A stretch of 64,000 bases of DNA, from the NCBI RefSeq assembly GCF_012927085.1, contig NZ_JABBFX010000001.1, positions 2,790,001 to 2,854,000 on the forward strand, given 5' to 3'. Both the position numbers and the translations under genes were made by a program. This stretch comes from Ramlibacter agri (GTDB taxonomy: Bacteria; Pseudomonadota; Gammaproteobacteria; Burkholderiales; Burkholderiaceae_C). Below, in pieces: positions 1 through 64,000 of this stretch. The notes under the pieces are model-generated. The model had not been told where the DNA came from. It was given only the letters and a program-made list of their open reading frames with translations, and ran no database searches. Every line of letters begins with the position of its first letter. Position 1 is the stretch's first letter.

Positions 1-187
1 TCTCGTTGCTGATGCCGGTGTAGGCCTCGATGAAGGGCGAGATGCGCACGCCGGCGTTCATCAGCGACTGGAAGCGGCCGACCACCTGGTCGCCCTCCAG
101 GATCACGATGGCGACCTCGGTCGCCCGGTCACCCAGGGCGGGCGACAGGCCGGTGGTTTCGAAGTCGATGACGGCGACGGGTTTCAT
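1..187 (-). CDS. DnaQ-like 3'-5' exonuclease, N-terminal part only (runs off left edge)
   Basis: Only the first 62 codons are inside the window. The N-terminus reads [16 protein letters not shown], the ExoI motif (D-x-E) of DEDD-superfamily exonucleases such as the proofreading epsilon subunit of DNA polymerase III and many free-standing homologues. The D and E bind the catalytic metals. The ATG (complement 187-185) overlaps the TGA of the upstream EamA exporter gene by 4 nt, so the two are translationally coupled. Whether this is a real epsilon subunit or a stand-alone exonuclease cannot be told, because the ExoII/ExoIII motifs lie outside. Family call firm, precise role open. Confidence 0.8.
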
Positions 188-1113
188 GGGCGGGAGGAAG
201 CAGGGGGAAGCCGCTGCGCGAGCAGCACGCAGCACAGGGCACAGAAGACGAGGAAGACGCCGGCCCATTGCAGGGGCGCGATCGTTTCGCCGAGGAAGGC
301 GATGCCGGCCAGCATGCCGATGACGGGCACGCCCAGGCTGAAGGGGGCGACGCGGCTGGCGGCGAAGCGCTTCAGCAGCCCGGTCCACAGGCCGTAGGCG
401 AGGCTGGTCGCCAGCCAGCCCAGCGCGGCGACCGCGGCCCAGGCCTGCCAGGGTGCGTGCCTCCAGTTGCCCTGGGACCCGGGCGGGTCGAAGCACCAGG
501 ACAACAGCAGGAAGGGAACGATGGCCACCGCGCTGGCCCAGACGACGAAGGGCAGCGGCTGGAAGGCGCCGCTGTCCTGCTGCGCCTTGCGCACGACGAT
601 GTTGGAGCAGGCCCACATGAAGGCGGAGCCCAGGTTCAGCGCCAGGCCCCAGCCGGTGACGGCCGTCCCGTGCGCCGTCCAGACGTTGGCGGCGAAGCAG
701 GCCAGGCCCGCCGCCGCAAAAGCGAAGCCCACGCGCAGCGGGCCGCCGATGCGCTCGCGCAGCAGCATGGCGCCGAGGATCGCGGTGAAGAAGACCTGCG
801 TCTGCATCACGACCGAAGCCACCGCCGCCGTCATGCCCACGCGCAGCGCGACGAACAGCAGCCCGAACTGGCCGACGCCCTGCGTCAGCCCGAAGGCGAG
901 GATCCAGCGCGGCCGGACCTGCGGCAGCCCGACCCAGAACGCCAGCGGCAGGAAGGCCAGCCCGAAGCGGGCGGCGCCCAGCTGGAAGGGCGTGAAGGAG
1001 GCGAGGCCCACCTTCATCACCACGAAATTCAGGCCCCAGATGACGATGACGGCCAGGACCGAGGCCAGGTCCGAGGGCTTGAAGGGTGTCTGTGCGTTCG
1101 TTGGAGTCGTCAT
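184..1113 (-). CDS. EamA/DMT-family transporter
   Basis: 309 residues, the usual length for the ten-helix drug/metabolite transporter superfamily made of two EamA repeats. Alternating hydrophobic segments run through the whole protein. The first repeat opens with the typical [18 protein letters not shown] stretch (near residues 25-45) and the second with the [19 protein letters not shown] segment (near 160). Homologues such as E. coli EamA export cysteine pathway metabolites, but the substrate cannot be read from sequence. Its ATG overlaps the stop of the upstream HAD gene (ATGA), and its own stop overlaps the exonuclease start, so HAD, EamA and exonuclease form one leftward operon. Confidence 0.88.
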
Positions 1114-1727
1114 GCAGGCAGGCCGAAGTCGCGGGCGAGCGCGGCCGCCAGTGCAGGCACGTCGTTCAGCGCGTCATCGAAATGGATGCCATGCAGGCCC
1201 AGGGCCGTGGCGCGGGCCGCATTGCCGGCATCGTTGTCGATGAAGACGCATTCTCCGGCATCCGCGCCCGCGTTCTCCAGCGCGTGGCGGAAGATGGCTT
1301 CGGACTCCTTCGAGCAGCCCAGGTCGGCGGACACCACGATCGGGTCGAACAGCGCGTCCAGGTCCTGCACGGCGCGCAGCCGCCGGATGCGATCGGACTT
1401 GTTGTCGGTGATGATTCCGGCGCCGCAGCCGGCCGCGCGCAGGCGGCGTGCCAGCGCGAACATGGGCGCGTTGGCCGGCGTGCTGTCGAAGGCGTCCTGC
1501 AGCAGCTGCAAGGGCAGGGCGGCGCCCAGCTCCGCGCAGATCCGCGGCCAGGCTTCTTCGTGCGTCATCCGGCCCAACGTCAGCGCGTGGTTGTGGGGCG
1601 CGAAGGCCGCCCGCACGCGCTCCAGCGGCAGGCCGGCCGCCGCCGCAAGGTGGCGGCAGGTGGTCAGCGACCCGGTGCGGTCGGTGGTGAGCACGCCGTC
1701 GTAGTCGAAGAAGACGAACCGGATCAT
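1110..1727 (-). CDS. HAD-superfamily hydrolase
   Basis: About 205 residues from the ATG at 1727. Longer in-frame extensions are possible, but this start places the catalytic motif at the N-terminus as the family requires. Motif I is FFDYDGVLT with nucleophile Asp8 and Asp10. Later come an ITDNKSD-type motif II and [14 protein letters not shown], a motif IV acidic pair. The pattern is that of small phosphatases of the phosphoglycolate phosphatase/epoxide-hydrolase-like subfamily. The substrate is unknown. First gene of the leftward operon with the EamA exporter, divergent from the LysE exporter gene. Confidence 0.85.
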
Positions 1728-1800
1728 CGCCGCCGAGCTTACTGCACGCTGCCGGCGGGCGAACCTTCGTATCATGCAGGTTCTTCCCCAAGGACCCGAC

Positions 1801-2412
1801 ATGGACCTCCACACCTGGCTGGTGTACCTGGCGGCCGCACTGGCGCTGTCGCTTTCGCCCGGCCCCAACGGGCTGCTGGCGCTGACGCACGGGGCCATGT
1901 ACGGCCATCGCATGACGGCGTACACGATCCTGGGCGGCGCTCTGGGCTTCATGGTGCTGATCGCCCTGTCGATGTTCGGGATCGGCGCGCTGCTGCAGGC
2001 CTCGCTGATGTGGCTGACGGTGCTGAAGCTCGTGGGCGGCGTCTACCTGGTGTGGCTGGGTGTCCAGCTGTGGCGCTCGCCGCCGATGGCCATGTCGATG
2101 GCGGCGCTGGTGGGCGGCGCGTCGCGGGCCAGGTTGTTCCGCCAGGGCTTCCTGTCGGCGGCGACCAACCCCAAGGGCATCCTGTTCTTCGCGGCCTTCC
2201 TGCCGCACTTCATCGACCCGAAGCGCGACCTGTGGCTGCAGTTCGCCATCATGGCCGGGACCTTCGCGGTGACCGAGATCACCTACGAGTTCATCGTCGC
2301 GTTCGCGGCGCACCGCATCAAGCGCTGGCTGGCCCGCGCCGGCCGGCGCTTCAACCAGGCTTGCGGCGGCGTGTTCGCGCTGCTGGGCATCGGGCTGGTG
2401 CTGCGCGACTGA
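1801..2412 (+). CDS. LysE/RhtB-family amino acid exporter
   Basis: 203 residues from the ATG at 1801, which has AAGGA about 8 nt upstream. An in-frame ATG at 1774 lacks a comparable site. The N-terminus has the diagnostic ALSLSPGPNGLLAL segment of LysE-type translocators (the SPGP motif at the end of helix 1). The middle carries GVYLVWLGVQLWR and ATNPKGILFFAAFLP, both conserved in RhtB/LysE proteins that pump amino acids such as homoserine, threonine, leucine or lysine out of the cell. Five or six membrane helices are visible. The substrate is not predictable. Six nt separate it from the downstream methyltransferase-like gene, so they are probably co-transcribed. Confidence 0.9.
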   Translation: MDLHTWLVYLAAALALSLSPGPNGLLALTHGAMYGHRMTAYTILGGALGFMVLIALSMFGIGALLQASLMWLTVLKLVGGVYLVWLGVQLWRSPPMAMSMAALVGGASRARLFRQGFLSAATNPKGILFFAAFLPHFIDPKRDLWLQFAIMAGTFAVTEITYEFIVAFAAHRIKRWLARAGRRFNQACGGVFALLGIGLVLRD

Positions 2413-2418
2413 AGCGGC

Positions 2419-3153
2419 GTGGACCTGGAGATCTCCGAGGCGGAAGGCCTGCGCGTCATGCGCTTCGGCACGCACTGGTGCCAGGGCGCGATGCGCCTGG
2501 ACGCGCCGGACCGGCTGGAAATGGAGTACGCGCTGCGCATGTCGGCGTGGCTGCTGTTCCACGATCTGGCGTCGCTGCGCGAGCAGCACCTGGTGACTCT
2601 GGGGCTGGGCGCCGGCTCGCTGACCAAGTTCGCCTACCGCGTGCTGGGCGTGGAGGCGACCGCCGTGGAGATCGAAGCGGAAGTGATCGCGGCCTGCCGC
2701 GAACATTTCATGCTGCCGCCGGACGGCGCCGGCCTGCGCGTGGTGCATGCCGATGCCGCCGACTTCATCGCGAAAGAGCGCGGCTTCGACGTGGTGCAGG
2801 TCGACGCCTATGACGCGTCCGTGGATAAACCCGCGCTGGACTCCGAGGCCTTCTACGCCGATTGCCGCGGCGCGCTGCGGGATGGCGGGACCGTCGCCGT
2901 GAACCTGGTCGGCCGGGGCCTCGACGTGCGGGCCAGCGTCGCCCGCATCCGCCAGGGACTCCAACCGCGTGCGGTCTGGCAGTTCCCGCCGACCGAAGCC
3001 GGCAACGTGGTGGTCATCGCGCATTGCGGCGAAATGCCGCCAGAAGAAGTGCTGGCGGCGCGGGCCGTCGAAATCGAGCAGCGCTGGGACCTGCCGGCGG
3101 GCAGCTGGCTGGCCATGGCCCGGCGCTCCGCCGGGCCACCGCCTTCCGCCTAG
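2419..3153 (+). CDS. Spermidine-synthase-like SAM-fold protein
   Basis: 244 residues with a GTG start 6 nt after the exporter stop. The core is a Rossmann methyltransferase fold: LVTLGLGAGSLTKFAY is the glycine-rich motif I, followed by AVEIEAEVIAACREHF (acidic residue at the end of strand 2) and FDVVQVDAYDASV (motif near strand 4, with the D-x-Y-D seen in polyamine synthases). These fit the spermidine synthase-like family. The protein is shorter than true SpeE (about 280 residues) and lacks an obvious full N-terminal beta domain. True polyamine synthesis is therefore unproven and methyltransferase activity on another substrate is equally possible. Confidence 0.75.
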   Translation: MDLEISEAEGLRVMRFGTHWCQGAMRLDAPDRLEMEYALRMSAWLLFHDLASLREQHLVTLGLGAGSLTKFAYRVLGVEATAVEIEAEVIAACREHFMLPPDGAGLRVVHADAADFIAKERGFDVVQVDAYDASVDKPALDSEAFYADCRGALRDGGTVAVNLVGRGLDVRASVARIRQGLQPRAVWQFPPTEAGNVVVIAHCGEMPPEEVLAARAVEIEQRWDLPAGSWLAMARRSAGPPPSA

Positions 3154-4115
3154 TTGGCGGAGATCTTCGCCTTGGTGATCACCTCGCTCCAGCGCTTGCG
3201 CATGTCGCGGATCCAGGTGGCCGAGGCTTCGGGGGACAGGCCGGTGGGCGAGTAGTCGGCCTGGTGGTCCAGGTCCTGCACTTCCTTGCTGGCCATCGCG
3301 GCCTGCACTTCGCGGGTCAGCAACTGCAGGATTTCCTTCGGCGTGTTCGCCGGAGCCGCGATCACGTAGGCGAAGCTGGCGTTGAAGCCCGGGTAGCCCA
3401 GTTCGGCGACGGTGGGAACGTCCGGCGCGGAAGGCGAGCGGACGTTGCCCGAGACGGCCAGCGGCTTCAGCTTGCCCGCCTTGGCCTGCGGCCAGATGCC
3501 GCTGACCACTGCGAAGACGCTGTCCACCTGGCCGCCCATCACGTCGACCACCGAGGCGCCCGTGCCCTTGTAGGGAACGTGCGTCATGTCCAGGCCTGCC
3601 GTGGCCAGGAAGGCCGCCATCGTCAGGTGGCTGGGCGAGCCGTTGCCGCCGGAGGCATAGGACATCTTCTGCGTCTTCGCCAGCTGCACCAGGTCGGCCA
3701 GCGAGTTCGCCTTCACGTTCGGGCCCACGGCCAGCATCTGGCTGTAGGTGACCGGCACGCTGATGATGGCGAGGTCCTTGTTCACGTCGAACGGCATCTT
3801 GTCGTACAGCGACGGGTTCACCGTCAGCGTCGTGTCCAGCGCGAACAGGATGGTGTAGCCGTCCGCCGGCGCCTTGGCCACGATGTCGGCGCCGACGTTG
3901 CCGCCCGCTCCCGCGCGGTTGTCGACGATGAAGGGCTGCTTCAGCTTTTCCGAAACCTGCTTCACCACCACCCGCGCGAACGCGTCCAGCGGCCCGGGCA
4001 CGGTGGTCACCACCACGCGCACCGGCCGCTCGGGATACTCCGCCAGGGCCGGCGTCGCCGCGGCCAGCGCACCCAGGGCCAGCACGGCGCCCATGATCTT
4101 GTTGATCGCTTTCAC
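3150..4115 (-). CDS. Bug-family (TctC-like) periplasmic solute-binding protein
   Basis: 321 residues. A GTG start is chosen because AAGGAG lies 8 nt upstream and the translation opens with a clean signal peptide (MKAINKIMGAVLALGALA, cleavage after ALA near residue 25). The mature part begins YPERPVRVVVTT and carries VDNRAGAGGNVGAD, AKAPADGYTILFA and VPYKGTG, the conserved loops of Bug receptors that bind carboxylates or aromatic acids in the periplasm. It is the last gene of the leftward HDO/aldehyde dehydrogenase operon, 51 nt after the reductase gene, and so is a likely sensor or receptor for that pathway's substrate. No TctAB membrane genes are nearby. Its 3' end overlaps the convergent methyltransferase-like gene by 4 nt. 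Confidence 0.92.
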   Translation of the reverse strand: MKAINKIMGAVLALGALAAATPALAEYPERPVRVVVTTVPGPLDAFARVVVKQVSEKLKQPFIVDNRAGAGGNVGADIVAKAPADGYTILFALDTTLTVNPSLYDKMPFDVNKDLAIISVPVTYSQMLAVGPNVKANSLADLVQLAKTQKMSYASGGNGSPSHLTMAAFLATAGLDMTHVPYKGTGASVVDVMGGQVDSVFAVVSGIWPQAKAGKLKPLAVSGNVRSPSAPDVPTVAELGYPGFNASFAYVIAAPANTPKEILQLLTREVQAAMASKEVQDLDHQADYSPTGLSPEASATWIRDMRKRWSEVITKAKISAN

Positions 4116-4166
4116 CTTTGTCTCCTTCGATTGCCGGGCTCTCTCAGGCCCATGGTTGCACAGGAT

Positions 4167-5165
4167 TCACGCGACGGCTTCGGGCTGGAAGGTGAAGCCG
4201 TCGACATACACATGCCCGGCGCTGGCGCCGAGCTCCAGGAAGCGGTGCTTGGCCGCGCCGATCATCGTCGGCGAGCCGCACAGGTAGATCGCGTGCTCGG
4301 ACAGGTCCGGGAAGTCCGCGGCCACGGCGTCCTGCACGTAGCCGCGCCGGCCGGTCCAGCCTGCGTGCGGACGCGACAGGACCGGCACGAAATCGAATTC
4401 GTACAGGCGTTCGCCCCAGGCGCGGATCTCGTGTGCGAGGTAGAGGTCGGCCTCGGTGCGGCCACCCCAGTACAGCGACACGGGCGGACAGTCCGCGTCG
4501 TCCATCAGCGCTTCCAGCATGCTCTTGAGGGGCGCCAGGCCGGTGCCGGTGGCCGCCATCACCAGCGGACGGTAGTCCTCCTCGTGGTAGCGGAAGCGGC
4601 CCAGCGGGATCTCCACGTCCAGGCGCTCGCCCGCGGCCAGCTGCTGCAAGGCGGCGTCGGTGAAGCGGCCGCCGGGAATGCGCCGCACGTGGAAGTCGAC
4701 GCGGTTGCCCGCGGGGGCCGAAGCCATCGAGAAGCTGCGGTGCACGCCGGACTCCAGCAGCACGTTCATGTACTGCCCCGGGCGGTACTGCAGCGCGCCG
4801 CCCTCGATCTCCAGCTGCAGGCTGGCGACGTCGGGCGACCACGGCCGCACGCTGCGCACGACGGCCTGCCGGCGTTCGGCCGGCGGCGCATCGTCGCGCT
4901 CCACGCTGATCACGAGGTCGCTGCAGGCCCGCGCCTGGCAGGCCAGCGCGTAGCCGGCCTCGGCTTCCTCGGGCGCCAGCGCCAGGGGCATTTCCTCGTA
5001 GTCCACGCGGCCCTGGAGCAGCTTGATGCGGCAGGTGCCGCAGCCGCCGAAGGTGCACTCGTGGGGCAGGCCTACGCCCTGGCGGGTCGCGGCCTCCAGC
5101 AGCGGCTCGCCCGGCAGCGCCCTGAAGGCAGCGCCGGTTTCCTGCACGCTGATGCGGTGGCTCAT
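4167..5165 (-). CDS. [2Fe-2S] / FAD / NAD(P) ferredoxin reductase
   Basis: 332 residues from the ATG at 5165, which overlaps the stop of the GlcG-like gene (ATGA). Residues 1-90 are a plant-type ferredoxin domain with cluster ligands C37-x4-C42-x2-C45 and C76. Next comes an FNR-type FAD domain (YRPGQYMNV and HRSFSMAS, the RxYS-like FAD loop with Phe for Tyr), then an NAD(P) domain (VMAATGTGLAPLKSML and LCGSPTMI). This is the layout of oxygenase reductases such as BenC, XylZ and CDP-deoxyglucoseen reductases: it takes hydride from NAD(P)H and passes single electrons to an oxygenase or ferredoxin. The natural partners are the HDO-like oxidase and the two ferredoxins of the same cluster. Confidence 0.92.
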   Translation of the reverse strand: MSHRISVQETGAAFRALPGEPLLEAATRQGVGLPHECTFGGCGTCRIKLLQGRVDYEEMPLALAPEEAEAGYALACQARACSDLVISVERDDAPPAERRQAVVRSVRPWSPDVASLQLEIEGGALQYRPGQYMNVLLESGVHRSFSMASAPAGNRVDFHVRRIPGGRFTDAALQQLAAGERLDVEIPLGRFRYHEEDYRPLVMAATGTGLAPLKSMLEALMDDADCPPVSLYWGGRTEADLYLAHEIRAWGERLYEFDFVPVLSRPHAGWTGRRGYVQDAVAADFPDLSEHAIYLCGSPTMIGAAKHRFLELGASAGHVYVDGFTFQPEAVA

Positions 5166-5641
5166 TTCTTGATGTCCGCCTGCACCAGGACGTCGTAACC
5201 CTGCGGCTCCAGCAGCTCGCGTAGCGCCTGCAGGCCGGCCACGCCGCACTGCGTGTCCTGCTCGCCGTTGCCGCCGCTGAGGCCGATGCCGCCGATCACC
5301 TCGCCGTTGACGACGATCGGGTAGCCGCCGACGAAAGCGGCGAAGCGCCCCTCGAAACTGAGCTGGATGCCGAAGGCTTCGTTGCCAGGCAGCGCCGGGC
5401 CATCCGGCGCGCGGGTGAACAAATGGGTCGAGCGCTTGTGGCCGCTGGCGGTGAAGGCCTTGTTCCAGGCGATCTGCGGGCCGGTGATGCGCCCGCCGTC
5501 CATGCGTTGCAGCGCCAGCGGGTGGCCGCCCTCGTCGACGATGCACACCGATTCGCGCACGCCGATTTCCTCCGCCTTGCGCACGGCCGCCTGCGCCATG
5601 TGCAGGGCTTCGGCCAGTTCGAGCTTGATGGCTTTCTTCAT
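5162..5641 (-). CDS. GlcG/HbpS-family (DUF336) protein
   Basis: 159 residues, the normal size for the family. KLELAEALHMAQAAVRKAEEIG, IVDEGGHPLALQRMDG and PIVVNGEVIGGIGLSGG are the conserved stretches of the GlcG/HbpS fold. Members include the heme-binding Streptomyces HbpS and the glycolate-operon protein GlcG. Many are encoded beside oxidases or dehydrogenases in catabolic operons without a proven enzymatic role. No signal peptide, so cytoplasmic. It lies 10 nt after the aldehyde dehydrogenase gene and overlaps the reductase start, so it is co-expressed with both. A role in cofactor or metal handling for the redox enzymes is inference. Confidence 0.85.
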   Translation of the reverse strand: MKKAIKLELAEALHMAQAAVRKAEEIGVRESVCIVDEGGHPLALQRMDGGRITGPQIAWNKAFTASGHKRSTHLFTRAPDGPALPGNEAFGIQLSFEGRFAAFVGGYPIVVNGEVIGGIGLSGGNGEQDTQCGVAGLQALRELLEPQGYDVLVQADIKK

Positions 5642-5651
5642 GTCGCTGTCC

Positions 5652-7097
5652 TCAGAAGGCGCGGTAGACCGTCTTGGTCTGGGTGAAGAAGTCGAGGCCG
5701 ACGCGGCCCGACTCGCGGAAGCCCGAGCTGCTGCTGGCCTTGTAGCCGCCGAAGGGCGCGTTGGTGAGGTTGCCGGTGGTCGTGCGGTTCACCTTCACCG
5801 TGCCGGACTGGATGTCGCGGCAGAAGTCATGCACGTAGCGCGGGTTGCGCGTGGCGATGGCGGCCGACAGGCCGTAAGGCGTGTCGTTGGCTTTCGCGAT
5901 CGCGTCCTGGTAGCCGTCGACGTCGATCACTGCCAGGACGGGACCGAAGATCTCCTCCTGCGCGATCCGCGCGTGCGGCGAGACGTCGGTGAATACCGCC
6001 GGCTCGACGAAGAAGCCATGCTCGTGGTCCGGGCCGGTGAGGGCGCGGCCGCCGGCGGCCAGCTTCGCTTCCTGCTTGCCGATTTCCAGGTAGCGCAGCA
6101 CCGTTTCGTACTGCTTGCGGGTAGCGAGCGGGCCGAGGTCGACGCCGGCTTGCAAGCCGTTGGCGATCTTCAGCTTCGCCATGCGGGCAAGCAGTTTCTC
6201 GACGAACGCAGCGCGCACCTGCTTCACGACGAGGATGCGGCTGGTGCCGGTGCAGGCCTGGCCGGTCAGCGAGAAGCCGCCCTTGACGGCCAGGTCGACG
6301 GCCTGGTCCAGGTCGGCGTCTTCCATCACGATCAGCGGGTTTTTGCCACCCAGCTCCATCTGCGTGCGGGTGGTGAAGGCGACGCTGCGGTGGATCTGCT
6401 CGCCCGCGGCGGTGGAGCCGGTGAAGGTGACGGCGCGCACTTCAGGTGCGGCGGTCAACGCGGAGCCGACGTCGCCCGCGCGGCCGGTCACCAGGTTCAG
6501 CACGCCCGCCGGTGCACCGCCCGCGGCCAGGGCCTCGGCCAGATGCACGCCGGTCAGCGGCGCATCGGACGAGGGCTTGAACACTACGGTGTTGCCGGTG
6601 ATCAGGGCCGGCGCGATCTTGCGCGCCGGGATCGAGGCCGGAAAGTTCCACGGCGAAATGACGGCCACCACGCCCAGCGGTTCGCGCTGGCTGTAGACCA
6701 CCATGTCGGGATCGTCCGAGGGAAAGGTCTCGCCGGTGTGGGTCTGGCCTTCCACCGCGTAGAAGCGGAAGGTCTGCGCGGTGCGGGCGATTTCGTCCTG
6801 CGCCAGCGCCAGCGGCTTGCCCATCTCGCGCGTCAGGTCGCGGGCGAGGTCGGCGGCGTGTGCATCGAGCCAGGCCGCGGCGCGGGTCAGCACCTGCGCG
6901 CGCTTGGCAGGCGCGAGTGCACGCCAGGCGGGAAAGGCGGCGGACGCGGAGCTGATCGCGGCCTGCACATCCCGCGCATCGGAGGCTGCGAAGCGGCCCA
7001 CCAGCTCGCGCTCGTCGGCCGGGTTGCGGCGCTCGAAGGACTGGCCGGAGGCGGCGGCGCACCACTCCCCGGCGATGAAGTTGCGGTACTCGGTCAC
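5652..7097 (-). CDS. NAD(P)-dependent aldehyde dehydrogenase
   Basis: 481 residues, typical of the ALDH superfamily. A GTG start is used, with GAGGAA about 10 nt upstream. Catalytic features are all present: SPWNFP with Asn151 (oxyanion hole), the FTGSTAAGE nucleotide loop, MELGGKNP with Glu248 (general base) and GQACTGTSR with nucleophile Cys282. It resembles alpha-ketoglutaric semialdehyde, vanillin and succinic semialdehyde dehydrogenases, but substrate cannot be assigned. Its place 13 nt after the HDO-like oxidase gene suggests that it oxidises an aldehyde formed by that enzyme to a carboxylate (inference). Confidence 0.95.
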   Translation of the reverse strand: MTEYRNFIAGEWCAAASGQSFERRNPADERELVGRFAASDARDVQAAISSASAAFPAWRALAPAKRAQVLTRAAAWLDAHAADLARDLTREMGKPLALAQDEIARTAQTFRFYAVEGQTHTGETFPSDDPDMVVYSQREPLGVVAVISPWNFPASIPARKIAPALITGNTVVFKPSSDAPLTGVHLAEALAAGGAPAGVLNLVTGRAGDVGSALTAAPEVRAVTFTGSTAAGEQIHRSVAFTTRTQMELGGKNPLIVMEDADLDQAVDLAVKGGFSLTGQACTGTSRILVVKQVRAAFVEKLLARMAKLKIANGLQAGVDLGPLATRKQYETVLRYLEIGKQEAKLAAGGRALTGPDHEHGFFVEPAVFTDVSPHARIAQEEIFGPVLAVIDVDGYQDAIAKANDTPYGLSAAIATRNPRYVHDFCRDIQSGTVKVNRTTTGNLTNAPFGGYKASSSSGFRESGRVGLDFFTQTKTVYRAF

Positions 7098-7110
7098 GAG
7101 GGCGCGTTCC

Positions 7111-7872
7111 TCAGGCCGTGGCCAGGGCAGGGGCGGGCTTGCTGTCGGCGGCCAGCAACTCGGCGAGCGGGATCTCGCTGGCGACGTAGTCGTTGTACAG
7201 CGCCGTCGTGTACAGCAGGCGCATCTGGGCGCCCACTTCGCAGATCTTCAGGCAGCGCTGCTGCAGTTCCACCGTGGTCGCATGCTGCAGCACGATCTGG
7301 TAGCCGCGCTCACCGTGGATCTCGTCGGACACGATGTGCAGGTCGAAGAACTCGACTTCCTCGTCGCTGAACCGGTACTTGTCGCGCAGCGTCGGCGTCT
7401 GCTTGCGGTAGATCGAAGGCACCTGCGATTCCAGGCCGACCACCAGGCCGGCGACGGCCACGACCGGGTCTTCGCGCATCGCGACCGCGTAGCACCAGCT
7501 TTGCAGGCCGCGCGTGGTGGGCGACATGTTGTCCGGGTCGACGACGCGCTCGCGCGTGGTGCCGCAGGCTTCGGCGAAGCGGATCAGCAGGTCGGTGTGG
7601 CGGTCGCCGCCGATCTCTTCTTCGTACATGTTGGACAGCAGGAAGTCCTTGGCTTCGGTCAGCGTGTCCGGCGTGCGGGCGTAGATGTAGGCCAGGTAGT
7701 CGGCGAAGGGGCCGACGTAGTGGTAGTGGTTCTCGGCCCAGCGCGCCAGGTGGGCCCGGCTGAGGCGGCCGGTGGCCCAGGCGATGCTGAAGGGCGACTT
7801 GTTGGCGCTCTTTCCCTGGATGGCGCGCTCCAGGGCGGCGCGGAACTGGTCGCGGTTCATGAGTTCGGGCAT
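7111..7872 (-). CDS. Heme-oxygenase-like di-iron oxidase (HDO; TenA/CADD/PqqC-related)
   Basis: 253 all-alpha residues with AGGAG 7 nt before the ATG. The putative metal ligands are Glu85, His92, Glu148, His179, Asp183 and His186. The set ends in the H-x3-D-x2-H pattern of heme-oxygenase-like di-iron oxidases, and the spacing closely matches that I recall for the chlamydial protein CADD. A lysine (Lys157) sits where CADD has its catalytic Lys, but CADD's sacrificed Tyr in the HPFY motif appears to be Ser here (SPFS, residues 26-29), so a self-sacrificing p-aminobenzoate role is unlikely. HDO enzymes use O2 for C-C cleavage, N-oxygenation or hydroxylation. First gene of the leftward operon, facing two ferredoxin genes. 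Substrate unknown. Confidence 0.85.
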   Translation of the reverse strand: MPELMNRDQFRAALERAIQGKSANKSPFSIAWATGRLSRAHLARWAENHYHYVGPFADYLAYIYARTPDTLTEAKDFLLSNMYEEEIGGDRHTDLLIRFAEACGTTRERVVDPDNMSPTTRGLQSWCYAVAMREDPVVAVAGLVVGLESQVPSIYRKQTPTLRDKYRFSDEEVEFFDLHIVSDEIHGERGYQIVLQHATTVELQQRCLKICEVGAQMRLLYTTALYNDYVASEIPLAELLAADSKPAPALATA

Positions 7873-7912
7873 GCGGTTCTCCTGAGGTGGATCAAGGTTT
7901 GATCTGTAATTG

Positions 7913-7937
7913 CGGTATACGGTATCCCAAAATGGGA
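7913..7937. promoter_or_regulatory. Candidate operator: CGGTATAC plus TCCCA/TGGGA palindrome
   Basis: In the 169-bp divergent promoter between the HDO and ferredoxin genes. CGGTATAC (7913-7920) contains the palindrome GTATAC, and ATACGGTAT (7917-7925) is also symmetric. Directly after it TCCCA-AAA-TGGGA (7925-7937) is a perfect inverted repeat. GTATAC-centred sites are common for FCD-type GntR repressors, and such a gene ends the rightward operon (10697-11350). Assignment to that regulator is inference. Confidence 0.5.
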
Positions 7938-8003
7938 GAAGTTCAATTCCGGGTAATCACTATGGCCTCAGAGTAGGGGTGCGAACTCTGTTCGAGGACA
8001 TAA

Positions 8004-8020
8004 CGGTATACTATAGCCCA
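8004..8020 (+). promoter_or_regulatory. Second CGGTATAC copy overlapping a -10-like TATACT
   Basis: CGGTATAC recurs at 8004-8011, about 91 bp from the first copy, and overlaps TATACT (8007-8012), a good -10 hexamer for the ferredoxin operon that starts at 8042. No convincing -35 is seen, so activation or a weak core promoter is possible. A regulator bound here would block or bend RNA polymerase. Confidence 0.45.
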
Positions 8021-8041
8021 AGATCTCAAAAGGCAAACCCC

Positions 8042-8350
8042 ATGCCCTTCGTCACCTTCCACAAGCACGGCCAGGTCTTCCGCGAGGAGGTCAAGCCCAA
8101 CACCAACCTCGTGGTGCGGGCCGGCATCAAGCAGTTCCCCTATCCGAACCTCAGCTTCCAGTGCGGCATGGGCAAGTGCGCGACCTGCGCCTGCCGCGTG
8201 CTCGCCGGCGGCGAGCACCTGCCGCCGCCGAACTGGAAGGAGAAGAAGCAGCTGGGCGAGCGCCTGGAGCAGGGCTTCCGCCTGGTGTGCCAACTCTGGC
8301 TGGAGCACGACATCGAGCTCGTGCAGGAACCGCAAGCCGCCGCCGCCTGA
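8042..8350 (+). CDS. Plant-type [2Fe-2S] ferredoxin (stand-alone)
   Basis: 102 residues from the ATG at 8042 (AAAGG just upstream). An in-frame extension to 7910 reads through the operator region and is rejected. The cluster-binding pattern is C41-x4-C46-x2-C49 with the distal C83. The protein is a single beta-grasp ferredoxin domain with no extra partner domain. First gene of the rightward operon and a likely electron carrier between the reductase (4167-5165) and the HDO-like oxidase. The C-terminal tail is alanine-rich. Confidence 0.92.
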   Translation: MPFVTFHKHGQVFREEVKPNTNLVVRAGIKQFPYPNLSFQCGMGKCATCACRVLAGGEHLPPPNWKEKKQLGERLEQGFRLVCQLWLEHDIELVQEPQAAAA

Positions 8351-8363
8351 CGAGGGGAAACCG

Positions 8364-8975
8364 ATGTACGTGATCCTGACCAGCAAGCCGGGCCAATACC
8401 GCAGCGAACCCGGCGCGGGCTTCGCGCCGCGCGAGCAGTACGACTACGTCTTCAGCGGCCGGTTGCTCTCGCGCTTCGTGATCGCCGAACTGCAGGCGCC
8501 GGGCCGCGTGCGCATCGTGGAGGAGGGCGAGGGCGGCACCGTGAACAGCGTGCCGTCCAAGTTCCTGCCTCGCTTCGACACGCTGGAGGCCGCGCGCGCC
8601 GAACTCGAGGAACTCACGCACTTCGGCGACCTCGATGCGCGCCTGCTGCGCCAGCCCCTCGTCGAAGCCCCGCCCGAACCGGCGGCGCCGCCCACGCACG
8701 TGCACGTCACCTTCGTTCCCAAGGGCGAGCGCCAGGTGACCGCGCCCTACAACAGCAACCTGTTGCGGGTGTCGCTGCGCGAGCAGGGCGGCATTCCCTT
8801 CAAGTGCGGCGGCGGCGTGTGCGGCACCTGCAAGTGCCGCATCGTGCTGGGCCGGGAGAACACCGACACCGTCAAGGCGAAGGAGCGCAAGCACCTGAGC
8901 GAAGAGCAGCTGGCGGAAGGCTACCGCATGGCCTGCCAGACCTTCGTGCTCGGCGACGTCGCGGTGACCTGGTGA
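8364..8975 (+). CDS. Two-domain protein: unknown N-domain fused to [2Fe-2S] ferredoxin
   Basis: 203 residues, start preceded by GAGGGG. Residues 112-203 are a second plant-type ferredoxin with ligands C148-x4-C153-x2-C156 and C191. Residues 1-100 form a separate domain (MYVILTSKPGQYRSE, then YDYVFSGRLLSRFVIAEL and SKFLPRFDTLEAARAELEEL) that I do not recognise; it is joined by a proline/alanine linker near 101-111. It may be a docking or substrate-carrier domain for the oxidase. Lies 13 nt after the first ferredoxin gene and overlaps the permease start (GTGA). Two non-identical ferredoxins in one operon suggest two electron-transfer steps or partners. Confidence 0.8.
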   Translation: MYVILTSKPGQYRSEPGAGFAPREQYDYVFSGRLLSRFVIAELQAPGRVRIVEEGEGGTVNSVPSKFLPRFDTLEAARAELEELTHFGDLDARLLRQPLVEAPPEPAAPPTHVHVTFVPKGERQVTAPYNSNLLRVSLREQGGIPFKCGGGVCGTCKCRIVLGRENTDTVKAKERKHLSEEQLAEGYRMACQTFVLGDVAVTW

Positions 8976-9742
8976 CCGACGCATCCCTGTTCTCCGCGCT
9001 GTGGCCGCCGGCCCTGGACGCCGGCCGCTATGCAGCCATGGGCCTCCTGGTCTTCGGCGGCGCCTGCCTGCAGGGCGTGGGCGGGCTGGGCTTCTCGATG
9101 TTCTGCGCGCCGATCGCGCTGCTGCTGTTTCCCGAACTCGTTCCCGGCCCGCTGCTGGCGCTGGGCTGCCCGCTGGCGCTGCTGGCGGGCCTGCGCGAAT
9201 TCAAGGCGATCGAGTGGGGCACGGCCGGCTATACGCTGGTGGGCCGCGCGCTCGGCGCGGCGCTTGCCACCGCGGTCTTGCAGGTGCTTTCGGGGCCGAC
9301 GCTGTCGGTGGTGTTCGCACTGCTGATCCTCGGTGGCGTGGCCTTGAGCGTGCAGGGCTGGGTGGTGCGCGTGACGCCTGCCGCCAGTTCCGCCGCCGGC
9401 GTCGCCTCCGGGCTCATGGGCACGATCACTTCCGCGGGCGCTCCGCCGCTCGCCATCGCGCTGCAGGACCTGCAGCCGGCGCCGCTGCGCGCGACGCTGG
9501 GTTGCGTGTTCTTCATCGGCTCGGTGATGTCACTGCTGGCGCTGGCCGCGGCCGGCAAGACCGACGCGCACAATCTCCTCATCGGCGTGCTGCTGCTGCC
9601 CTGGATGGCGGCCGGCTTCTTCGCCTCGGGGCCGCTGGCGCGGCGCATGTCGCGCACCGGCGTGCGGCGCGTGCTGCTGACGCTGGCCACCTTCAGTGCC
9701 CTGGCCGTGCTGGCGCAAGGCCTTCTGCATTCCCAAGCCTGA
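8972..9742 (+). CDS. TauE/SafE-family membrane permease
   Basis: 256 residues with a GTG start that overlaps the ferredoxin stop (GTGA). About eight hydrophobic helices in two related halves are visible, with GGACLQGVGGLGFSMFCAPIALL near the N-terminus and SAAGVASGLMGTITSAGAPPLAI near residue 135, the glycine-rich repeats of the TauE/SafE (formerly DUF81) family. Characterised members move sulfoacetate, sulfite or other small organic anions, usually outward. In this operon it probably imports or exports the pathway's substrate or product. The transported compound is unknown. Confidence 0.85.
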   Translation: MTDASLFSALWPPALDAGRYAAMGLLVFGGACLQGVGGLGFSMFCAPIALLLFPELVPGPLLALGCPLALLAGLREFKAIEWGTAGYTLVGRALGAALATAVLQVLSGPTLSVVFALLILGGVALSVQGWVVRVTPAASSAAGVASGLMGTITSAGAPPLAIALQDLQPAPLRATLGCVFFIGSVMSLLALAAAGKTDAHNLLIGVLLLPWMAAGFFASGPLARRMSRTGVRRVLLTLATFSALAVLAQGLLHSQA

Positions 9743-9748
9743 ACCTCC

Positions 9749-10684
9749 ATGCTGCACATCACGGATTCGATGATCGACGCCGCCGTCGCCCCGGCGGACG
9801 CCCAGCAGGCCCTGCTGGAAGCCTTGCGCAGCTTCGGCGCCGGCCGCGGCGCGATGCAGGAACGCATCCGCACCGAGGCCGGCGGCGTCAAGGTGTCCAC
9901 CATGGGTGCGGTGTTGCCGGACCAGGGCTTCGCCGGCGCCAAGGTCTACACGACGATCAAGGGCCAGTTCGATTTCGTCATCCTGCTGTTCTCCGCCGAA
10001 AGCGGTCGGCCGCTCGCCTCGCTCGAAGCGAACGCCATCACCCGGCTGCGCACCGCCGCCTGCTCGGTGATCGCGGCGCGCCGATTGGCGCGGCCCGATT
10101 CGCGCCGGCTCGCCTTGTTCGGCGCCGGCGTGCAGGGGCAGGCCCACGCCATGCAGTTTTCCCGCGCTTTCCCGCTGGAGGAGATCCGCGTGGTCGATCC
10201 CTATGCGCCGGCCGACGTCGCCGCGCGCCTGGAGGCCGACTGCGGCGTGCGCGTGCGCATGACCGATGCAGCGGCCGCCGTCGACAACGCCGACATCGTG
10301 GTGACCGCTTCGCGCTCCACGCAGCCCCTCTTCGACGGCGCGGCGCTGGCGCCCGGTACCTTCGTCGCGGCGATCGGCTCCAGCCTGCCCGGCACGCGCG
10401 AGCTCGATGACACGGCCTTGCGCCGCGCCTCGCGTATCGTGATGGACTGGTCGCCGCAGACCTTGCGCGAAGCAGGCGACCTGGCCCAGGCCGGCCCCGG
10501 CTGCCTGGCGCCGGACAAGATGGCGGACCTCGCCGAGGTGGTGAGCGGCTTGAAGCCCGGCCGGGCCGGCGCGGAAGAAATCACGATCTACAAGGCCGTC
10601 GGTGTCGGCCTGCAGGACGTGGCGCTCGCCGGCCTGGCCTGGCAGCGCATCACCGCGAACGGCCAGGAAGCCGTCGCCGCATAA
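9749..10684 (+). CDS. Ornithine cyclodeaminase / mu-crystallin family NAD(P)-binding protein
   Basis: 311 residues. The N-terminal dimerisation part carries MQERIRTEAGGVKVSTMGAV and GFAGAKVYTT, the Rossmann part has LFGAGVQGQAHAMQF (near residues 127-141) and ADIVVTASRSTQPLFDG. These are the hallmarks of the family that includes ornithine cyclodeaminase, alanine dehydrogenase of archaea, and imine/ketimine reductases such as mu-crystallin. The residues that define true ornithine cyclodeaminase could not be confirmed, so a ketimine reductase or amino acid dehydrogenase role is equally likely. Six nt after the permease gene in the ferredoxin operon. Its presence hints that the substrate or an intermediate is nitrogenous (inference). 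Confidence 0.85.
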   Translation: MLHITDSMIDAAVAPADAQQALLEALRSFGAGRGAMQERIRTEAGGVKVSTMGAVLPDQGFAGAKVYTTIKGQFDFVILLFSAESGRPLASLEANAITRLRTAACSVIAARRLARPDSRRLALFGAGVQGQAHAMQFSRAFPLEEIRVVDPYAPADVAARLEADCGVRVRMTDAAAAVDNADIVVTASRSTQPLFDGAALAPGTFVAAIGSSLPGTRELDDTALRRASRIVMDWSPQTLREAGDLAQAGPGCLAPDKMADLAEVVSGLKPGRAGAEEITIYKAVGVGLQDVALAGLAWQRITANGQEAVAA

Positions 10685-10696
10685 AATCCCCCCAGC

Positions 10697-11350
10697 ATGG
10701 ACCTGCCGATTCCCGAACGCACGCTGGGCGAAAGCCACTCGCCGCTGACCCGCATGGTGGTGGACACGTTGCGCGACCGCATCCTCAGCGGCGCGGCCGC
10801 CGGTGGCGACCGCCTGGTCGAAGGCAAGCTGTCCGAGGAACTCGGCGTGTCGCGCATGCCGGTGCGCGAGGCCTTGCGCCAGCTCGCGTCCGAAGGCCTG
10901 GTGACCATCGAGCCGCGCCGCGGCGCCGCCGTCACCCAGTTCAGCGAGGAGCAGGTCCGCGAGCTGGTCGAAGTGCGCGCCACGCTGGAAGGCCTCAACG
11001 CCAAGCTGGCCGCCAAGCGCCACGACGCTGCCAAGATCGAGGAGCTCCAGAGCATCCTGTCCGAAGGCGTGCGGCTGGCCGAGACCGGCGACACGCTGAC
11101 CTTGATGCGGCTGAACCAGCGCTTCCACGACGCGCTGGCCAACATCGCCGCCAACTCGGTGCTGCGCGACATCATGCGTTCGCTGCGGGACCGCACGGCC
11201 TTGCTGTTCTCGCCGCTGAACAGCGGCCGCGGCAAGCAGAACTGGGAAGAGCACGCGGCGATCCTGCGCGCCGTGATCGACGGCGATGCGGAACTCGCTT
11301 CGCTGCTGGCCACCCGCCACGTGTACAACGCGGCGCAGATGCAGCCCTGA
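10697..11350 (+). CDS. GntR-family (FCD/FadR-type) transcriptional regulator
   Basis: 217 residues. Residues 15-80 form the winged-helix domain (DTLRDRILSGAAAGGDRLVEGKLSEELGVSRMPVREALRQL, then GLVTIEPRRGAAV). The remainder is the all-helical FCD ligand domain with the metal-type histidines in NQRFHDAL, EEHAAIL and TRHVYN. FCD regulators generally repress and are released by organic-acid effectors. It lies 12 nt after the cyclodeaminase-like gene and is probably the local controller of both arms of the HDO/ferredoxin cluster, acting on the CGGTATAC sites at 7913 and 8004 (inference). Confidence 0.93.
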   Translation: MDLPIPERTLGESHSPLTRMVVDTLRDRILSGAAAGGDRLVEGKLSEELGVSRMPVREALRQLASEGLVTIEPRRGAAVTQFSEEQVRELVEVRATLEGLNAKLAAKRHDAAKIEELQSILSEGVRLAETGDTLTLMRLNQRFHDALANIAANSVLRDIMRSLRDRTALLFSPLNSGRGKQNWEEHAAILRAVIDGDAELASLLATRHVYNAAQMQP

Positions 11351-11488
11351 AGCCGCAAGCGGCCGCTGCCGGCCGCGCTCGAGGTAGGACGGGCAGCACC
11401 CGCACGACGGACGCGGACCTGCTTCCACGTCCTGTGCCGGCCGACAGGGCGAGCCGTGCGGCTTGCGCGTAATGCGTTGGTGGCCTGA

Positions 11489-11521
11489 GGCCGCCTTCAC
11501 ACCGCCGGAGCCGAGGCGGCC
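11489..11521. other. GC-rich inverted repeat in the leader of the lipoprotein gene
   Basis: GGCCGCCT (11489-11496) and AGGCGGCC (11514-11521) are perfect reverse complements about 20 nt upstream of the ATG at 11541. It could be a stem-loop in the 5' untranslated region or the end of a terminator for the GntR gene, but no T-run follows. The rest of the 190-bp gap from 11351 is GC-rich and otherwise featureless to me. Confidence 0.4.
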
Positions 11522-11540
11522 GATCCAGCTTCAACCCAAC

Positions 11541-11735
11541 ATGACCAAGCTTCTTGCCATTGCCTTCGCCGCGATCGCGCTGTCCGCGTGCTCCAACATG
11601 TACGGCAATCGCGCCATGGGCGCCTCGTCCGGCAACATGAGCGAAACGAAGAACAGCACCGACGCGAACAAGTCGGGCAACCCGGCCGCAGTCAGCCCCG
11701 GCGGCGGAACCGGTTCGGGTTCGGGCTCGAAGTAG
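11541..11735 (+). CDS. Small secreted lipoprotein
   Basis: 64 residues: MTKLLAIAFAAIALSAC is a type II signal peptide with lipobox LSAC (Cys17 would be acylated). The mature chain of under 50 residues is Ser/Asn/Gly-rich with no recognisable domain and ends GGGTGSGSGSK, a flexible tail. The first ATG in the frame lies at 11463, but starting at 11541 puts the signal peptide at the N-terminus. The last 44 nt overlap, tail to tail, the end of the DUF748 gene on the other strand. Function unknown; an envelope protein by its signal. Confidence 0.7.
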   Translation: MTKLLAIAFAAIALSACSNMYGNRAMGASSGNMSETKNSTDANKSGNPAAVSPGGGTGSGSGSK

Positions 11736-14700
11736 GCGGTCGCCGCCGGCGCGGGCGAGCCTGGTCGGCGCTGGCGCGCTGCCAGGCCACCGGCTGCTGC
11801 GCGGGCGCGGCTGCACCCGCGCCCAGCGCCAGGACGGTGGCGACCTGCTTGTCCTGCATGGCCTGCTGCGCCGGTTCGCCCACCGTCACGCGCTGCGCAT
11901 CCAGCCCCTGCTGGACGACGGCTTCGCGCAGCGTCGCGGCGCGTGCGTTGGCCAGCGCTACCAGCGCGCTGTCTGCCACCGGCACCTGCTTCGTCAGGCG
12001 CTCCAACAGTTCGGCGTGGAAGGCGGAAGGCGGCCCGCTGTCGCGGTTGCCGAAGTGGCGCCCCAGGCGCTCGACGACCTGCGTGTCCATGACGCCCTTC
12101 TTGCCTTCGGCATCCTTGTAGCCGGCGCGCAGCTTCTCGTAGTCGTCCTTGCCGGCCTGCGCCGCATAGCGGTCTTCCAGCCACGTCTGCACCTTGTACA
12201 GGTTCACGTCCACGGGCCCCGGGTCCTGCCCGGCTTCGACGCGCAGGCCGGAAGCTTCGGCCGCCGCGCGCCGCATCGCGTCCTCCTGCAAGGCGCGGCG
12301 GTCGGCCGCGGGGTCGTAGCCAGGCTGGATGCTGACCGTCAGCGCCGGGCGCTTCTGCAGCGCCTGGGCCAGCAGCTTCAGCTTCTCCTGCTCGGGCGGC
12401 GCCAGCGCGCTGCTGCCCGGGTCGAAGCCCACCTTTTCGAACTTTTCCGAATCCGCGCCGAGCAGGGAGCCCAGCGCGCGGAACGGCGCCGTGACGATCT
12501 TGGTCAGCACGTTGACAATGGCCTTCCAGACGACGGCGCCGTAGCTGAATTGCGGATCGTCCAGGCTGCCGCGCACGGGCAGGTCGACGTCGATCACGCC
12601 GTCGCTGTCCTGCAGCAGCGCGATGGCCAGGTCCAGCGGCAGCTTCATCGCATCGGGGCTGTCCACCCGCTCGCCCAGCTTCAGGCGGTTCACCACGAAC
12701 TTGTTGGCGCCCGCCAGCTGCCGGTGCTGGATCTTGTATTCCAGGTCCACCGACAGCTTGCCGGATTCGATGCGGCGCCCGGCGAACTTGCCGGAGTAGG
12801 GCGTGAGGCGTGCCATCTCCAGGTTGCGGAAGGCGAGTGCGATGTCGGTGGCGTCGGTCGCGTGGAAGGGCTGGACCGAGCCGCGCACGCGCACGGAGCC
12901 GTAGTCGTCCACCTTGCCATCGAGTTCGACCTGCGCGGTGGCGGACGGGTCCGTGGTCAACCCGGCGACCACGCCATCGAGTTCGTGCATCTTGGTGCCG
13001 AACTGCGGCGTGAGCGACAGGTCCGCGAATTCGCCGCTGCCGTCGATGATGCGCAGGCGGTCGACCGTCACCGGGAAGCCGGGGCCACTGGCATCGCTGG
13101 CCGCGGCCGCGGCCGCAGCCGCCGGCGCGGCGCCGTCGTCGCGCCGGATGTGCTGCAGGTTGAGGCTGCGGTCCGGGAAGATGATCACCTTGGCGAATGG
13201 CGAACGTGCAACGATCTCGCCCACCTGCAGCCGCATGGGCGCCGTCGTGAAAGCCACGTGCTGGGAGGCCAGCTGCTTCCAGCCGAGGAAGGGATCGCCC
13301 GTGTCCTCTTCGCGGATCGCGAGCTCGTCGACGGCGAAGGCGCCGTTGCCGGTCACCGCGAGTCCGGCCTTGCCAGGACCGAAGGCCAGCTTGCCGTCCA
13401 GGTTGGCGCTGCCGGACTCCAGCTTCAGCCGCGCGAAGCGGTTGACGTAGGGCGCGAAGGGTTTCAGCGGCAGGCCGGCCAGCCGCAGTTCCAGCTTGCC
13501 CGAGGGCTGGCCCGGCACCACGCTGCCGCGCACGTCGATGCGGCCGCCGGGCCGGACGGCGAAGGCGGCTTCGAGCGGGAACGCGCGGCTCGGGTCGAGG
13601 CGGACGTTCTGCGTCGCCAGCCGGCCTTCGGCGAGTTCGAGCACGACGGGCTGGGCGGTGGACGCATCCTCGATGCGCAGCTCCACGTCCTGCGCGCTGA
13701 CGCGGGCGACCTCGAGGTCGGGCGGCGCCGAGGCCTGGATCTGCACGGCGCGCGATTCGCCGGGTCGCAGTTCCAGGATGTCCGCCCAGTTGATGCGCTG
13801 CTTCGCGTCCAGCTTGATCGTCGCGCGTGCACCGGCCAGCGCCAGCGACTCCGCCCTGATCTTCTGCTCGGGCAATTGCACACGCAGGTCTTTCAGTTCC
13901 ACGCGCTGCAATTGCGCGACCGGCTCGCCCGCCGACGACAGTTGCACCGGGCCCACCGTGGCGTTCACCGGACCCAGGGCCAGCGAGAGCGTCGTGCCGA
14001 CGTCGCCGGACAGCGTGGCGTGCAGGTCCATGGCTTCCGCGGCGACACCGATGGGTCGCACATACGCTTCGTCCTTCCAGCGCGCCGACCAGCCCGCGAA
14101 GTGCACGTCCTGCACGGCGATGCGCCAGGGCGGCCGGCCGCCGTCCTGGTCCGCGCCCGTGGCCTCGGCGGGCAGCAGCTTCTGCCAGTCGATGACGCCT
14201 TGCGCATCGCGCGCGGCGGCCAGCTTGCCGCCCTTGAGGTTCACCGCGCCGATCCGCAGTTGCCGGCTCGTGGAGTCGAGCGACAGGTCCGAGACGCGCG
14301 CTTCGGGCACGGCCAGCAGCGGTTCGCCGCCGCCGGCCGCTGCCAGTGTGAAGTCACGCACCAGGATTTGCGCGTTGGAGACGGCGAAGCTCGCTGCCTG
14401 CGTGTGCTGACCCGTGCGCACCATCTCGAAGCGATAGGGCACGGTGGCGGCGAGCGTGCCGGCGGACTCGGCGCGGACGCTGCCCAGGGCCTGCATCAGC
14501 TTCGCGACCCTTGCGCCGTCCAGCGCAATCTCGCCGCGCGAGTTCAAGGGGTTCAGCGCGATCTCGCCCTTCCAGCGCAAGGTCGCGCCCTGCTCGGGCA
14601 GCCGTGCCGCGAGCAGGTAGGCGCCGCGGTCCTTGGGCAAGGTGGACAGCGCATCGAGGTCGATGTTCAGCGGCTGCAGCGCGGCCCGCACCGGCGTGCC

Positions 14701-15198
14701 GGGTCGGCTGGCATCGACGACGAGGATGTCGCCGTCGGCCAGCTTGATCCGGTCGATCAGCAGGCGCACCATCGAGTCCGAAGGTGCACCGGCGTTTTCC
14801 TGCAGGCGGTGCAGCAGCGCGTCCCAGTTGGTCGCGCCGCCTTGCCGCAGTTCCAGGTTCAGCCGCGGATGCTGCAGTTCCACGTCCTGCAGGTGCCAGG
14901 CCCAGCGGCGCAGGCCGTCGACCTGCAGGTTGGCATGCAGCTGGTCGAAGCCGGCCAGCGGCGCACCTTGCGGGTCGGCCAGGGCCAGGCCGCGCGCGCG
15001 CAGTTCCAGCGTGAACGGGTTGAAGTCCACCCTCTCCACGCTGAGGCGGCTGGCCAGGAAGCGGTCACCGGCCCAGGGCAGCAGCCTGCGCGCCAGCGGA
15101 TCGACCGCGAAGAACCCGAAGAGCAGCCACGCGGCATACAGCCCGGCCAGCAACAGCACGGGCCAGCTGAGCGCGTGTTTCAGGATGCGTCGCCACAT
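11692..15198 (-). CDS. DUF748 / AsmA-like envelope protein
   Basis: About 1168 residues from the ATG at 15198. The 30 codons upstream in the frame lack a membrane segment and look non-coding. One N-terminal transmembrane helix (WPVLLLAGLYAAWLLFGFF, about residues 12-30) is followed by a very long periplasmic part built of repeated beta segments (AVDPLARRLLPW, RLSVERVDFNPFTLELRARGLAL), as in the AsmA-like/DUF748 family thought to bridge the periplasm and move phospholipids. The C-terminal third has an OmpA-like stretch (LAPPEQEKLKLLAQALQKRPAL). An alanine-rich linker lies near the middle. Single gene with no clear partners. Confidence 0.88.
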   Translation of the reverse strand: MWRRILKHALSWPVLLLAGLYAAWLLFGFFAVDPLARRLLPWAGDRFLASRLSVERVDFNPFTLELRARGLALADPQGAPLAGFDQLHANLQVDGLRRWAWHLQDVELQHPRLNLELRQGGATNWDALLHRLQENAGAPSDSMVRLLIDRIKLADGDILVVDASRPGTPVRAALQPLNIDLDALSTLPKDRGAYLLAARLPEQGATLRWKGEIALNPLNSRGEIALDGARVAKLMQALGSVRAESAGTLAATVPYRFEMVRTGQHTQAASFAVSNAQILVRDFTLAAAGGGEPLLAVPEARVSDLSLDSTSRQLRIGAVNLKGGKLAAARDAQGVIDWQKLLPAEATGADQDGGRPPWRIAVQDVHFAGWSARWKDEAYVRPIGVAAEAMDLHATLSGDVGTTLSLALGPVNATVGPVQLSSAGEPVAQLQRVELKDLRVQLPEQKIRAESLALAGARATIKLDAKQRINWADILELRPGESRAVQIQASAPPDLEVARVSAQDVELRIEDASTAQPVVLELAEGRLATQNVRLDPSRAFPLEAAFAVRPGGRIDVRGSVVPGQPSGKLELRLAGLPLKPFAPYVNRFARLKLESGSANLDGKLAFGPGKAGLAVTGNGAFAVDELAIREEDTGDPFLGWKQLASQHVAFTTAPMRLQVGEIVARSPFAKVIIFPDRSLNLQHIRRDDGAAPAAAAAAAASDASGPGFPVTVDRLRIIDGSGEFADLSLTPQFGTKMHELDGVVAGLTTDPSATAQVELDGKVDDYGSVRVRGSVQPFHATDATDIALAFRNLEMARLTPYSGKFAGRRIESGKLSVDLEYKIQHRQLAGANKFVVNRLKLGERVDSPDAMKLPLDLAIALLQDSDGVIDVDLPVRGSLDDPQFSYGAVVWKAIVNVLTKIVTAPFRALGSLLGADSEKFEKVGFDPGSSALAPPEQEKLKLLAQALQKRPALTVSIQPGYDPAADRRALQEDAMRRAAAEASGLRVEAGQDPGPVDVNLYKVQTWLEDRYAAQAGKDDYEKLRAGYKDAEGKKGVMDTQVVERLGRHFGNRDSGPPSAFHAELLERLTKQVPVADSALVALANARAATLREAVVQQGLDAQRVTVGEPAQQAMQDKQVATVLALGAGAAAPAQQPVAWQRASADQARPRRRRPPTSSPNPNRFRRRG

Positions 15199-15288
15199 AC
15201 GGTCGCTTACAGGTCGACAGGCGCCGACCGTGGATGGGCACTTTAAGCAGCGTGGCAGGTGGCGCCATGGGACCTTGGGCCATGGCAC

Positions 15289-16152
15289 TTAGCTCCAGCG
15301 GACGCCTTCCATCGCATAGCGGGCATGGTGGAAGTCGCACATGGCGCGGATGCTGCCGTCCACGATCTCGAAAGCCACGGCATATGCAGGCTGCGGCTGG
15401 CCGGCCGCATCGAGGTGTTCGACCCGGATCGCGGGCCGGCCTTCGAGCAGGCACGGCGCCGCCCGCGCGCCCTGCAGGCGCCTGTAGTTGCCGAAGTAGA
15501 CGGACAAGGCGTCGCGGCCCAGGAGGGCGGGGCGGCCGACCAGGTCGAGGCGCACGTCGGCGGCCATCAGCGCGAGCAGCCCGTCGAAGTCGCGTGCGTT
15601 GAAGCGCGCGGCATACAGCTCCAGCAGTTGCTGTTGCGCGGGCGAGAGCGGCGCGTCCGGCTCCGGCGGCAGTTCGCGGTGCTTTTGCAGGGCCACGCGG
15701 CCGCGGTGCAGGCTGGCCTTGAAGGCGGGGAGCGTCGCTCCGGCCACGGTGGCCGCTTCCGCCAGCGGATGCTCCAGCACGTCGGCCAGCAGCACCGCGC
15801 TGCGCTGCGAGGCCGGCAGCAGCATGAACACGCGCAAGGCCAGCGAAGCGACTTCCCTGCGCTCGATCTCCGTCGTTTCGGCAAGCTCCTCGGGCTGGAC
15901 CGCGAACAGTTCCCGCTCGCGCGCGCGGCCGCGCAGCAAATCCATGGCGGCGTTGTGAGCGATCGAGAAGATCCAGCCTTCGCCGTTCCGCACGGGTGTG
16001 CTGCCGGCAGCCAGCACCTTCACGCACACTTCCTGCACCAGGTCCTCTCCGTCGAACACCGAACCGGCCATGCGGGCCAGGTAGCGGTGCAGGCGCGGGC
16101 GCAGCCGGGCCAGCAGGGCGGGTAGATCGTGTTCAACGGGAGGGCTGTCCAT
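15289..16152 (-). CDS. ECF sigma factor with C-terminal SnoaL-like domain
   Basis: 287 residues from the ATG at 16152. Residues 10-80 match sigma region 2 (YLARMAGSVFDGEDLVQEVCVKVL and GWIFSIAHNAAMDLLRGRAR). Residues 105-170 match region 4 (LALRVFMLLPASQRSAVLLADVLEHPLAEAA, then FKASLHRGRVAL). Residues 180-287 are an NTF2/SnoaL-like domain (LELYAARFNARDFDGLLALMAADVRLDLVG). In SigJ and ECF41-type factors such a domain regulates the sigma factor in place of an anti-sigma protein. No anti-sigma gene is adjacent. Divergent from a small ABM-like gene, a plausible target. Confidence 0.88.
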   Translation of the reverse strand: MDSPPVEHDLPALLARLRPRLHRYLARMAGSVFDGEDLVQEVCVKVLAAGSTPVRNGEGWIFSIAHNAAMDLLRGRARERELFAVQPEELAETTEIERREVASLALRVFMLLPASQRSAVLLADVLEHPLAEAATVAGATLPAFKASLHRGRVALQKHRELPPEPDAPLSPAQQQLLELYAARFNARDFDGLLALMAADVRLDLVGRPALLGRDALSVYFGNYRRLQGARAAPCLLEGRPAIRVEHLDAAGQPQPAYAVAFEIVDGSIRAMCDFHHARYAMEGVRWS

Positions 16153-16269
16153 GGCCTGCGGATTCTGGCCGGGTGCGGGATCGCGCAAGGTGGCCAGGGT
16201 TTTATTTTGCTGTCGCGCACCTTTCGCCACGGCTGCAACGTCTACCGGGGGATTCCAACGGAGAGCGCC

Positions 16270-16584
16270 ATGCCCACACCCAACCCCGCCCGGACGGTCG
16301 TCGTCCGCTACAAGGTGCGTCCCGAACACCTGGAAGCCCACGAAGCGCTGGTCCGCGGCGTGTTCCAGGCGCTGGCCAGCGCGCGCCCGCCCGGCTTCCA
16401 CTACCAGGTGGTGAAGCTCGGCGACGGCTTGAGCTTCCAGCACGTCGCGGCGATCGCCGCAGGCGTGCCGCACCCGTTGCGCGAGCTGCCGGCGTTCCGG
16501 GCCTTCCAGGAGGGCATCGCGCAGCGTTGCGAGATCCAGCCGGCGACCGAGGAAGTGCGGGAAATCGGCTGCTACGCGAGCTGA
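16270..16584 (+). CDS. Small ABM-like / dimeric alpha-beta barrel protein
   Basis: 104 residues. The fold pattern (TVVVRYKVRPEHLEAHEALVRGVFQAL, then GFHYQVVKLGDGLSFQHVAAI and PAFRAFQEGIAQRCEIQP) matches the antibiotic-biosynthesis-monooxygenase-like or dimeric alpha/beta barrel proteins: a beta strand, a helix with a His, and a closing helix. No catalytic function can be given. The gene faces the ECF sigma gene across 117 bp, a typical arrangement for an ECF target gene. The 3' end lies 2 nt from the convergent DauR-like gene. Start chosen at 16270 because the upstream frame is not family-like. Confidence 0.65.
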   Translation: MPTPNPARTVVVRYKVRPEHLEAHEALVRGVFQALASARPPGFHYQVVKLGDGLSFQHVAAIAAGVPHPLRELPAFRAFQEGIAQRCEIQPATEEVREIGCYAS

Positions 16585-16586
16585 GT

Positions 16587-17327
16587 TCAGCGGCGCCGGG
16601 CCCGCGGCTTGGGTTCGGCGGCGCGCGAGCGCAGCGCTTCCAGGTAGTTGTAGACCGTGTAGCGCGTCACGCCCAGCGCCTTGGCCGCGCGCTCCACGCC
16701 GCCTTTCACGATGAACAGGCCCCGCTGCATCATCGCGGCGACGGCCTGGATCTTCTCTTCCTTGTTCATCAAGGTCACCGGCTTGCCGAGGCGGCGCACG
16801 GCGTCGGCGATGATCTCCTGCATCAACTGGTCGAGCTCGGGCGCGCCTTCGCTGGCCGGCGCGGGCGCGATGCCATTGGGCTTCAGCAGCAGGCCGAGCC
16901 AGGTGTGCGCCGCCTCGATGATCGTGAGGTCCGCATTGAGGCACAAGGCCGCGAAGGGCTGGCCCTGGGCGTCGCGGAACACCACCGTCGATGATTTCAG
17001 GCGCTGGCCCGCGCGCGTGAGCGTGGGATAGCTCTCGATCACCGAGTGCACCGCCTCGCCGCCCGCCGAGAGCGCCTGCAGCGCGGCCGCGAAGCCGAGG
17101 TCCTCCTTGGGCCCGCTCAGGATCGAGCTGCCCAGGCGCCGGTTCGACACGTGGCCGTTGGCGATGGCAACGACGGAACTTTCGGGCTTGGTCAGGTCGT
17201 GCAGCACCACCTCGATGTGGTGGCCGACGATGCCGCCCAGCATCTGCACCACCGGATGGAGCGCCTGCATCAGCTGGCGGCGTTCGGCGGCGATGGCGGG
17301 CGGCAGCTTCGCCGCGCGCGCCGTCAT
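16587..17327 (-). CDS. YheO/DauR-like helix-turn-helix regulator
   Basis: 246 residues. The N-terminal PAS-like domain (about 25-150) has MLGGIVGHHIEVVLHDLTKPESSVVAIANGH. The C-terminal HTH (about 195-235) has FIVKGGVERAAKALGVTRYTVYNYLEALR. This two-part layout defines the YheO/DauR family. DauR of Pseudomonas aeruginosa represses D-arginine catabolic genes, so an amino acid or D-amino acid signal is plausible here but not proven. The ATG overlaps the RidA stop (ATGA). The regulator and RidA are transcribed away from the class V PLP enzyme and amino acid transporter operon, which they probably control. Confidence 0.88.
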   Translation of the reverse strand: MTARAAKLPPAIAAERRQLMQALHPVVQMLGGIVGHHIEVVLHDLTKPESSVVAIANGHVSNRRLGSSILSGPKEDLGFAAALQALSAGGEAVHSVIESYPTLTRAGQRLKSSTVVFRDAQGQPFAALCLNADLTIIEAAHTWLGLLLKPNGIAPAPASEGAPELDQLMQEIIADAVRRLGKPVTLMNKEEKIQAVAAMMQRGLFIVKGGVERAAKALGVTRYTVYNYLEALRSRAAEPKPRARRR

Positions 17328-17794
17328 GCGGCGCTGGCGAGCTCCGCGACCAGCTCGATTTCCACCGCGATGCCGAAGGGCAGTTCGTGCGCCGACACCG
17401 CGCTGCGCGCATGCCGGCCGCGCTCGCCGAAGATCTCCACCAGCAGGTCGGAGGCGCCGTTGACGACCATGTGCTGGCGCTGGAAGCCGTCGGCGCAGCG
17501 CACCCAGGCCAGCAGCTTGAGGATGCGCGACACCTGGTCCAGCGAGCCTGCTTCCTGCCGCAGGATGGCCAGCGAGTTCAGGATGGTCAGGCGCGCGGCC
17601 TGGTAACCCTGTTCCTCGGTGAGCTCCGCGCCGACCTTGCCGCGCCACACGACCTCGCCGTCGCGCATGGGGCCCTGCCCGGAAAGGAAGACGATGCGGC
17701 CGCTGCGCGCCGCCGTCACGTAGTTGGCCGCCGGCCTGGGCGGCGCCGGCAGTTCGATGCCCAGCGCCTGCAGGCGCTGTTCCGGAGTTGTCAT
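17324..17794 (-). CDS. RidA-family (YjgF/UK114) protein
   Basis: 156 residues. Conserved landmarks are VFLSGQGPMRDGEVVWRGKVGAEL, EEQGYQAARLTILNSLAIL, GSLDQVSRILKLL and the closing HARSAVSAHELPFGIAVEIELVAEL. RidA proteins hydrolyse reactive enamine/imine intermediates released by PLP enzymes. This longer form belongs to a Rid subgroup common next to amino acid catabolic genes. Its divergent neighbour is a PLP-dependent enzyme (17876-18949), so it plausibly clears that enzyme's imine products. The start ATG at 17794 lies 81 bp from that gene. Confidence 0.9.
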   Translation of the reverse strand: MTTPEQRLQALGIELPAPPRPAANYVTAARSGRIVFLSGQGPMRDGEVVWRGKVGAELTEEQGYQAARLTILNSLAILRQEAGSLDQVSRILKLLAWVRCADGFQRQHMVVNGASDLLVEIFGERGRHARSAVSAHELPFGIAVEIELVAELASAA

Positions 17795-17824
17795 GGGGGC
17801 TCCCCTCGTTTCCGCGTCTTGACA

Positions 17825-17864
17825 GTTTAAACGGCTTGTTGAATCCTTCAACACTGCGTTTAAC
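17825..17864. promoter_or_regulatory. Candidate operator in divergent RidA / PLP-enzyme promoter
   Basis: A cluster of symmetric AT-rich elements in an otherwise GC-rich 81-bp gap: GTTTAAAC (17825-17832, perfect palindrome), TTGAATCCTTCAA (17839-17851, perfect 5-bp arms with a 3-bp centre) and GTTTAAC (17858-17864). The spacing and position between divergent starts fit binding of the neighbouring DauR-like regulator. That assignment is inference. Confidence 0.5.
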
Positions 17865-17875
17865 CCGAAGAGAGC

Positions 17876-18949
17876 ATGGTCCCCGATCTGCGCGAACCCT
17901 TCCCGTACCTGCGCGAGCGCGTGTACCTGGACACGGCCGCCGCCGGCCTCAGCTGGCGCGGGCAGGGCGAGGCCGTCGCCCGCTTCTTCGACCAGGCCAA
18001 GAACCGCGGCATCGACGCGCGGCCCGAATGGCTGGCGCTGGGCCAGAAGGTGCGCGGCCGGCTCGCGGCCTGGCTGGGCGTGCAGCCGGGCGACCTCACG
18101 TTCGTCTCCAACACCACCGAAGGCCTCAACCTCGCGGCGCTGAGCCTGCAGTTCCGCCCGGGCGACCGCATCGTGCTGGCGGCCGACGAATTCCCCTCGG
18201 TCATCCGCATCTGGGAGCAGGCGCGGCGTGCGGGCGCTGAACTCGTCACGGTGCGCATCGAAGACGAGGAAGACCGGCAGGCGGCGCTGTTGGGTGCGCT
18301 GGACCAACGCACGCGCCTGCTGGTGGTGTCGCAAACGCATTCCGGCACCGGCACCACGGTGGACCTTGCCGCCATGGGCAAGGCCTGCCACGCGCGCGGC
18401 GCCTTGCTGATGGTCGACGGCATCCAGGCCCTGGGCGCCGTGCCCACGGACCTCGCGCACGTCGACATCTATGCGTCGTCCTTCTTCAAGTGGATGTTGT
18501 GCGGCTTCGGCCTCGGCGTGCTCGCCACCTCGCCGCGGGCGCGCGAGGCGATGCAAGGCGTGTATCGCGGCTACGCCAACATCGACGACGCGCACCAGCT
18601 GCAGTACGCGCACATGAACTACCCGGGGCTGTTCGGGCTGGACGCGACCCTGGACTTCTTCGAGCGCATCGGCTGGCCGACGGTGTTCGCGCGCGTGCGC
18701 GCGCTGTCGGCGCAGCTTTGCCAAGGCGCCGGGAGCCGCGGCCTCGACCTGGTGACGCCGCCGCAGCAATGCGCCGGCATCCACGTGATCCGCTGTGCCG
18801 ACGGCGAGGCCACGCGCACGCGCCTGGCCCAGCGCGGCATCAGCATCTCGGCGCGCGGCGCCGGCGTGCGCCTCTCGCCCCACTTCTACAACACCGAAGC
18901 CGAGGTCGACCAGTGCCTGGACGCCCTGGCGGAAGCCATTCACGCTTGA
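17876..18949 (+). CDS. Class V aminotransferase-fold PLP enzyme (cysteine desulfurase-like)
   Basis: 357 residues. YLDTAAAGLSWRG near the start, FVSNTTEGLNLAAL (phosphate loop, about 77-90), SQTHSGTG (His155 stacking on PLP), VDGIQALGAVP (Asp181, Gln184) and SSFFKWML with the PLP lysine Lys205 are the class V set. Members include cysteine desulfurases, isopenicillin-N epimerase-like and kynureninase-like enzymes. No desulfurase-type catalytic Cys loop can be assigned with confidence, so substrate is open. It begins the operon with the polar amino acid ABC transporter (15 nt to the next gene) and faces RidA, suggesting amino acid breakdown. Confidence 0.85.
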   Translation: MVPDLREPFPYLRERVYLDTAAAGLSWRGQGEAVARFFDQAKNRGIDARPEWLALGQKVRGRLAAWLGVQPGDLTFVSNTTEGLNLAALSLQFRPGDRIVLAADEFPSVIRIWEQARRAGAELVTVRIEDEEDRQAALLGALDQRTRLLVVSQTHSGTGTTVDLAAMGKACHARGALLMVDGIQALGAVPTDLAHVDIYASSFFKWMLCGFGLGVLATSPRAREAMQGVYRGYANIDDAHQLQYAHMNYPGLFGLDATLDFFERIGWPTVFARVRALSAQLCQGAGSRGLDLVTPPQQCAGIHVIRCADGEATRTRLAQRGISISARGAGVRLSPHFYNTEAEVDQCLDALAEAIHA

Positions 18950-18963
18950 ACGAGGAGAACACC

Positions 18964-19983
18964 ATGCCCCGCAAACCCCTGCTTGCCGCCGCCATCGCCC
19001 TGCTCGCCGGCAGTGCCTTCGCGCAGCAGCCCGCCGCCGCGAGCTCGCCGACGCTGGCGCAGGTGAAGCAGCGCGGCGTGCTCACCTGCGGCGTCATCGG
19101 CAGCTCCGCCAACTTCTCGCTGCCGGACAGCCAGGGCGTGATGCGCGGCATCGACGCCGACTCGTGCCGCTCCATCGCCGCCGCCATCTTCGGCGACGGC
19201 AGCAAGGTGAAGTACGTCAGCCTGACGCCGGCGCAGCGCCTGGTGGCGCTGCAGTCGGGCGAGGTGGACGTGGCCTACGCCAACCTCACGTGGACGATGA
19301 CGCGCGAGACGAAGTCGGGTGCGCAGTTCGCCGCCGTCAACTTCTACGATGCCTGGGGCTTCCTGGTGCCCAAGGCATCCAAGGTGACGGCCACGAACAA
19401 GTTGAACGGCGCCACGGTCTGCATGCTGGCCGGCGCCGCCGAGCCGCGGGCCGCCGAATACTTCGACAAGATCAAGATCCGCTACAAGCCCGTCACCTTC
19501 GCCGAGGGCGAGCAGATGCGCAAGGCCTACCTGGCCAAGCGCTGCGACGTGATGTTCCACGACATCTCCGCCATCGCCAGCTTCAAGCAGACCCTGGGCG
19601 CTCAGGGCGACGAGCACGTGCTGCTGGCCGAGACCTACGGCCGCGAGCCGCTGGCCGGCGCCGTGCGCAAGGGCGACGACCGCTGGTTCGACATCGTGCG
19701 CTACACCTGGAACGCGCAGGTGCTGGCCGAGGAGCTGGGCATCACGCAGGCGAACGTCAAGACCTTCCCGACCACCGACCCCGCCGTCAAGCGCCTGCTG
19801 GGCGTCGAAGGCGACCTGGGCGCCTCGATGGGTCTGGAGAAGGACTGGGCCGTCAACGTGATCTCGCAAGTGGGCAACTATGGCGAGATGTGGGAGCGCG
19901 CCTTCGGCAAGAGCGGCATGCCGCGCGGCCCCAACAAGCTGGCTGCGAACGGCGGCCTGATGTACGCCTTCCCGATGCAGTGA
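18964..19983 (+). CDS. Polar/general amino acid ABC transporter, substrate-binding protein
   Basis: 339 residues. GAGGAGAA lies just before the ATG. The signal peptide is MPRKPLLAAAIALLAGSAFA. The mature part has QRGVLTCGVIGSSANFSLPDSQGVMRGIDADSCRSIAAAIFGD, characteristic of AapJ/BztA-type general L-amino acid receptors, and TWTMTRETKSGAQFAAVNFYDAWGFLV. The family members bind a broad range of polar amino acids. Followed by two permeases and an ATPase in AapJQMP order. The link with a DauR-like regulator raises the possibility of specialised (for example D-) amino acids; this is inference. Confidence 0.93.
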   Translation: MPRKPLLAAAIALLAGSAFAQQPAAASSPTLAQVKQRGVLTCGVIGSSANFSLPDSQGVMRGIDADSCRSIAAAIFGDGSKVKYVSLTPAQRLVALQSGEVDVAYANLTWTMTRETKSGAQFAAVNFYDAWGFLVPKASKVTATNKLNGATVCMLAGAAEPRAAEYFDKIKIRYKPVTFAEGEQMRKAYLAKRCDVMFHDISAIASFKQTLGAQGDEHVLLAETYGREPLAGAVRKGDDRWFDIVRYTWNAQVLAEELGITQANVKTFPTTDPAVKRLLGVEGDLGASMGLEKDWAVNVISQVGNYGEMWERAFGKSGMPRGPNKLAANGGLMYAFPMQ

Positions 19984-19984
19984 A

Positions 19985-20920
19985 GTGAGCCTGCGCTGGC
20001 GCGACGCCGGCCGCCAGGCGATGGCCTTCGCCATCCTCGGCGGCCTGCTGTTCCTGATGTTCCACTTGACGAGCGAGAACCTGCGCTCGCGCGGCATCCA
20101 TTCCGGCTTCGGCTTCCTCTGGGAGCCGGCCCGCACACCGGTGGCCGATTCGCCGCTGAAGGTGGAAGCCGGCGTGGACAGCTATGCCAAGGCCTTCGTC
20201 GCCGGCGCGTTGAACAGCCTGAAGATCACCTTCGCGGGCATTTTCTCGGCGACGATCGTCGGCGTGGTCGTCGGCCTGGGGCGGCTGTCCACCAACGCGC
20301 TGGCGCGGCTGCTGTGCCGCGGCTACGTCGAGGCGATGCGCAACGTGCCGCTGCTGCTGCACATCTTCCTCTGGTACGGGATCCTCCTGCAGCTGCCGGC
20401 AGCGGCGGACGCGCATGCCTGGGGCGGCCAGGTGCTGGCCACCAATCGCGGCATCTACCTGTTCAACCCCGTGGTCGACGGCTTCGAGGTGCATGCGGGC
20501 CTGTTCGTCACGCCGGAATTCCTGGCGCTGTTCATCGGCATCACGCTGTACACCGCGGCCTTCATCGCGGAGATCGTGCGGGCCGCGGTCGGCTCGCTGC
20601 AGCGCGGGCAGTGGGAGGCCTCGACGGCGCTGGGCCTCTCGCGCGCCACGACCTTGCGCCGCGTGGTGCTGCCCCAGGCCTTGCGGGTGGCGCTGCCGCC
20701 GCTGACCAGCGAATACCTGGGCATCTTCAAGAACAGCACCCTGGCGGTGGCCGTGGGCTACCAGGACTTCATGGCCATCAGCAACACCATGCTCACCGAG
20801 ACCGGGCAGGCAGTGGAAGTGATGGCGGTGGTGATGGCCTTCTACGCGGTCGTGAGCCTGCTGGTGAGCGCAGCGATGCATGGCTACGAGCACCGCAATG
20901 CGCGCTGGGGGTTGCGGTGA
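19985..20920 (+). CDS. Amino acid ABC transporter permease (AapQ-like)
   Basis: 311 residues with a GTG start directly after the receptor stop. Five or more transmembrane helices. The AapQ-type long first periplasmic loop and the permease core are visible: SYAKAFVAGALNSLKITF, YVEAMRNVPLLLHIFLWY, and the cytoplasmic EAA-like loop SLQRGQWEASTALGLSRATTLRRVVLPQALR that contacts the ATPase. It pairs with the next permease to form the heteromeric channel. Its stop overlaps the next GTG start (GTGA). Confidence 0.92.
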   Translation: MSLRWRDAGRQAMAFAILGGLLFLMFHLTSENLRSRGIHSGFGFLWEPARTPVADSPLKVEAGVDSYAKAFVAGALNSLKITFAGIFSATIVGVVVGLGRLSTNALARLLCRGYVEAMRNVPLLLHIFLWYGILLQLPAAADAHAWGGQVLATNRGIYLFNPVVDGFEVHAGLFVTPEFLALFIGITLYTAAFIAEIVRAAVGSLQRGQWEASTALGLSRATTLRRVVLPQALRVALPPLTSEYLGIFKNSTLAVAVGYQDFMAISNTMLTETGQAVEVMAVVMAFYAVVSLLVSAAMHGYEHRNARWGLR

Positions 20921-22041
20921 ACTACCTCGCCGGCGAGCGCATTCCGCCGCGGCCGCCGCCCGCTGCGGCATCGGGCTGGCTGGCGCGGGCCCGGGCGCTG
21001 TTCTTCGCCACCAAGGCTTCAGCGGTGGTCACCGTGCTGCTCGGTGCGGCGACGGTGTGGCTCGCGTGGCACCTGTGGCTTTGGGGCGTGAGGCACGCGA
21101 TGTTCAGCACCGGCGGTCAGGGCTCGCAAGCCTGCCTGGCGCCGGGCGTCGGCGCGTGCTGGGCGGTCGTGGGCGACAAGTTGCGGCTGATCCTGTTCGG
21201 CATCTATCCCTACGAGCAGCAGTGGCGGGCCGGCATCGCGATGGCGATCCTGGTCGTCATGTATGCCGTGTCGGCCATGCCGCGCTTCTGGGGCTGGCGG
21301 CTGTCCGCGGCCTGGACGGTGGCGCTCGCGGCCTTCGGCGTGCTGATGTGGGGCGGCGTGTTCGGCCTGCCCTGGGTGCCCGACGACCAGTGGGGCGGAC
21401 TGCCGGTGACCTTGATCCTGGCCACCTTGGGCATCAGCGCCGGCTTCCCCCTGGCCATCGTGCTGGCGCTGGTGCGGCACCAGGCGAAGGGCGGCGTGGG
21501 CAAGGCGCTGGCCGTGGCCTACATCGAGCTGGCGCGCAGCGTGCCGCTGCTGGCGGTGCTGTTCCTCGCCAGCGTGATGTTCCCGCTGTTCCTGCCGCCG
21601 GAGTGGAACCTGTCCAAGCTGTTCCGCGTGTTCGTCGCCTTCGCGCTGTTCACCGCGGCGTATCTCGCCGAAGTGATCCGTGGCGGCCTGCAGGCGCTGC
21701 CGCTCGGGCAGTACGAGGCCGCGGCGGCCCTGGGCCTGTCGCGCTGGGTGACGACGACGCGCGTCATCCTGCCGCAGGCGCTGGCCACCGTGCTGCCGGC
21801 GATCGTCAACGTCTTCATCGGCTTCTTCAAGGCCACCTCCATCGTGGTGGTGATCGGCCTGTTCGACCTGATGACCGCCGCCAAGCGCGCCACCGCCGAC
21901 CCGCAGGTGGAGGGCTTCAGCACCGAGGTCTACCTGTTCGTGGCCCTCATCTACTTCGCCTTCTGCTACGCCATGTCGGCCTACAGCGCCCACCTGCAGC
22001 GCCGGCTGGACGCGAGCCGCCCCGGAACCCCGCCACCATGA
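20917..22041 (+). CDS. Amino acid ABC transporter permease (AapM-like)
   Basis: 374 residues with a GTG start overlapping the AapQ-like stop. Longer than average because of an N-terminal extension with additional helices, which is typical of AapM. The conserved core includes AYIELARSVPLLAVLFLASVMFPLFLPP and the coupling loop ALPLGQYEAAAALGLSRWVTTTRVILPQALATVLPAIVN. The N-terminal cytoplasmic part is proline-rich. The stop overlaps the ATPase start (ATGA). Confidence 0.92.
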   Translation: MNYLAGERIPPRPPPAAASGWLARARALFFATKASAVVTVLLGAATVWLAWHLWLWGVRHAMFSTGGQGSQACLAPGVGACWAVVGDKLRLILFGIYPYEQQWRAGIAMAILVVMYAVSAMPRFWGWRLSAAWTVALAAFGVLMWGGVFGLPWVPDDQWGGLPVTLILATLGISAGFPLAIVLALVRHQAKGGVGKALAVAYIELARSVPLLAVLFLASVMFPLFLPPEWNLSKLFRVFVAFALFTAAYLAEVIRGGLQALPLGQYEAAAALGLSRWVTTTRVILPQALATVLPAIVNVFIGFFKATSIVVVIGLFDLMTAAKRATADPQVEGFSTEVYLFVALIYFAFCYAMSAYSAHLQRRLDASRPGTPPP

Positions 22042-22775
22042 GCGACATCCTCCGCATCCGCAACCTGGACAAGTGGTACGGCAGCTACCACGCGCTGCGT
22101 TCCATCGAGCTGGCCGTGGCCGACCAGGAGCGCATCGTCGTCTGCGGGCCGTCCGGCTCCGGCAAGTCCTCGCTGATCCGCTGCATCAACGGCATCGAAA
22201 GCTTCCAGTCCGGCGCGCTGGAAGTCTGCGGCATCGCCTTGAAACCCGAGGGCGGTGATCTGACGACGGTACGGCGCAACGTCGGCATGGTGTTCCAGCA
22301 GTTCAACCTGTTCCCGCACATGACGGTGCTGGAGAACTGCACGCTGGCGCCCACCACCGCGCGCGGCATGTCCTTGAAGGAAGCGCAGGCGGTGGCCATG
22401 GAATTGCTGGCGCGGGTGCGCGTGGCCGAGCACGCCCACAAGTACCCGGCGCAGCTTTCCGGCGGGCAGCAGCAGCGCGTGGCCATCGCCCGGGCGCTGT
22501 GCATGAAGCCGCGGCTGATGCTGTTCGACGAGCCGACCTCCGCGCTCGACCCGGAGATGGTCAAGGAGGTGCTGGACACCATGGTCGCGCTGGCGCACGA
22601 GGGCATGGCCATGGTCTGCGTGACCCACGAGATGGGTTTCGCCCGCCAGGTCGCCGACCGGGTGGTGTTCATGGACGAAGGCCAGGTGCTGGAGGTGGCG
22701 CCGCCGGCGGAGTTCTTCGGCACGCCGCGGCACCCGCGGGCGCAGGCGTTTCTCGGAGACTTGCTCCACGCGTGA
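22038..22775 (+). CDS. Amino acid ABC transporter ATP-binding protein (AapP-like)
   Basis: 245 residues, the standard size of GlnQ/AapP ATPases. Walker A is GPSGSGKSS (about residues 39-47), Q-loop VFQQFNLFPHMTV, ABC signature LSGGQQQR, Walker B LMLFDEPTSALD, and H-loop VTHEM. Completes the receptor/permease/permease/ATPase set that starts at 18964. It is the last gene of the operon; 37 bp separate it from the DUF445 gene. Confidence 0.95.
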   Translation: MSDILRIRNLDKWYGSYHALRSIELAVADQERIVVCGPSGSGKSSLIRCINGIESFQSGALEVCGIALKPEGGDLTTVRRNVGMVFQQFNLFPHMTVLENCTLAPTTARGMSLKEAQAVAMELLARVRVAEHAHKYPAQLSGGQQQRVAIARALCMKPRLMLFDEPTSALDPEMVKEVLDTMVALAHEGMAMVCVTHEMGFARQVADRVVFMDEGQVLEVAPPAEFFGTPRHPRAQAFLGDLLHA

Positions 22776-22812
22776 GCCCGGCGCAGTCAAAATGCGCGGT
22801 CAGGAGCCCCGC

Positions 22813-24117
22813 ATGAATCTGCGTGAAGACAAGGTCCAGGAACTGAAGCGCGCCAAGCTGCGCGCCTTCCTGTTGCTGGCGGCCGCGGCCGGATTGTTCC
22901 TGGTGACGCTCGCCCTGCCGCCCCGCGCCTGGGTGCTGGCCCTGCGCGCCATCACCGAGGCGGCCATGGTGGGCGGCCTGGCCGACTGGTTCGCGGTGAC
23001 GGCGCTGTTCCGCCGCATCCCGACCGGCATCCCGTACATCACGGCGCACACCAACGTCATCTCCAACAGCAAGGACCGCATCGCCGACAACCTGGCGGTC
23101 TTCGTCAAGGAGAAGTTCCTGGACCCGGAGTCGCTGGTCAAGCTGATCCGCAAGAACGATCCGGCGGGTTTCCTGGCCACGTGGCTCAGCGACGAGGCGA
23201 ACACGCGCAAGCTGGGCGGGACCCTGGCACGGGCGGCGGGCGGCGCGCTGCACATGGTGGAGGACACCCGCATCGAACAGCTGCTGCGCGACGCGGCGCG
23301 CGAGATGCTGCGCGACGTCGATCTGTCGCAGGCGCTGGCCGGCGTGCTGGACACGCTGACATCCGACAACCGCCACGAGGAGTTGCTGGAGCAGGCGATC
23401 ATGCGGGCGACCCGGCTGCTGGACAAGCCGGAGTCGCGCCAGTGGATCGCCCGGCACATCGCGCAGTGGCTGAAGGAGGAGTACCCGCGCACGGGCAAGG
23501 CCTTGCCCACCGAATGGATCGGCCGCAATGCGGCGGACATCGTCACCGGCGCGGTCAACAAATGGCTCGATGCGATCCGGCAGGACCCGATCCACAAGTA
23601 CCGCTTGCTGTTCGACCAGATGGTGCGCGAGTACGTCGAGCGCCTGAAGTCGGACCCGGTGCTGAAGGCGCGGGCGGAGCAGGTGAAGCACTTCATCCTG
23701 GACGATGCCGCTTTCGGCAAGTACATCGCCGGCCTGTGGGGCGCTTTCCGCCGCTGGCTGACGGAGGACCTGCAGCACGAGGACTCCGCCTTCCAGCGCA
23801 GCGTGGCGGCCTCCGGCGCGTGGCTGGGACGGCAGCTGGTGGAAGACTCGGGGCTGCGCGAAGCGCTGACCGGGCACATGGAACAGGCGGCGCGCGGCAT
23901 GGCGCCGGACTTCGCCGAGTTCCTGACCGTGCACATCCGCGACACCATCCGCAACTGGGACGCGCGCGACATGGCGCAGCAGATCGAACTGAACATCGGC
24001 AAGGACCTGCAAGCGATCCGCATCAACGGCACGCTGGTGGGCGGCTCGATCGGACTGGGGCTGCACCTGCTCACGTACCTGCCGGGCCTGGTGCCCTGGC
24101 TGCGGGTCGGGCACTAA
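22813..24117 (+). CDS. DUF445 membrane-anchored protein
   Basis: 434 residues from the ATG at 22813. The first membrane span follows a basic N-terminus ([20 protein letters not shown], about 20-40). The DUF445 signature [46 protein letters not shown] follows. A long helical central part with coiled-coil character (about 100-390) leads to a C-terminal hydrophobic stretch ([21 protein letters not shown]). The family is found near the cell envelope, but no biochemical function is established. Short gaps on both sides; likely transcribed with the CoA-transferase gene 22 nt downstream. Confidence 0.9.
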
Positions 24118-24139
24118 GATCGAGCGAGGAGGACAAGCC

Positions 24140-25237
<1,098 letters not shown>

Positions 25238-26455
25238 GCGCGCGGACGAAGCGTCCACCAGCAACTCCGGCCCCATGTCCGTGACGACCGGCACACCGAG
25301 CAAGGCCTGGCTCCGGTCCACCTCCGCCTGCAACAGCGCAATGGCCTTGGCCACGCCGGCCTGACCCGCTGCCGCGGCTGCGAACAGCATCGGCCGCCCC
25401 ACGAAGGTGGATTGCGCGCCCAGCGCCAGCGCCTTCATCACGTCGGTGCCGCGCCGGATGCCGCCATCCATCATCAGGGGCAGCCCGCGGACCGCATCGG
25501 CAATGGCGGGCAACGCATCCAGCGTGGCAACCGTTCCATCCAGTTGCCGCCCGCCATGGTTGGACACCACCAGCCCGTCGGCGCCCAGCGTGCGATAGCG
25601 CTTGGCGTCTTCCGCATTCACCACGCCCTTGACCACCAGCGGCCCCTGCCACTCGCGCCGGATCCAGCGGAAGTCGTCCCAGGACAGCGGCGCGCCGGGC
25701 GGCGCCGTCGGCGCGGAGGTGACGCGATGCGAGCGCTGCGCGTCCAGGTTCTCCATCCACGGGATGCCGCGCGCGAAGAACTGGCGCGCCGCCGTGCCCA
25801 GCAACCAGCCCGGATGCAGCAAGGTGTCCGCCACCAGGCGCGCGCTGGGGCGCACCGGAATCGAGAAGCCGTGGCGCAGGCTCAGCTCGCGGCTGGGCGG
25901 CACCGGGGTGTCCACGCACAGCACCAGCACCGGGCACTTGGCGGCGCGCAGGCGCGCCAGCAGGCGGCCAGTGCGGGCGCGATCGCCATCCACATAGGCC
26001 TGGAACCAGGCTTGCGGATAGGCTTCCAGCACGCGTTCCACCGGCGTCAGCGAAGCGCCGCTCAGGACATACGGCACGCGGGCCGCGGCAGCTGCGCTGG
26101 CCATCGCCACGTCGGCATCGAAGCGGAAGAGGGCGCTCACGCCCAGCGGCGCGATGCCGAAGGGCGAGGCGAAGGCCTGCCCGAACAAGGTGATGTTCTG
26201 CCGCCGCTGCGGGCCGGCGTTCAGCGTGCGCGGCAAGAAGGCCCAACGGTCGTAGGCCGCGCGGTTGTTGTCGGCCGACCAGCCGTCGGCCGAACCGCCA
26301 CGCACGAAGCCGTACAGGCCGCGCGGCAGGCGGCTGCGCGCCGCGTCCTCGAAATCGTGAAGGCTCAGGTATCGCTCATCCAGGCTCATCTGCGCATGAT
26401 GACATCGGCGAGCCGCAATCGAGCCCGGAAGCGCGCAATAGCGTCAGAAAACTGC

Positions 26456-26512
26456 GCCCTTTCCCAGGGCAACCGGCCGATGCGTCGCCTGAGTGCACGC
26501 CTGCGGCGACGC
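26456..26512 (-). terminator. Tandem hairpins downstream of the SorC gene
   Basis: On the minus strand, just past the SorC stop at 26518, GCGTCGCC/GGCGACGC (26482-26512, 8-bp perfect arms) is followed by GCCCT-GGGAA-AGGGC (26456-26470), which is then followed by GCAGTTTTCT. The second hairpin with its T-run is a plausible weak Rho-independent terminator. The hydroxyacid oxidase gene starts 66 bp further on. Confidence 0.55.
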
Positions 26513-26517
26513 TGTCG

Positions 26518-27495
26518 CTAGCGCGCTGGTGCGGTTTTCCCCGCTGGCCCCAGGCCCTGGTAGAGGCGCAGTGCCTGCGCCGCCGTCTTCTCGTCGCACA
26601 CCAGCACCTTGGGCAGGCGGGCATGCAGCACCGCCGCGATGATCGCCGCCTTGTGCTGGCCGCCGGAAGCGACGATGACGGTGGGGATCCTGGCCAGCGC
26701 TTCCAGCGACGCCGTGATGGCGCGCTGGTTGACCGGGTGGTCGACCGGGCCGCCCGCAGCATCGAGGAAGCGGCCGACGATGTCGCCCACGGCGCGCGCG
26801 CGCTTCAGGCTGGCGATCGTCACGTCCCTGGGCAGGCCGTAGCGCACCAGCAGGGACTGCTCGCTGATGTCGCCCACGCTCAGGAGCGCGACGTCGTTGC
26901 TGGCCATTTCGGCAAACGACTCCTGGAACACGTCCTGCGCCACCAGCGTGTCGCGTGACTTCTGGCTGCCCGCATACAGTGGCGCCGCCAGGTAGCTGCA
27001 GCGCGCGCCCAGGCGCGTCGCCAGCGCGCTGGCCGTCTCGAAGGTGTTGATCTCCAGCCCGCGCGTGAGCCCGCCCATCATCGAGTTGACGTGGACGTCG
27101 GGCCAGTGGCCCGGCTTGACGAAGCGGATGGTCTCGCGCAGCGTCGCGCCCCAGCCCACGCCGATGCCGCGCACGCGCTGCGTCGCGAGGTGTCTCGAGA
27201 GGAACTCTCCGGCGGCGCGCCCCAGCAGCACCGGGATCTGCGCCGGGTCCTCGGGCGTCGGCACGATGGCGGCGTGCTGCAGGCCGCACACGCGTTTGAG
27301 CTCGGCTTCCAGCTCCACGCAACTGGCCAGGCGCGAATTGATGGTGATGCCCACCAGGCCGCTGGAGCGGGCCTCGCCCAGCAGGCGGTTCACCTTCAGG
27401 CGGGTCAGGCCCAGCTGCTCCGCGATGCGGTCCTGCGTCAGGCCTTCCATGTAGTAAAGCCAGGCCGCGCGCACCAGCACCTGCTCTTCGTCCAT
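26518..27495 (-). CDS. SorC/DeoR-like sugar-binding transcriptional regulator
   Basis: 325 residues from the ATG at 27495 with GGAG upstream. The N-terminus has a SorC-type HTH (VRAAWLYYMEGLTQDRIAEQLGLTRLKVNRLLGEARSSGLV). The C-terminal sugar/phosphate-binding domain has GIGVGWGATLRETIRFV, MGGLTRG and VASGGQHKAAIIAAVL. Effectors of the family are usually phosphorylated sugars or polyols. Divergent from the glycerol-1-phosphate dehydrogenase/Ugp operon, so a glycerol phosphate or related polyol phosphate is a good candidate effector (inference). Confidence 0.9.
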   Translation of the reverse strand: MDEEQVLVRAAWLYYMEGLTQDRIAEQLGLTRLKVNRLLGEARSSGLVGITINSRLASCVELEAELKRVCGLQHAAIVPTPEDPAQIPVLLGRAAGEFLSRHLATQRVRGIGVGWGATLRETIRFVKPGHWPDVHVNSMMGGLTRGLEINTFETASALATRLGARCSYLAAPLYAGSQKSRDTLVAQDVFQESFAEMASNDVALLSVGDISEQSLLVRYGLPRDVTIASLKRARAVGDIVGRFLDAAGGPVDHPVNQRAITASLEALARIPTVIVASGGQHKAAIIAAVLHARLPKVLVCDEKTAAQALRLYQGLGPAGKTAPAR

Positions 27496-27600
27496 CCGCG
27501 CCTCCGTGAATGCCCTGATGCTACTGCACGATGCAAAAGTTTTTACCATGATACAGTTGTTCAAACGAGGCCCGGCAAGCGGGCGGGCAAGCAACAAGAC
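27496..27600. promoter_or_regulatory. Divergent SorC / glycerol-1-phosphate dehydrogenase promoter region
   Basis: 105 bp between the two starts. The centre (about 27524-27570) is sharply AT-rich compared with its surroundings and contains TGCACGATGCA (two TGCA boxes three nt apart) and the run AAAAGTTTTTACC. I cannot fix -35/-10 hexamers with confidence, but this is where the SorC regulator would be expected to bind. Confidence 0.45.
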
Positions 27601-28986
27601 ATGGCAGGTTCCGATTCCATCTTGCAGGCGGCGGTGCGCGATGCGGCGGTCACGCGCGAAGTGCTCGTCGACCGCGGGGCCGCGGCCGCATTGCCGCTCG
27701 TGGCCATGCGCCGGGTTGCGGGGGCACGCTGGCTGGTGGTGGCCGACGACAACACCTGGGGCGCGGCCGGCGCAGCCGCCCACGAACAACTGCGCGCGCA
27801 GGGGGTGCTCACCGCCGAACCGCTCGTGCTGCCCGTCCGGCCGCGCGCCAAGCCAGACCTGGCCACGGCGCAAGGCATCGCGCAGCGGCTGCAGGAGAGC
27901 GACGCGCTACCCATTGCCGTGGGTTCCGGCGTCGTCAACGACCTGGCCAAGCACGCCGCGGCCCTGGCCGGCAAGCCTTACATCTGCGTCGCCACCGCGG
28001 CCTCCATGGACGGCTATGCGGCATCGGGCGCGGCGCTGCTGCAGGACGGCTTCAAGCGCACCTTGGCCTGCCCGCCGCCGGTGGCCGTGCTGGCGGACCC
28101 GGACGTGCTGGCCGCCGCGCCGCCCGCCATGGCGGGCTGGGGCTATGGCGACCTGGCCGGCAAGGCCGTGGCCGGCGCCGACTGGCTGCTGGCCGACGCG
28201 CTGGAGGTGGAAGCGATCAACCCGGCGCCCTTCGGCCTGGTGCAGGACCACCTGGGCGAATGGCTGGCGCAACCCGGGCGCCTGGCCGCGCGCGAGCCGC
28301 AAGCCCTGGGCGCATTGCTCTCGGGCCTGCTGGTGAGCGGCTTCGCGATGCAGGCCCACGGCAACTCGCGCCCGGCCAGCGGCAGCGACCACCAGTTCTC
28401 CCATTTGTGGGAGATGGAGAGCCTGCAGGTAGGCGGCCAGCCGGCGGCGCACGGCGCCTGCGTCGGCGTGGGCTGCGTGGCCATGCTCGCCTTGTACGAA
28501 TGGCTGCTGGCGCAGCCCGCCGCCGTCATCGCGCAAGCCAGCGCCCGCGATGCCCAGGACGGCGACGCGATCGCGCGCGAAGTCGAGGCCACGCTGGGCA
28601 GCGGCGAAGTCGCCGCCGCGGCGCTGCAGGAAATGAAGGCCAAGCGCGCCATCGGCAGCCGCCGCGAGCGCGTGCAGCGCTTCGTGCGCGTGTGGCCGCA
28701 ACTGCGCGCCACGCTGGCCGCGCGGCTGGTGGACGCTGTGGCGATGCAGCAGCGGCTGCGCGCCGCCGGCGCCCCGGCGCACCCCGCCGACCTGGGCATT
28801 TCGCATTCCACGCTGGCGGCCGACTACCGCCGCGCGCGCCTGATCCGCCGCCGCTACACGCTGCTGGATCTGCTGGAAGACCTCGGCTGGCTGGACGACG
28901 CCGTGGCCGACCTCTTTGCGCCCCGGGGCTTCTGGGGCCGGCAGGCCGACACGCTGCCGCACACCGCGCTCGAGGCGCATCCATGA
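27601..28986 (+). CDS. sn-glycerol-1-phosphate dehydrogenase (AraM/EgsA-like)
   Basis: 461 residues. The nucleotide-binding part has PIAVGSGVVNDLAKHAAALAGKPYICVATAASMDGYAASGAAL, the core motif of glycerol-1-phosphate dehydrogenases. The metal site is present: GSDHQFSHLWEM and AHGACVGVG hold the expected histidines. Archaea use this reaction (dihydroxyacetone phosphate to G1P) for ether lipids; bacterial homologues such as Bacillus AraM make G1P for other lipids, and related enzymes serve in polyol-phosphate breakdown. First gene of the Ugp-like operon, where it probably oxidises G1P to dihydroxyacetone phosphate (inference). Somewhat longer than AraM by its C-terminus. Confidence 0.88.
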   Translation: MAGSDSILQAAVRDAAVTREVLVDRGAAAALPLVAMRRVAGARWLVVADDNTWGAAGAAAHEQLRAQGVLTAEPLVLPVRPRAKPDLATAQGIAQRLQESDALPIAVGSGVVNDLAKHAAALAGKPYICVATAASMDGYAASGAALLQDGFKRTLACPPPVAVLADPDVLAAAPPAMAGWGYGDLAGKAVAGADWLLADALEVEAINPAPFGLVQDHLGEWLAQPGRLAAREPQALGALLSGLLVSGFAMQAHGNSRPASGSDHQFSHLWEMESLQVGGQPAAHGACVGVGCVAMLALYEWLLAQPAAVIAQASARDAQDGDAIAREVEATLGSGEVAAAALQEMKAKRAIGSRRERVQRFVRVWPQLRATLAARLVDAVAMQQRLRAAGAPAHPADLGISHSTLAADYRRARLIRRRYTLLDLLEDLGWLDDAVADLFAPRGFWGRQADTLPHTALEAHP

Positions 28987-29003
28987 ACCAAGGAGACATC
29001 GTC

Positions 29004-30326
29004 ATGAAGCTGGCCAGACGTACTTTGGCGCTGGGCGCCGCCGCCCTGTTGGCCCTGAACGCGCTGCCCGCCGCCGCGGCCGAACCGGTGCAGGTGCAGT
29101 GGTGGCATGCCATGAGCGGCGTGCTCGGCGAGCGGGTGGACGAACTGACGAAGAAGTTCAACGCCTCGCAGCAGAAGTACGTGGTGGTCGCCACCTACAA
29201 GGGCAACTACGACGAGTTGATCAACGGCACCATCGCGGCCTACCGCGCCAAGCGCGCGCCGCAGCTGGTGCAGATCTACGAGCGCGGCTTCATGACGATG
29301 CTGCTGTCGGACGCCACGCTGCCGGTGCAGGACCTGCTGACGCAGCGCAACTACCAGGTCGACTGGAACGACTTCGTGCGGCCAGTGGCCGGCTTCTACA
29401 GCTACAAGGGCAAGCTGATGGCGATGCCCTTCAACTCGTCGTCGCCCATCCTCTGGTACAACAAGACGCACTTCGAGAAGGCGGGCTTCGCCAAGCCCGG
29501 CGAGACCTGGCAGGAGCTGGAAAAGCAGCTGTACACCATCAAGCAGAAGGGCATCTCCGCCTGCGGCTCGGTGCTGGCCGGTGACTACCACTGGAGCCTG
29601 ATCGAGAACTACAGCGCCATCAACGACCTGCCTTACGCCACCAAGGCCAACGGCTACAAGGGGCTGGACACCGAGTTCGTCTACAACAAGACGCTGGTGG
29701 TGCAGCAGGTGGCGCGCGTCAAGAAGTGGATCGACGACGGCGTGATGGAGATCGCCGGCCAGGGCTTGAGCCCCGAGCAGCTGTTTACTTCCGGCAAGTG
29801 CTCCACCTACTTCGCCTCCACCGCCGCCCACAGCGGCATCGAGCGCAACGCCAGGATCGACTGGAGCGCCACCTACCTGCCCTGGGAGCAGGGCAAGACG
29901 CCGAAGAACAGCACCATCGGCGGCGCGGCGCTGTGGGTGCTGAAGGGCGGCAAGCCGGCCGAATACGACGGCGCAGCCGCCTTCCTGGCCTACTTGGCCA
30001 AGCCGGAGACGCAGGTGTGGTGGCACAAGGTGACCGGCTACGTGCCGCTGACCGACAAGGCCTACCAGATGGCCAAGATCGAGGGCTACTACAAGGACCA
30101 CCCGACGCGCGAGATCGCCATCTTGCAGCTGGGCCGCGGCACGCCCACCGACAATTCGCTGGGCTTCCACTTCGGCAACTTCACGCAGACCATGTTCGCG
30201 CAGCGCGAGGAGTTCGACGCCATGGTGGCGGGCAAGAAGACGCCGCAGGCCGCCATGGACGCCGCGGTCGCGCGCGGCAACGACGTCCTGCGGCAGTACG
30301 AGAAGTTGAACAAGGGCAAGTACTAG
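29004..30326 (+). CDS. ugpB: Glycerol-3-phosphate-type ABC transporter, substrate-binding protein
   Basis: 440 residues from the ATG at 29004 (AAGGAGA 8 nt upstream); an earlier ATG at 28983 is less well placed. The signal peptide MKLARRTLALGAAALLALNALPAAAA is cut near residue 26. The mature chain has VQWWHAMSGVLGERVDELTKKFNASQ, YKGNYDELINGTIAAYRAKRAPQLVQIYERG, and MPFNSSSPILWYNKTHFEKAGF, close to UgpB, which binds glycerol-3-phosphate or glycerophosphodiesters. The order UgpB-A-E-Q supports the role. The binding-pocket residues were not compared in detail, so the exact ligand (sn-1 or sn-3 isomer) is unknown. Confidence 0.9.
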   Translation: MKLARRTLALGAAALLALNALPAAAAEPVQVQWWHAMSGVLGERVDELTKKFNASQQKYVVVATYKGNYDELINGTIAAYRAKRAPQLVQIYERGFMTMLLSDATLPVQDLLTQRNYQVDWNDFVRPVAGFYSYKGKLMAMPFNSSSPILWYNKTHFEKAGFAKPGETWQELEKQLYTIKQKGISACGSVLAGDYHWSLIENYSAINDLPYATKANGYKGLDTEFVYNKTLVVQQVARVKKWIDDGVMEIAGQGLSPEQLFTSGKCSTYFASTAAHSGIERNARIDWSATYLPWEQGKTPKNSTIGGAALWVLKGGKPAEYDGAAAFLAYLAKPETQVWWHKVTGYVPLTDKAYQMAKIEGYYKDHPTREIAILQLGRGTPTDNSLGFHFGNFTQTMFAQREEFDAMVAGKKTPQAAMDAAVARGNDVLRQYEKLNKGKY

Positions 30327-30337
30327 GACGGCTGGCG

Positions 30338-31246
30338 ATGGGGAGAGCAAGCGACGAGGGCCTGAAGCGGGCGCACTTCAAGGAGGTGCGCCTGCCGGTA
30401 CTGCTGCTGGTGCCGCAGCTGGGCATCCTGCTGCTGTTCTTCTTCATCCCCTCGCTGCGGGCGCTGACGCAGGCCTTCCTGCTGTCCGACCCCTTCGGGA
30501 ACACAGTGCAGTTCGCCGGCCTGCAGAACTTCACCGAGCTGCTGGCCAGCGAGAGCTATCGCAACTCGATCCAGGTCACGGTGGTCTTCACGCTGGCGCA
30601 GAACGCGCTGACCCTGGCGTCGGCGCTGGTGCTGGCCTTCGCGTCGGACCGCATCATCCGCGGCAAGGGGCTGTACAAGGCCATCATCCTGCTGCCCTAT
30701 GCCATCGCGCCGGTGATCGCCGGCATCCTGTGGGCCTTCCTGTTCAATCCGGCCGTGGGGCCGCTGGCCCAGTTGCTCCATCGCGCAGGCATCGCGTGGG
30801 ACCCGAACCGCAGCGGCACCGACGCGATGGTGCTGGTGGTGCTGGCCGCCTCGTGGAAGCACATCTGCTACAACTACATCTTCCTGCTCGCGGGGCTGCT
30901 GGCGATTCCGTCGTCGCTGCTGGAGGCCGCGGCCGTCGATGGCGCCAAGCCCTTGCGGCGCTTCTTCACCATCGGGCTGCCGCTGCTGGGGCCCACGCTG
31001 TTCTTCCTGGCCGTGATGAATTTCGTCTACGGCTTCTTCGAGGTGTTCGCCATCATCGACGCCGTCACCAAAGGCGGCCCGGCCGGCGCGACCAACGTGC
31101 TGGTCTACAAGGTGTTCACCGACGGCTTCGTCAACCTCGACCTGGGCTCGTCGGCCGCGCAGTCGGTGATCCTGATGGCGTTCGCGCTGCTCATGACGCT
31201 GCTGCAGTTCCGCTACGTCGAGCGCAACGTCAACTACGACGTCTGA
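30338..31246 (+). CDS. ugpA: Glycerol-3-phosphate-type ABC transporter permease
   Basis: 302 residues, 11 nt after the UgpB-like gene. Six membrane helices are visible. RLPVLLLVPQLGILLLFFFIPSLRALTQAF opens the protein, YKAIILLPYAIAPVIAGILWAFLF follows, and SSLLEAAAVDGAKPLRRFFTIGLPLLGPTLFFL is the EAA loop that couples to an ATPase. Highest similarity by eye is to UgpA/MalF-type permeases. It partners the next permease gene. Confidence 0.93.
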   Translation: MGRASDEGLKRAHFKEVRLPVLLLVPQLGILLLFFFIPSLRALTQAFLLSDPFGNTVQFAGLQNFTELLASESYRNSIQVTVVFTLAQNALTLASALVLAFASDRIIRGKGLYKAIILLPYAIAPVIAGILWAFLFNPAVGPLAQLLHRAGIAWDPNRSGTDAMVLVVLAASWKHICYNYIFLLAGLLAIPSSLLEAAAVDGAKPLRRFFTIGLPLLGPTLFFLAVMNFVYGFFEVFAIIDAVTKGGPAGATNVLVYKVFTDGFVNLDLGSSAAQSVILMAFALLMTLLQFRYVERNVNYDV

Positions 31247-31252
31247 ACCCGC

Positions 31253-32173
31253 ATGGTCGAACGCACGCCCATCCTCGACGGCATCTGCCACGCCATCCTG
31301 CTGGCCGGCGTGGCCATGGTCTGCGTGCCGCTGTACCTGGCCTTCGTCGCCGGCTCGCTGACCATCGAGCAGGTGCAGCAGGTGCCGCTGCCGTGGACGC
31401 CGGGCGGCGAGTTCCTGGCCAACCTGGACACGGCCTGGACCAAGGGCCATTTCCGGCAGCTGTTCGTCAACTCCTTCGTGGTGTCCTGCGGCATCACTGC
31501 CGGCAAGATCGCCGTGTCGCTGCTGTCCGCGTTTGCCATCACCTATTTCCGCTTCCCGTTCCGGATGACGGCGTTCTGGCTGATCTTCGTGTCGCTGATG
31601 CTGCCGATCGAAGTGCGCATCTCGCCGACCTACGAGGCCGTGGCCAACGCGGCGCTGCCGCTGCAGTGGTTGGCCGATGCCCTGCACCTGGCGGGCGCCT
31701 GGCAATGGCTCACGGGCCACGAGGTCGAGATCCAGCTCGAATGGAACATGGTCAACACCTACCAGGGCTTGATCCTGCCGCTGATGGCTTCGGCCTCGGC
31801 GACCTTCCTGTTCCGCCAGTTCTTCCTGACGGTGCCCGAGGAGCTTTGCGAAGCCGCGCGCCTGGATGGCGCTTCGCCCATGCACTTCTTCTGGACCGTG
31901 CTGCTGCCGCTGTCGCGGTCCAACATGGTGGCGCTGGCCATCATCCTGTTCCTCTACGGCTGGAACCAGTACCTGTGGCCGCTGCTCTTCACCACCGACA
32001 AGGACATGGCGACCGCGGTGGTGGGCCTGAAGCAGCTGATCCCGCGGGCGGACTCGCAGCCGGCGTGGAACGTGGCCATGGCGGCCGCCTTGCTGACGAT
32101 GCTGCCGCCGGTGGTGGTGGTCGCCGTCCTGCAGCGGTCCTTCGTGAAGGGCCTGGTGGACAGCAGCAAATGA
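31253..32173 (+). CDS. ugpE: Glycerol-3-phosphate-type ABC transporter permease
   Basis: 306 residues, 6 nt after the UgpA-like stop. MVERTPILDGICHAILLAGVAMVCVPLYLAFVAGSLT is the UgpE-like N-terminus. LSAFAITYFRFPFRMTAFWLIFVSLMLPIEVRISPTYE and the EAA loop PEELCEAARLDGASPMHFFWTVLLPLSRSN follow. The pair UgpA/UgpE normally requires the ATPase UgpC, but no ATPase gene exists in this operon. The next gene begins 18 nt downstream and encodes the phosphodiesterase. Confidence 0.93.
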   Translation: MVERTPILDGICHAILLAGVAMVCVPLYLAFVAGSLTIEQVQQVPLPWTPGGEFLANLDTAWTKGHFRQLFVNSFVVSCGITAGKIAVSLLSAFAITYFRFPFRMTAFWLIFVSLMLPIEVRISPTYEAVANAALPLQWLADALHLAGAWQWLTGHEVEIQLEWNMVNTYQGLILPLMASASATFLFRQFFLTVPEELCEAARLDGASPMHFFWTVLLPLSRSNMVALAIILFLYGWNQYLWPLLFTTDKDMATAVVGLKQLIPRADSQPAWNVAMAAALLTMLPPVVVVAVLQRSFVKGLVDSSK

Positions 32174-32191
32174 AGGAAGGAGATTTCACCG

Positions 32192-32944
32192 ATGATCATC
32201 GTCGGCCATCGCGGCGCCCGTAACCTCTGGCCCGAGAACAGCCTGTCGGGCTTCCGGCGCCTCCTGGCCACGGGGGCCGACGCCGTGGAGTTCGACGTCC
32301 ACGAGACGAAGGACCAGGTGCCGGTCGTGATCCACGACCCCACGCTCGATCGCACGACGCAGTCCACCGGCGCCATCCGCGATCTCGACGCAAGCCTGGT
32401 GCTGGCCACGCCGCTGCGGCCCGGGCAGGGCGAGCAGGGCGGACCGGCGGGCGAATGCGTGCCCTCGCTGGACGAGGTGCTGGCCCTGTTCAAGCCCACG
32501 CAGATGGAACTGCACGTCGAGATCAAGACCAATGCGGCGGGCGAGGTGGCGCCGGCGGCGATCCAGCGGCTGGTGAAGAAGCTGCACGACGCGGGCGTGG
32601 CTGACCGGAGCATCCTCACCTGCTTCGTGCCGCAGGTGCTGGAGCAGGTGACGCAAGCGTGGCCGCAGGGCCGCGTGCTGGCCTCGCTGGACCACCGCTC
32701 GGCCGAGATGCTGGGCGGCATCGGGGCCGCGCTGGCGCGCTATGCCGCCATCCCGAACTGCCTGGTCGCCGTGCAGAAGGCCTTGCTGGAGGCGACCTGG
32801 AACCAGTGCATGGCGGTGCTGGGCGGGCAGCGGCTGGGCGTGTGGGTGATCAACGAGCCCGACGAGATCCGCCACTGGATGCAGATGCCGATCCGGCAGA
32901 TCACCACCGACCGGCCGGATCTCGCCATGGCGGCGCGTGGCTGA
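32192..32944 (+). CDS. ugpQ: Glycerophosphodiester phosphodiesterase
   Basis: 250 residues. VGHRGARNLWPENSLSGFRRLL, AVEFDVHETKDQVPVVIHDPTLDRTTQSTG and LHVEIKT carry the metal and catalytic residues (HR, E, D, H, E, K) of the TIM-barrel GDPD family. The enzyme releases sn-glycerol-3-phosphate and an alcohol from glycerophosphodiesters such as glycerophosphocholine. No signal peptide, so it acts in the cytoplasm on imported diesters, as E. coli UgpQ does. GGAGATTT precedes the ATG, and its 3' end lies 4 nt before the phosphatase start. Confidence 0.93.
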   Translation: MIIVGHRGARNLWPENSLSGFRRLLATGADAVEFDVHETKDQVPVVIHDPTLDRTTQSTGAIRDLDASLVLATPLRPGQGEQGGPAGECVPSLDEVLALFKPTQMELHVEIKTNAAGEVAPAAIQRLVKKLHDAGVADRSILTCFVPQVLEQVTQAWPQGRVLASLDHRSAEMLGGIGAALARYAAIPNCLVAVQKALLEATWNQCMAVLGGQRLGVWVINEPDEIRHWMQMPIRQITTDRPDLAMAARG

Positions 32945-32948
32945 GAGC

Positions 32949-34481
32949 ATGCCGTCGCTGAGACGCCGCCGCCTGCTGGGGGGCGCGGTCGCGGCCGCGT
33001 CGCTGGCCTGTCCGTCGCTGAGCCTGCGCGCCCAGGCCTGGCGCGGCCCCTACCCGTTCACGCTGGGCGTGGCTTCGGGTTGCCCGACCCCCGAGGGCGT
33101 GGTGCTGTGGACGCGGCTGGCGCCCGAGCCGCTGCAGGGCGGCGGCATGGGCGAAACCGCGGTGGACGTGCACTGGGAACTGGCGCGCGACGAAGCCTTC
33201 ACGCGCATCGCCGCGCGCGGCAAGGTGCAGGCCACGGCGGCCGATGCGCACTCGGTGCGCGTGGAACTCCGCGGCCTGGAGCCCGGGCGCCACTACTGGT
33301 ACCGCTTCACCGCCGGCGGCGCGCGCAGCGCCACGGGCCGCACCCGCACCGCGCCGGCCTTGGACAGCGACGCGCCGGTCCGCTTTGCATTCGCCTCGTG
33401 CCAGCAGTACGAGCAGGGCTACTTCTCCGCTTACCGCGACATGGCGGCCCAGCCGCTGGACCTGGTGGTGCACCTGGGCGACTACATCTACGAGAACTCG
33501 TGGGGCTCGCGCCTCGTGCGCCACCACGAAGCCGGCATCCCCACCGAGCTGGCGGAGTTTCGCGACCGCTATGCGCTGTACAAGTCCGATCGCGACCTGC
33601 AGGCCGCGCACGCCGCCTGCCCGTGGCTGGTGAGCTGGGACGACCACGAGGTCGCCAACGACTACACCGGCGACGTGTCGCCGCGCATGGCGGACCCGGC
33701 CCGCTTCCTGGCGGTGCGCGCCGCCGCCTACCAGGCCTGGTACGAGCACATGCCGGTGCCGGCCAGCGCGCGCCCGCAAGGGCCTGACGCGCGCATCTAC
33801 GCGCGCTACCGCTTCGGCCGGATGGTGGACCTGGTCATGCTCGATGGCCGCCAATACCGGTCGCACCACGCCTGCGTGCCGGCGACCACGGCCGCGCCAC
33901 TGGTGGATTGCCCCGATCGGCTGGACCCGAGCCGCACCTTCCTGGGCGCGCAGCAGGAGGCCTGGCTGGCGAGCGAGCTGGCGTTGCCCGCCACGCAGTG
34001 GACGGTGATCGCCCAGCCCACCCTGCTGGCGAGCGCGGAGCGCGCCAGGCCGCCCGGGCACGGCTACTGGATGGACGGCTGGGACGGCTACGCCGCCGCG
34101 CGCGACCGCCTGCTCGAGACGCTGGCCACGCGCCGCCCGCGCAACGCCATCGTCGCCAGCGGCGACGTCCATGCATTCTGGGCGGCCGACCTGCGGCGCC
34201 AGCCCGATGCGCCGGTGCTGGCCGCGGAGTTCGTCGGCGGCGCCATCACCTCGGAAGGGCCCAGTGCGGCCAGCGTGGCCAACATGCTGGCGCGCAACCC
34301 GCACCTGAAGTACGGGCGGGGCGACCGGCGCGGCTACGCCATCGCCGACGTGGACGGCAAGCGCTGCGCCGTGGAGTTCCGCGCAGCCGATGACGAGAAG
34401 GAAGCAGCGTCGGCGGTGCGCACCTTGAAGCGCTTCGTGGTGGCCGACGGTGCGGCCGGCGTCCAGCTGGCAGGCGGCTGA
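32949..34481 (+). CDS. PhoD-like alkaline phosphatase / phosphodiesterase
   Basis: 510 residues from the ATG at 32949; a GTG at 32937 in the same frame is possible and would overlap the phosphodiesterase end. The N-terminus SLRRRRLLGGAVAAASLACPSLSLRAQ is a Tat-type leader (RR motif). A Fn3-like domain (GVVLWTRLAPEPLQGG) is followed by the PhoD core: FAFASCQQYEQGYFSAYRDM, LVVHLGDYIYE, SWDDHEVANDY and ASGDVHAFW, which hold the Fe/Ca ligands. PhoD enzymes are exported and split phosphomono- and diesters. Here it could supply the Ugp system with glycerol phosphate from the periplasm (inference). Confidence 0.92.
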   Translation: MPSLRRRRLLGGAVAAASLACPSLSLRAQAWRGPYPFTLGVASGCPTPEGVVLWTRLAPEPLQGGGMGETAVDVHWELARDEAFTRIAARGKVQATAADAHSVRVELRGLEPGRHYWYRFTAGGARSATGRTRTAPALDSDAPVRFAFASCQQYEQGYFSAYRDMAAQPLDLVVHLGDYIYENSWGSRLVRHHEAGIPTELAEFRDRYALYKSDRDLQAAHAACPWLVSWDDHEVANDYTGDVSPRMADPARFLAVRAAAYQAWYEHMPVPASARPQGPDARIYARYRFGRMVDLVMLDGRQYRSHHACVPATTAAPLVDCPDRLDPSRTFLGAQQEAWLASELALPATQWTVIAQPTLLASAERARPPGHGYWMDGWDGYAAARDRLLETLATRRPRNAIVASGDVHAFWAADLRRQPDAPVLAAEFVGGAITSEGPSAASVANMLARNPHLKYGRGDRRGYAIADVDGKRCAVEFRAADDEKEAASAVRTLKRFVVADGAAGVQLAGG

Positions 34482-34540
34482 GCGCCTTTTTCCGGATTGG
34501 ATCGGCTTCCGGCGCGCATGGCCGGCAAGATAATCGCGGC

Positions 34541-35407
34541 ATGAGCTCCCTTGTCTCCGAACGCATGACCCAGCTGCGCGGCTGGGAAGGCCGCAGCGAG
34601 ACGGTGGCCGACGACATCACGCCGACTCCCGTCCGCCTGCTCTCCGCCACGCTGGACCGGCCCGACCCGGAGCCGCTGCCCGGCACGGAGCTGCCGCCGC
34701 TGTGGCACTGGCTGTACTTCCTGCCGCGGCATGGACAGAGTGAGTTGGGCCCTGACGGCCACGCGCGCCTGGGCGGCTTCCTGCCGCCGGTGCCGCTGCC
34801 GCGCCGCATGTGGGCGGGCGGCCGCCTGCAGTGGCACGCGCCGTTGCGCGTGGGCGAGCGCGTGGAGCGCATCTCGCGCATCGCGTCCGTGAGCCACAAG
34901 GCTGGCCGCAGCGGCGACCTTGTCTTTGTACTGGTGCAGCACGAAGTGCACAACGCCAACGGCCTCGCGCTGAGCGAGGAGCACGACATCGTCTACCGCG
35001 CGCCGCCGCAGCCCGGCGACCCGGTGCCGCCGCCGCAAGCCGCGCCGCGCGATGCGCCGTGGTCGCGCGAGATCGCGCCGGACCCGGTGCTGCTGTTCCG
35101 CTATTCGGCGCTCACCTTCAACGGCCACCGCATCCACTACGACCGCAGCTACGTGACCGAGGTGGAAGGCTACCCGGGCCTCATCGTGCACGGCCCGCTG
35201 ATCGCTACCTTGCTGGTGGACCTGGTGCGGCGCGAGCGGCCTGGCGCGGCGCTGCGCAAGTTCAGCTTCAAGGCCGTGCGGCCGATCTTCGACCTGCATG
35301 CGTTCCACGTCTGCGGCGAACCGTCGGCGGACGACCGCAGCGTGCGCCTGTGGGCGCAGGATCACGAAGGCTGGCTGGCGATGCAGGCCGAGGCCGAATT
35401 CGCCTGA
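34541..35407 (+). CDS. MaoC-like acyl-CoA hydratase (FAS1/mesaconyl-CoA hydratase type)
   Basis: 288 residues forming two hotdog domains. WHWLYFLPRHGQSELGPDGHARLGGFLPPVPLPRRMWAGGRLQWHAPLRVGE is the N-terminal one. FRYSALTFNGHRIHYDRSYVTEVEGYPGLIVHGPLIATLL is the hydratase motif with the catalytic Asp/His pair (R-I-H-Y-D). Such double-hotdog proteins include mesaconyl-C4-CoA hydratase and other enzymes of acyl-CoA breakdown. Substrate unknown. Followed 37 bp later by a 3-hydroxyisobutyrate-dehydrogenase-like gene. Confidence 0.85.
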   Translation: MSSLVSERMTQLRGWEGRSETVADDITPTPVRLLSATLDRPDPEPLPGTELPPLWHWLYFLPRHGQSELGPDGHARLGGFLPPVPLPRRMWAGGRLQWHAPLRVGERVERISRIASVSHKAGRSGDLVFVLVQHEVHNANGLALSEEHDIVYRAPPQPGDPVPPPQAAPRDAPWSREIAPDPVLLFRYSALTFNGHRIHYDRSYVTEVEGYPGLIVHGPLIATLLVDLVRRERPGAALRKFSFKAVRPIFDLHAFHVCGEPSADDRSVRLWAQDHEGWLAMQAEAEFA

Positions 35408-35444
35408 CACAATCAGTCCATACGCAATCGAACGGAGACGAGTG

Positions 35445-36302
35445 ATGAAGAAGATCGGCATGGTCGGCATCGGCATGATGGGCCACGGCATCGCCAGCAA
35501 CGTCGTCAAGCGCGACTACGAACTGGGCGTGTTCGAGCATCCGGGCAACCAGCCCATTGCAGACCTGAAGGCCGCGGGCGCGAAGACGTACTCCAGCCTG
35601 AAGGAGCTGGCCGCGGCGTCCGACGCGATCATCACGGTGCTGACCGGTTCGCCGCAGGTCGAGGCCGTGGTGGCCGGCCTGGTCGAGGGCATGAAGCCCG
35701 GCACGGTGGTGATCGACTGCTCCACCGCCATTCCCTCGTCGACGCAGAAAGTGGCGCAGTTGGTGCAGGCGGCCGGCGGCCGCTTCCTGGACAGCCCGAT
35801 GACGCGCACGCCCAAGGAAGCCGCCGAAGGGCGACTGAACCTGCTGGTAGGCGGCGACGCGGCTTTGCTGGAGGAGTGCCGGCCGCTGCTGCAATGCTTC
35901 GCCGAGAACATCACGCACGTGGGCCCGGTGGGCGCCGGCCACAGCATGAAGCTGCTGCACAACTACGTGTCCCTGGGCATGGTGACCTTGCTGGCCGAAG
36001 CGGCTGCCTGCGCCGGCCGCAACGGCGTCACGCCGCCGGCCTTCGTCGAAGTGCTGGCCAAGGGCGGCGGCGGCGGCATCGCGCTGGAGCGCATCAAGCC
36101 TTACCTGCTGGCGGGCGACACGTCGGGGCTGCGCTTCTCGCTGGCCAATGCGCGCAAGGACATGGACTACTACAACGCGATGGCCGCGGATGCGGGGGCG
36201 GCGAAGGACGTGGCGGCGGCCGTGCTGTCTACCCTGGCCGGCGCGCTGGAGCAGGCGCCGGAGGCGCTGGTGCCGGAGCTGGCGTCGCTGCTGGGGCGCT
36301 GA
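35445..36302 (+). CDS. NAD(P)-dependent beta-hydroxyacid dehydrogenase (HIBADH family)
   Basis: 285 residues, GGAG 9 nt before the ATG. KIGMVGIGMMGHGIASNVVK is the GxGxxG nucleotide fold. GTVVIDCSTAIPSSTQKVAQ, FLDSPMTRTPKEAAEGRLNLLVGG and GAGHSMKLLHNYVSLGMV (with the catalytic Lys) follow. The family includes 3-hydroxyisobutyrate, tartronate semialdehyde and glyoxylate/succinate semialdehyde reductases. The substrate-binding motif DSPMTRTP differs from the common DAPVSGG, so the substrate is uncertain. Confidence 0.9.
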   Translation: MKKIGMVGIGMMGHGIASNVVKRDYELGVFEHPGNQPIADLKAAGAKTYSSLKELAAASDAIITVLTGSPQVEAVVAGLVEGMKPGTVVIDCSTAIPSSTQKVAQLVQAAGGRFLDSPMTRTPKEAAEGRLNLLVGGDAALLEECRPLLQCFAENITHVGPVGAGHSMKLLHNYVSLGMVTLLAEAAACAGRNGVTPPAFVEVLAKGGGGGIALERIKPYLLAGDTSGLRFSLANARKDMDYYNAMAADAGAAKDVAAAVLSTLAGALEQAPEALVPELASLLGR

Positions 36303-36371
36303 GGGTTCCTGGCCATCCTGGCCGCTGTTGCCGCGCCTGAGGTGTTTCCCTGATGCGGGCCGCGGCCGGCG

Positions 36372-36409
36372 CTTCGTACACTGACCATTGATCGATCAAC
36401 GGTACGAAG
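36372..36409. promoter_or_regulatory. MarR-type operator: near-perfect 20-bp palindrome with outer repeat
   Basis: The AT-rich gap before the first dioxygenase contains ACCATTGATCGATCAACGGT (36384-36403), a 20-bp palindrome with one mismatched pair and a perfect core TTGATCGATCAA (36388-36399). An outer inverted repeat CTTCGTAC (36372-36379) / GTACGAAG (36402-36409) lies around it. The symmetry and length are those of MarR-family sites. The only MarR gene nearby is the second gene of this operon (37510-38025), so autoregulation is likely. The rest of the 36303-36418 gap shows nothing else. Confidence 0.7.
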
Positions 36410-36418
36410 ACAAAGACC

Positions 36419-37513
36419 ATGACGAACGTGCAGGCCAGCAGTGCGGCCGATGCTTCCTTCCGCTGGCGGGCCGCCGACCTGCAGGACCCGGCCCGCTACA
36501 CCCGCTGGTGGTCCGACGAGGAACTGGCCGCTTTCGAAGCCATCGCCAACTCGCCAGCCGCGTCGGCGCACCAGGCTGCCGACCCGGGCCCGGCGCCCGT
36601 ACTTGCTCCCGTGCTGCAACGCGCGCTCGACGCGATCCGCCGCGAGCTGCAATCGGGATTGGGCTTCGTGCTGCTGCGCGGCCTGCCTTTCGAGCGCTGG
36701 AGCGTCGACCAGGCGCGCATGGCCACCTGGGCCATCGCGCACGCCACCGGCGTCCCGGTGACGCAGACCGCGCAGGGCGCGCGCCTCGTCGACGTGATGG
36801 ACACTTCGCGCCAGCAGGCGAGCCCGCGCCAGTTCAGCACCAGCCAGGAACTGCGGCTGCACACCGACCCGGCCTCGGACCTGATCGGCCTCGCCTGCGT
36901 CAACCCCGCGGCCGAAGGCGGCGATTCGGTGCTGGCCAGTTCGGTGTCGGTGCATGACGCGCTGGCGAAGCAGCGCCCGGACCTGCTGGCGCTGCTGTAC
37001 GAAGGCTTCCACTGGCATCGCTTCAACGAAGGCCGCAAGGGCGACGCGGCGGTGTGCGAGCAACGGGTGCCGGTCTTCGCGCGCAACGAAAGCGGAGGCA
37101 TCTCCTGCCGCTACGTCCGCAGCCCCATCGCTGCCGGCCACAAGGAAATCGGCCAGCCGCTGACCGACGCCCAGGTCGAGGCGCTGGACCTGTTCGACCG
37201 CCTGGCTTCCTCGCCCGAGCTGCGCATCCATTTCCGCATGGGCCCCGGCGACATCGTGCTGGTGAACAACATGACGGTGATGCACGCGCGCACCCAGTTC
37301 ACCGACCATCCGGAGGGCCAGGCGCCACGCCGCATCTTCCGGCTGTGGTTGCAGGGGCACCCCGGTTTCCGCGACGTGCCGCCCGTGCTGAACTACTTCA
37401 ACGGCGGCGAGTGCGGCATCCCCGTGACCGGCAGCCAGGCCGCCTACGACGTCAAGTCGCTCTACGCCGACCGCGCCAGCGGCGGCGTGGCCAACCTGGG
37501 CCTGCGTCAATGA
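36419..37513 (+). CDS. TauD/TfdA-family Fe(II)/2-oxoglutarate dioxygenase
   Basis: 364 residues. LGFVLLRGLPFERWSVDQARMATWAIAHATGVPV, LRLHTDPASDLIGL (the H-x-D iron ligands) and VLVNNMTVMHARTQFTDHPEGQAPRRIFRLWLQ (distal His and 2-oxoglutarate-binding Arg) mark the family. These enzymes hydroxylate or cleave substrates such as taurine, carnitine precursors or aryloxyacids with O2 and 2-oxoglutarate. The substrate is unknown. Its stop overlaps the MarR start, and a second dioxygenase follows the MarR gene. Confidence 0.88.
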   Translation: MTNVQASSAADASFRWRAADLQDPARYTRWWSDEELAAFEAIANSPAASAHQAADPGPAPVLAPVLQRALDAIRRELQSGLGFVLLRGLPFERWSVDQARMATWAIAHATGVPVTQTAQGARLVDVMDTSRQQASPRQFSTSQELRLHTDPASDLIGLACVNPAAEGGDSVLASSVSVHDALAKQRPDLLALLYEGFHWHRFNEGRKGDAAVCEQRVPVFARNESGGISCRYVRSPIAAGHKEIGQPLTDAQVEALDLFDRLASSPELRIHFRMGPGDIVLVNNMTVMHARTQFTDHPEGQAPRRIFRLWLQGHPGFRDVPPVLNYFNGGECGIPVTGSQAAYDVKSLYADRASGGVANLGLRQ

Positions 37514-38025
37514 AGGCGGAAATCCCGCCCTGTCCCTGGAGCCGGCTGGAGCAGCAGGACGAAGAGCTGCACCTGGAGCAGTTCCTCAGCTTCCAGGTGG
37601 TGCGGCTCGCGCATGCCTTGCAGCGCGTGTCCGCCCGCGAGTACCTGGACGCGCAAGGCCTGACTGTGTCGGACTGGCGTGTGCTGGCGCTGGTGCGCAG
37701 CTGCGGCCCGGTGCAGTTCGCCGAGGTGGCGCAGCGCTCGTCGCTGGACAAGGCGCAGGTGAGCCGCACCGTCAAGAACCTGCGCGAGCGCGGCCTGCTG
37801 CAGGCCGAAGGCGATGCGGAACATGCGCAGCGCATCGTGCTGTCGGTGACGCCCGCGGGCAAGCGCGCCCACGCCCAGGTGCTGCCCCGCGCGGCCAAGG
37901 CGCAGGCGCAGCTGCTGCGCACGCTGGCGCCGGCCGACCGCGAAGCGCTGTGGCGCTGCGTGCACCAGCTGCAGGCGCAGGTCCGCGACCACGAATCCAA
38001 ACCCTCCCGGAGCCACCAGGAATGA
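37510..38025 (+). CDS. MarR-family transcriptional regulator
   Basis: 171 residues, the ATG overlapping the dioxygenase stop (ATGA). EQFLSFQVVRLAHALQRVSAREYLDAQGLTVSDWRVLALVR, VQFAEVAQRSSLDKAQVSRTVKNLRERGLLQAEGDAEHAQRIVLSVTPAGKR is the winged helix with the wing DAEHAQR. MarR proteins bind about 20-bp palindromes and are released by small phenolic or acid ligands. It lies inside the dioxygenase operon and is expected to control it through the palindrome at 36384. Its stop overlaps the next dioxygenase start. Confidence 0.92.
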   Translation: MKAEIPPCPWSRLEQQDEELHLEQFLSFQVVRLAHALQRVSAREYLDAQGLTVSDWRVLALVRSCGPVQFAEVAQRSSLDKAQVSRTVKNLRERGLLQAEGDAEHAQRIVLSVTPAGKRAHAQVLPRAAKAQAQLLRTLAPADREALWRCVHQLQAQVRDHESKPSRSHQE

Positions 38026-38915
38026 CCGCCCGCCAACCGCTTTCCATCGCCGACGCGCAGGCGCGCACCGGCATCCGCATCCGCCCCATGACCGGCGCGC
38101 TCGGCGCGCGCGTGGAAGGCGTCGACCTGCGCCAGCCGCTGTCGCCCGAACGGCGCGAGGTGGTGCAGGCCGCCTTCGACGAGTACCTGCTGCTCACCTT
38201 CCCGAGGCAGGAGGCGCTGTCGCCCCAGGAACACATGGCCTTCAGCGAGATATTCGGTGCGCACCAGGACCTGCCACACATCCCGCTGGTAGAGGGCTAC
38301 CCGAAGCTGCAGAAGGTGCTGGCTGAGACCACGCACGTGAAGGGCCAGATCGTCGGCCAGAACTGGCATTCGGACAGCACCTTCCTGGCGGCCCCGCCGC
38401 TGGGCGTGGCGATGCGCGCGGTGGAACTGCCGGACTACGGCGGCGACACGTCCTTCGTCAACGTGTGCGTGGCCTACGAGTCGCTGTCGCCGGCGCTGCA
38501 GCAGCAGCTGGCCGGCATGCGCGCCGTGCACAGCGCCACCCGCGTGTTCGGCAAGGCGGCGCAGGAGCGCGAGGTGCAGCTGACCATGCGCGCGAACACC
38601 AGCGTGGACGAGGGCGAGCGCGAGTCGGTGCACCCGGTGGTGCGCACGCACCCGCGCACCGGCCGCAAGGGCTTGTTCGTGAACCGCGTGTACACCCAGC
38701 GCTTCGAAGGCTGGACGGCGGAGGAGAGCGCGCCGCTGCTCCAGTACCTGTATTCGCTGTACGACAAGCCGGAGTTCGGCTGCCGCGTCGAGTGGCATCC
38801 CAACATGATGCTGCTGTGGGACAACCGCTTCACGCAGCACCGCGCCATCTTCGACTACCAGGGCAAGCGCCGCTACCTCGTTCGCACCACGATCCAGGGC
38901 GAGCGGCCGGCCTGA
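38022..38915 (+). CDS. TauD/TfdA-family Fe(II)/2-oxoglutarate dioxygenase (second copy)
   Basis: 297 residues from the ATG at 38022. IRIRPMTGALGARVEGVDLRQPLS opens like TauD and alpha-KG-dependent taurine/2,4-D dioxygenases. NWHSDSTFLAAPPLG gives the H-x-D ligands. LLWDNRFTQHRAIFDYQGKRRYLVRTT holds the distal His and the 2-oxoglutarate Arg. It is only distantly similar to the other dioxygenase of this operon. Two oxygenases flanking a MarR gene suggest successive or alternative oxidation of one compound. The Bug receptor gene starts 20 nt downstream. Confidence 0.92.
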   Translation: MTARQPLSIADAQARTGIRIRPMTGALGARVEGVDLRQPLSPERREVVQAAFDEYLLLTFPRQEALSPQEHMAFSEIFGAHQDLPHIPLVEGYPKLQKVLAETTHVKGQIVGQNWHSDSTFLAAPPLGVAMRAVELPDYGGDTSFVNVCVAYESLSPALQQQLAGMRAVHSATRVFGKAAQEREVQLTMRANTSVDEGERESVHPVVRTHPRTGRKGLFVNRVYTQRFEGWTAEESAPLLQYLYSLYDKPEFGCRVEWHPNMMLLWDNRFTQHRAIFDYQGKRRYLVRTTIQGERPA

Positions 38916-38935
38916 AGAGAACCAAGGAGACAACC

Positions 38936-39925
38936 GTGAGCCATTTGCCATCCACCACGCGCCGCGCCTTCAGCGCCGCGCTTGCCGCCTCGCTGCTGCC
39001 GCTGCGCGCGTTTGCCGACGAAGGCTTCCCGGTGCGGCCGGTGAAGTTCGTCAACTGGTCCAACCCGGGCGGCAACCTCGACCTGTTCGGCCGCATCATG
39101 GGCGACCAGGCCGCGCGCATGTGGGGCCAGGCCGTCGTCACCGACAACAAGCCGGGCGCCTCCGGCATCATCGCCACCGACTACGTGGCCAAGGCCGCAC
39201 CCGACGGCTACACGGTGCTGATCACGTCTTCCACCGGCCAGCTGACCAACGCGCTGACCAAGCTGAAGCTGCCCTTCGACCCGGTGAAGGACTTCGAGCC
39301 GCTGTCGCTGCTGGCCGCTGGCAACATCGCGCTGTACGCGCGCGCCGACGCGCCCTTCGGCAACCTGAAGGAGCTGGTGGAGTACGCCAGGAAGAGCGGC
39401 AGGCCGCTCAGCTACGGCAGCTTCGGCCTGGGCACCAGCGCCCACCTTTATGGCGAAGCACTGGCCAAGCAGGCCGGCATCCAGCTCGTGCACGTGCCGT
39501 ACAAGACCGGCGAGCTCGGCGCGATGAACGACGTCATCGGCGGCAGCCTCGACCTGTCCTTCTTTTCGCAGGGTACGGCAAAGGTGCACGGCACCACCGG
39601 CAAGCTGAAGCTGCTGGCCATCTCGGGCCCGCAGCGCACGAAGATCCTGCCGGACCTGCCGACCTTCGGCGAGCAGGGCTTCAAGGGCTTCGGCATGGCC
39701 GGCTGGATCGCCGCGTATGCGCCGGCCCGCACGCCGAAGCCCGTGGTGGCGAAGCTGTCGACGACCATGCGCGAAGCGATCCGGCAGCCGGACGCCAGCG
39801 CGAAGCTGGAAGCGCTGGGCTACGACCTGATCGGCAGCTCGCCGGAAGAACTGATGGCCTTCTACCAGGAAGAGTACAAGCGCTTCGCCGAGCTGGTGCA
39901 GGTGGCAGGCATCAAGCCGGAGTAG
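38936..39925 (+). CDS. Bug-family periplasmic solute-binding protein
   Basis: 329 residues with a GTG start and an excellent AAGGAG 8 nt upstream. The N-terminus TTRRAFSAALAASLLPLRAFA is a signal peptide with a twin-arginine-like start. FPVRPVKFVNWSNPGGNLDLFGR, VTDNKPGASGIIATDYVAKAAPDGYTVLI and VPYKTGELGAMNDVIGGSLDLSFF are Bug motifs. Fourth gene of the dioxygenase/MarR operon, so it probably captures the dioxygenase substrate. No cognate TctAB genes. Confidence 0.92.
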   Translation: MSHLPSTTRRAFSAALAASLLPLRAFADEGFPVRPVKFVNWSNPGGNLDLFGRIMGDQAARMWGQAVVTDNKPGASGIIATDYVAKAAPDGYTVLITSSTGQLTNALTKLKLPFDPVKDFEPLSLLAAGNIALYARADAPFGNLKELVEYARKSGRPLSYGSFGLGTSAHLYGEALAKQAGIQLVHVPYKTGELGAMNDVIGGSLDLSFFSQGTAKVHGTTGKLKLLAISGPQRTKILPDLPTFGEQGFKGFGMAGWIAAYAPARTPKPVVAKLSTTMREAIRQPDASAKLEALGYDLIGSSPEELMAFYQEEYKRFAELVQVAGIKPE

Positions 39926-39983
39926 GGCAGCGGCGAAATCCGTTGCCGGCTGACAGGCGGGCCGGCTCGCTCACGCTACCTTG

Positions 39984-40019
39984 GGTTCACTCACAGCCGT
40001 GCTGGCACGGCCTTGAACC
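39984..40019. terminator. Two-level inverted repeat after the dioxygenase operon
   Basis: An inner perfect 7-bp stem GCCGTGC (39996-40002) / GCACGGC (40005-40011) lies inside an outer pair GGTTCA (39984-39989) / TGAACC (40014-40019). It sits 59 nt after the Bug stop and 15 nt before the next ATG. It fits either a terminator (no T-run follows) or a leader structure of the hypothetical gene. Nothing else is seen in the 108-bp gap. Confidence 0.45.
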
Positions 40020-40033
40020 TGGGGAGCTGAAGA

Positions 40034-40684
40034 ATGGATACCAACATCCTGGCGGTCATCGCCGTCGTCGTCCTGCTGCTTGTCATCGCGGGCCTGCTAC
40101 TCACGCGCAAGCGGCGTTCCGAAAACCTGCACGGGCAGTTCGGGCCCGAGTACGAGCGCACCGTCGGTGCCATGGGCAGCCGCGGCAAGGCCGAGGCGGA
40201 ACTGCTGGCGCGCAAGAAGCGCGTGGACAAGCTGCAGATCGTGCCCTTGTCGCCGCAGGAAGCCGAGCGCTTCCGCATCGACTGGGAGCGCCTGCAGAGC
40301 CGCTTCGTCGACAACCCGCAGGCCGCCCTGGCCGAAGCCGACCTGCTGGTGCGCGACCTGATGACCCTGCGCGGCTACCCCATGGGCGATTTTGAAAGCC
40401 GCGCCGCCGACATCTCGGTGGACCATCCGCACGTGGTGGAGCAATACCGCGCGGCGCATGCGATCGCCCTGCGCGACCGCGAAGGGCAGGCGGACACCGA
40501 GGCGCTGAGGCAGGCCATCGTGCACTATCGCGCGCTGTTCGCGGAGTTGCTGGAGGTGGCCGAGACCAGGCGCGCTGTCGTGCGCGAGCCGGTTCCGATG
40601 CCGACGCGCCGCGGGTTCGATGTGAGCCCCGAGCGGGCCATGGCCAGCGAGAAGGTGGAGCGGGAGCGGCGCAGCGAGCGGTGA
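40034..40684 (+). CDS. Membrane-anchored hypothetical protein
   Basis: 216 residues with GGGGAG before the ATG. One N-terminal transmembrane helix (ILAVIAVVVLLLVIAGLLL, about residues 5-23) followed by a basic stop-transfer (RKRR), so the remainder is cytoplasmic. HGQFGPEYERTVGAMGSRGKAEAELLARKKRVDKL is charged, and the middle (60-160) is helical with ERFRIDWERLQSRFVDNPQAALAEADLLVRDLMTLRGYP, a stretch seen in many conserved proteobacterial hypothetical proteins. No enzyme motif. Convergent with the hydroxyacid oxidase gene, 6 bp apart. Confidence 0.7.
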   Translation: MDTNILAVIAVVVLLLVIAGLLLTRKRRSENLHGQFGPEYERTVGAMGSRGKAEAELLARKKRVDKLQIVPLSPQEAERFRIDWERLQSRFVDNPQAALAEADLLVRDLMTLRGYPMGDFESRAADISVDHPHVVEQYRAAHAIALRDREGQADTEALRQAIVHYRALFAELLEVAETRRAVVREPVPMPTRRGFDVSPERAMASEKVERERRSER

Positions 40685-40690
40685 ACCGGA

Positions 40691-41815
40691 TCAGGCGGCC
40701 AGCCGGTCGGCGACTTCCGTAAGGCGCACGCAGCCGAGGAGCGCCATGTCGCGATCGATCTCCGCTCGCAGCAGCTGGATCGCCTGTCCGACTCCTTCCT
40801 CACCGCCCACTGCGGCCGCATACAGAAACGGCCGCCCGACAAACACATGTTCGGCGCCGAGCGCGAGAGCCTTCAAGACGTCGGTGCCTCGCCGCACGCC
40901 GCTGTCCAACATGACAGCCATCCCGCCACTCGCGGCCTTCACCGCCGCCAGTTGATCCAGCGGCGCAGCCGCCCCATCGAGCTGCCGCCCGCCATGGTTG
41001 GACACGATCACGCCATCGAGGCCCAGGCGTGAAGCCGCCTCTGCATCCTCCGCGGCCAGTACGCCTTTCAAGACGAGACGGCCGGTCCACTGCGCACGCA
41101 CCGAAGCCAGCCAATCCCACGACAAGCTGTCGCGCCGATGCTGCCGCACCGCCGTGCGAGAGAACATCGGCGCGCGGCCGGCGGCGAAGTTTTCGAAATG
41201 CGGCATGCCCTCGGCGCCCAGCGTGCGCAGGAAGGTGCGCAGCAGCCAGCGCGGACGCAGCGCGGCATCGCGTGCCAGCTTGAAGCTGGGCCGCAGCGGC
41301 GAGCCGTAGCCGTTGCGCACGTCGCGCTCGCGGTTGCCGCCCACCGGCACGTCTGCCGTGACGACCAGCGTGCCGTAGCCCGCGGCTCGCAGGCGCGCCA
41401 GCAGCGCCTGGTTCTCCGGCTCGTGCGAGGACGGGTACATCTGGAACCAGGCTTGCGGGTTCGCTTCCAGCACGCGCTCCAGGCTCACCAGCGAAGCGCC
41501 GCTGAGGATGAAGGGAATGCCGGCCGCAAGTGCTGCGCGCGCCAGCGCCAGGTCCGCACGAAAGCAGGCGAGTCCCGCCGCGCCCATGGGCGCAATGCCG
41601 AAAGGCGCGGACCAACCGCCGCCCAGCGTGGCGCAGAGCTGGTCCCGCGACGCCGTGTCGCGCAGCACGCGAGGCACCAGCCGCCGCGCCTCGAAGGCAG
41701 CGCGGTTGGCACGCACCGACACGCCGTCCTCCGAACCGCCTTCGATGAACTCGAACAGGCAGCGCGGCAGGCGCCTCCGCGCCGCGGCTTCGCAGTCAGG
41801 CAGGTTGAGGATCAC
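40691..41815 (-). CDS. FMN-dependent alpha-hydroxyacid oxidase/dehydrogenase (second copy)
   Basis: 374 residues with a GTG start. FEFIEGGSEDGVSVRANRAAFEARRLVPR, PFGIAPMGAAGLACFRADLALARAALAAGIPFILSGAS and GVIVSNHGGRQLDG with VMLDSGVRRGTDVLKALALGAEHVF match the lactate/mandelate/glycolate oxidase family, including the catalytic His and Arg. Similar in layout to 25184-26389. Divergent from a Bug/D-2-hydroxyacid dehydrogenase/GlcD operon, so both sides handle 2-hydroxy acids. Confidence 0.92.
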   Translation of the reverse strand: MILNLPDCEAAARRRLPRCLFEFIEGGSEDGVSVRANRAAFEARRLVPRVLRDTASRDQLCATLGGGWSAPFGIAPMGAAGLACFRADLALARAALAAGIPFILSGASLVSLERVLEANPQAWFQMYPSSHEPENQALLARLRAAGYGTLVVTADVPVGGNRERDVRNGYGSPLRPSFKLARDAALRPRWLLRTFLRTLGAEGMPHFENFAAGRAPMFSRTAVRQHRRDSLSWDWLASVRAQWTGRLVLKGVLAAEDAEAASRLGLDGVIVSNHGGRQLDGAAAPLDQLAAVKAASGGMAVMLDSGVRRGTDVLKALALGAEHVFVGRPFLYAAAVGGEEGVGQAIQLLRAEIDRDMALLGCVRLTEVADRLAA

Positions 41816-41827
41816 GGGCGATCCCTC

Positions 41828-41865
41828 TTGACAGTTCGCGCTGCAAAACCAAACATACGGACATT
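41828..41865 (+). promoter_or_regulatory. Promoter and AACATACGGACATT element before a Bug operon
   Basis: TTGACA (41828-41833) is a perfect -35 hexamer; the -10 is not clear (the ACATAC near 41853 is a weak candidate). AACATACGGACATT (41852-41865) abuts the ATG at 41866. It matches 11 of 14 positions of the reverse complement of the palindrome at 52321-52334, including the block CGGACATT. The shared element suggests common regulation of the two Bug operons. Confidence 0.5.
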
Positions 41866-42837
41866 ATGCCGTTTGCCACTTTCCAGCCGCTGCGCCGCCG
41901 CAGCCTCGCCCTTGCTGCCGCCCTGCTGGCCGTCGCGCCTTTCGCCGGTGCCCAGACCGCGCCGCTCACCATCGTCGTGCCCTACGCGCCTGGCGGCGCG
42001 CCCGACGTGCTGGCCCGCGAAGTCGCGCCCCAGCTGGCCGCGCGCCTGAAGCGCACGGTGCTGGTGGACAACAAGCCGGGCGCCGCCGGCAACATCGGCG
42101 CCGCCTGGGTCGCGAAGACGGCGCAGGAAGGCTCGGCCCTGCTGCTCGCGACGCAGCCCATGGTCACGATCAACCCGCTGCTGTTCAAGAACATGGGCTA
42201 CGAGGTGAAGGACCTCGTGCCCGTGACCGCGGCGGTCAACGTGGTGGTGGTCGCCGCCGTCAATTCCAGCCTGCCGGTGAAGAACCTGGCGGACTTCGTG
42301 CAGTACGCCAAGGCGCATCCCGGCACGGCCTACGGCACCTCCGGCATCGGCACGCCCATGCACCTGGCCGGATTGCGCCTGTCGAAGATGGCCGGCACGC
42401 CGCTGACGCACGTCGCCTACCGCGGCGCCGCGCCCAACCTCACCGACCTGCTGGGCGGCCAGATCCAGCTGTCGATCGTCGACTACGCGACCAGCAAGCC
42501 CTTTGCCGACGAAGGCCGGCTGCGCATCCTGGGCATCGGCGAGCCGGGCCGCGTGCCGTCCGCCGAGGGCGTGCCCGCGCTGCGCGAATCGGTGCCCGGC
42601 TTCGACATCACGTCCTGGTTCGGCTTCTTCGCCCGCAGCGGCACGCCCCAGGCGCAGGTGGACCAGGTGGCGACCGAACTGCGCGCGATCCTGTCCGAGC
42701 CCGAGATGCGCCAGCGCCTGCTGGCCCGCGGCATGGTGGAGCGCGCCGAAGGCCCTGCGGCGCTGGCGAAGCTCGTGAAGGACGATACTGCGATGTTCAC
42801 GCCCATCGTGCGTGACAACAACGTGACCATCGAATGA
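41866..42837 (+). CDS. Bug-family periplasmic solute-binding protein
   Basis: 323 residues. RRRSLALAAALLAVAPFAGAQ is the signal peptide. The mature protein starts APLTIVVPYAPGGAPDVLAREVAPQL and has VDNKPGAAGNIGAAWVAKTA, TQPMVTINPLLFKNMGYEVKDL and AYRGAAPNLTDLLGGQIQLSIVD. First gene of the 41.9-46.6 kb hydroxyacid operon. Its stop overlaps the dehydrogenase ATG (ATGA), unusually tight coupling for a receptor and a cytoplasmic enzyme. Confidence 0.93.
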   Translation: MPFATFQPLRRRSLALAAALLAVAPFAGAQTAPLTIVVPYAPGGAPDVLAREVAPQLAARLKRTVLVDNKPGAAGNIGAAWVAKTAQEGSALLLATQPMVTINPLLFKNMGYEVKDLVPVTAAVNVVVVAAVNSSLPVKNLADFVQYAKAHPGTAYGTSGIGTPMHLAGLRLSKMAGTPLTHVAYRGAAPNLTDLLGGQIQLSIVDYATSKPFADEGRLRILGIGEPGRVPSAEGVPALRESVPGFDITSWFGFFARSGTPQAQVDQVATELRAILSEPEMRQRLLARGMVERAEGPAALAKLVKDDTAMFTPIVRDNNVTIE

Positions 42838-43802
42838 ACGAAATCGCACTGCCGAACGTGGTGGTGCTGGACGACTGGGAAAGCGCTCTCACCGAAGGCC
42901 CCCGCTGGGCCGCCCTGAAGCAGCGCACGCGCCTCGCGGTGCACCGGGACACGGTGCAGGACGAGGCCTTGTTCGCGCTGGTGCGCGACGCCCAGGCTCT
43001 GGTACTCAATCGCGACCGCACTCCGCTGACCGCGGACCTCATCGCCCGCATGCCCGCCCTGGAAACAGTCGTGCACACGGGCCCGCGCAACATGAAACTG
43101 GACCGCGCCGCACTCGATGCGCGCGGCATCCCGGTCCAGGGCACCGATGGCGGCCCCGGCCGCGAAAGCACCTGCGAGCAGGCCTGGTCGCTGATCCTGG
43201 CCGCGCGCCGCCGCTTGCTGCAGCAGGTGCGTACGGTGGAAGCAGGCGGCTGGCGCCAGCCGGGCCTGGACGCCTTGCCGGCGATGCTGCACGGCAAGCG
43301 CCTCGGCCTGCTCGGGCTGGGCAACATCGGCTCCCTGGTCGCGCGCGTCGGCGCTGCCTTCGGCATGGAGTTGGTCACCTGGAGCCCGCACATGACGCCG
43401 GAACGCGCGGCAGAAGCCGGCGCGCGCTCGGTGCCGCTGGAAGAACTGATGGCGACTTCCGATGTCGTCACCATCCACCTGGTGGCTTCCGCCAGCACCA
43501 CCGGCCTCGTCGACGCACGGCTGCTCGCGCTGATGAAGCCGGATGCCGTGCTGGTGAACACCTCGCGCGCTTCGCTGGTGGTGCAGGACGACCTGGTGCA
43601 GGCGCTGAAGGCCGGCCGCCCGGGCGTCGCGGCGCTGGACGTCTTCGACGAGGAGCCGCTGCCGCTGCAGCATCCGCTGCGCGGCGTGCCCAATGTGCTG
43701 ATCACGCCGCACATGGGCTTCCTCGCGCAGGACGCGATGCTGGCCTATTCGGACGGCGTGGCCGGCGTGCTGGAGCAATGGCTGGCGGGGCGCCGCGCAT
43801 GA
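42834..43802 (+). CDS. D-2-hydroxyacid dehydrogenase (NAD-dependent)
   Basis: 322 residues. The NAD-binding fold has GKRLGLLGLGNIGSLVARVGAAFGMELVTWSPH, followed by VLVNTSRASLVVQDDLVQALKAGRPGVAALDVFDEEPLP (with the catalytic Arg/Glu region) and NVLITPHMGF with the catalytic His. It belongs to the phosphoglycerate/D-lactate/glyoxylate dehydrogenase family. It converts 2-oxo acids to D-2-hydroxy acids or the reverse. Coupled with the Bug receptor before it and the GlcD-type oxidase after it. Confidence 0.92.
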   Translation: MNEIALPNVVVLDDWESALTEGPRWAALKQRTRLAVHRDTVQDEALFALVRDAQALVLNRDRTPLTADLIARMPALETVVHTGPRNMKLDRAALDARGIPVQGTDGGPGRESTCEQAWSLILAARRRLLQQVRTVEAGGWRQPGLDALPAMLHGKRLGLLGLGNIGSLVARVGAAFGMELVTWSPHMTPERAAEAGARSVPLEELMATSDVVTIHLVASASTTGLVDARLLALMKPDAVLVNTSRASLVVQDDLVQALKAGRPGVAALDVFDEEPLPLQHPLRGVPNVLITPHMGFLAQDAMLAYSDGVAGVLEQWLAGRRA

Positions 43803-45217
43803 CGGGGTTGCTGGACGGCCTGCGTCGCATCGTCGGCGAGAGCTATTGCCTCACCGAAGCGGAGGCGATGGAGCGCTATCTGGTCGAGGAGCGCCGCCTT
43901 TTCCGCGGGAACGCAATCGCCGTGGCGCGCCCTGCGGACACGCAGCAGGTCGCGCAGGTGGTGGCGCTGTGTGCGCAACTGCGTGTGCCCGTGGTGCCGC
44001 AGGGCGGCAACACCGGCGCCTGCGGCGGCGGCGTGCCGCAAGCCGGCGCCGTGGTGCTCGCGACCGAAAGGCTGAACCGCATCCGTGCCATCGACACCGC
44101 CAACTTCACGATGACGGTGGAGGCCGGCTGCATCCTGGCCGACCTGCAGCAGGCGGCGCGCGACGCCGGCTGCTTCTTCCCGCTGTCGCTGGGCGGCGAG
44201 GGCAGCTGCCGCATCGGCGGCAACCTGTCCACCAATGCCGGCGGCATCAACGTGCTGCGCTACGGCAATGCGCGCGACCTGATGCTGGGCCTGGAAGTCG
44301 TGCTGCCCGATGGCCGCATCTGGGACGGGCTGCGCAGCCTGCGCAAGGACAACACCGGCTATGCGTTGCGGCACCTGTTCGTCGGTGCGGAAGGCACGCT
44401 GGGCATCATCACGGCCGCTTCGCTGAAGCTGTTCCCCGCGCCGCGAGAACGGCAGACGGCCTTCGTCGCAGTCACCGACCCGCAGGCGGCGCTGGAACTG
44501 CTGAACCTCACTCGCGAAATCACCGGCGACGCGGCCAACGCCTTCGAGCTGCTGCCGCGCAACGGCCTGGACATCGGCCTGCGCAACATGGGCGGCCGCG
44601 ACCCGCTGGGCGAACGTCACGCCTGGTACGTGCTGCTGGAGCTGTCCTCGCCGCGCGCGAGCGGCCTGCGCGCCGCGTTGGAGGAAGTGCTGGAGACGGC
44701 GCTGGCCCGCGGGCTGGTGCTCGACGCTGCCATTGCCGACAGCGAGACGCAGCGGCGCGAGCTGTGGCGCCTGCGCGAGGTGACGGCCGGCGGCCACCAG
44801 CACCAGGAAGGCGGGCTGATCAAGCACGACATCGCGGTGCCGGTGAGCCAAGTGCCCGAGATGATCCGGCGCGGCACGGCTGCCTGCGAAGCGGCGATCC
44901 CCGGCATCCGCGTCATTCCCTTCGGCCACATGGGCGACGGCAACCTGCACTTCAACCTGGTGCAGCCCCTGGGCTGGGAGCCGCAGCGCTTCTTCGCCGA
45001 GCGTGAACGCATGAACCGCATCGTGCACGACCTGGTGCACGAGCTCGATGGCAGCATTTCGGCCGAACACGGCATCGGCTTGCTGAAGGTCGACGAGATG
45101 GCGCGCTACAAGGCGCCGCTCGAACTGGAACTGATGCAACGCATCAAGGAGGCCCTGGATCCCCTGGGCCTCATGAACCCGGGCAAGGTGCTGCCACCGC
45201 CCGCGCAACAACGATGA
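43799..45217 (+). CDS. FAD-binding oxidoreductase (GlcD / D-2-hydroxyglutarate dehydrogenase-like)
   Basis: 472 residues from the ATG at 43799. PVVPQGGNTGACGGGVPQAGAVVLATERLNRI is the FAD pyrophosphate loop. GGEGSCRIGGNLSTNAGGINVLRYGNARDLMLGLEVVLPDG and the C-terminal PFGHMGDGNLHFNL (metal-binding H) plus SAEHGIGLLKV are family features of the GlcD/DLD-type flavoproteins. They oxidise D-2-hydroxy acids and pass electrons to the electron transport chain. The start overlaps the dehydrogenase stop by 4 nt and its stop overlaps the MmgE/PrpD start. Confidence 0.93.
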   Translation: MTGLLDGLRRIVGESYCLTEAEAMERYLVEERRLFRGNAIAVARPADTQQVAQVVALCAQLRVPVVPQGGNTGACGGGVPQAGAVVLATERLNRIRAIDTANFTMTVEAGCILADLQQAARDAGCFFPLSLGGEGSCRIGGNLSTNAGGINVLRYGNARDLMLGLEVVLPDGRIWDGLRSLRKDNTGYALRHLFVGAEGTLGIITAASLKLFPAPRERQTAFVAVTDPQAALELLNLTREITGDAANAFELLPRNGLDIGLRNMGGRDPLGERHAWYVLLELSSPRASGLRAALEEVLETALARGLVLDAAIADSETQRRELWRLREVTAGGHQHQEGGLIKHDIAVPVSQVPEMIRRGTAACEAAIPGIRVIPFGHMGDGNLHFNLVQPLGWEPQRFFAERERMNRIVHDLVHELDGSISAEHGIGLLKVDEMARYKAPLELELMQRIKEALDPLGLMNPGKVLPPPAQQR

Positions 45218-46569
45218 ATCCTGATTCCGGCCTTACGGCTTCGCTGGGCGCCTTCGCCGCCCGCCCGCAAGACTTTCCCGCTGCCGCGCTGCAGGTGGCG
45301 GCTGCCGGCGTCTGCGACGCCATCGGCACCATGTTCGCCGGCCGCAAGGACGCGGCCTTTGCCACCCTGCGCAAGGTGCTGCTGCCCGAGGGCCTGGCGG
45401 CAAGCAGCGGCGAAGCCAGTGTGCTCCTCGGCCCCGTGCGTACCCGCGCACTGGATGCCGCCTTCCTGAACGGCGTCGCGACCCATGCCTTGGCGATGGA
45501 CGACGTGGCGGCCGGCTGCCACCCGAGCGCCTTGCTGGTGCCGGCGCTGCTGGCTGAAGCCGAGACGCTGGGGCGCAGTGGCCGCGACTTGTTGCAGGCC
45601 TACGTCGTCGGCTACGAGGTGCTGGCGGAACTGGCCTCGCGCGAACCGGATGCGCTGCATGGCGCCGGCTGGCATCCCAGCTGCATGCTGGGGCCGCCGG
45701 CGGTGGCTGCGGCCGTGGCGCGGCTTCGGGGCCTCGACGCGCAACAGTGCACGGCCGCCATCGCCGCCGCTGCCAGCATGACGGGCGGGCTGGTCGCCAA
45801 CTTCGGCACCCAGACCAAGGCCATCCAGGTCGCCCGCGCATCGTCCGCGGGCCTGCTGGCCGCGCGGCTGGCGGCGGAGGGGCTGACCGCGTCGTCGGAC
45901 GCGCTGGAGCGCGACCCGGGCCTGCTGAAGGCGATCTCGCCGCAACGCCGCGCACGTCTGGACGGCGTGTTCGATCCGGGCGAGCTGCGCATCGTGACGC
46001 AGGGCTTGTCGATCAAGAAGTATCCGGTCTGCTATTCGACGCACCGCGTGGTCGATGCGGCGGCCGACGTCGCGCGGCAGCCGGGCTTCTCCGCCGAGGG
46101 CGTGCAGGGCGTGCAGGTGGATATCGGTTCCATGCAAGCCTGGATGGCCCGGCACCACGAGGTGCGCACGCCTTTCGAGGCCAAGTACAGCGTGGAGTTC
46201 GCGGCCGCGAGCGGGCTGGTGGCGCGCGACGCCAGCTTCGCGCAGCTGTCAGACGATTTCATCCATGCGCCGCTGGTGCAGCGGCTGATCGCCGCCACGA
46301 CGCTGCGGCTGCACGAGGAGAAGAGCGCCGACGACCCGGTGTTCTCGCCCTGGGACCGGGTGGTGGTGACGATGAAGGATGGCCGCGTGTTCGATAGCGG
46401 CGAGGTGGCTTACGCCTTGGGGCATGCGCGGCGCCCACTGGATGCGCAGGCGCGGCGGAGGAAGTTCCTGCAGTGCGCCGAGGCGGGTGGCTTCGAGAAT
46501 GGGGAAGTCCTGTTGAACAAGCTGGAGAACTTGCAGGACCTGCCCGACGTCCGGCAACTCTCCACGTAG
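45214..46569 (+). CDS. MmgE/PrpD-family protein
   Basis: 451 residues from the ATG at 45214. ALDAAFLNGVATHALAMDDVAAGCHPSALLVPALLAEAE, ARASSAGLLAARLAAEGLTASSDALER and YPVCYSTHRVVDAA are typical of the MmgE/PrpD family (2-methylcitrate dehydratase and iminodisuccinate epimerase relatives). The motif near residue 90 with MDDVA-G-CHPS resembles the MDD...HPS pattern of these enzymes. Last gene of the operon, followed by a hairpin terminator. The real substrate may be a 2-hydroxy dicarboxylate given its neighbours. Confidence 0.88.
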   Translation: MNPDSGLTASLGAFAARPQDFPAAALQVAAAGVCDAIGTMFAGRKDAAFATLRKVLLPEGLAASSGEASVLLGPVRTRALDAAFLNGVATHALAMDDVAAGCHPSALLVPALLAEAETLGRSGRDLLQAYVVGYEVLAELASREPDALHGAGWHPSCMLGPPAVAAAVARLRGLDAQQCTAAIAAAASMTGGLVANFGTQTKAIQVARASSAGLLAARLAAEGLTASSDALERDPGLLKAISPQRRARLDGVFDPGELRIVTQGLSIKKYPVCYSTHRVVDAAADVARQPGFSAEGVQGVQVDIGSMQAWMARHHEVRTPFEAKYSVEFAAASGLVARDASFAQLSDDFIHAPLVQRLIAATTLRLHEEKSADDPVFSPWDRVVVTMKDGRVFDSGEVAYALGHARRPLDAQARRRKFLQCAEAGGFENGEVLLNKLENLQDLPDVRQLST

Positions 46570-46603
46570 GCTGGGTTCGGCGACGAGCCGACCCCAGCTT
46601 GTT
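46570..46603. terminator. Bidirectional hairpin terminator between convergent operons
   Basis: GCTGGGTTCGGC (46570-46581) pairs with GCCGACCCCAGC (46587-46598), 11 of 12 positions, around the loop GACGA, and is followed by TTGTT. It starts immediately after the MmgE/PrpD stop and lies 10 nt from the stop of the leftward Bug gene, so it can serve both. A sister hairpin lies at 56089. Confidence 0.75.
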
Positions 46604-46612
46604 CCCGCGGAC

Positions 46613-47599
46613 TCAATCCGCCGTGATGTTCTTCTCCCGGATCACCTTGCCCAGCTTGTCGTAATCCCGCCGCAGCACCTGCGCCAGCTGCGCGGCGCTG
46701 CCACCCACCGGCGGCAGGGCCAACGACTGCAGCAGATCCTGCGCTTCCTTGGTCGCCACGGCCGCGGCGAAGGACTTCTCCAGCTTGGCGATCACCGGCG
46801 CCGGCGTGCCAGCCGGGGCGAAGATGCCGAACCAGGTGGTCATCTCGAAGCCGGGAAAGGTTTCGGCGATGGTGGGCACTTGCGGTGCTTCCGGCAGGCG
46901 CCTGGCTTCCGCCACGGCGATGACGCGCATCTTGCCGGAGTCCACCTGCGGCTTGATCGCTGCATAGGTGGAGAACAGCACCTGCACCTGGCCGCCGATC
47001 AGGTCGGTGATGGCGGGCGCCACGCCCTTGTAGTGCACCGGCGTCATGCTGATGCCGGCAGCCTGGTTCAGCAGCTCGCCCATCAGGTGCTGCGGCGTGC
47101 CCGAGCTCGGCGTCGCGTAGAAAACGCCCTTCGGCTCCTTCTTCGCCAGCGCGATGAGATCGCGCAGCGACTTCACCGGGCTCTGCGCGCCGACGGCGAC
47201 GACCAGCGCGCCATTGCAGATCAGCGAGACCGGCGCGAAGTCCTTGAACGGCTCGAAGCCGGGGTTCTTGTGGATGTGCGGGTTGATCGTGACCAGCGCG
47301 CTGGTCGCCATCAGCAGGCGGTGGCCGTCGGCGGGCGAACGGGCTACGAAGGCGGTGCCGATGTTGCCGTTGCCGCCGGCGCGGTTGTCCACGATCATGG
47401 TCTGGCCCAGCAGCGCGGGCATCTTGGCCGCGAGCATGCGGGCCACGACGTCGGTGGAACCGCCGGGCGGGTAAGGCACGATCAGTTCGACGGTGCGCGC
47501 AGGGAAGCCGGCTTGCGCGAAGGCTTGCGGCGCGAAGGCGGAGGCCGTGAGCGCCTGGAGGACAGTGCGACGGGAAAGCAGGGAATCGTGGAAGGACAT
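46613..47599 (-). CDS. Bug-family periplasmic solute-binding protein
   Basis: 328 residues from the ATG at 47599; an in-frame start at 47638 would overlap the AtuA-like gene and is less likely. SRRTVLQALTASAFAPQAFAQ is the Tat-like signal. The mature chain has FPARTVELIVPYPPGGSTDVVARMLA, VDNRAGGNGNIGTAFVARSPADGHRLLMA and HYKGVAPAITDLIGGQVQVLFSTYAAI. Last gene of the leftward acyl-CoA dehydrogenase operon. Confidence 0.92.
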   Translation of the reverse strand: MSFHDSLLSRRTVLQALTASAFAPQAFAQAGFPARTVELIVPYPPGGSTDVVARMLAAKMPALLGQTMIVDNRAGGNGNIGTAFVARSPADGHRLLMATSALVTINPHIHKNPGFEPFKDFAPVSLICNGALVVAVGAQSPVKSLRDLIALAKKEPKGVFYATPSSGTPQHLMGELLNQAAGISMTPVHYKGVAPAITDLIGGQVQVLFSTYAAIKPQVDSGKMRVIAVAEARRLPEAPQVPTIAETFPGFEMTTWFGIFAPAGTPAPVIAKLEKSFAAAVATKEAQDLLQSLALPPVGGSAAQLAQVLRRDYDKLGKVIREKNITAD

Positions 47600-47628
47600 C
47601 GTCTCGGTTCGTCTCGTTGTGTCTTGTT

Positions 47629-49404
47629 TCAGGCCCATTCAGCGGGCACCGGCAGCATGATTTCCAGCAGCCGCTGGCCATAGGCCTTGCCCTGCGGGTC
47701 GATGCGCATCGAAGCCATGCCGCCGCCGCCGAGCGCGTCTTCCAGCAGGAAGTTGATGGCATGCAGGCCGGGCGCGTCGAACACCGTCACGGCGCCGGAC
47801 ACGCTGCCGGCGAAGTGCGCAGCCACGCGCTCGGGCGTCAGCCAGGCGGCGATGTGGTCGCGGTACTCGGGCTTGCGGGCGAAGATGGCGATGTTGGAGC
47901 TGTTGCCCTTGTCGCCGCTGCGCGAGTGCGCCAGCTGGATCAGCGGCACTTCGACGCTCGCGCGGTCAGCGGCCTTGCCCTGCACGGGCTCCGCCGCAGG
48001 CGCTTCGTAGCCGCCCGTGGCCGGCACTTCCACCGCGAAGGCCGGCTCGCCAGCCACCTGCACCATCAGGGGATTCAGGCGTGCCTTGTCGACGAAGAAA
48101 GTGAACAGGCGCACCACCGGAGTCGGCTTCGGCCGGCCGCCGATCAAGGACGCCGTGCCCTGGGCGAAGCTGAGGCCGGCCGAGCCGATCTCGCGCGCGA
48201 ACAGGCCCAGCGCCTTGGCGTCGTCATGCTCCACCACGAGGCGCATCACCACCTCGCGCGTCGCGCGGGTCTTCGCGTCGGCGAGGTAGGCCGACTCGGC
48301 GCCCAGCATCTCCATGTGCACGCGCTTGAAGGGCGCGATGCCGCGCTGCTTGAACATGGCTTGCGCGCGGTCCACCAGCGCCTGGGCGCTGCGTTCGGAC
48401 TTGCGCACGGCATCGGCGCCGATGATCACGGCCATGGCGACGGAGCGGTAGCCATCCTGGTAAGTGGCCGACACCTTGTACTGCGCGGTCGGCGCGCGGC
48501 CGATGGCGCCTTGCACCAGCACGCGCTCGGACGATTCCTGGGTCAGGCGCACGCGCGAGAAATCCGCCACCACGTCGGGCAGCATGTAGGCGCGCGGGTC
48601 GCCGATCTCGTACAGCACCTGTTCGGCGACGCAAGCGGTGTCGACCAGGCCGCCGGTGCCCGGAGGCTTGGTCAGCCAGAAGCTGCCGTCTGCCTTGCAT
48701 TCGGCGATGGGGTAGCCGATGTCGTGCCAGTCCGGCACGCGCTCCCAGTCGGTGAACACGCCGCCGGTGGCCTGCGGGCCGCACTCGAGCACGTGGCCCA
48801 CCAGCGAGCCGGCCGCCAGGCGGTCGTAGTCGCCGGGCTGCCAGCCGAATTCGTGCATCAGGATGCCCAGGCCGAGAGCGCTGTCCGCGCAGCGGCCGGT
48901 GATGACGATGTCTGCGCCCTTGGCCAGCGCAGCTGCGATGGGCAAGGCGCCGAGGTAGGCGTTGGCCGTGAGCATGCGCTTGGGCAGCGGCTCGCCGCTG
49001 ACCCACTCGCGAACGCCTTCCTCGCGCAAGGCATCGATCTGCGGCAGCAGGTCGTCGCCGGTGACGACGGCCACCTTCAGCGACAGGCCTTGCTCCGCGC
49101 AGGCCGCTTCCAGCGCGCGCTTGCAGGCGGCGGGGTTGACGCCGCCGGCGTTGCTGACCACCTTGACCTTGCGTTCGGCCAGCGCCTTCAGGTGCGGCTT
49201 CAGGTAGTCGACGAAATCGGGCGGGAAGCCGGCCTCGGGGTCCTTCATGCGGGCGCGAGCCAGCAGCGACATGGTCACCTCGGCGAGGTAATCCATCATC
49301 AGGTAGTCGACCTGCGTGCCGAGCAGCTGGCCGATGCCGCGCGGGCTGTCGCCCCAGGCGCCGGAAGCGCCGCCGATGCGGACGATGCGTTCTGCCATGG
49401 TCAT
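47629..49404 (-). CDS. AtuA-like (DUF1446) protein of acyl-CoA metabolism
   Basis: 591 residues from the ATG at 49404, which overlaps the hydratase stop (ATGA). An ATG six nt further in is an alternative. The N-terminal domain has IVRIGGASGAWGDSPRGIGQLL and DYLMMDYLAEVTMSLLARARMKDPEAGF. The middle has GGVNPAACKRALEAA and ADIVITGRCADSALGLG. The C-terminal ferredoxin-like domain (about 480-591) has LAHSRSGDKGNSSNIAIFAR. AtuA is part of acyclic terpene (citronellol/geraniol) utilisation clusters with no proven catalytic function. Here it is next to an acyl-CoA dehydrogenase and enoyl-CoA hydratase, but no geranyl-CoA carboxylase is present, so another acyl-CoA is likely. Confidence 0.88.
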   Translation of the reverse strand: MTMAERIVRIGGASGAWGDSPRGIGQLLGTQVDYLMMDYLAEVTMSLLARARMKDPEAGFPPDFVDYLKPHLKALAERKVKVVSNAGGVNPAACKRALEAACAEQGLSLKVAVVTGDDLLPQIDALREEGVREWVSGEPLPKRMLTANAYLGALPIAAALAKGADIVITGRCADSALGLGILMHEFGWQPGDYDRLAAGSLVGHVLECGPQATGGVFTDWERVPDWHDIGYPIAECKADGSFWLTKPPGTGGLVDTACVAEQVLYEIGDPRAYMLPDVVADFSRVRLTQESSERVLVQGAIGRAPTAQYKVSATYQDGYRSVAMAVIIGADAVRKSERSAQALVDRAQAMFKQRGIAPFKRVHMEMLGAESAYLADAKTRATREVVMRLVVEHDDAKALGLFAREIGSAGLSFAQGTASLIGGRPKPTPVVRLFTFFVDKARLNPLMVQVAGEPAFAVEVPATGGYEAPAAEPVQGKAADRASVEVPLIQLAHSRSGDKGNSSNIAIFARKPEYRDHIAAWLTPERVAAHFAGSVSGAVTVFDAPGLHAINFLLEDALGGGGMASMRIDPQGKAYGQRLLEIMLPVPAEWA

Positions 49405-50189
49405 ACCTCTCTCTTCGGCGCCCACGCGGGCGCGCGCTTCTCGTTGAAGGCGGCCAGGCCTTCCTTCGCATCCGGGCTGGCGGACGCCACGGCGATCTGC
49501 GTCTCGGCGTAGGTGAGCGCTTCGTTCCAGCCCATCCACTCCATGCCGGCAATGGCGGAGCGGCCCCGCTGCACCGCCATCGGCGAGCAGGCAGCGATGC
49601 GGTCAACCATCTCGTCGACCTTCGCGTCGAGCTGCGCATAGGGCACGACAGCGTTGGCGATGCCCATCTCGCGCGCGCGCTGCGCGTCGATCAGCTCGCC
49701 GGTGAAGCACAGCTCATTGACGTAGCGCGGCGCGATCATGCGGCGCAGGAACACCAGCACCTGCATGGCGAACACGCCGACCTTGGCCTCCGGCAGGCCG
49801 AAGCGCGCGTGGTCGGCGACGACGCACAGGTCGCACAGCGACATCAGGCCCATGCCGCCGGCGACGCAGGCGCCGTTGATGCGGGCGATCAAGGGCACGC
49901 GCAGCTCGCGGGCAAAGCGGGCCAGCCGCCCGAAGTCGGTGGTGGTCTCGGCGGCCGCGCCTTCGGTGAAGACGCCGGTACCGCGCGTCAGGTCGGCGCC
50001 GGCGCAGAAGGCCTTTTCGCCGGCGCCGGTGAGCACCACGGCGCGGATGCCCGCATCGGCGGCAACGCCGCGCAGCGCTTCATGGATGCCGGCGATGACT
50101 TCCGGGTTGATCGCGTTGCGGCGCTCTTCTCTGTTGATCGTGATCCACAGGGCGGCGCCGCGGCGCTCGAGGAGGATGGACTGGGTCAA
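49401..50189 (-). CDS. Enoyl-CoA hydratase/isomerase family protein
   Basis: 262 residues with a TTG start; a strong AAGGAG 8 nt upstream supports it. ALWITINREERRNAINPEVIAGIHEAL, VVLTGAGEKAFCAGADLTRG (first oxyanion hole) and RINGACVAGGMGLMSLCDLCVVADHARFGLPEAKVGVF (second) are the crotonase signature. In this operon it should hydrate the enoyl-CoA formed by the acyl-CoA dehydrogenase. The catalytic Glu pair of true hydratases is only partly evident (one Glu in LPEAKVG), so isomerase or another crotonase reaction is possible. Confidence 0.9.
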   Translation of the reverse strand: MTQSILLERRGAALWITINREERRNAINPEVIAGIHEALRGVAADAGIRAVVLTGAGEKAFCAGADLTRGTGVFTEGAAAETTTDFGRLARFARELRVPLIARINGACVAGGMGLMSLCDLCVVADHARFGLPEAKVGVFAMQVLVFLRRMIAPRYVNELCFTGELIDAQRAREMGIANAVVPYAQLDAKVDEMVDRIAACSPMAVQRGRSAIAGMEWMGWNEALTYAETQIAVASASPDAKEGLAAFNEKRAPAWAPKREV

Positions 50190-50199
50190 GACGCGCTCC

Positions 50200-51372
50200 T
50201 TAGTAGGACTTGGGCAGGCCCAGCTCGCGCTCGGCGATGAAGCTCAGGATCATCTCGCGCGACACCGGCGCCAGCTGCGTGGCCACCATCTCGCGGAAAT
50301 AGCGCTCGACATGGTATTCCTGCGCGTAGCCCATGCCGCCGTGGGTGCGGATGGCGCGGTCGCAGGAATGGAAGCCGGCGTCGGCGGCCAGGTACTTGGC
50401 GGCGTTGGCTTCGGCGCCGCAGGGCTTGCCGGCGTCATAGAGGTCGGCGGCGCGCATCGTCATGAGTTCGGCCGCGTACAGCTCGGACCAGCATTCGGCC
50501 AGCGGATGCTGGATGGACTGGTTCTGGCCGATCGGGCGGTTGAACACCACGCGCTCCTGTGCGTACCGGGCGGCCTTGTCCAGCGCGCGGCGGCCCATGC
50601 CGATGACTTCGGCGGCGTTCAGGATGCGCTCGGGGTTGAGCGAGTCGAGGATGTAGCGGAAGCCCTTGCCTTCCTCGCCGATGCGGTCGGTGACCGGGAT
50701 CTCCAGGCCGTCGATGAAGGTCTGGTTGGAGTTCACCGCGTGCCGGCCCATCTTGGGGATCTCGGTCACCTGGACCCAGCGCGGGTCCATGTCGGCGAAG
50801 AACAGCGAGATGCCGTCGGTGGGCTTGGCGCATTCCTCGCGCGGCGTGGTGCGGGCCAGCAGCACGATCTTCTGCGCCTGCTGCGCGGTGCTGGTCCAGA
50901 TCTTCTGGCCGTGCACGACGTACTTGTCGCCGTGGCGGACGGCGCGCGTCTTGATGCGCGTCGTGTCCAGGCCGGCATCGGGTTCGGTCACGCCGAAGCA
51001 GGCGCGGATGCTGCCATTGATGACGCCCGGCAGCCAGCGCTGCTTCTGTTCCTCGGTGCCGTGCTTGACGATGGAGTGCAGGCCGAAGATGTTGATGTGG
51101 ATGGCCGAGCAGGCGGCGAAGTAGCCAGCCGAGGCGCCCACCGTCTGCATCATGATCGCCGCCTCGGTGACGCCCAGGCCGGCGCCGCCGTACTCGGTCG
51201 GCATCGCGATGCCCAGCCAGCCGCCTTCGGCGATGGCCTGCGTGAACTCGTGCGGGAAGGTGTGGGTGCGATCGAGTTCGCCCCAGTAATGGTCGTCGAA
51301 CCGGTCGCAGATCTCGCGGACGGCTTCGCGCAGTTGCACGCGCTCCGGCGTGTCGGCCATGGCTTCTTTCAC
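50200..51372 (-). CDS. Acyl-CoA dehydrogenase
   Basis: 390 residues with a GTG start (AAGGA 7 nt upstream); an ATG at 51360 is an alternative. EGGWLGIAMPTEYGGAGLGVTEAAIMMQTVGAS, CFGVTEPDAGLDTTRIKTRA, GQKIWTSTAQQAQKIVLLART, LNAAEVIGMGRRALDKAARYAQERVVFNRPIGQNQSIQHPLAE and the C-terminal IRTHGGMGYAQEYHVERYFRE with the region of the catalytic base mark the ACAD family (acyl-CoA to enoyl-CoA, electrons to ETF). First gene of the leftward operon with enoyl-CoA hydratase and AtuA-like protein. EtfAB for it could be those encoded at 57-59 kb, whose promoter shares an operator. Confidence 0.95.
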   Translation of the reverse strand: MKEAMADTPERVQLREAVREICDRFDDHYWGELDRTHTFPHEFTQAIAEGGWLGIAMPTEYGGAGLGVTEAAIMMQTVGASAGYFAACSAIHINIFGLHSIVKHGTEEQKQRWLPGVINGSIRACFGVTEPDAGLDTTRIKTRAVRHGDKYVVHGQKIWTSTAQQAQKIVLLARTTPREECAKPTDGISLFFADMDPRWVQVTEIPKMGRHAVNSNQTFIDGLEIPVTDRIGEEGKGFRYILDSLNPERILNAAEVIGMGRRALDKAARYAQERVVFNRPIGQNQSIQHPLAECWSELYAAELMTMRAADLYDAGKPCGAEANAAKYLAADAGFHSCDRAIRTHGGMGYAQEYHVERYFREMVATQLAPVSREMILSFIAERELGLPKSY

Positions 51373-51417
51373 GGTGTTCCTTCGCTTGGTTCCGGCCTTC
51401 GGGCCGGTTTTCAGATA

Positions 51418-51450
51418 TTCGGAATGGCGAATTATTTATCGCTATAGCGA
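51418..51450. promoter_or_regulatory. Tandem TCGC-N4-GCGA operators (acyl-CoA dehydrogenase / GntR divergent promoter)
   Basis: Site 1 is TTCGGAATGGCGAA (51418-51431, one mismatch to TTCGC-N4-GCGAA) and site 2 is TCGCTATAGCGA (51439-51450, perfect). Their centres are 20 bp apart. The same pair with the same 20-bp spacing occurs at 60137-60169, upstream of the IclR gene and the CoA-transferase/ETF operon. The sequence AATGGCGAA in site 1 and GCGAATTC next to site 2 are identical at both loci. A shared regulator, most simply the IclR protein, is inferred. Confidence 0.65.
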
Positions 51451-51514
51451 ATTCAACCATGTGACCCTGCTGTTGTCAAGGGGCGACGACCGGGGCTTGG
51501 CGATAATCCGCGCG

Positions 51515-52273
51515 ATGCCTGCCCATGCCATCAGCAAGTCCGTTCCCCGCTACATCACCGTCGCCCAGACGCTGATGCAGGAGATCGAGCAGGGCAAGTT
51601 CCCGGTGGGCGGCATGCTGCCCACCGAGATCGAGATCTGCGAGCGCTTCGCCATCTCGCGCTACACGGCGCGCGAGGCGGTGCGCCAGCTCACGGACCTG
51701 GGCCTGGTGACACGCCGTGCGGGCGTGGGCACCACGATCCAGGCGAAGTCGGTCAATGCGCGCTACACGGCGAGCATCTCGGACCCGAGCGACCTGTTCG
51801 CCTTCACCAAGCAGACGCGCGTGCAACTGCTGGGCGAGGACCAGGTGGAGATCAAGGGCGAATGGCTGAAGGTGCTGCCCGACGCCGCGGGCCAGAGCTG
51901 GCCGCGCTTCACGTCGCTGCGCTATCCGGCCGGCCCCGGCGGCAAGGAGCCCATCGCCTATACCGAGACGCTCGTGCAACCGTCCTACGCGGCCATCCGC
52001 GACCGCATCCACCGGCCCGGGCAGACCGTGTACCAGCTGATCGAGGAGCTGCGTGGCGAGAAGGTGCATGCGCTGCAGCAGGAGATCACCTGCGTGTCGC
52101 TGCCCAAGAAGATCGCCGAACTGCTGCACGCGAAGCCTGGAGCGCCGGCCTTGCGCGTGCTGCGCTATTACCTCGGGGCCGACGAATCGCTGCTGTCGGT
52201 GGCGATCAACACGCATCCGCAGGACCGGTTCAAGCTGACGACGCGGTGGCAGTTGAACTGGAACGCGGAGTAA
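51515..52273 (+). CDS. GntR-family (UTRA/HutC-type) transcriptional regulator
   Basis: 252 residues from the ATG at 51515. The winged helix is at 15-80 (TVAQTLMQEIEQGKFPVGGMLPTEIEICERFAISRYTAREAVRQLTDLGLVTRRAGVGTTI). The UTRA domain covers 100-245 (LYQLIEEL and KIAELLHAKPGAPALRVLRYYLGADESLLSVAINTHP). UTRA regulators sense sugars, amines or organic acids. It starts upstream of the two-Bug/aldolase operon and is the natural candidate for the AATGTCCGGACGTT operator at 52321. Divergent from acyl-CoA dehydrogenase with a 142-bp gap. Confidence 0.92.
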   Translation: MPAHAISKSVPRYITVAQTLMQEIEQGKFPVGGMLPTEIEICERFAISRYTAREAVRQLTDLGLVTRRAGVGTTIQAKSVNARYTASISDPSDLFAFTKQTRVQLLGEDQVEIKGEWLKVLPDAAGQSWPRFTSLRYPAGPGGKEPIAYTETLVQPSYAAIRDRIHRPGQTVYQLIEELRGEKVHALQQEITCVSLPKKIAELLHAKPGAPALRVLRYYLGADESLLSVAINTHPQDRFKLTTRWQLNWNAE

Positions 52274-52295
52274 GACCTCGAAGAGGTAAACCCGG

Positions 52296-52334
52296 TTGAC
52301 AAGCCCCCCGGCTTCGTCCTAATGTCCGGACGTT
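52296..52334 (+). promoter_or_regulatory. Promoter with palindromic operator AATGTCCGGACGTT
   Basis: TTGACA (52296-52301) with CCTAAT (52318-52323), 16-bp spacer, is a good sigma-70 promoter. AATGTCCGGACGTT (52321-52334), a near-perfect 14-bp palindrome with one mismatch pair, overlaps the -10 and start-site region, so a bound repressor would block transcription of the Bug/aldolase operon. A second TTGACA lies right after the palindrome (52333-52338). A related element is at 41852-41865. The rest of the 52274-52354 gap shows no further feature. Confidence 0.6.
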
Positions 52335-52354
52335 TGACACGGACCGGACTCCCC

Positions 52355-53332
52355 ATGAATCTCACCCGTCGCCGCCTGCTGGTGGCCGCCGGCGGCTGTG
52401 CGGCTGCGGCTGCTGCGCCGCTCGCCATCGCGCAGGCCTACCCGAACCGCCCCCTCACCATCGTCGTGCCCTATCCGCCGGGCGCGAGCACCGACCAGGT
52501 CGCGCGCCTCGTGCAGCAGCGCATGCAGCCGGACGTGGGCGTGCCCGTGGTGGTGGACAACCGCGGCGGCGCCAACGGCAACGTCGGTGCGGCTTACGTG
52601 GCCAAGTCGCCGCCGGACGGCTATCGCATCCTGCTGGCGACGCAGCCGATCGTCACGATCAATCCCTACGTCTACAAGAGCATCGGCTTCGACCCGAACA
52701 AGGAGCTGACGCCCATCACCTGCGGCGTCAACGCGGTGGTCTGCATCGCGGTGCATCCCTCGCTGCCGGTGAACAACATCGCCGAGCTCATCGCCTACGG
52801 CAAGGCGCATCCGGGTGAACTGAATTTCGGCACCGCCGGCGCCGGCTCGCCGCAGCACGTGGGCGGCCTGCTGTTCGCGCAGCGCGCCGGCTTCGAGTGG
52901 ACGCACGTGCCGTACCGCGGCGGCGGCCCCATGGTCACCGACCTGCTGGCCGGCAACATCAAGGCCGGCATCGTCACCTTATCGGCGGTCAAGAACTACC
53001 AGTCCGAAGGCAAGCTGAAGATCCTCGCCATCGGCGAGACCAAGCGCTTCCCCGGCGCGCCCAACCTCCCGACGATCGCGGAGACGGTGCCCGGCTTCGA
53101 CCTCACCACCTGGCTCGGCTTCTTCGGGCCGGGCGGGCTGCCGCCGGACATCGTGCAATTCCTGGCCCACCACATCGAGGTGGCGCTGAACGACCGCGAA
53201 GTGAGCCGCAAGCTGCTCGACTCGGCGCTGCCCGTGCGCGCCGAAGGCCCTGCCGCGCTGGCGCAACTGGTGGCGTCCGACCAGGCCGCGTACCAGAAGA
53301 TCATCCGCGAGCGCAACATCACCACCGACTGA
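52355..53332 (+). CDS. Bug-family periplasmic solute-binding protein
   Basis: 325 residues from the ATG at 52355. LTRRRLLVAAGGCAAAAAAPLAIAQ is a Tat-type signal peptide. PLTIVVPYPPGASTDQVARLV, VDNRGGANGNVGAAYVAKSPPDGYRILLATQPIVTINPYVYK and PYRGGGPMVTDLLAGNIKAGIVTLSAVKNY are Bug motifs. First gene of the operon. Immediately followed by a second receptor gene, one of the few tandem Bug pairs in the window. Confidence 0.92.
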   Translation: MNLTRRRLLVAAGGCAAAAAAPLAIAQAYPNRPLTIVVPYPPGASTDQVARLVQQRMQPDVGVPVVVDNRGGANGNVGAAYVAKSPPDGYRILLATQPIVTINPYVYKSIGFDPNKELTPITCGVNAVVCIAVHPSLPVNNIAELIAYGKAHPGELNFGTAGAGSPQHVGGLLFAQRAGFEWTHVPYRGGGPMVTDLLAGNIKAGIVTLSAVKNYQSEGKLKILAIGETKRFPGAPNLPTIAETVPGFDLTTWLGFFGPGGLPPDIVQFLAHHIEVALNDREVSRKLLDSALPVRAEGPAALAQLVASDQAAYQKIIRERNITTD

Positions 53333-53333
53333 C

Positions 53334-54305
53334 ATGCACCGTTCGACTTTCATCCGCGGCGCCCTGGCGCTCGCGGCGGGGCTGGCCTGCGCCGCCGCAT
53401 CGCAGGCGCAGCCGGCCTGGCCCGCGCGTCCCGTCAGCATCATCGTGCCCTTCGCCGCCGGCGGCGGCACCGACGTCACCACCCGCGCGGTGGCGCAGGT
53501 GATGGGCAAGCAGCTGGGCGCCAGCTTCGTCATCGAGAACCGGCCCGGCGCCAACAGCTTCATCGGCGCGCAGGCCGCGGCCCGCGCGGCGCCGGACGGC
53601 TACACCTTCTTCATGACGTCGCTGACGACGCATTCGATCAACCCCTTCCTGTTCAAGAGCCTGCCCTACAGCCTTTCGGACTTCGCGCCCGTGGGCTTCC
53701 TGGTGGGGACTTCGCCGGTGCTGTTCACGGCCAGCGGCAATCCGGCGGCGAAGGTGAAGGACGTCATGGCGCAGGCGGCCGCGCGACCCGACGGCTTGAA
53801 CTTCGCGGTGCCGAATGCGTCGGCGCGCTTCGCGACGGCCATGTTCCGGCTGAAGACCTACAGCAAGGTCGTGGAGGTCAACTACAACTCCACGCCGCAG
53901 GCGCACTCCGAGGTGGCGGCGGGCCGCATCGACTACATCTTCGGCGACTTCACCGCAGGCGGCGGCCTCTACGATGGCCGCAAGATCAAGCCCCTCGCGG
54001 TGGCCGGCCCGCATCGCCTGAGCACGCATCCCGAGATTCCGACCATGGCGGAAGAGGGTGTGCCGGGCGTGGAAGTGGAGATCTGGGCCGGCCTGTTCGC
54101 GCCGAAGGGCACGCCCAGGGACATCATCGACAAGGTGAACGCGGCGCTGAACCAGGCGCTGAAGGACCCGGTGGTGCAGGACATCATGCGCAAGGGCACG
54201 CAGGACACGCGGGCGATGACGCCGGCCGAATTCGGCGCCTACGTCGACGCGCAGTACCAGCACTGGGGCGCGATGGCCAAGGCGCTGAACATCCAGCCGG
54301 AGTGA
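53334..54305 (+). CDS. Bug-family periplasmic solute-binding protein (tandem partner)
   Basis: 323 residues, start 1 nt after the stop of the previous receptor. Signal: STFIRGALALAAGLACAAASQAQ. WPARPVSIIVPFAAGGGTDVTTRAVAQVMG, ENRPGANSFIGAQAAARAAPDGYTFFM and EVNYNSTPQAHSEVAAGRIDYIFGDF show the family. The two tandem receptors are clearly different in sequence, so they probably bind different or related ligands rather than being a recent duplication. The stop overlaps the aldolase GTG start. Confidence 0.92.
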   Translation: MHRSTFIRGALALAAGLACAAASQAQPAWPARPVSIIVPFAAGGGTDVTTRAVAQVMGKQLGASFVIENRPGANSFIGAQAAARAAPDGYTFFMTSLTTHSINPFLFKSLPYSLSDFAPVGFLVGTSPVLFTASGNPAAKVKDVMAQAAARPDGLNFAVPNASARFATAMFRLKTYSKVVEVNYNSTPQAHSEVAAGRIDYIFGDFTAGGGLYDGRKIKPLAVAGPHRLSTHPEIPTMAEEGVPGVEVEIWAGLFAPKGTPRDIIDKVNAALNQALKDPVVQDIMRKGTQDTRAMTPAEFGAYVDAQYQHWGAMAKALNIQPE

Positions 54306-55087
54306 GCGCGGTGAGCCTTTCGATTCCCCGCCCCGACTGCTCCGAGGAGGAGTGGAAGACGCGCGTCGACCTCGCAGCCTGCTATCGCCTGGTGTCGCTG
54401 TTCGGCATGACCGACCTGGTCTCCAACCACATCTCGGCGCGCATCCCCGGCACCGAGGAGATCCTGCTCAATCCCTTCGGCTGGCTGTACGAGGAGATCA
54501 CGGCCTCCAGCCTGATCCGCATCGACGTGGCGGGCAACATCCTGCACAACCCGCACGCCAGGTACAGCATCAATAACGCGGGCTACATCATCCACAGCGC
54601 CGTGCACGAAGCGCGGCCCGACGTGGGCTGCGTGGTCCACACGCACACGCCGGCCGGCATCGCGGTGTCGGCGCTGCAATGCGGCATCCTGCCGATCTCG
54701 CAGTCGGCCATGCGTTTCGCGGACATCGCGTACCACGACTACGAAGGCGTGGTGTTCAACGAAAGCGAGAAGGGCCGGCTCGTGGCCGACCTCGGCGCGC
54801 GCGACGTGATGGTGCTGCGCAATCACGGCCTGCTGGCCTGCGGCGCCACAGTGGCGCAGGCCTTCAACAGCATCTACCGGCTGGAGCGCGTCTGCCAGAT
54901 CCAGCTGCTGGCGCAGGCGGCCAACAGCCCGCTGATCCAGCCTTCGGCGGAGCTGGTGCGGCTGTCCAACCAGCAGTACGCCGGCAACAAGAGTTCGCTG
55001 GGCCTGCCGGCGACGCCGCTGGGCGAGATGGAATGGCCGGCGATGCTGCGCCTGCTGGACAAGCACAATCCGGGCTATGAGCAATGA
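54302..55087 (+). CDS. Class II aldolase/adducin-family protein
   Basis: 261 residues with a GTG start overlapping the receptor stop (GTGA); a second in-frame GTG lies at 54311. FGMTDLVSNHISARIPGTEEILLNP, GCVVHTHTPAGIAVSAL with the zinc-binding His-x-His, and MVLRNHGLLACGATVAQAFNSIYRLERVCQIQLLAQ are the fuculose-phosphate-aldolase-like signature. Family reactions include aldol cleavage and 4-phosphoerythronate or oxaloacetate-type decarboxylations. Substrate unknown; it overlaps the next gene by 11 nt. Confidence 0.9.
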   Translation: MSAVSLSIPRPDCSEEEWKTRVDLAACYRLVSLFGMTDLVSNHISARIPGTEEILLNPFGWLYEEITASSLIRIDVAGNILHNPHARYSINNAGYIIHSAVHEARPDVGCVVHTHTPAGIAVSALQCGILPISQSAMRFADIAYHDYEGVVFNESEKGRLVADLGARDVMVLRNHGLLACGATVAQAFNSIYRLERVCQIQLLAQAANSPLIQPSAELVRLSNQQYAGNKSSLGLPATPLGEMEWPAMLRLLDKHNPGYEQ

Positions 55088-56078
55088 GTCCCGTGCCGTC
55101 CTGGTGACGGAAAGCTGCGGCCGGCGCTGCGGCGATCGCCTGCATGAAGTGCTGGCCGGCCGTGGCCGCGTGCAGTTGCTGCCGGAAGGCGCGACGCTGT
55201 CCGCGCAGCAGCTGGCCGACGTGCAGGCGGCCTTCCTGTCGCCCGACCTGATGAAGGCCAGCAACAAGCAGGCGCCGAACCCGGCGCTGGCGGCTTTCGG
55301 GGCGGCGGTGAATTCCGCGCCTTCTCTGCGCTGGCTGCATACCGCGGCGTCCGGGACGGATCGTCCCTTGCTGCAGGACGCGATGCGGCGCGGCGTGGCC
55401 GTCACTTCTTCTCCTGGCGCGAATGCCGCCTCGGTCGCGCAGACGGCGATCGCTGGCGTGCTGGCGCTGGCGCGCGGCGTGCCGGGCTGGGTGCGCGACC
55501 AGGATGCGCGACGCTGGTCCGCGCCGACGTTGCCGCGGGACCTCGACGGCCAGCACGCGGTGGTGATCGGCCTGGGGGCCATTGGTTCGCGCGTGGCGCG
55601 CGGACTGCGTGCGCTGGGGTTGCGGGTGACGGGCGTTCGGCGCCAGGCCGGACCGCACGCGGATTGCGATGCGGTGGCTGCGCAGGAGCAATTGCCGGCG
55701 CTGCTGCCGCAGGCGGATTGGCTGCTGCTTTGCTGTCCGCTCAATGCGCAGACGCGCGACCTGGTCGATGCGGCGCTGCTGGCCCGCCTGCCCGCGCATG
55801 CGGGGCTGGTGAACGTGGCGCGCGGCGAGGTGGTGGTCGAGGCGGACCTGTTCGACGCGGTGCGTGCGGGCCGGCTCGGTGCGGTCTATGCGGACGTGTT
55901 CGTCGAAGAGCCGCTGCCGGCGGAATCGCCGTGGTGGGACTTGCCGCGTACCCTGATTTCGCCGCATGTGGCCGCGATGTCCAAGGGCTTCGTAGGAAGG
56001 ACGGAGGAGATGTTCCTGGCGAACCTTCAGCGCTGGTTGGACGGAGCCGAGCTGCACAACCTGGCGCGTCCGGGATGA
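55077..56078 (+). CDS. D-2-hydroxyacid dehydrogenase (NAD-dependent, second copy)
   Basis: 333 residues from the ATG at 55077. VVIGLGAIGSRVARGLRALGLRVTGVRR is the NAD fold. LLLCCPLNAQTRDLVDAALLARLPAHAGLVNVARGEVVVEADLFDAVRAGRLGAVYADVFVEEPLP holds the catalytic Arg/Glu region, and TLISPHVAAM the His. Homologous in layout to 42834-43802, but the two are divergent in sequence. Together with the aldolase it suggests a pathway that cleaves a hydroxy acid and reduces or oxidises the product. Last gene of the operon, followed by a hairpin. Confidence 0.9.
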   Translation: MSNESRAVLVTESCGRRCGDRLHEVLAGRGRVQLLPEGATLSAQQLADVQAAFLSPDLMKASNKQAPNPALAAFGAAVNSAPSLRWLHTAASGTDRPLLQDAMRRGVAVTSSPGANAASVAQTAIAGVLALARGVPGWVRDQDARRWSAPTLPRDLDGQHAVVIGLGAIGSRVARGLRALGLRVTGVRRQAGPHADCDAVAAQEQLPALLPQADWLLLCCPLNAQTRDLVDAALLARLPAHAGLVNVARGEVVVEADLFDAVRAGRLGAVYADVFVEEPLPAESPWWDLPRTLISPHVAAMSKGFVGRTEEMFLANLQRWLDGAELHNLARPG

Positions 56079-56088
56079 TGGCCGGAAA

Positions 56089-56117
56089 GCTGGGGTGCCG
56101 CTGCGCGGCAACCCAGC
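56089..56117. terminator. Hairpin between convergent dehydrogenase and ketopantoate-reductase genes
   Basis: GCTGGGGTGCCGC (56089-56101) pairs with GCGGCAACCCAGC (56105-56117) in 12 of 13 positions around the loop TGC. No T-run follows. The outer stem GCTGGG...CCCAGC is the same as in the hairpin at 46570, suggesting a repeated 3'-end element. Convergent stops lie 11 and 20 nt away. Confidence 0.65.
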
Positions 56118-56136
56118 CTCCATGGTCGTCCCGGTC

Positions 56137-57120
56137 TCACGCCGGCGTGAACAATCCCTTGTCGATCGCCAACCTCGCCACGATCGCGCTCACCGCCTCC
56201 AGGGTCGGCGCATCCACGCCCGCGGCCCGCGCAAACGCCACGGGCGCGAGCACCATCTCGCCGACCTCCATCGCGCGGCCCGCTTCGTAGTCCTGCAACA
56301 TCGACGGCTTGTGGCGCGCCCGGTGCTGGGTCCAGCGCGTCAAGTCGAACTGGTCCGCCACGTCGTAGCCGTGGGCAGCCGCCACCGCGAGGCATTCCTT
56401 CAGCATGCGCACGTAGACCGCGTTGAGCGCCGGGTCGTTCACCAGGGCGCTCGGGTTGCCCATGGCGACGGACAGCGGCGAGGCGCACGCGTTGCCCACC
56501 AGCTTGAGCCACAGGTTGGCGCGGATCTCCCGCACGGCAGGCGATTCGATGCCTGCCTGTTCCAGCAGCGCACGTGCGGCGGTCACGGCGGGCCGCTCGC
56601 TGTCGTCGACGGCGGCGAGCTCGATCGCGTTGCGCGGCGAGTTGTTGCGCACCACGCCAGGCCGCAGTACTTCGTTGGCGCTGTAGATGATGCCGCCCAG
56701 CACCTGCTCGGGCCGCAGGTAGCGCAGGAACGCGTCGGCCAGCGCGAACATCGGCAGCTGCGGCGGGCGCGGCTTGCCGGCCGGCAGGCCCAGCGGGTAC
56801 CACCAGGTCACGCCGTTCTGCAGGAAGGCCACGCTGGTGTGCGGGCCCACCAGCGGCGGCAGCTGGCGTGCGATGTCGCCGAGGGCCGTGGACTTGGTGG
56901 TGACGAGCACGAGGTCCTGCGGGCCGAGGGCTTGCGCATCGTCGGCGGCCTTCACATCGGCATGCAGCTGCTGGCCGTCCTGCTCCAGCACCAGGCCGTT
57001 GGCGCGGATCGCTTCCAGCGTCGCGCCGCGGGCAAGCACGCTGACCGTCGCGCCGGCGCGCGCCAGCTTCACGGCGACGTGGCCACCGATCGCGCCGGCA
57101 CCGACGATGCAGGCCTTCAC
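56137..57120 (-). CDS. 2-dehydropantoate 2-reductase family protein
   Basis: 327 residues with a GTG start that overlaps the EtfA stop (GTGA). [31 protein letters not shown] is the Rossmann motif, VLVTTKS follows, and NLWLKLVGNACASPLSVAMGNP contains the catalytic Lys region of the KPR family. Ketopantoate reductase makes pantoate for CoA synthesis. Being the last gene of a CoA-transferase/ETF operon, it more likely acts on a related 2-oxo acid than as the housekeeping PanE. This is inference. Confidence 0.85.
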   Translation of the reverse strand: MKACIVGAGAIGGHVAVKLARAGATVSVLARGATLEAIRANGLVLEQDGQQLHADVKAADDAQALGPQDLVLVTTKSTALGDIARQLPPLVGPHTSVAFLQNGVTWWYPLGLPAGKPRPPQLPMFALADAFLRYLRPEQVLGGIIYSANEVLRPGVVRNNSPRNAIELAAVDDSERPAVTAARALLEQAGIESPAVREIRANLWLKLVGNACASPLSVAMGNPSALVNDPALNAVYVRMLKECLAVAAAHGYDVADQFDLTRWTQHRARHKPSMLQDYEAGRAMEVGEMVLAPVAFARAAGVDAPTLEAVSAIVARLAIDKGLFTPA

Positions 57121-58049
57121 AGCAGGCCCGCCATTTCCGGCACGGCCGTGAACAGGTCGGCCTCGAGGCCGTAGTCGGCCACGCTGAAGATCGGCGCTTC
57201 GGGGTCCTTGTTGATCGCGACGATCACCTTGGAGTCCTTCATGCCGGCCAGGTGCTGGATCGCGCCGGAGATGCCCAGGGCGATGTACAGCTGCGGCGCG
57301 ACGATCTTGCCGGTCTGGCCGACCTGGAAATCGTTGGGCGCGTAGCCGGCGTCCACCGCGGCGCGCGAGGCACCGATGGCGGCGCCCAGCTTGTCGGCCA
57401 GCGGCTCCAGCACTTCATGGAACTTCTCGCTGGAGCCCAGCGCCCGGCCACCGGAGACGATGATCTTGGCGGCGGTCAGCTCGGGGCGGTCGCTCTTGGC
57501 GATTTCGGCGCCGACGAAGGTGCTCTTGCCGCTGTCGGCGACGGCGCTGGCGCTTTCGACGGCGGCGCTGCCGCCGGTGGCGGCGGCCGGGTCGAAGCCG
57601 GTCGTGCGCACGGTGATCACCTTCACCTTGTCCGTGCTCTGCACGCTGGCGATGGCGTTGCCGGCGTAGATCGGGCGCTCGAAGGTATCGGGGCTGTCGA
57701 CCTTGGTGATGTCGCTGATCTGCGCGACGTCCAGCTTGGCGGCCACGCGCGGGGCGATGTTCTTGCCGCTGGCGGTCGCCGGGAACAGGATGTGCGAGTA
57801 GTTCGAAGCAATCGCCAGCACCTGCGCCGCGACGTTCTCGGCCAGGCCGTGTTCGAACTGCGCGCCGTCGGCGTGGATCACCTTGGACACGCCGGCGATC
57901 TGCGCGGCGGCCTTGGCGGCTTCACCGGCATTCGCGCCAGCAACGAGGACGTGCACTTCGCCGCCGCAGGCCTTGGCCGCGGTGACGGTATTGAGGGTCG
58001 CGGCCTTGATGGACGCGTTGTCGTGTTCGGCGATGACGAGGGAGGTCAT
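57117..58049 (-). CDS. etfA: Electron transfer flavoprotein, alpha subunit
   Basis: 310 residues, standard EtfA size. The N-terminal domain ([36 protein letters not shown]) is followed by the C-terminal FAD domain: [83 protein letters not shown]. It pairs with EtfB to accept electrons from acyl-CoA dehydrogenases and pass them to the ubiquinone oxidoreductase. Separated from etfB by 149 bp holding a large inverted repeat, unusual for this gene pair. Confidence 0.97.
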
Positions 58050-58067
58050 GGGGATTCCAATTCAATG

Positions 58068-58189
58068 CGGACTTCCGGACGCAAAAGTCGCAAAGGTTTC
58101 GCAAAGGACGCAAAAGGGGCCAAAGAAAAATCAATGGATTTCTTTTGCGCCCTTTGCGTCCTTTTGCGTCTTTTGCGTCCGGAAGTCCG
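58068..58189. repeat. Large imperfect inverted repeat between etfB and etfA
   Basis: The outer arms CGGACTTCCGGACGCAAAAG (58068-58087) and CTTTTGCGTCCGGAAGTCCG (58170-58189) are perfect reverse complements of 20 nt. The inner part is built of short units like GCAAAGGACGCAAAAG on one side and CTTTTGCGTCCTTTGCG on the other, so most of the 122 nt can fold into one long hairpin. A small AT-rich loop (AAAGAAAAATCAATGGATTTCTTT) lies at the tip. In the mRNA it would sit between two co-transcribed genes and could act as attenuator, processing site or mRNA stabiliser. Confidence 0.85.
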
Positions 58190-58198
58190 TTTTCGCTG

Positions 58199-58948
58199 TC
58201 AGATTACTTTCGCTTCGGTCTTCAGCTTGGCAACCAGCGTCGCGACGTCGGGTACCTTCACGCCTGCGCCACGCTTGGGCGGCTCGGAGACCTTCAAGGT
58301 CTTCAGGCGAGGCGCAACCTCGACGCCGAGCGAAGCGGGAGTCACCGTCTCCAGCGGCTTCTTCTTCGCCTTCATGATGTTCGGCAGCGTCACGTAGCGC
58401 GGCTCGTTCAGGCGCAGGTCGGTCGTCACGATTGCAGGCAGCGAGAGAGACAGCGTCTCCAAGCCACCATCCACCTCGCGCGTCACCCGCGCCTTGCCGT
58501 CGGCCACTTCCACCTTGGACGCAAATGTCGCCTGGGGAAGGTCGCATAGAGCAGCCAGCATCTGCCCCGTCTGGTTGCAGTCATCATCGATCGCCTGCTT
58601 GCCCAGCACCACCAGCCCCGGCTGCTCCTTGTCCACCAGCGCCTTCAGCAGCTTGGCGACCGCCAGCGGCTCCAGCGATTCAGCGGTCTCCACGAGCACG
58701 CCGCGATCCGCGCCGATCGCCATCGCGGTCCGCAAGGTCTCCTGGCACTGCGCCACCCCACAAGACACGGCAACAACTTCGGTGGCAAGCCCCTTTTCCT
58801 TCAGCCGCACCGCCTCCTCGATGGCGATCTCATCGAAGGGATTCATCGACATCTTCAGGTTCGCGATATCGACGCCGCTGCCGTCCGACTTCACGCGGAC
58901 CTTCACGTTGTAGTCCACCACCCGCTTCACGGGCACCAGGATCTTCAT
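58199..58948 (-). CDS. etfB: Electron transfer flavoprotein, beta subunit
   Basis: 249 residues from the ATG at 58948 (GAGG about 8 nt upstream). [53 protein letters not shown] is the strongly conserved EtfB N-terminus. [49 protein letters not shown] and the ADP/AMP-site motif follow. Lies 15 nt after the CoA-transferase stop and 149 bp before etfA. Confidence 0.97.
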
Positions 58949-58963
58949 GGCCAAAACCTCGGG

Positions 58964-60121
58964 TTAGCGGGCCTCGCGGCCCAGGATCTCTTGCAGCACT
59001 TCGGCCTGGTTCTCGCCCAGGTTGGGCGGCAGGCGCCGCACCTCGGGCTGCGTGCGCGACCAGGTGCCCACCGGCGCCGGCACGCGGATGCGTCCTTCGG
59101 TGGGGTGCTCCATCTCCTGCCAGAAGCCCACCGCTTCCAGGTGCGGATCTTCGAACAGGTCGTCGATGCGGTTGACGGGGCTCGCGGGGATGTCGGCCTC
59201 GTCGAACAGGCGCAGCCATTCCTCGGTGGTCTTCACGACCAGCGCCGAGTTGAGGTAAGCCCCCATCTCCTCGGAGCGGATCGTGCGCTCCTGCAGCGAG
59301 GCGAAGCGCGGGTCGTTGTCCACCAGGTCGGGCACGCCCAGCATGCGCGAGAACTTGCGCCAGTGTTCGTCGGTGTAGACCACCACGCAGAGGTGGCCGT
59401 CCTTCGTCGGGTAGGGGCCGCGCTGCGAGGACAGCAGGCGCTTGTAGCCGGTCTCGCCGCGCGGCGGCTGGAACAAGGCGCCGCCGAAGTGGTCGCCCAG
59501 GACGAACTGCGCCATGGTCTCGAACATCGGCAGTTCGATGGCCTGGCCTTCGCCGGTGCGCTGCTTGTGGAAGAGGGCGCTGGAGATCGTCGTCGCCAGG
59601 TACAGGCCCACGGTGCGGTCGCAGATGTTGATGGGCGCGTAGCTGGGCTTGCCGTTGACGCGCTGGAACACCGAGGAGATGCCGCTGGCGGCCTGCAGGA
59701 TGTCGTCGTAGGCGGGACGGCCGGCATAAGGGCCTTTCTCGCCGAAGCCGAAGGCGCCGCACATGATGAGGCCCGGGTTGATCCTGGCGAGCGTCTCGTA
59801 GTCCAGGCCCAGGCGGCGCATCGCGGGCGGCCGGATGTTGTAGACCAGGACATCCACTTCCTTCACCAGCGCCAGCAAGGTGTCCTTGTCTTCCTGCTGC
59901 TTCAGGTTCAGGACGATGCTGCGCTTGTTGCGGTTGGCCTGCATGTACAGAGGGCCCATGCCCGGGTGCACGAAGGGCCCGACCTTGCGCATGGAGTCGC
60001 CCTCGGGCGATTCCACCTTGATCACGTCCGCGCCGAAATCGCCGAGGATCTGGGTCGCGAAGGGCCCCATCACCACGGTGGTCAAATCGAGAATCCGCAC
60101 TCCAGCCAGAGGGCCTGCCAT
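58964..60121 (-). CDS. CaiB/BaiF-family CoA transferase
   Basis: 385 residues from the ATG at 60121, which has GGAG 7 nt upstream; a TTG start at 60142 inside the operator is less likely. GPLAGVRILDLTTVVMGPFATQILGDFGADVIKVESPEGDSMRK, DILQAASGISSV, and ICDRTVGLYLATTISSALFHKQRTGEGQ with the region of the catalytic Asp are the family signature. The YDDILQA context resembles formyl-/carnitine-type transferases more than racemases. It is the first gene of the ETF operon and probably activates the acid that the acyl-CoA dehydrogenase (50200-51372) oxidises (inference). Confidence 0.92.
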   Translation of the reverse strand: MAGPLAGVRILDLTTVVMGPFATQILGDFGADVIKVESPEGDSMRKVGPFVHPGMGPLYMQANRNKRSIVLNLKQQEDKDTLLALVKEVDVLVYNIRPPAMRRLGLDYETLARINPGLIMCGAFGFGEKGPYAGRPAYDDILQAASGISSVFQRVNGKPSYAPINICDRTVGLYLATTISSALFHKQRTGEGQAIELPMFETMAQFVLGDHFGGALFQPPRGETGYKRLLSSQRGPYPTKDGHLCVVVYTDEHWRKFSRMLGVPDLVDNDPRFASLQERTIRSEEMGAYLNSALVVKTTEEWLRLFDEADIPASPVNRIDDLFEDPHLEAVGFWQEMEHPTEGRIRVPAPVGTWSRTQPEVRRLPPNLGENQAEVLQEILGREAR

Positions 60122-60136
60122 CCATTTGCTCCAATA

Positions 60137-60169
60137 TCGCAATGGCGAAATTACTTTCGCGGTTGCGAA
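60137..60169. promoter_or_regulatory. Tandem TCGC-N4-GCGA operators (CoA-transferase / IclR divergent promoter)
   Basis: TCGCAATGGCGA (60137-60148) and TTCGCGGTTGCGAA (60156-60169) are two perfect inverted repeats with N4 centres, spaced 20 bp centre to centre. They lie 15 nt upstream of the CoA-transferase start and 42 nt from the IclR ATG. IclR proteins commonly bind such sites and repress their own gene. The pair is repeated with the same spacing at 51418-51450. Confidence 0.7.
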
Positions 60170-60210
60170 TTCTGCTTTATGCTCGCCCCTGGTGTCAAGA
60201 CCAGACCGCC

Positions 60211-60960
60211 ATGTCCAAGATCGTCAACCGCACGCTCGATTTCTTTGAAGCCTTCGCCACGGCGAAGCGGCCGCTGGTGCTCTCCGAGCTGATGAAGGTG
60301 CTGGGCATCCCCGTGTCCAGCGCGCATGACGTGCTGCGCGCGCTGGAAGAGCGCGGCTACATCTACGAAGTGCGCCCGCGCGGCGGCTACTACCCCACGG
60401 CGCGCCTGTTCGACCTGGCCAAAGTGCTGGTGGACAACGACCCCTTCCTGGCGCGCGTGCAGCCGGTGCTGGAGAAGCTGCGCGACCAGGCGCAGGAGTC
60501 GGTGTTCCTGATGAAGGCCGGGGAGGGCTCGCTCACCTACGTGTCCGTCATCGACGCTGACAGCCCGCTGCGCCTGAGCGTGAAGGTGGGCGAGCCGCTG
60601 CGCGCGCTGCATGCCACGTCGGCCGGCAAGGCCTACTTGGCGAGCCTGGAGCCGGCGGAGCAGGACCGCATCCTGGCGGCCCTGAACCTGAAGGCGCTGA
60701 CGCCGCAGACGCTGACGTCCAAGGCGGCGCTGAAGAAGGACGTGGCCGCCTCCGAGGAGCGCGGCTGGTTCCTCAACCGCGAAGAAAGCGTGGAGGATTC
60801 GCTGACGGTGTCGGCCCGCTTCCAGTGGCAGGGCGCCATCTACGTCATCACAGTTGCCGGCTCGGTCAAGCGCATGGAACGCAAGATCGACAACGTGGTG
60901 AAGTGGCTGAAGGCCGCGGCGGCGGAGTTGGACCAGCCGGTCGCCGCGGCGCTGGGTTGA
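60211..60960 (+). CDS. IclR-family transcriptional regulator
   Basis: 249 residues from the ATG at 60211. The N-terminal winged helix is KIVNRTLDFFEAFATAKRPLVLSELMKVLGIPVSSAHDVLRALEERGYIYEVRPRGGYYPTARL (residues 3-67). The C-terminal effector domain (80-245) has ESVFLMKAGEGSLTYVSVIDADSPLRLSVKVGEPLRALHATSAGKAYLASLEPAEQ. IclR regulators sense small acids or aromatics. Divergent from the CoA-transferase/ETF operon and the likely binder of the tandem sites at 60137, perhaps also those at 51418. Confidence 0.95.
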   Translation: MSKIVNRTLDFFEAFATAKRPLVLSELMKVLGIPVSSAHDVLRALEERGYIYEVRPRGGYYPTARLFDLAKVLVDNDPFLARVQPVLEKLRDQAQESVFLMKAGEGSLTYVSVIDADSPLRLSVKVGEPLRALHATSAGKAYLASLEPAEQDRILAALNLKALTPQTLTSKAALKKDVAASEERGWFLNREESVEDSLTVSARFQWQGAIYVITVAGSVKRMERKIDNVVKWLKAAAAELDQPVAAALG

Positions 60961-61563
60961 TCACCCGAACAGCTTCTTCGCGATCGTCGCCACGTGCTTG
61001 CCCTGGAAGCCGGCCATGCCCAGCTCCTGCTGGCTGGGCATGCGCTCGCCCTGGCCGCCGGTGATGGTGGAGGCGCCGTAGGGGCTGCCGCCCTTGATCT
61101 CGTCCAGGCCCATCTGGCGCTGCTCCGCATAGGGCAGGCCCACGTAGATCATGCCCTGGTGCAACAACGTGGGGATGAAGGTGAGGATGGTGCTTTCCTG
61201 GCCGCCATGCTGCGTGGCGCTGGAGCAGAACACCGAGCCGACCTTGCCCACCAGCGCGCCCGACATCCACAGCGCGCCGGTCTGGTCCAGGAAGTTGCGC
61301 ATCTGGCCCGTCATGTTGCCGAAGCGCGTGCCGGTGCCGAAGATGATGGCGTCGTAGTTCGCCAGCTCCTCCGGCTTGGCGACGGGGGCCGGCTGGTTGG
61401 CCTTGCCGCCGGACTTGGCGAACAGGTCCTGCGGCACCGTCTCGGGCACGCGCTTGATGTCGACGGTGCAGCCTTCCACCTGGCGCACGCCGTCAGCGAC
61501 GGCGTTGGCCATCGCCTCGATGTGGCCGTAGAAGCTGTGGTACAGGACGAGGATCTTTGCCAT
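60961..61563 (-). CDS. wrbA: NAD(P)H:quinone oxidoreductase, WrbA type
   Basis: 200 residues, typical of Wrb[41 protein letters not shown] is the FMN-binding start; [56 protein letters not shown] and [33 protein letters not shown] are its diagnostic blocks. A tetrameric cytoplasmic flavoprotein that reduces quinones by two electrons, avoiding radicals. Convergent with the IclR gene, whose stop abuts it. Lies 71 bp downstream of the dienelactone hydrolase gene in the same direction. Confidence 0.95.
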
Positions 61564-61634
61564 TTCGTTCTCCGTGGTGTTGGAGCCGGCATTCTGGCAA
61601 GCGATTCCTCATCCTTGATGACCGTGGGGTCGCT

Positions 61635-62345
61635 TTATTGCGCGTACAGGTTCTGCGCGAAGAACTCCAGGGTGCGGCCATGGGCCAGGGCGGCGCTGCG
61701 CGGGTGGTAGCTGGCGCGGTCCCAGCAGTTGAAGCCGTGCTGCGCGCCCGGGTACACGAAGAACTCGGCGCGGTCGCCGAAGGCAGCCTTCACTTTCTCC
61801 ACGGCCTCCAGCGGGATGGCGTGGTCGTTCTCGGCGTAGTGGAACTGCATGGGCACCTTGATCTTGTCGACGACCTGCAGGTTGTCCTGGATGCCGCCGC
61901 CGTAGTAGGACACCGCGGCATTCACGTCCGTCAGCGCGGCGCTGAAGTAGGCGAGGCGCCCGCCCAGGCAATAGCCGACGGCGCCGACCTTCTGGCCCGC
62001 CACTTCAGGAAGCGCGCGCAGGGTGGCCACGGCGGCCTTGACGTCGGCCTGGATCTCCTCAGGCTTCAGGGACTTCATCAGCTCCAGCGCGCGTTCCCGG
62101 TCGGCGCCTTCGTAACCGAGTTCGACTTTCTGTGCGCCGCGCCAGAACATGTCGGGCGCCAGCACGACGAAGCCGTCCTGCGCGTACTGCTCGGCAACGC
62201 CGCGGATGTGGCCGTTGACGCCGAAGATTTCCTGGTACAGCACGATGCCGGGGCCCTTGCCGGCCGGCGGCAGCGCCAGGTAGCCCTGGTAGCCGGTGTC
62301 GCTGTTCTTCATGGCGACCCAGCGGGTCTGGATTTTGGCGGTCAT
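61635..62345 (-). CDS. Dienelactone hydrolase family protein
   Basis: 236 residues. The alpha/beta hydrolase fold has PGIVLYQEIFGVNGHIRGVAEQYAQDGFVVLAPDMFWRG, GAVGYCLGGRLAYFSAALTDVNAAVSYYGGG with the Cys nucleophile (C-L-G-G), PMQFHYAENDHAIP (Asp) and VYPGAQHGF (His): the Cys/Asp/His triad of dienelactone hydrolases. Classic members open dienelactones in chloroaromatic pathways, but many act on other esters. Beside a CMD and WrbA gene, an aromatic-acid context is plausible. Confidence 0.92.
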   Translation of the reverse strand: MTAKIQTRWVAMKNSDTGYQGYLALPPAGKGPGIVLYQEIFGVNGHIRGVAEQYAQDGFVVLAPDMFWRGAQKVELGYEGADRERALELMKSLKPEEIQADVKAAVATLRALPEVAGQKVGAVGYCLGGRLAYFSAALTDVNAAVSYYGGGIQDNLQVVDKIKVPMQFHYAENDHAIPLEAVEKVKAAFGDRAEFFVYPGAQHGFNCWDRASYHPRSAALAHGRTLEFFAQNLYAQ

Positions 62346-62425
62346 GGTTTTTGCTCCTTCAGGGATGGCGCGAATGGTAAGGCGGAACGCGGCACACTGC
62401 AGGTCTTGGCACAGAAGGAGCTAGC

Positions 62426-62803
62426 ATGAACAAGGAACTGTTCGAGAAGGGCCTGGCGGTGCGCCGCGCCGTGGTGGGCGAAAGCCACGTCGAGGCTTCG
62501 CTGAAGAACGCCGACGACTTCAGCATGCCCATGCAGGAGCTCGTCACCGAATTCTGCTGGGGCGAGATCTGGAACCGCCCCGGCCTGGACCGCCGCAGCC
62601 GCAGCATCCTGAACCTGGGCATGATCGCGGCGCTGGGCAAGCCGGAGGAACTGGGGCTGCACGTGCGCGGCGCCATCAACAACGGCATGAGCAAGGACGA
62701 GATCAAGGAATGCTTCCTGCAGGTCGCCGTCTACTGCGGCATGCCGGCAGGACTGGGCGCCTTCAAGGTGGCGCGCCAGGTTTTCAAGGACATGGGCATC
62801 TGA
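62426..62803 (+). CDS. Carboxymuconolactone decarboxylase (CMD) family protein
   Basis: 125 residues. RRAVVGESHVEASLKNADDFSMPMQELVTEFCWGEIWNRPGLDRRSRSILNLGMIAALGKPEELGLHVRGAINNGMSKDEIKECFLQVAVYCGMPAG contains the family motif around GLHVRGAINNG and the YCGMPAG block of 4-carboxymuconolactone decarboxylase (PcaC). The length matches PcaC. It lacks the AhpD-type CxxC redox pair, so decarboxylase-like activity is favoured. Divergent from the dienelactone hydrolase gene by 80 bp; together they suggest catabolism of an aromatic ring-cleavage product. Confidence 0.9.
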   Translation: MNKELFEKGLAVRRAVVGESHVEASLKNADDFSMPMQELVTEFCWGEIWNRPGLDRRSRSILNLGMIAALGKPEELGLHVRGAINNGMSKDEIKECFLQVAVYCGMPAGLGAFKVARQVFKDMGI

Positions 62804-62820
62804 GCCCCGGAGACGTACGA

Positions 62821-63816
62821 ATGAGCAAACTCACCCGCCTCGGCAACACCGGCCTGCAGGTTTCGCGCCTATGCCTGGGCACGATGACCTTCGGCACGCA
62901 GGCCGACGAAAAGGAATCCTTCGCCATCATGGACGCGGCCTGCGAAGGCGGCGTCAACTTCTTCGACACGGCCGACGTCTACCCGCTGGGCGTGGACCAT
63001 GCGCTGAAGGGCGAAACCGAGCGCATCGTCGGCAAGTGGCTGCAGGGCAAGCGCGAGCAGGTGGTGCTGGCCACCAAGTGCGCCGGCGTCATGGGGCCGC
63101 TGCCCTGGCAGGGCGGCACCTCGCGCAAGCACATCCTGCATGCCATCGATGCGTCGCTCAAGCGCCTGGGCACCGACTACGTCGACCTGTACCAGTTGCA
63201 CCGCGATGACGAAAGCACGCCGCTGGACGAGACGCTGGAGGCGCTGGACACGGTGGTCAAGAGCGGCCGCGCCCGCTACGTGGGCGTCTCCAACTGGAGC
63301 GCCTGGCGCGTCGCCCGCATGCTGGGGCGCGCCGAGGCCTTGCGCGTCACCAGGCCGGCGACGGTGCAGCCCCGCTACAACCTGCTGTTCCGCCAGTTCG
63401 AGCGCGACCTGTTCCCCATGTGCCAGGCCGAGAACCTGGCCACGCTTTGCTACAACCCGCTGGCCGGCGGCCTGCTCACGGGCAAGCACCGCGACCTGGC
63501 GGCGCCGGGCGCGGACAACCGCTTCACCGTCGGCAATGCCGCGGCCATGTACAAGGACCGCTACTGGCACGAGCGCGAGTTCGAAGTGGTGCAGCAGTTC
63601 GTCGCGCTGGCCAAGGACGCCGGCATTCCGCCGGTGCAACTGGCCGTGGCCTGGGTGCTGGCGCAGCCGGGCATCACCTGCGCCATCATCGGCGCGAGCC
63701 GCGCGGCGCAGCTGCCGGATTCATTGGCCGCGCCGGGCGTGAAGCTGGATGCGGCCTTGCTCGCGCGCCTCGACGAGATGACGCGCGAGTTCCGCTTCGG
63801 CGACGCGGTCCGCTAG
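62821..63816 (+). CDS. Aldo/keto reductase
   Basis: 331 residues, GGAG 7 nt before the ATG. TRLGNTGLQVSRLCLGTMTFG, GVNFFDTADVYPLG (Asp and Tyr of the catalytic tetrad), VVLATKCAG (Lys) and DLYQLHRDD (His) plus VGVSNWSAW and the NADPH-binding C-terminus IIGASRAAQL mark the AKR fold, close to the YajO/Tas-type. Substrate unknown. 17 nt after the CMD gene and likely co-transcribed. Confidence 0.93.
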   Translation: MSKLTRLGNTGLQVSRLCLGTMTFGTQADEKESFAIMDAACEGGVNFFDTADVYPLGVDHALKGETERIVGKWLQGKREQVVLATKCAGVMGPLPWQGGTSRKHILHAIDASLKRLGTDYVDLYQLHRDDESTPLDETLEALDTVVKSGRARYVGVSNWSAWRVARMLGRAEALRVTRPATVQPRYNLLFRQFERDLFPMCQAENLATLCYNPLAGGLLTGKHRDLAAPGADNRFTVGNAAAMYKDRYWHEREFEVVQQFVALAKDAGIPPVQLAVAWVLAQPGITCAIIGASRAAQLPDSLAAPGVKLDAALLARLDEMTREFRFGDAVR

Positions 63817-63823
63817 CGGGCCG

Positions 63824-64000
63824 TCATCGCGGGGCGTCGTCGAACGCCCCGTCGACCTCCCGCACCTCCAGCTTCGCGTAGCTGGCGGGCGCGCCGATCG
63901 CGTCCCACATGGGCTGGCCCCGGCGCATGGCCGCGATCACATCGTCCTCGCGCCGCATCTTGGCCTGCGCGGCGCCGACCACCCGGTCCGCATCCGCCCG
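63824..64000 (-). CDS. RraA-like family protein, C-terminal part only (runs off right edge)
   Basis: 58 codons and the TGA are inside the window; the start lies outside. The visible end reads RADADRVVGAAQAKMRREDDVIAAMRRGQPMWDAIG, which resembles the C-terminus of the RraA/4-hydroxy-4-methyl-2-oxoglutarate aldolase fold, where A-D-A-D-x-V-V and a final helix with G-x-x-x-W are seen. The catalytic residues lie outside, so the call is tentative. If right, it fits the neighbouring protocatechuate-like CMD and dienelactone hydrolase as a further ring-cleavage enzyme. Convergent with the aldo/keto reductase, 7 bp apart. Confidence 0.5.
   Translation of the reverse strand, partial: RADADRVVGAAQAKMRREDDVIAAMRRGQPMWDAIGAPASYAKLEVREVDGAFDDAPR

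What the first reader, a model, noticed from the sequence alone, without database searches (positions are those of the whole stretch)
3150..11350. A complete, apparently uncharacterised HDO-type oxygenase system with three [2Fe-2S] proteins
Ten genes in two divergent operons: HDO-like di-iron oxidase, aldehyde dehydrogenase, GlcG-like protein, [2Fe-2S]-FAD reductase and Bug receptor one way; two ferredoxins, TauE/SafE permease, ornithine-cyclodeaminase homologue and GntR/FCD regulator the other. Seen: ligand pattern E85/H92/E148/H179/D183/H186, three ferredoxin domains and the shared promoter. Known: HDO enzymes are O2-dependent and often need an electron source. Inferred: NAD(P)H passes via reductase and ferredoxins to the HDO enzyme, which makes an aldehyde oxidised by the ALDH; the cyclodeaminase homologue hints at a nitrogenous substrate. 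I know of no described pathway with this gene set.
Basis: partly seen in the sequence, partly recalled or inferred. Interest (0 to 1): 0.8.

Follow-up and report, generated by a model that had tools for sequence, protein, structure and literature searches.

The report
Ferredoxin-fed di-iron oxygenase gene cluster
A soil bacterium carries a compact, widely shared set of genes for what looks like an oxygen-using iron enzyme with its own electron supply and an unfamiliar small partner protein; what it breaks down is still unknown.

Summary
The ten-gene locus is real, and all ten family assignments hold. The HDO-like protein has all six expected metal ligands, invariant in 33 of 33 aligned sequences. 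Its model is confident (pLDDT 91) and the closest solved fold is the di-metal enzyme CtCADD. The neighbourhood is not strain-specific: among 80 loci with orthologues (83-91% identical), ferredoxin 1 is found in 77, ferredoxin 2 in 77, GlcG in 78, GntR in 78, ALDH in 75 and reductase in 65.

The second 'ferredoxin' is a fusion: its first ~105 residues ('X') are a separate gene in 82 of 87 loci, match no Pfam family and have no PDB fold match at E<=1e-3. X nearly always accompanies this HDO. GTATAC-type sites precede HDO in 86 of 90 loci, against 7% of random stretches.

Best reading: a multicomponent, NAD(P)H-driven HDO oxygenase for catabolism. One dedicated HDO-redox partner pair (MboA/MboB) is published; I found no description of a ferredoxin-fed, catabolic, X-containing version. 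Substrate and reaction are unknown. Bug, OCD and TauE are accessory.

The parts
7111..7872 (-). HDO-like di-metal oxygenase (253 aa); ligands E85, H92, E148, H179, D183, H186
   Evidence: PF14518 129 bits; ligands invariant in 33 of 33 aligned; AF2 pLDDT 91.4; Foldseek best CtCADD 8va9, TM 0.78/0.91, rmsd 2.0
8042..8350 (+). Ferredoxin 1, [2Fe-2S], 102 aa
   Evidence: Fer2; in 77 of 80 loci, CX4CX2C motif in 77 of 77
8364..8678 (+). Domain X, about 105 aa, beta strands with one helix in the model; a separate gene in most relatives
   Evidence: no Pfam family; no PDB sequence match; AF2 pLDDT 89.9; no fold match at E<=1e-3; 76 of 80 loci; separate ORF in 82 of 87
8679..8975 (+). Ferredoxin 2, [2Fe-2S], fused here to X
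   Evidence: Fer2 at residues 122-195; 77 of 80 loci
4167..5165 (-). NAD(P)H reductase: [2Fe-2S] + FAD + NAD domains, BenC-like
   Evidence: BenC model 198 bits, below its cut-off of 430; 65 of 80 loci
5162..5641 (-). GlcG/DUF336-like protein (HbpS-like family)
   Evidence: PF03928; relatives NahX, PduO-C, EfgA in PDB; 78 of 80 loci
5652..7097 (-). Aldehyde dehydrogenase; nearest NCBIfam model is alpha-ketoglutaric semialdehyde dehydrogenase, but below its cut-off
   Evidence: 75 of 80 loci
10697..11350 (+). GntR/FCD regulator, probable regulator of the locus
   Evidence: 78 of 80 loci
7914..7928 (+). Operator-like site GGTATACGGTATCCC in the divergent promoter
   Evidence: exact match to the pattern in the own genome; motif class upstream of HDO in 86 of 90 loci versus 287 of 4000 random stretches
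8005..8019 (+). Second operator-like site GGTATACTATAGCCC
   Evidence: one mismatch to the pattern
9749..10684 (+). Ornithine cyclodeaminase/mu-crystallin homologue (accessory)
   Evidence: PF02423; nearest PDB 3hdj, E 1.8e-101; 36 of 80 loci
8972..9742 (+). TauE/SafE permease (accessory)
   Evidence: 54 of 80 loci
3150..4115 (-). Bug/TctC solute receptor (lineage-specific accessory)
   Evidence: 3 of 80 loci at >=45% identity

Best explanation
The locus encodes a multicomponent, O2-dependent oxygenase whose catalytic part is a di-iron (or Mn/Fe) HDO protein. NAD(P)H electrons enter through the [2Fe-2S]-FAD reductase, pass to one or both ferredoxins, and reduce the HDO di-metal centre on each turnover; domain X probably acts as a small effector or docking protein that couples ferredoxin to HDO. 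The reaction is part of the catabolism of a small imported compound. The GlcG/DUF336 protein most likely handles a reactive, aldehyde-like product, ALDH oxidises it, and a dedicated GntR/FCD repressor binding GTATAC-type sites controls the divergent operons. Shown: gene content, ligand conservation, predicted fold, conserved neighbourhood, HDO-X-ferredoxin co-occurrence, shared promoter motif. Inferred: O2 use, electron route, role of X, aldehyde product, GntR as the binder of the motif. Unknown: substrate and reaction.
For: Six HDO ligands invariant in 33 of 33 aligned; fold of CtCADD. Ferredoxin 1-X-ferredoxin 2 in the same order and strand in 76 of 76 loci that have all three. Family draw: all 8 HDO genomes of 299 have X; X occurs in one further genome of 298, whose contig starts 251 bases before ferredoxin 1, just where HDO would be. 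Order draw: 9 of 10 HDO genomes have X, and 0 of the other 389. The tenth, G846, still has HDO next to both ferredoxins and GlcG. HDO is the most conserved part (median identity 87%, against 60-76% for ferredoxins, reductase, GlcG, ALDH and GntR and 50% for X). Promoter motif; in the 3 of 7 other genomes that matched a strict form of it, the only matches lie inside the HDO cluster. Precedent: MboB, a flavin/Fe2S2 reductase, is needed for full MboA turnover (PMC13185094, passages). DUF336 precedent for aldehyde sensing: EfgA (PMC8153426, passages); its formaldehyde-site residues K57/S114/D121 align with K61/S122/D129 of GlcG, taking the solved chain's numbering as offset by 20, although the paper says these are largely conserved in DUF336 proteins generally. 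Catabolic setting: transporters of several families, and amide or ester hydrolases near 44 of 90 loci.
Against: No biochemical data. Reductase is missing in 12 of 69 full-flank loci (10 of them Alphaproteobacteria by title) and ALDH in 4 of 69; X, reductase, ALDH and GntR are missing in G846. The motif precedes ferredoxin 1 within 260 bases in only 17 of 88 loci, although ferredoxin 1 often lies elsewhere in the cluster; 4 of 7 genomes had no match to the strict motif. HDOs characterised so far are described as biosynthetic and without a protein effector. Cupriavidus (23) and Achromobacter (25) supply 48 of the 80 loci by record title, so counts are not independent. The window itself has none of the hydrolases tested nearby.
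Confidence: 0.72

Rival explanations
1. Same machine, specific chemistry: HDO hydroxylates the carbon next to nitrogen of an N-alkyl amide or lactam (dealkylation or ring opening), giving an aldehyde for GlcG/ALDH and an amide for the co-located hydrolases.
For: Unrelated amide hydrolases near the cluster: amidase-signature in 22, isochorismatase-type in 10, GGT-type in 10 of 90 loci; OCD family models and structures include enzymes on cyclic imines (names); GlcG relative EfgA binds formaldehyde.
Against: 46 of 90 loci have none of the five hydrolase types tested, and neither has the window with 12 kb upstream; family membership does not fix the substrate; hydrolases may act on a conjugate upstream.
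Confidence: 0.2
2. Sulfonate desulfonation: HDO releases sulfite and an aldehyde, and TauE exports sulfite.
For: TauE in 54 of 80 loci; SsuA-family-like ABC receptor near several loci (80.3 bits, below its cut-off of 163.5); a sulfite-oxidase-family gene near HDO in 15 of 25 Achromobacter loci and one Cupriavidus plasmid.
Against: TauE/SafE and NMT1 families transport many compounds (recalled); the Achromobacter gene is probably one shared ancestral position; TauE not found in 26 of 80 loci.
Confidence: 0.12
3. HDO is not an oxygenase but a metal-binding or cofactor-free PqqC/TenA-like protein, and the ferredoxins serve another enzyme.
For: PqqC and TenA share the fold; HDO also scores to PqqC (52.7 bits, below the 240 cut-off).
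Against: All six di-metal ligands invariant in 33 of 33; among the recurrent neighbours that I identified no other oxygenase turned up; the minimal cluster in G846 is GlcG-HDO-ferredoxin 1-ferredoxin 2.
Confidence: 0.1
4. HDO is a self-sacrificing p-aminobenzoate synthase of the CADD/NePabS type.
For: Closest solved relatives are CADD and a 4-aminobenzoate synthase.
Against: The sacrificed Tyr27 and Lys152 of CADD (PMC11965152, passages) align with S29 and Q158 here, both invariant in 33 of 33; TIGR04305 score 94.7 against a cut-off of 200.
Confidence: 0.02

Closest known systems
MboA/MboB (mangotoxin acetylenase and its reductase)
   Same: HDO with a 3-His/3-carboxylate site and a dedicated NAD(P)H-flavin-[2Fe-2S] reductase (PMC13185094, passages)
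   Different: Biosynthetic, peptide substrate, no separate ferredoxins or X in the passages read; here two ferredoxins, X, GlcG and ALDH in what looks like a catabolic setting
CtCADD / NePabS p-aminobenzoate synthases
   Same: Closest solved fold and sequence; ligand positions align
   Different: Sacrificial Tyr and Lys absent; below the CADD family cut-off
Bacterial multicomponent monooxygenases (soluble methane monooxygenase type)
   Same: Works like: reductase, ferredoxin, possible small effector and di-iron catalytic protein (general knowledge of those systems)
   Different: Catalytic protein has the heme-oxygenase-like fold, not a ferritin-like one; X has no significant match to any solved protein
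BenC/AntC-type reductases
   Same: Fer2-FAD-NAD domain order; BenC model 198 bits
   Different: Below the BenC cut-off of 430; none of the ten genes is a Rieske oxygenase
EfgA / GlcG / PduO-C / NahX (DUF336)
   Same: Same Pfam family; solved relatives at E 7.6e-15 to 4.6e-23
   Different: Membership of the EfgA clade not tested; function in this cluster unknown

Membership tests
HDO superfamily (heme-oxygenase-like dimetal oxidases) | Heme-oxygenase-like helical fold | tested here: met
   AF2 model pLDDT 91.4; Foldseek matches CADD, UndA, HrmI, FlcD, BesC
HDO superfamily (heme-oxygenase-like dimetal oxidases) | 3-His/3-carboxylate ligand set on three core helices | tested here: met
   Invariant in 33 of 33; each residue aligns to CADD (CADD ligand numbers recalled); lie in or at the start of helices 72-87, 92-102, 148-164, 174-197 of the model. 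Distances not measured
HDO superfamily (heme-oxygenase-like dimetal oxidases) | Binds two metals and activates O2 | not testable with these tools
   needs purified protein
CADD/PabS pABA synthases | Sacrificial Tyr27 and Lys152 | tested here: not met
   S29 and Q158 at those positions, invariant
CADD/PabS pABA synthases | TIGR04305 curated cut-off | tested here: not met
   94.7 bits against 200
PqqC | TIGR02111 curated cut-off | tested here: not met
   52.7 bits against 240
HDO with dedicated redox partner (MboA/MboB kind) | Co-located flavin/[2Fe-2S] NAD(P)H reductase | tested here: met
   reductase in the window and in 65 of 80 loci
HDO with dedicated redox partner (MboA/MboB kind) | Turnover depends on the partner | not testable with these tools
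   needs in vitro reconstitution
Bacterial multicomponent monooxygenases | Ferritin-like di-iron hydroxylase | tested here: not met
   PF14518, heme-oxygenase-like fold
Ornithine cyclodeaminase | Curated NCBIfam cut-offs of the models matched | tested here: not met
   best 155.4 bits, all 14 models below cut-off; Pfam superfamily met
Alpha-ketoglutaric semialdehyde dehydrogenase | NF042993 cut-off | tested here: not met
   539.8 bits against 770
X as a known family or fold | Match in Pfam-A or PDB | tested here: not met
   0 families for the window member; five families each hit by one of 40 members, best E 0.0043; PDB sequence best E 0.78; fold best E 0.037, TM 0.20

The most novel reading that the evidence does not exclude
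A further architecture of multicomponent oxygenase: a heme-oxygenase-fold di-metal catalyst served by a reductase, two ferredoxins and an effector (X) of new fold, convergent with the methane/toluene monooxygenase design and spread by horizontal transfer through Proteobacteria as a catabolic cassette with its own operator.
Probability: 0.4. Interest if true: 0.82.

Novelty: new variant of a known kind. Interest (0 to 1): 0.66.

Why it matters
A 2026 review counts about a dozen functionally validated HDOs among more than 10,000 members, links them to biosynthesis, and says those studied do not need a protein effector (PMC13108848, abstract, sections 4 and 11 and passages). This cluster would move the HDO fold into ferredoxin-driven catabolism, give a co-conserved set for reconstitution, and offer a defined test of whether HDOs can be gated by partner proteins. 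X is a candidate new fold with specific, testable partners. The cluster recurs in Cupriavidus, Achromobacter, Bradyrhizobium and Variovorax, so a substrate could be sought by mutant growth screens in ordinary laboratory strains.

Tried and rejected
pABA synthase, PqqC and ordinary multicomponent monooxygenase were tested as memberships and rejected. A wider regulon was sought to reveal the substrate: in the own genome the exact operator match is in the HDO promoter; two places have one mismatch, the second HDO-promoter site and L144, which lies beside what reads like a LysR-type regulator (my reading, no family search). The other matches need two mismatches and are at the level of the reversed-pattern control (14 strand-wise matches in all against 9), so nothing was added. 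Ten answered literature searches gave no description of the cluster. Pyrrole-2-carboxylate was considered as substrate because ALDH and OCD resemble enzymes around alpha-ketoglutaric semialdehyde and pyrroline carboxylate; there is no direct evidence, so it is not listed as a rival. One search reported 23 fused X-ferredoxin genes; that was wrong because tblastn alignments crossed in-frame stops, and one search replaces it (5 fused, one of them L133 repeating L003; 82 separate). The first neighbourhood tables used a ferredoxin 1 query in the wrong frame or crude ORF picking; counts here come. Rfam (gathering threshold) and tRNA scans of the window were empty. Recurrent neighbours were identified only in part: 20 representative proteins were scanned.

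Rows dropped before counts: L001 and L002 (own genome); L133 in the hydrolase table and; loci under 16,600 bases in the 69-locus figures. (90 loci) and the fused/separate count (87 loci) still contain L133. Alignment A1 used 32 of the 80 fetched loci, and the X alignments A3/A4 39 and 37 relatives.


Full report
1. What is there. The window lies on a 3.83 Mb contig of a 7.2 Mb genome. Its genus is most likely Ramlibacter: G465, a genome 'of the same genus', has a contig of the same length (706,482) and the same gene layout as the Ramlibacter ginsenosidimutans record L003. Leftward: HDO, ALDH, GlcG-like, reductase, Bug receptor. Rightward: ferredoxin 1, X-ferredoxin 2 fusion, TauE, OCD homologue, GntR/FCD. 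Pfam-A gives PF14518 at 129 bits for HDO; NCBIfam finds CADD (94.7 bits) and PqqC (52.7), both far below their cut-offs.

2. The catalytic protein. E85, H92, E148, H179, D183 and H186 are invariant in the 33 aligned sequences (window plus 32 of 80 fetched loci), and mean column identity is 88%. The AlphaFold2 model (29-row alignment) has mean pLDDT 91.4 and pTM 0.87; the ligands fall in or at the start of helices 72-87, 92-102, 148-164 and 174-197. Foldseek puts CtCADD first (TM 0.78 on the query, 0.91 on the target, rmsd 2.0), with PqqC, UndA, HrmI, FlcD and BesC among the next. In the alignment the six residues correspond to CADD residues 81, 88, 142, 174, 178 and 181, which I recall as its metal ligands. 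Co-location in space is therefore inferred from fold and alignment; I had no coordinates. The residues that CADD sacrifices, Tyr27 and Lys152 (PMC11965152, passages), are S29 and Q158 here.

3. A missed component. Residues 1 to about 105 of the 8364-8975 protein precede the ferredoxin domain and have no Pfam match at or above a family cut-off. In relatives the same stretch is an independent gene, annotated 'hypothetical protein' in two Caballeronia plasmids. By in-frame stops or frame changes it is separate in 82 of 87 loci and fused in 5, one of them a repeat of L003. Among 40 members there is no consistent Pfam match, the profile finds nothing significant in the PDB (best E 0.78), and the confident model (pLDDT 89.9, pTM 0.81, seven strands and one helix) has no PDB match at E<=1e-3 (best 0.037). 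X may be a new small fold; a missing match does not prove it.

4. Conservation. A scan of the 84,980-species collection found 488 candidate relatives; the best 80 were kept and are 83-91% identical to the window protein, from Alpha- and Betaproteobacteria. By record title 23 are Cupriavidus and 25 Achromobacter, so counts are not independent. With coverage and identity cut-offs: HDO 80, GlcG 78, GntR 78, ferredoxin 1 77, ferredoxin 2 77, X 76, ALDH 75, reductase 65, TauE 54, OCD 36, Bug 3 of 80. Among the 69 loci with full flanks, 55 hold HDO, both ferredoxins, X, reductase, GlcG and GntR; 12 lack the reductase and 4 the ALDH. Ferredoxin 1-X-ferredoxin 2 keep order and strand in 76 of 76. HDO is the most conserved protein (median 87%), X the least of the core (50%).

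5. Specific pairing. In 299 family genomes HDO occurs in 8, always at 83% identity or more; X occurs in 9 of 298, those 8 plus G503, where the contig begins 251 bases before ferredoxin 1. In 399 order genomes HDO occurs in 10 (80% identity or more) and X in 9, all nine shared. The tenth, G846, has GlcG-HDO and ferredoxin 1-ferredoxin 2 divergently, without X, reductase, ALDH or GntR in the 19.9 kb fetched. In a class-wide draw HDO was found in 1 of 369 genomes, the window's own. PF14518 itself is common (34 of 120 family genomes), but the 27 other members held as loci had no homologue of the partner proteins within about 1.5 kb. The patchy spread, the recurring gene content and the copies on plasmids, one beside transposase genes, suggest horizontal transfer; no tree was made to test this.

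6. Regulation. GTATAC-type sequences occur within 260 bases upstream of HDO in 86 of 90 loci and of a neighbouring 515-residue permease in 71 of 73, against 287 of 4000 random stretches of the same loci (7.2%), 1 of 88 upstream of GlcG and 0 of 73 upstream of the reductase. Other genes: GntR 37 of 89, ALDH 34 of 85, ferredoxin 1 17 of 88, OCD 9 of 47. A stricter pattern was found in 55 of 89 HDO promoters. The window has two sites, 7914-7928 and 8005-8019. Of 7 other whole genomes, 3 matched TGTATACWRTATACA with up to one mismatch, each only inside its HDO cluster; 4 had no match at that stringency. That the GntR/FCD protein binds these sites is inferred from co-conservation.

7. Setting. Near the cluster in relatives lie transporters of several kinds: a 515-residue permease without a Pfam match, MFS, Bug, TauE, and an NMT1/SsuA-like ABC system. 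Hydrolases of unrelated families occur within 5 kb of the core in 44 of 90 loci: amidase 22, isochorismatase-type 10, GGT-type 10, carboxylesterase 4, alpha/beta-hydrolase 3, with overlaps; 46 of 90 have none of those five. The window's first 16.5 kb and 12 kb of flanking genome have none of them, nor the permease or ABC system. This fits catabolism of a compound with an amide or ester step in some lineages, but not strongly. GlcG's solved relatives include NahX, PduO-C and the formaldehyde sensor EfgA (PMC8153426, passages); EfgA K57, S114 and D121 align with K61, S122 and D129 (solved chain numbered +20), residues the paper calls largely conserved across DUF336 proteins.

8. Mechanism. Most likely NAD(P)H to reductase to ferredoxin(s) to HDO, with X as coupling protein. 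Why two ferredoxins is open: one may serve HDO and the other an unknown partner, or they may act in series. Loci without a nearby reductase presumably borrow one. MboA/MboB is the nearest precedent (PMC13185094, passages).

9. Verdict. It is a new variant of a known kind, uncharacterised as far as my ten literature searches reach.

Noticed in passing
L016 3915 and 8001; L081 8 and 8001: Cupriavidus basilensis KF708 and Aminobacter carboxidus carry two copies of this HDO within about 8 kb.
   Followed up: no
L175 9041-9706 (genome G846): A second HDO-like protein, 32-33% identical, lies next to Bug receptor genes with no ferredoxin homologue in the 17.7 kb fetched: a possible sister family.
   Followed up: partly
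L063 5612-6847 and 14 other Achromobacter loci; L085 from 6504: A sulfite-oxidase-family molybdoenzyme gene lies within about 2 kb of the HDO cluster.
   Followed up: partly
L012 4979-6526: A 515-residue, membrane-protein-like permease next to the cluster in 73 of 90 loci has no Pfam match at E<=0.01 and no NCBIfam match at E<=1e-10.
   Followed up: no
L083 18948-22021: ISNCY transposase genes close to the Caballeronia plasmid copy of the cluster.
   Followed up: no
L174: The minimal cluster of G846 is surrounded by genes that read like TPP enzyme, class II aldolase, FAD monooxygenase, GMC and MmgE/PrpD families (my reading of translations, no family search), which may hint at the pathway.
   Followed up: no
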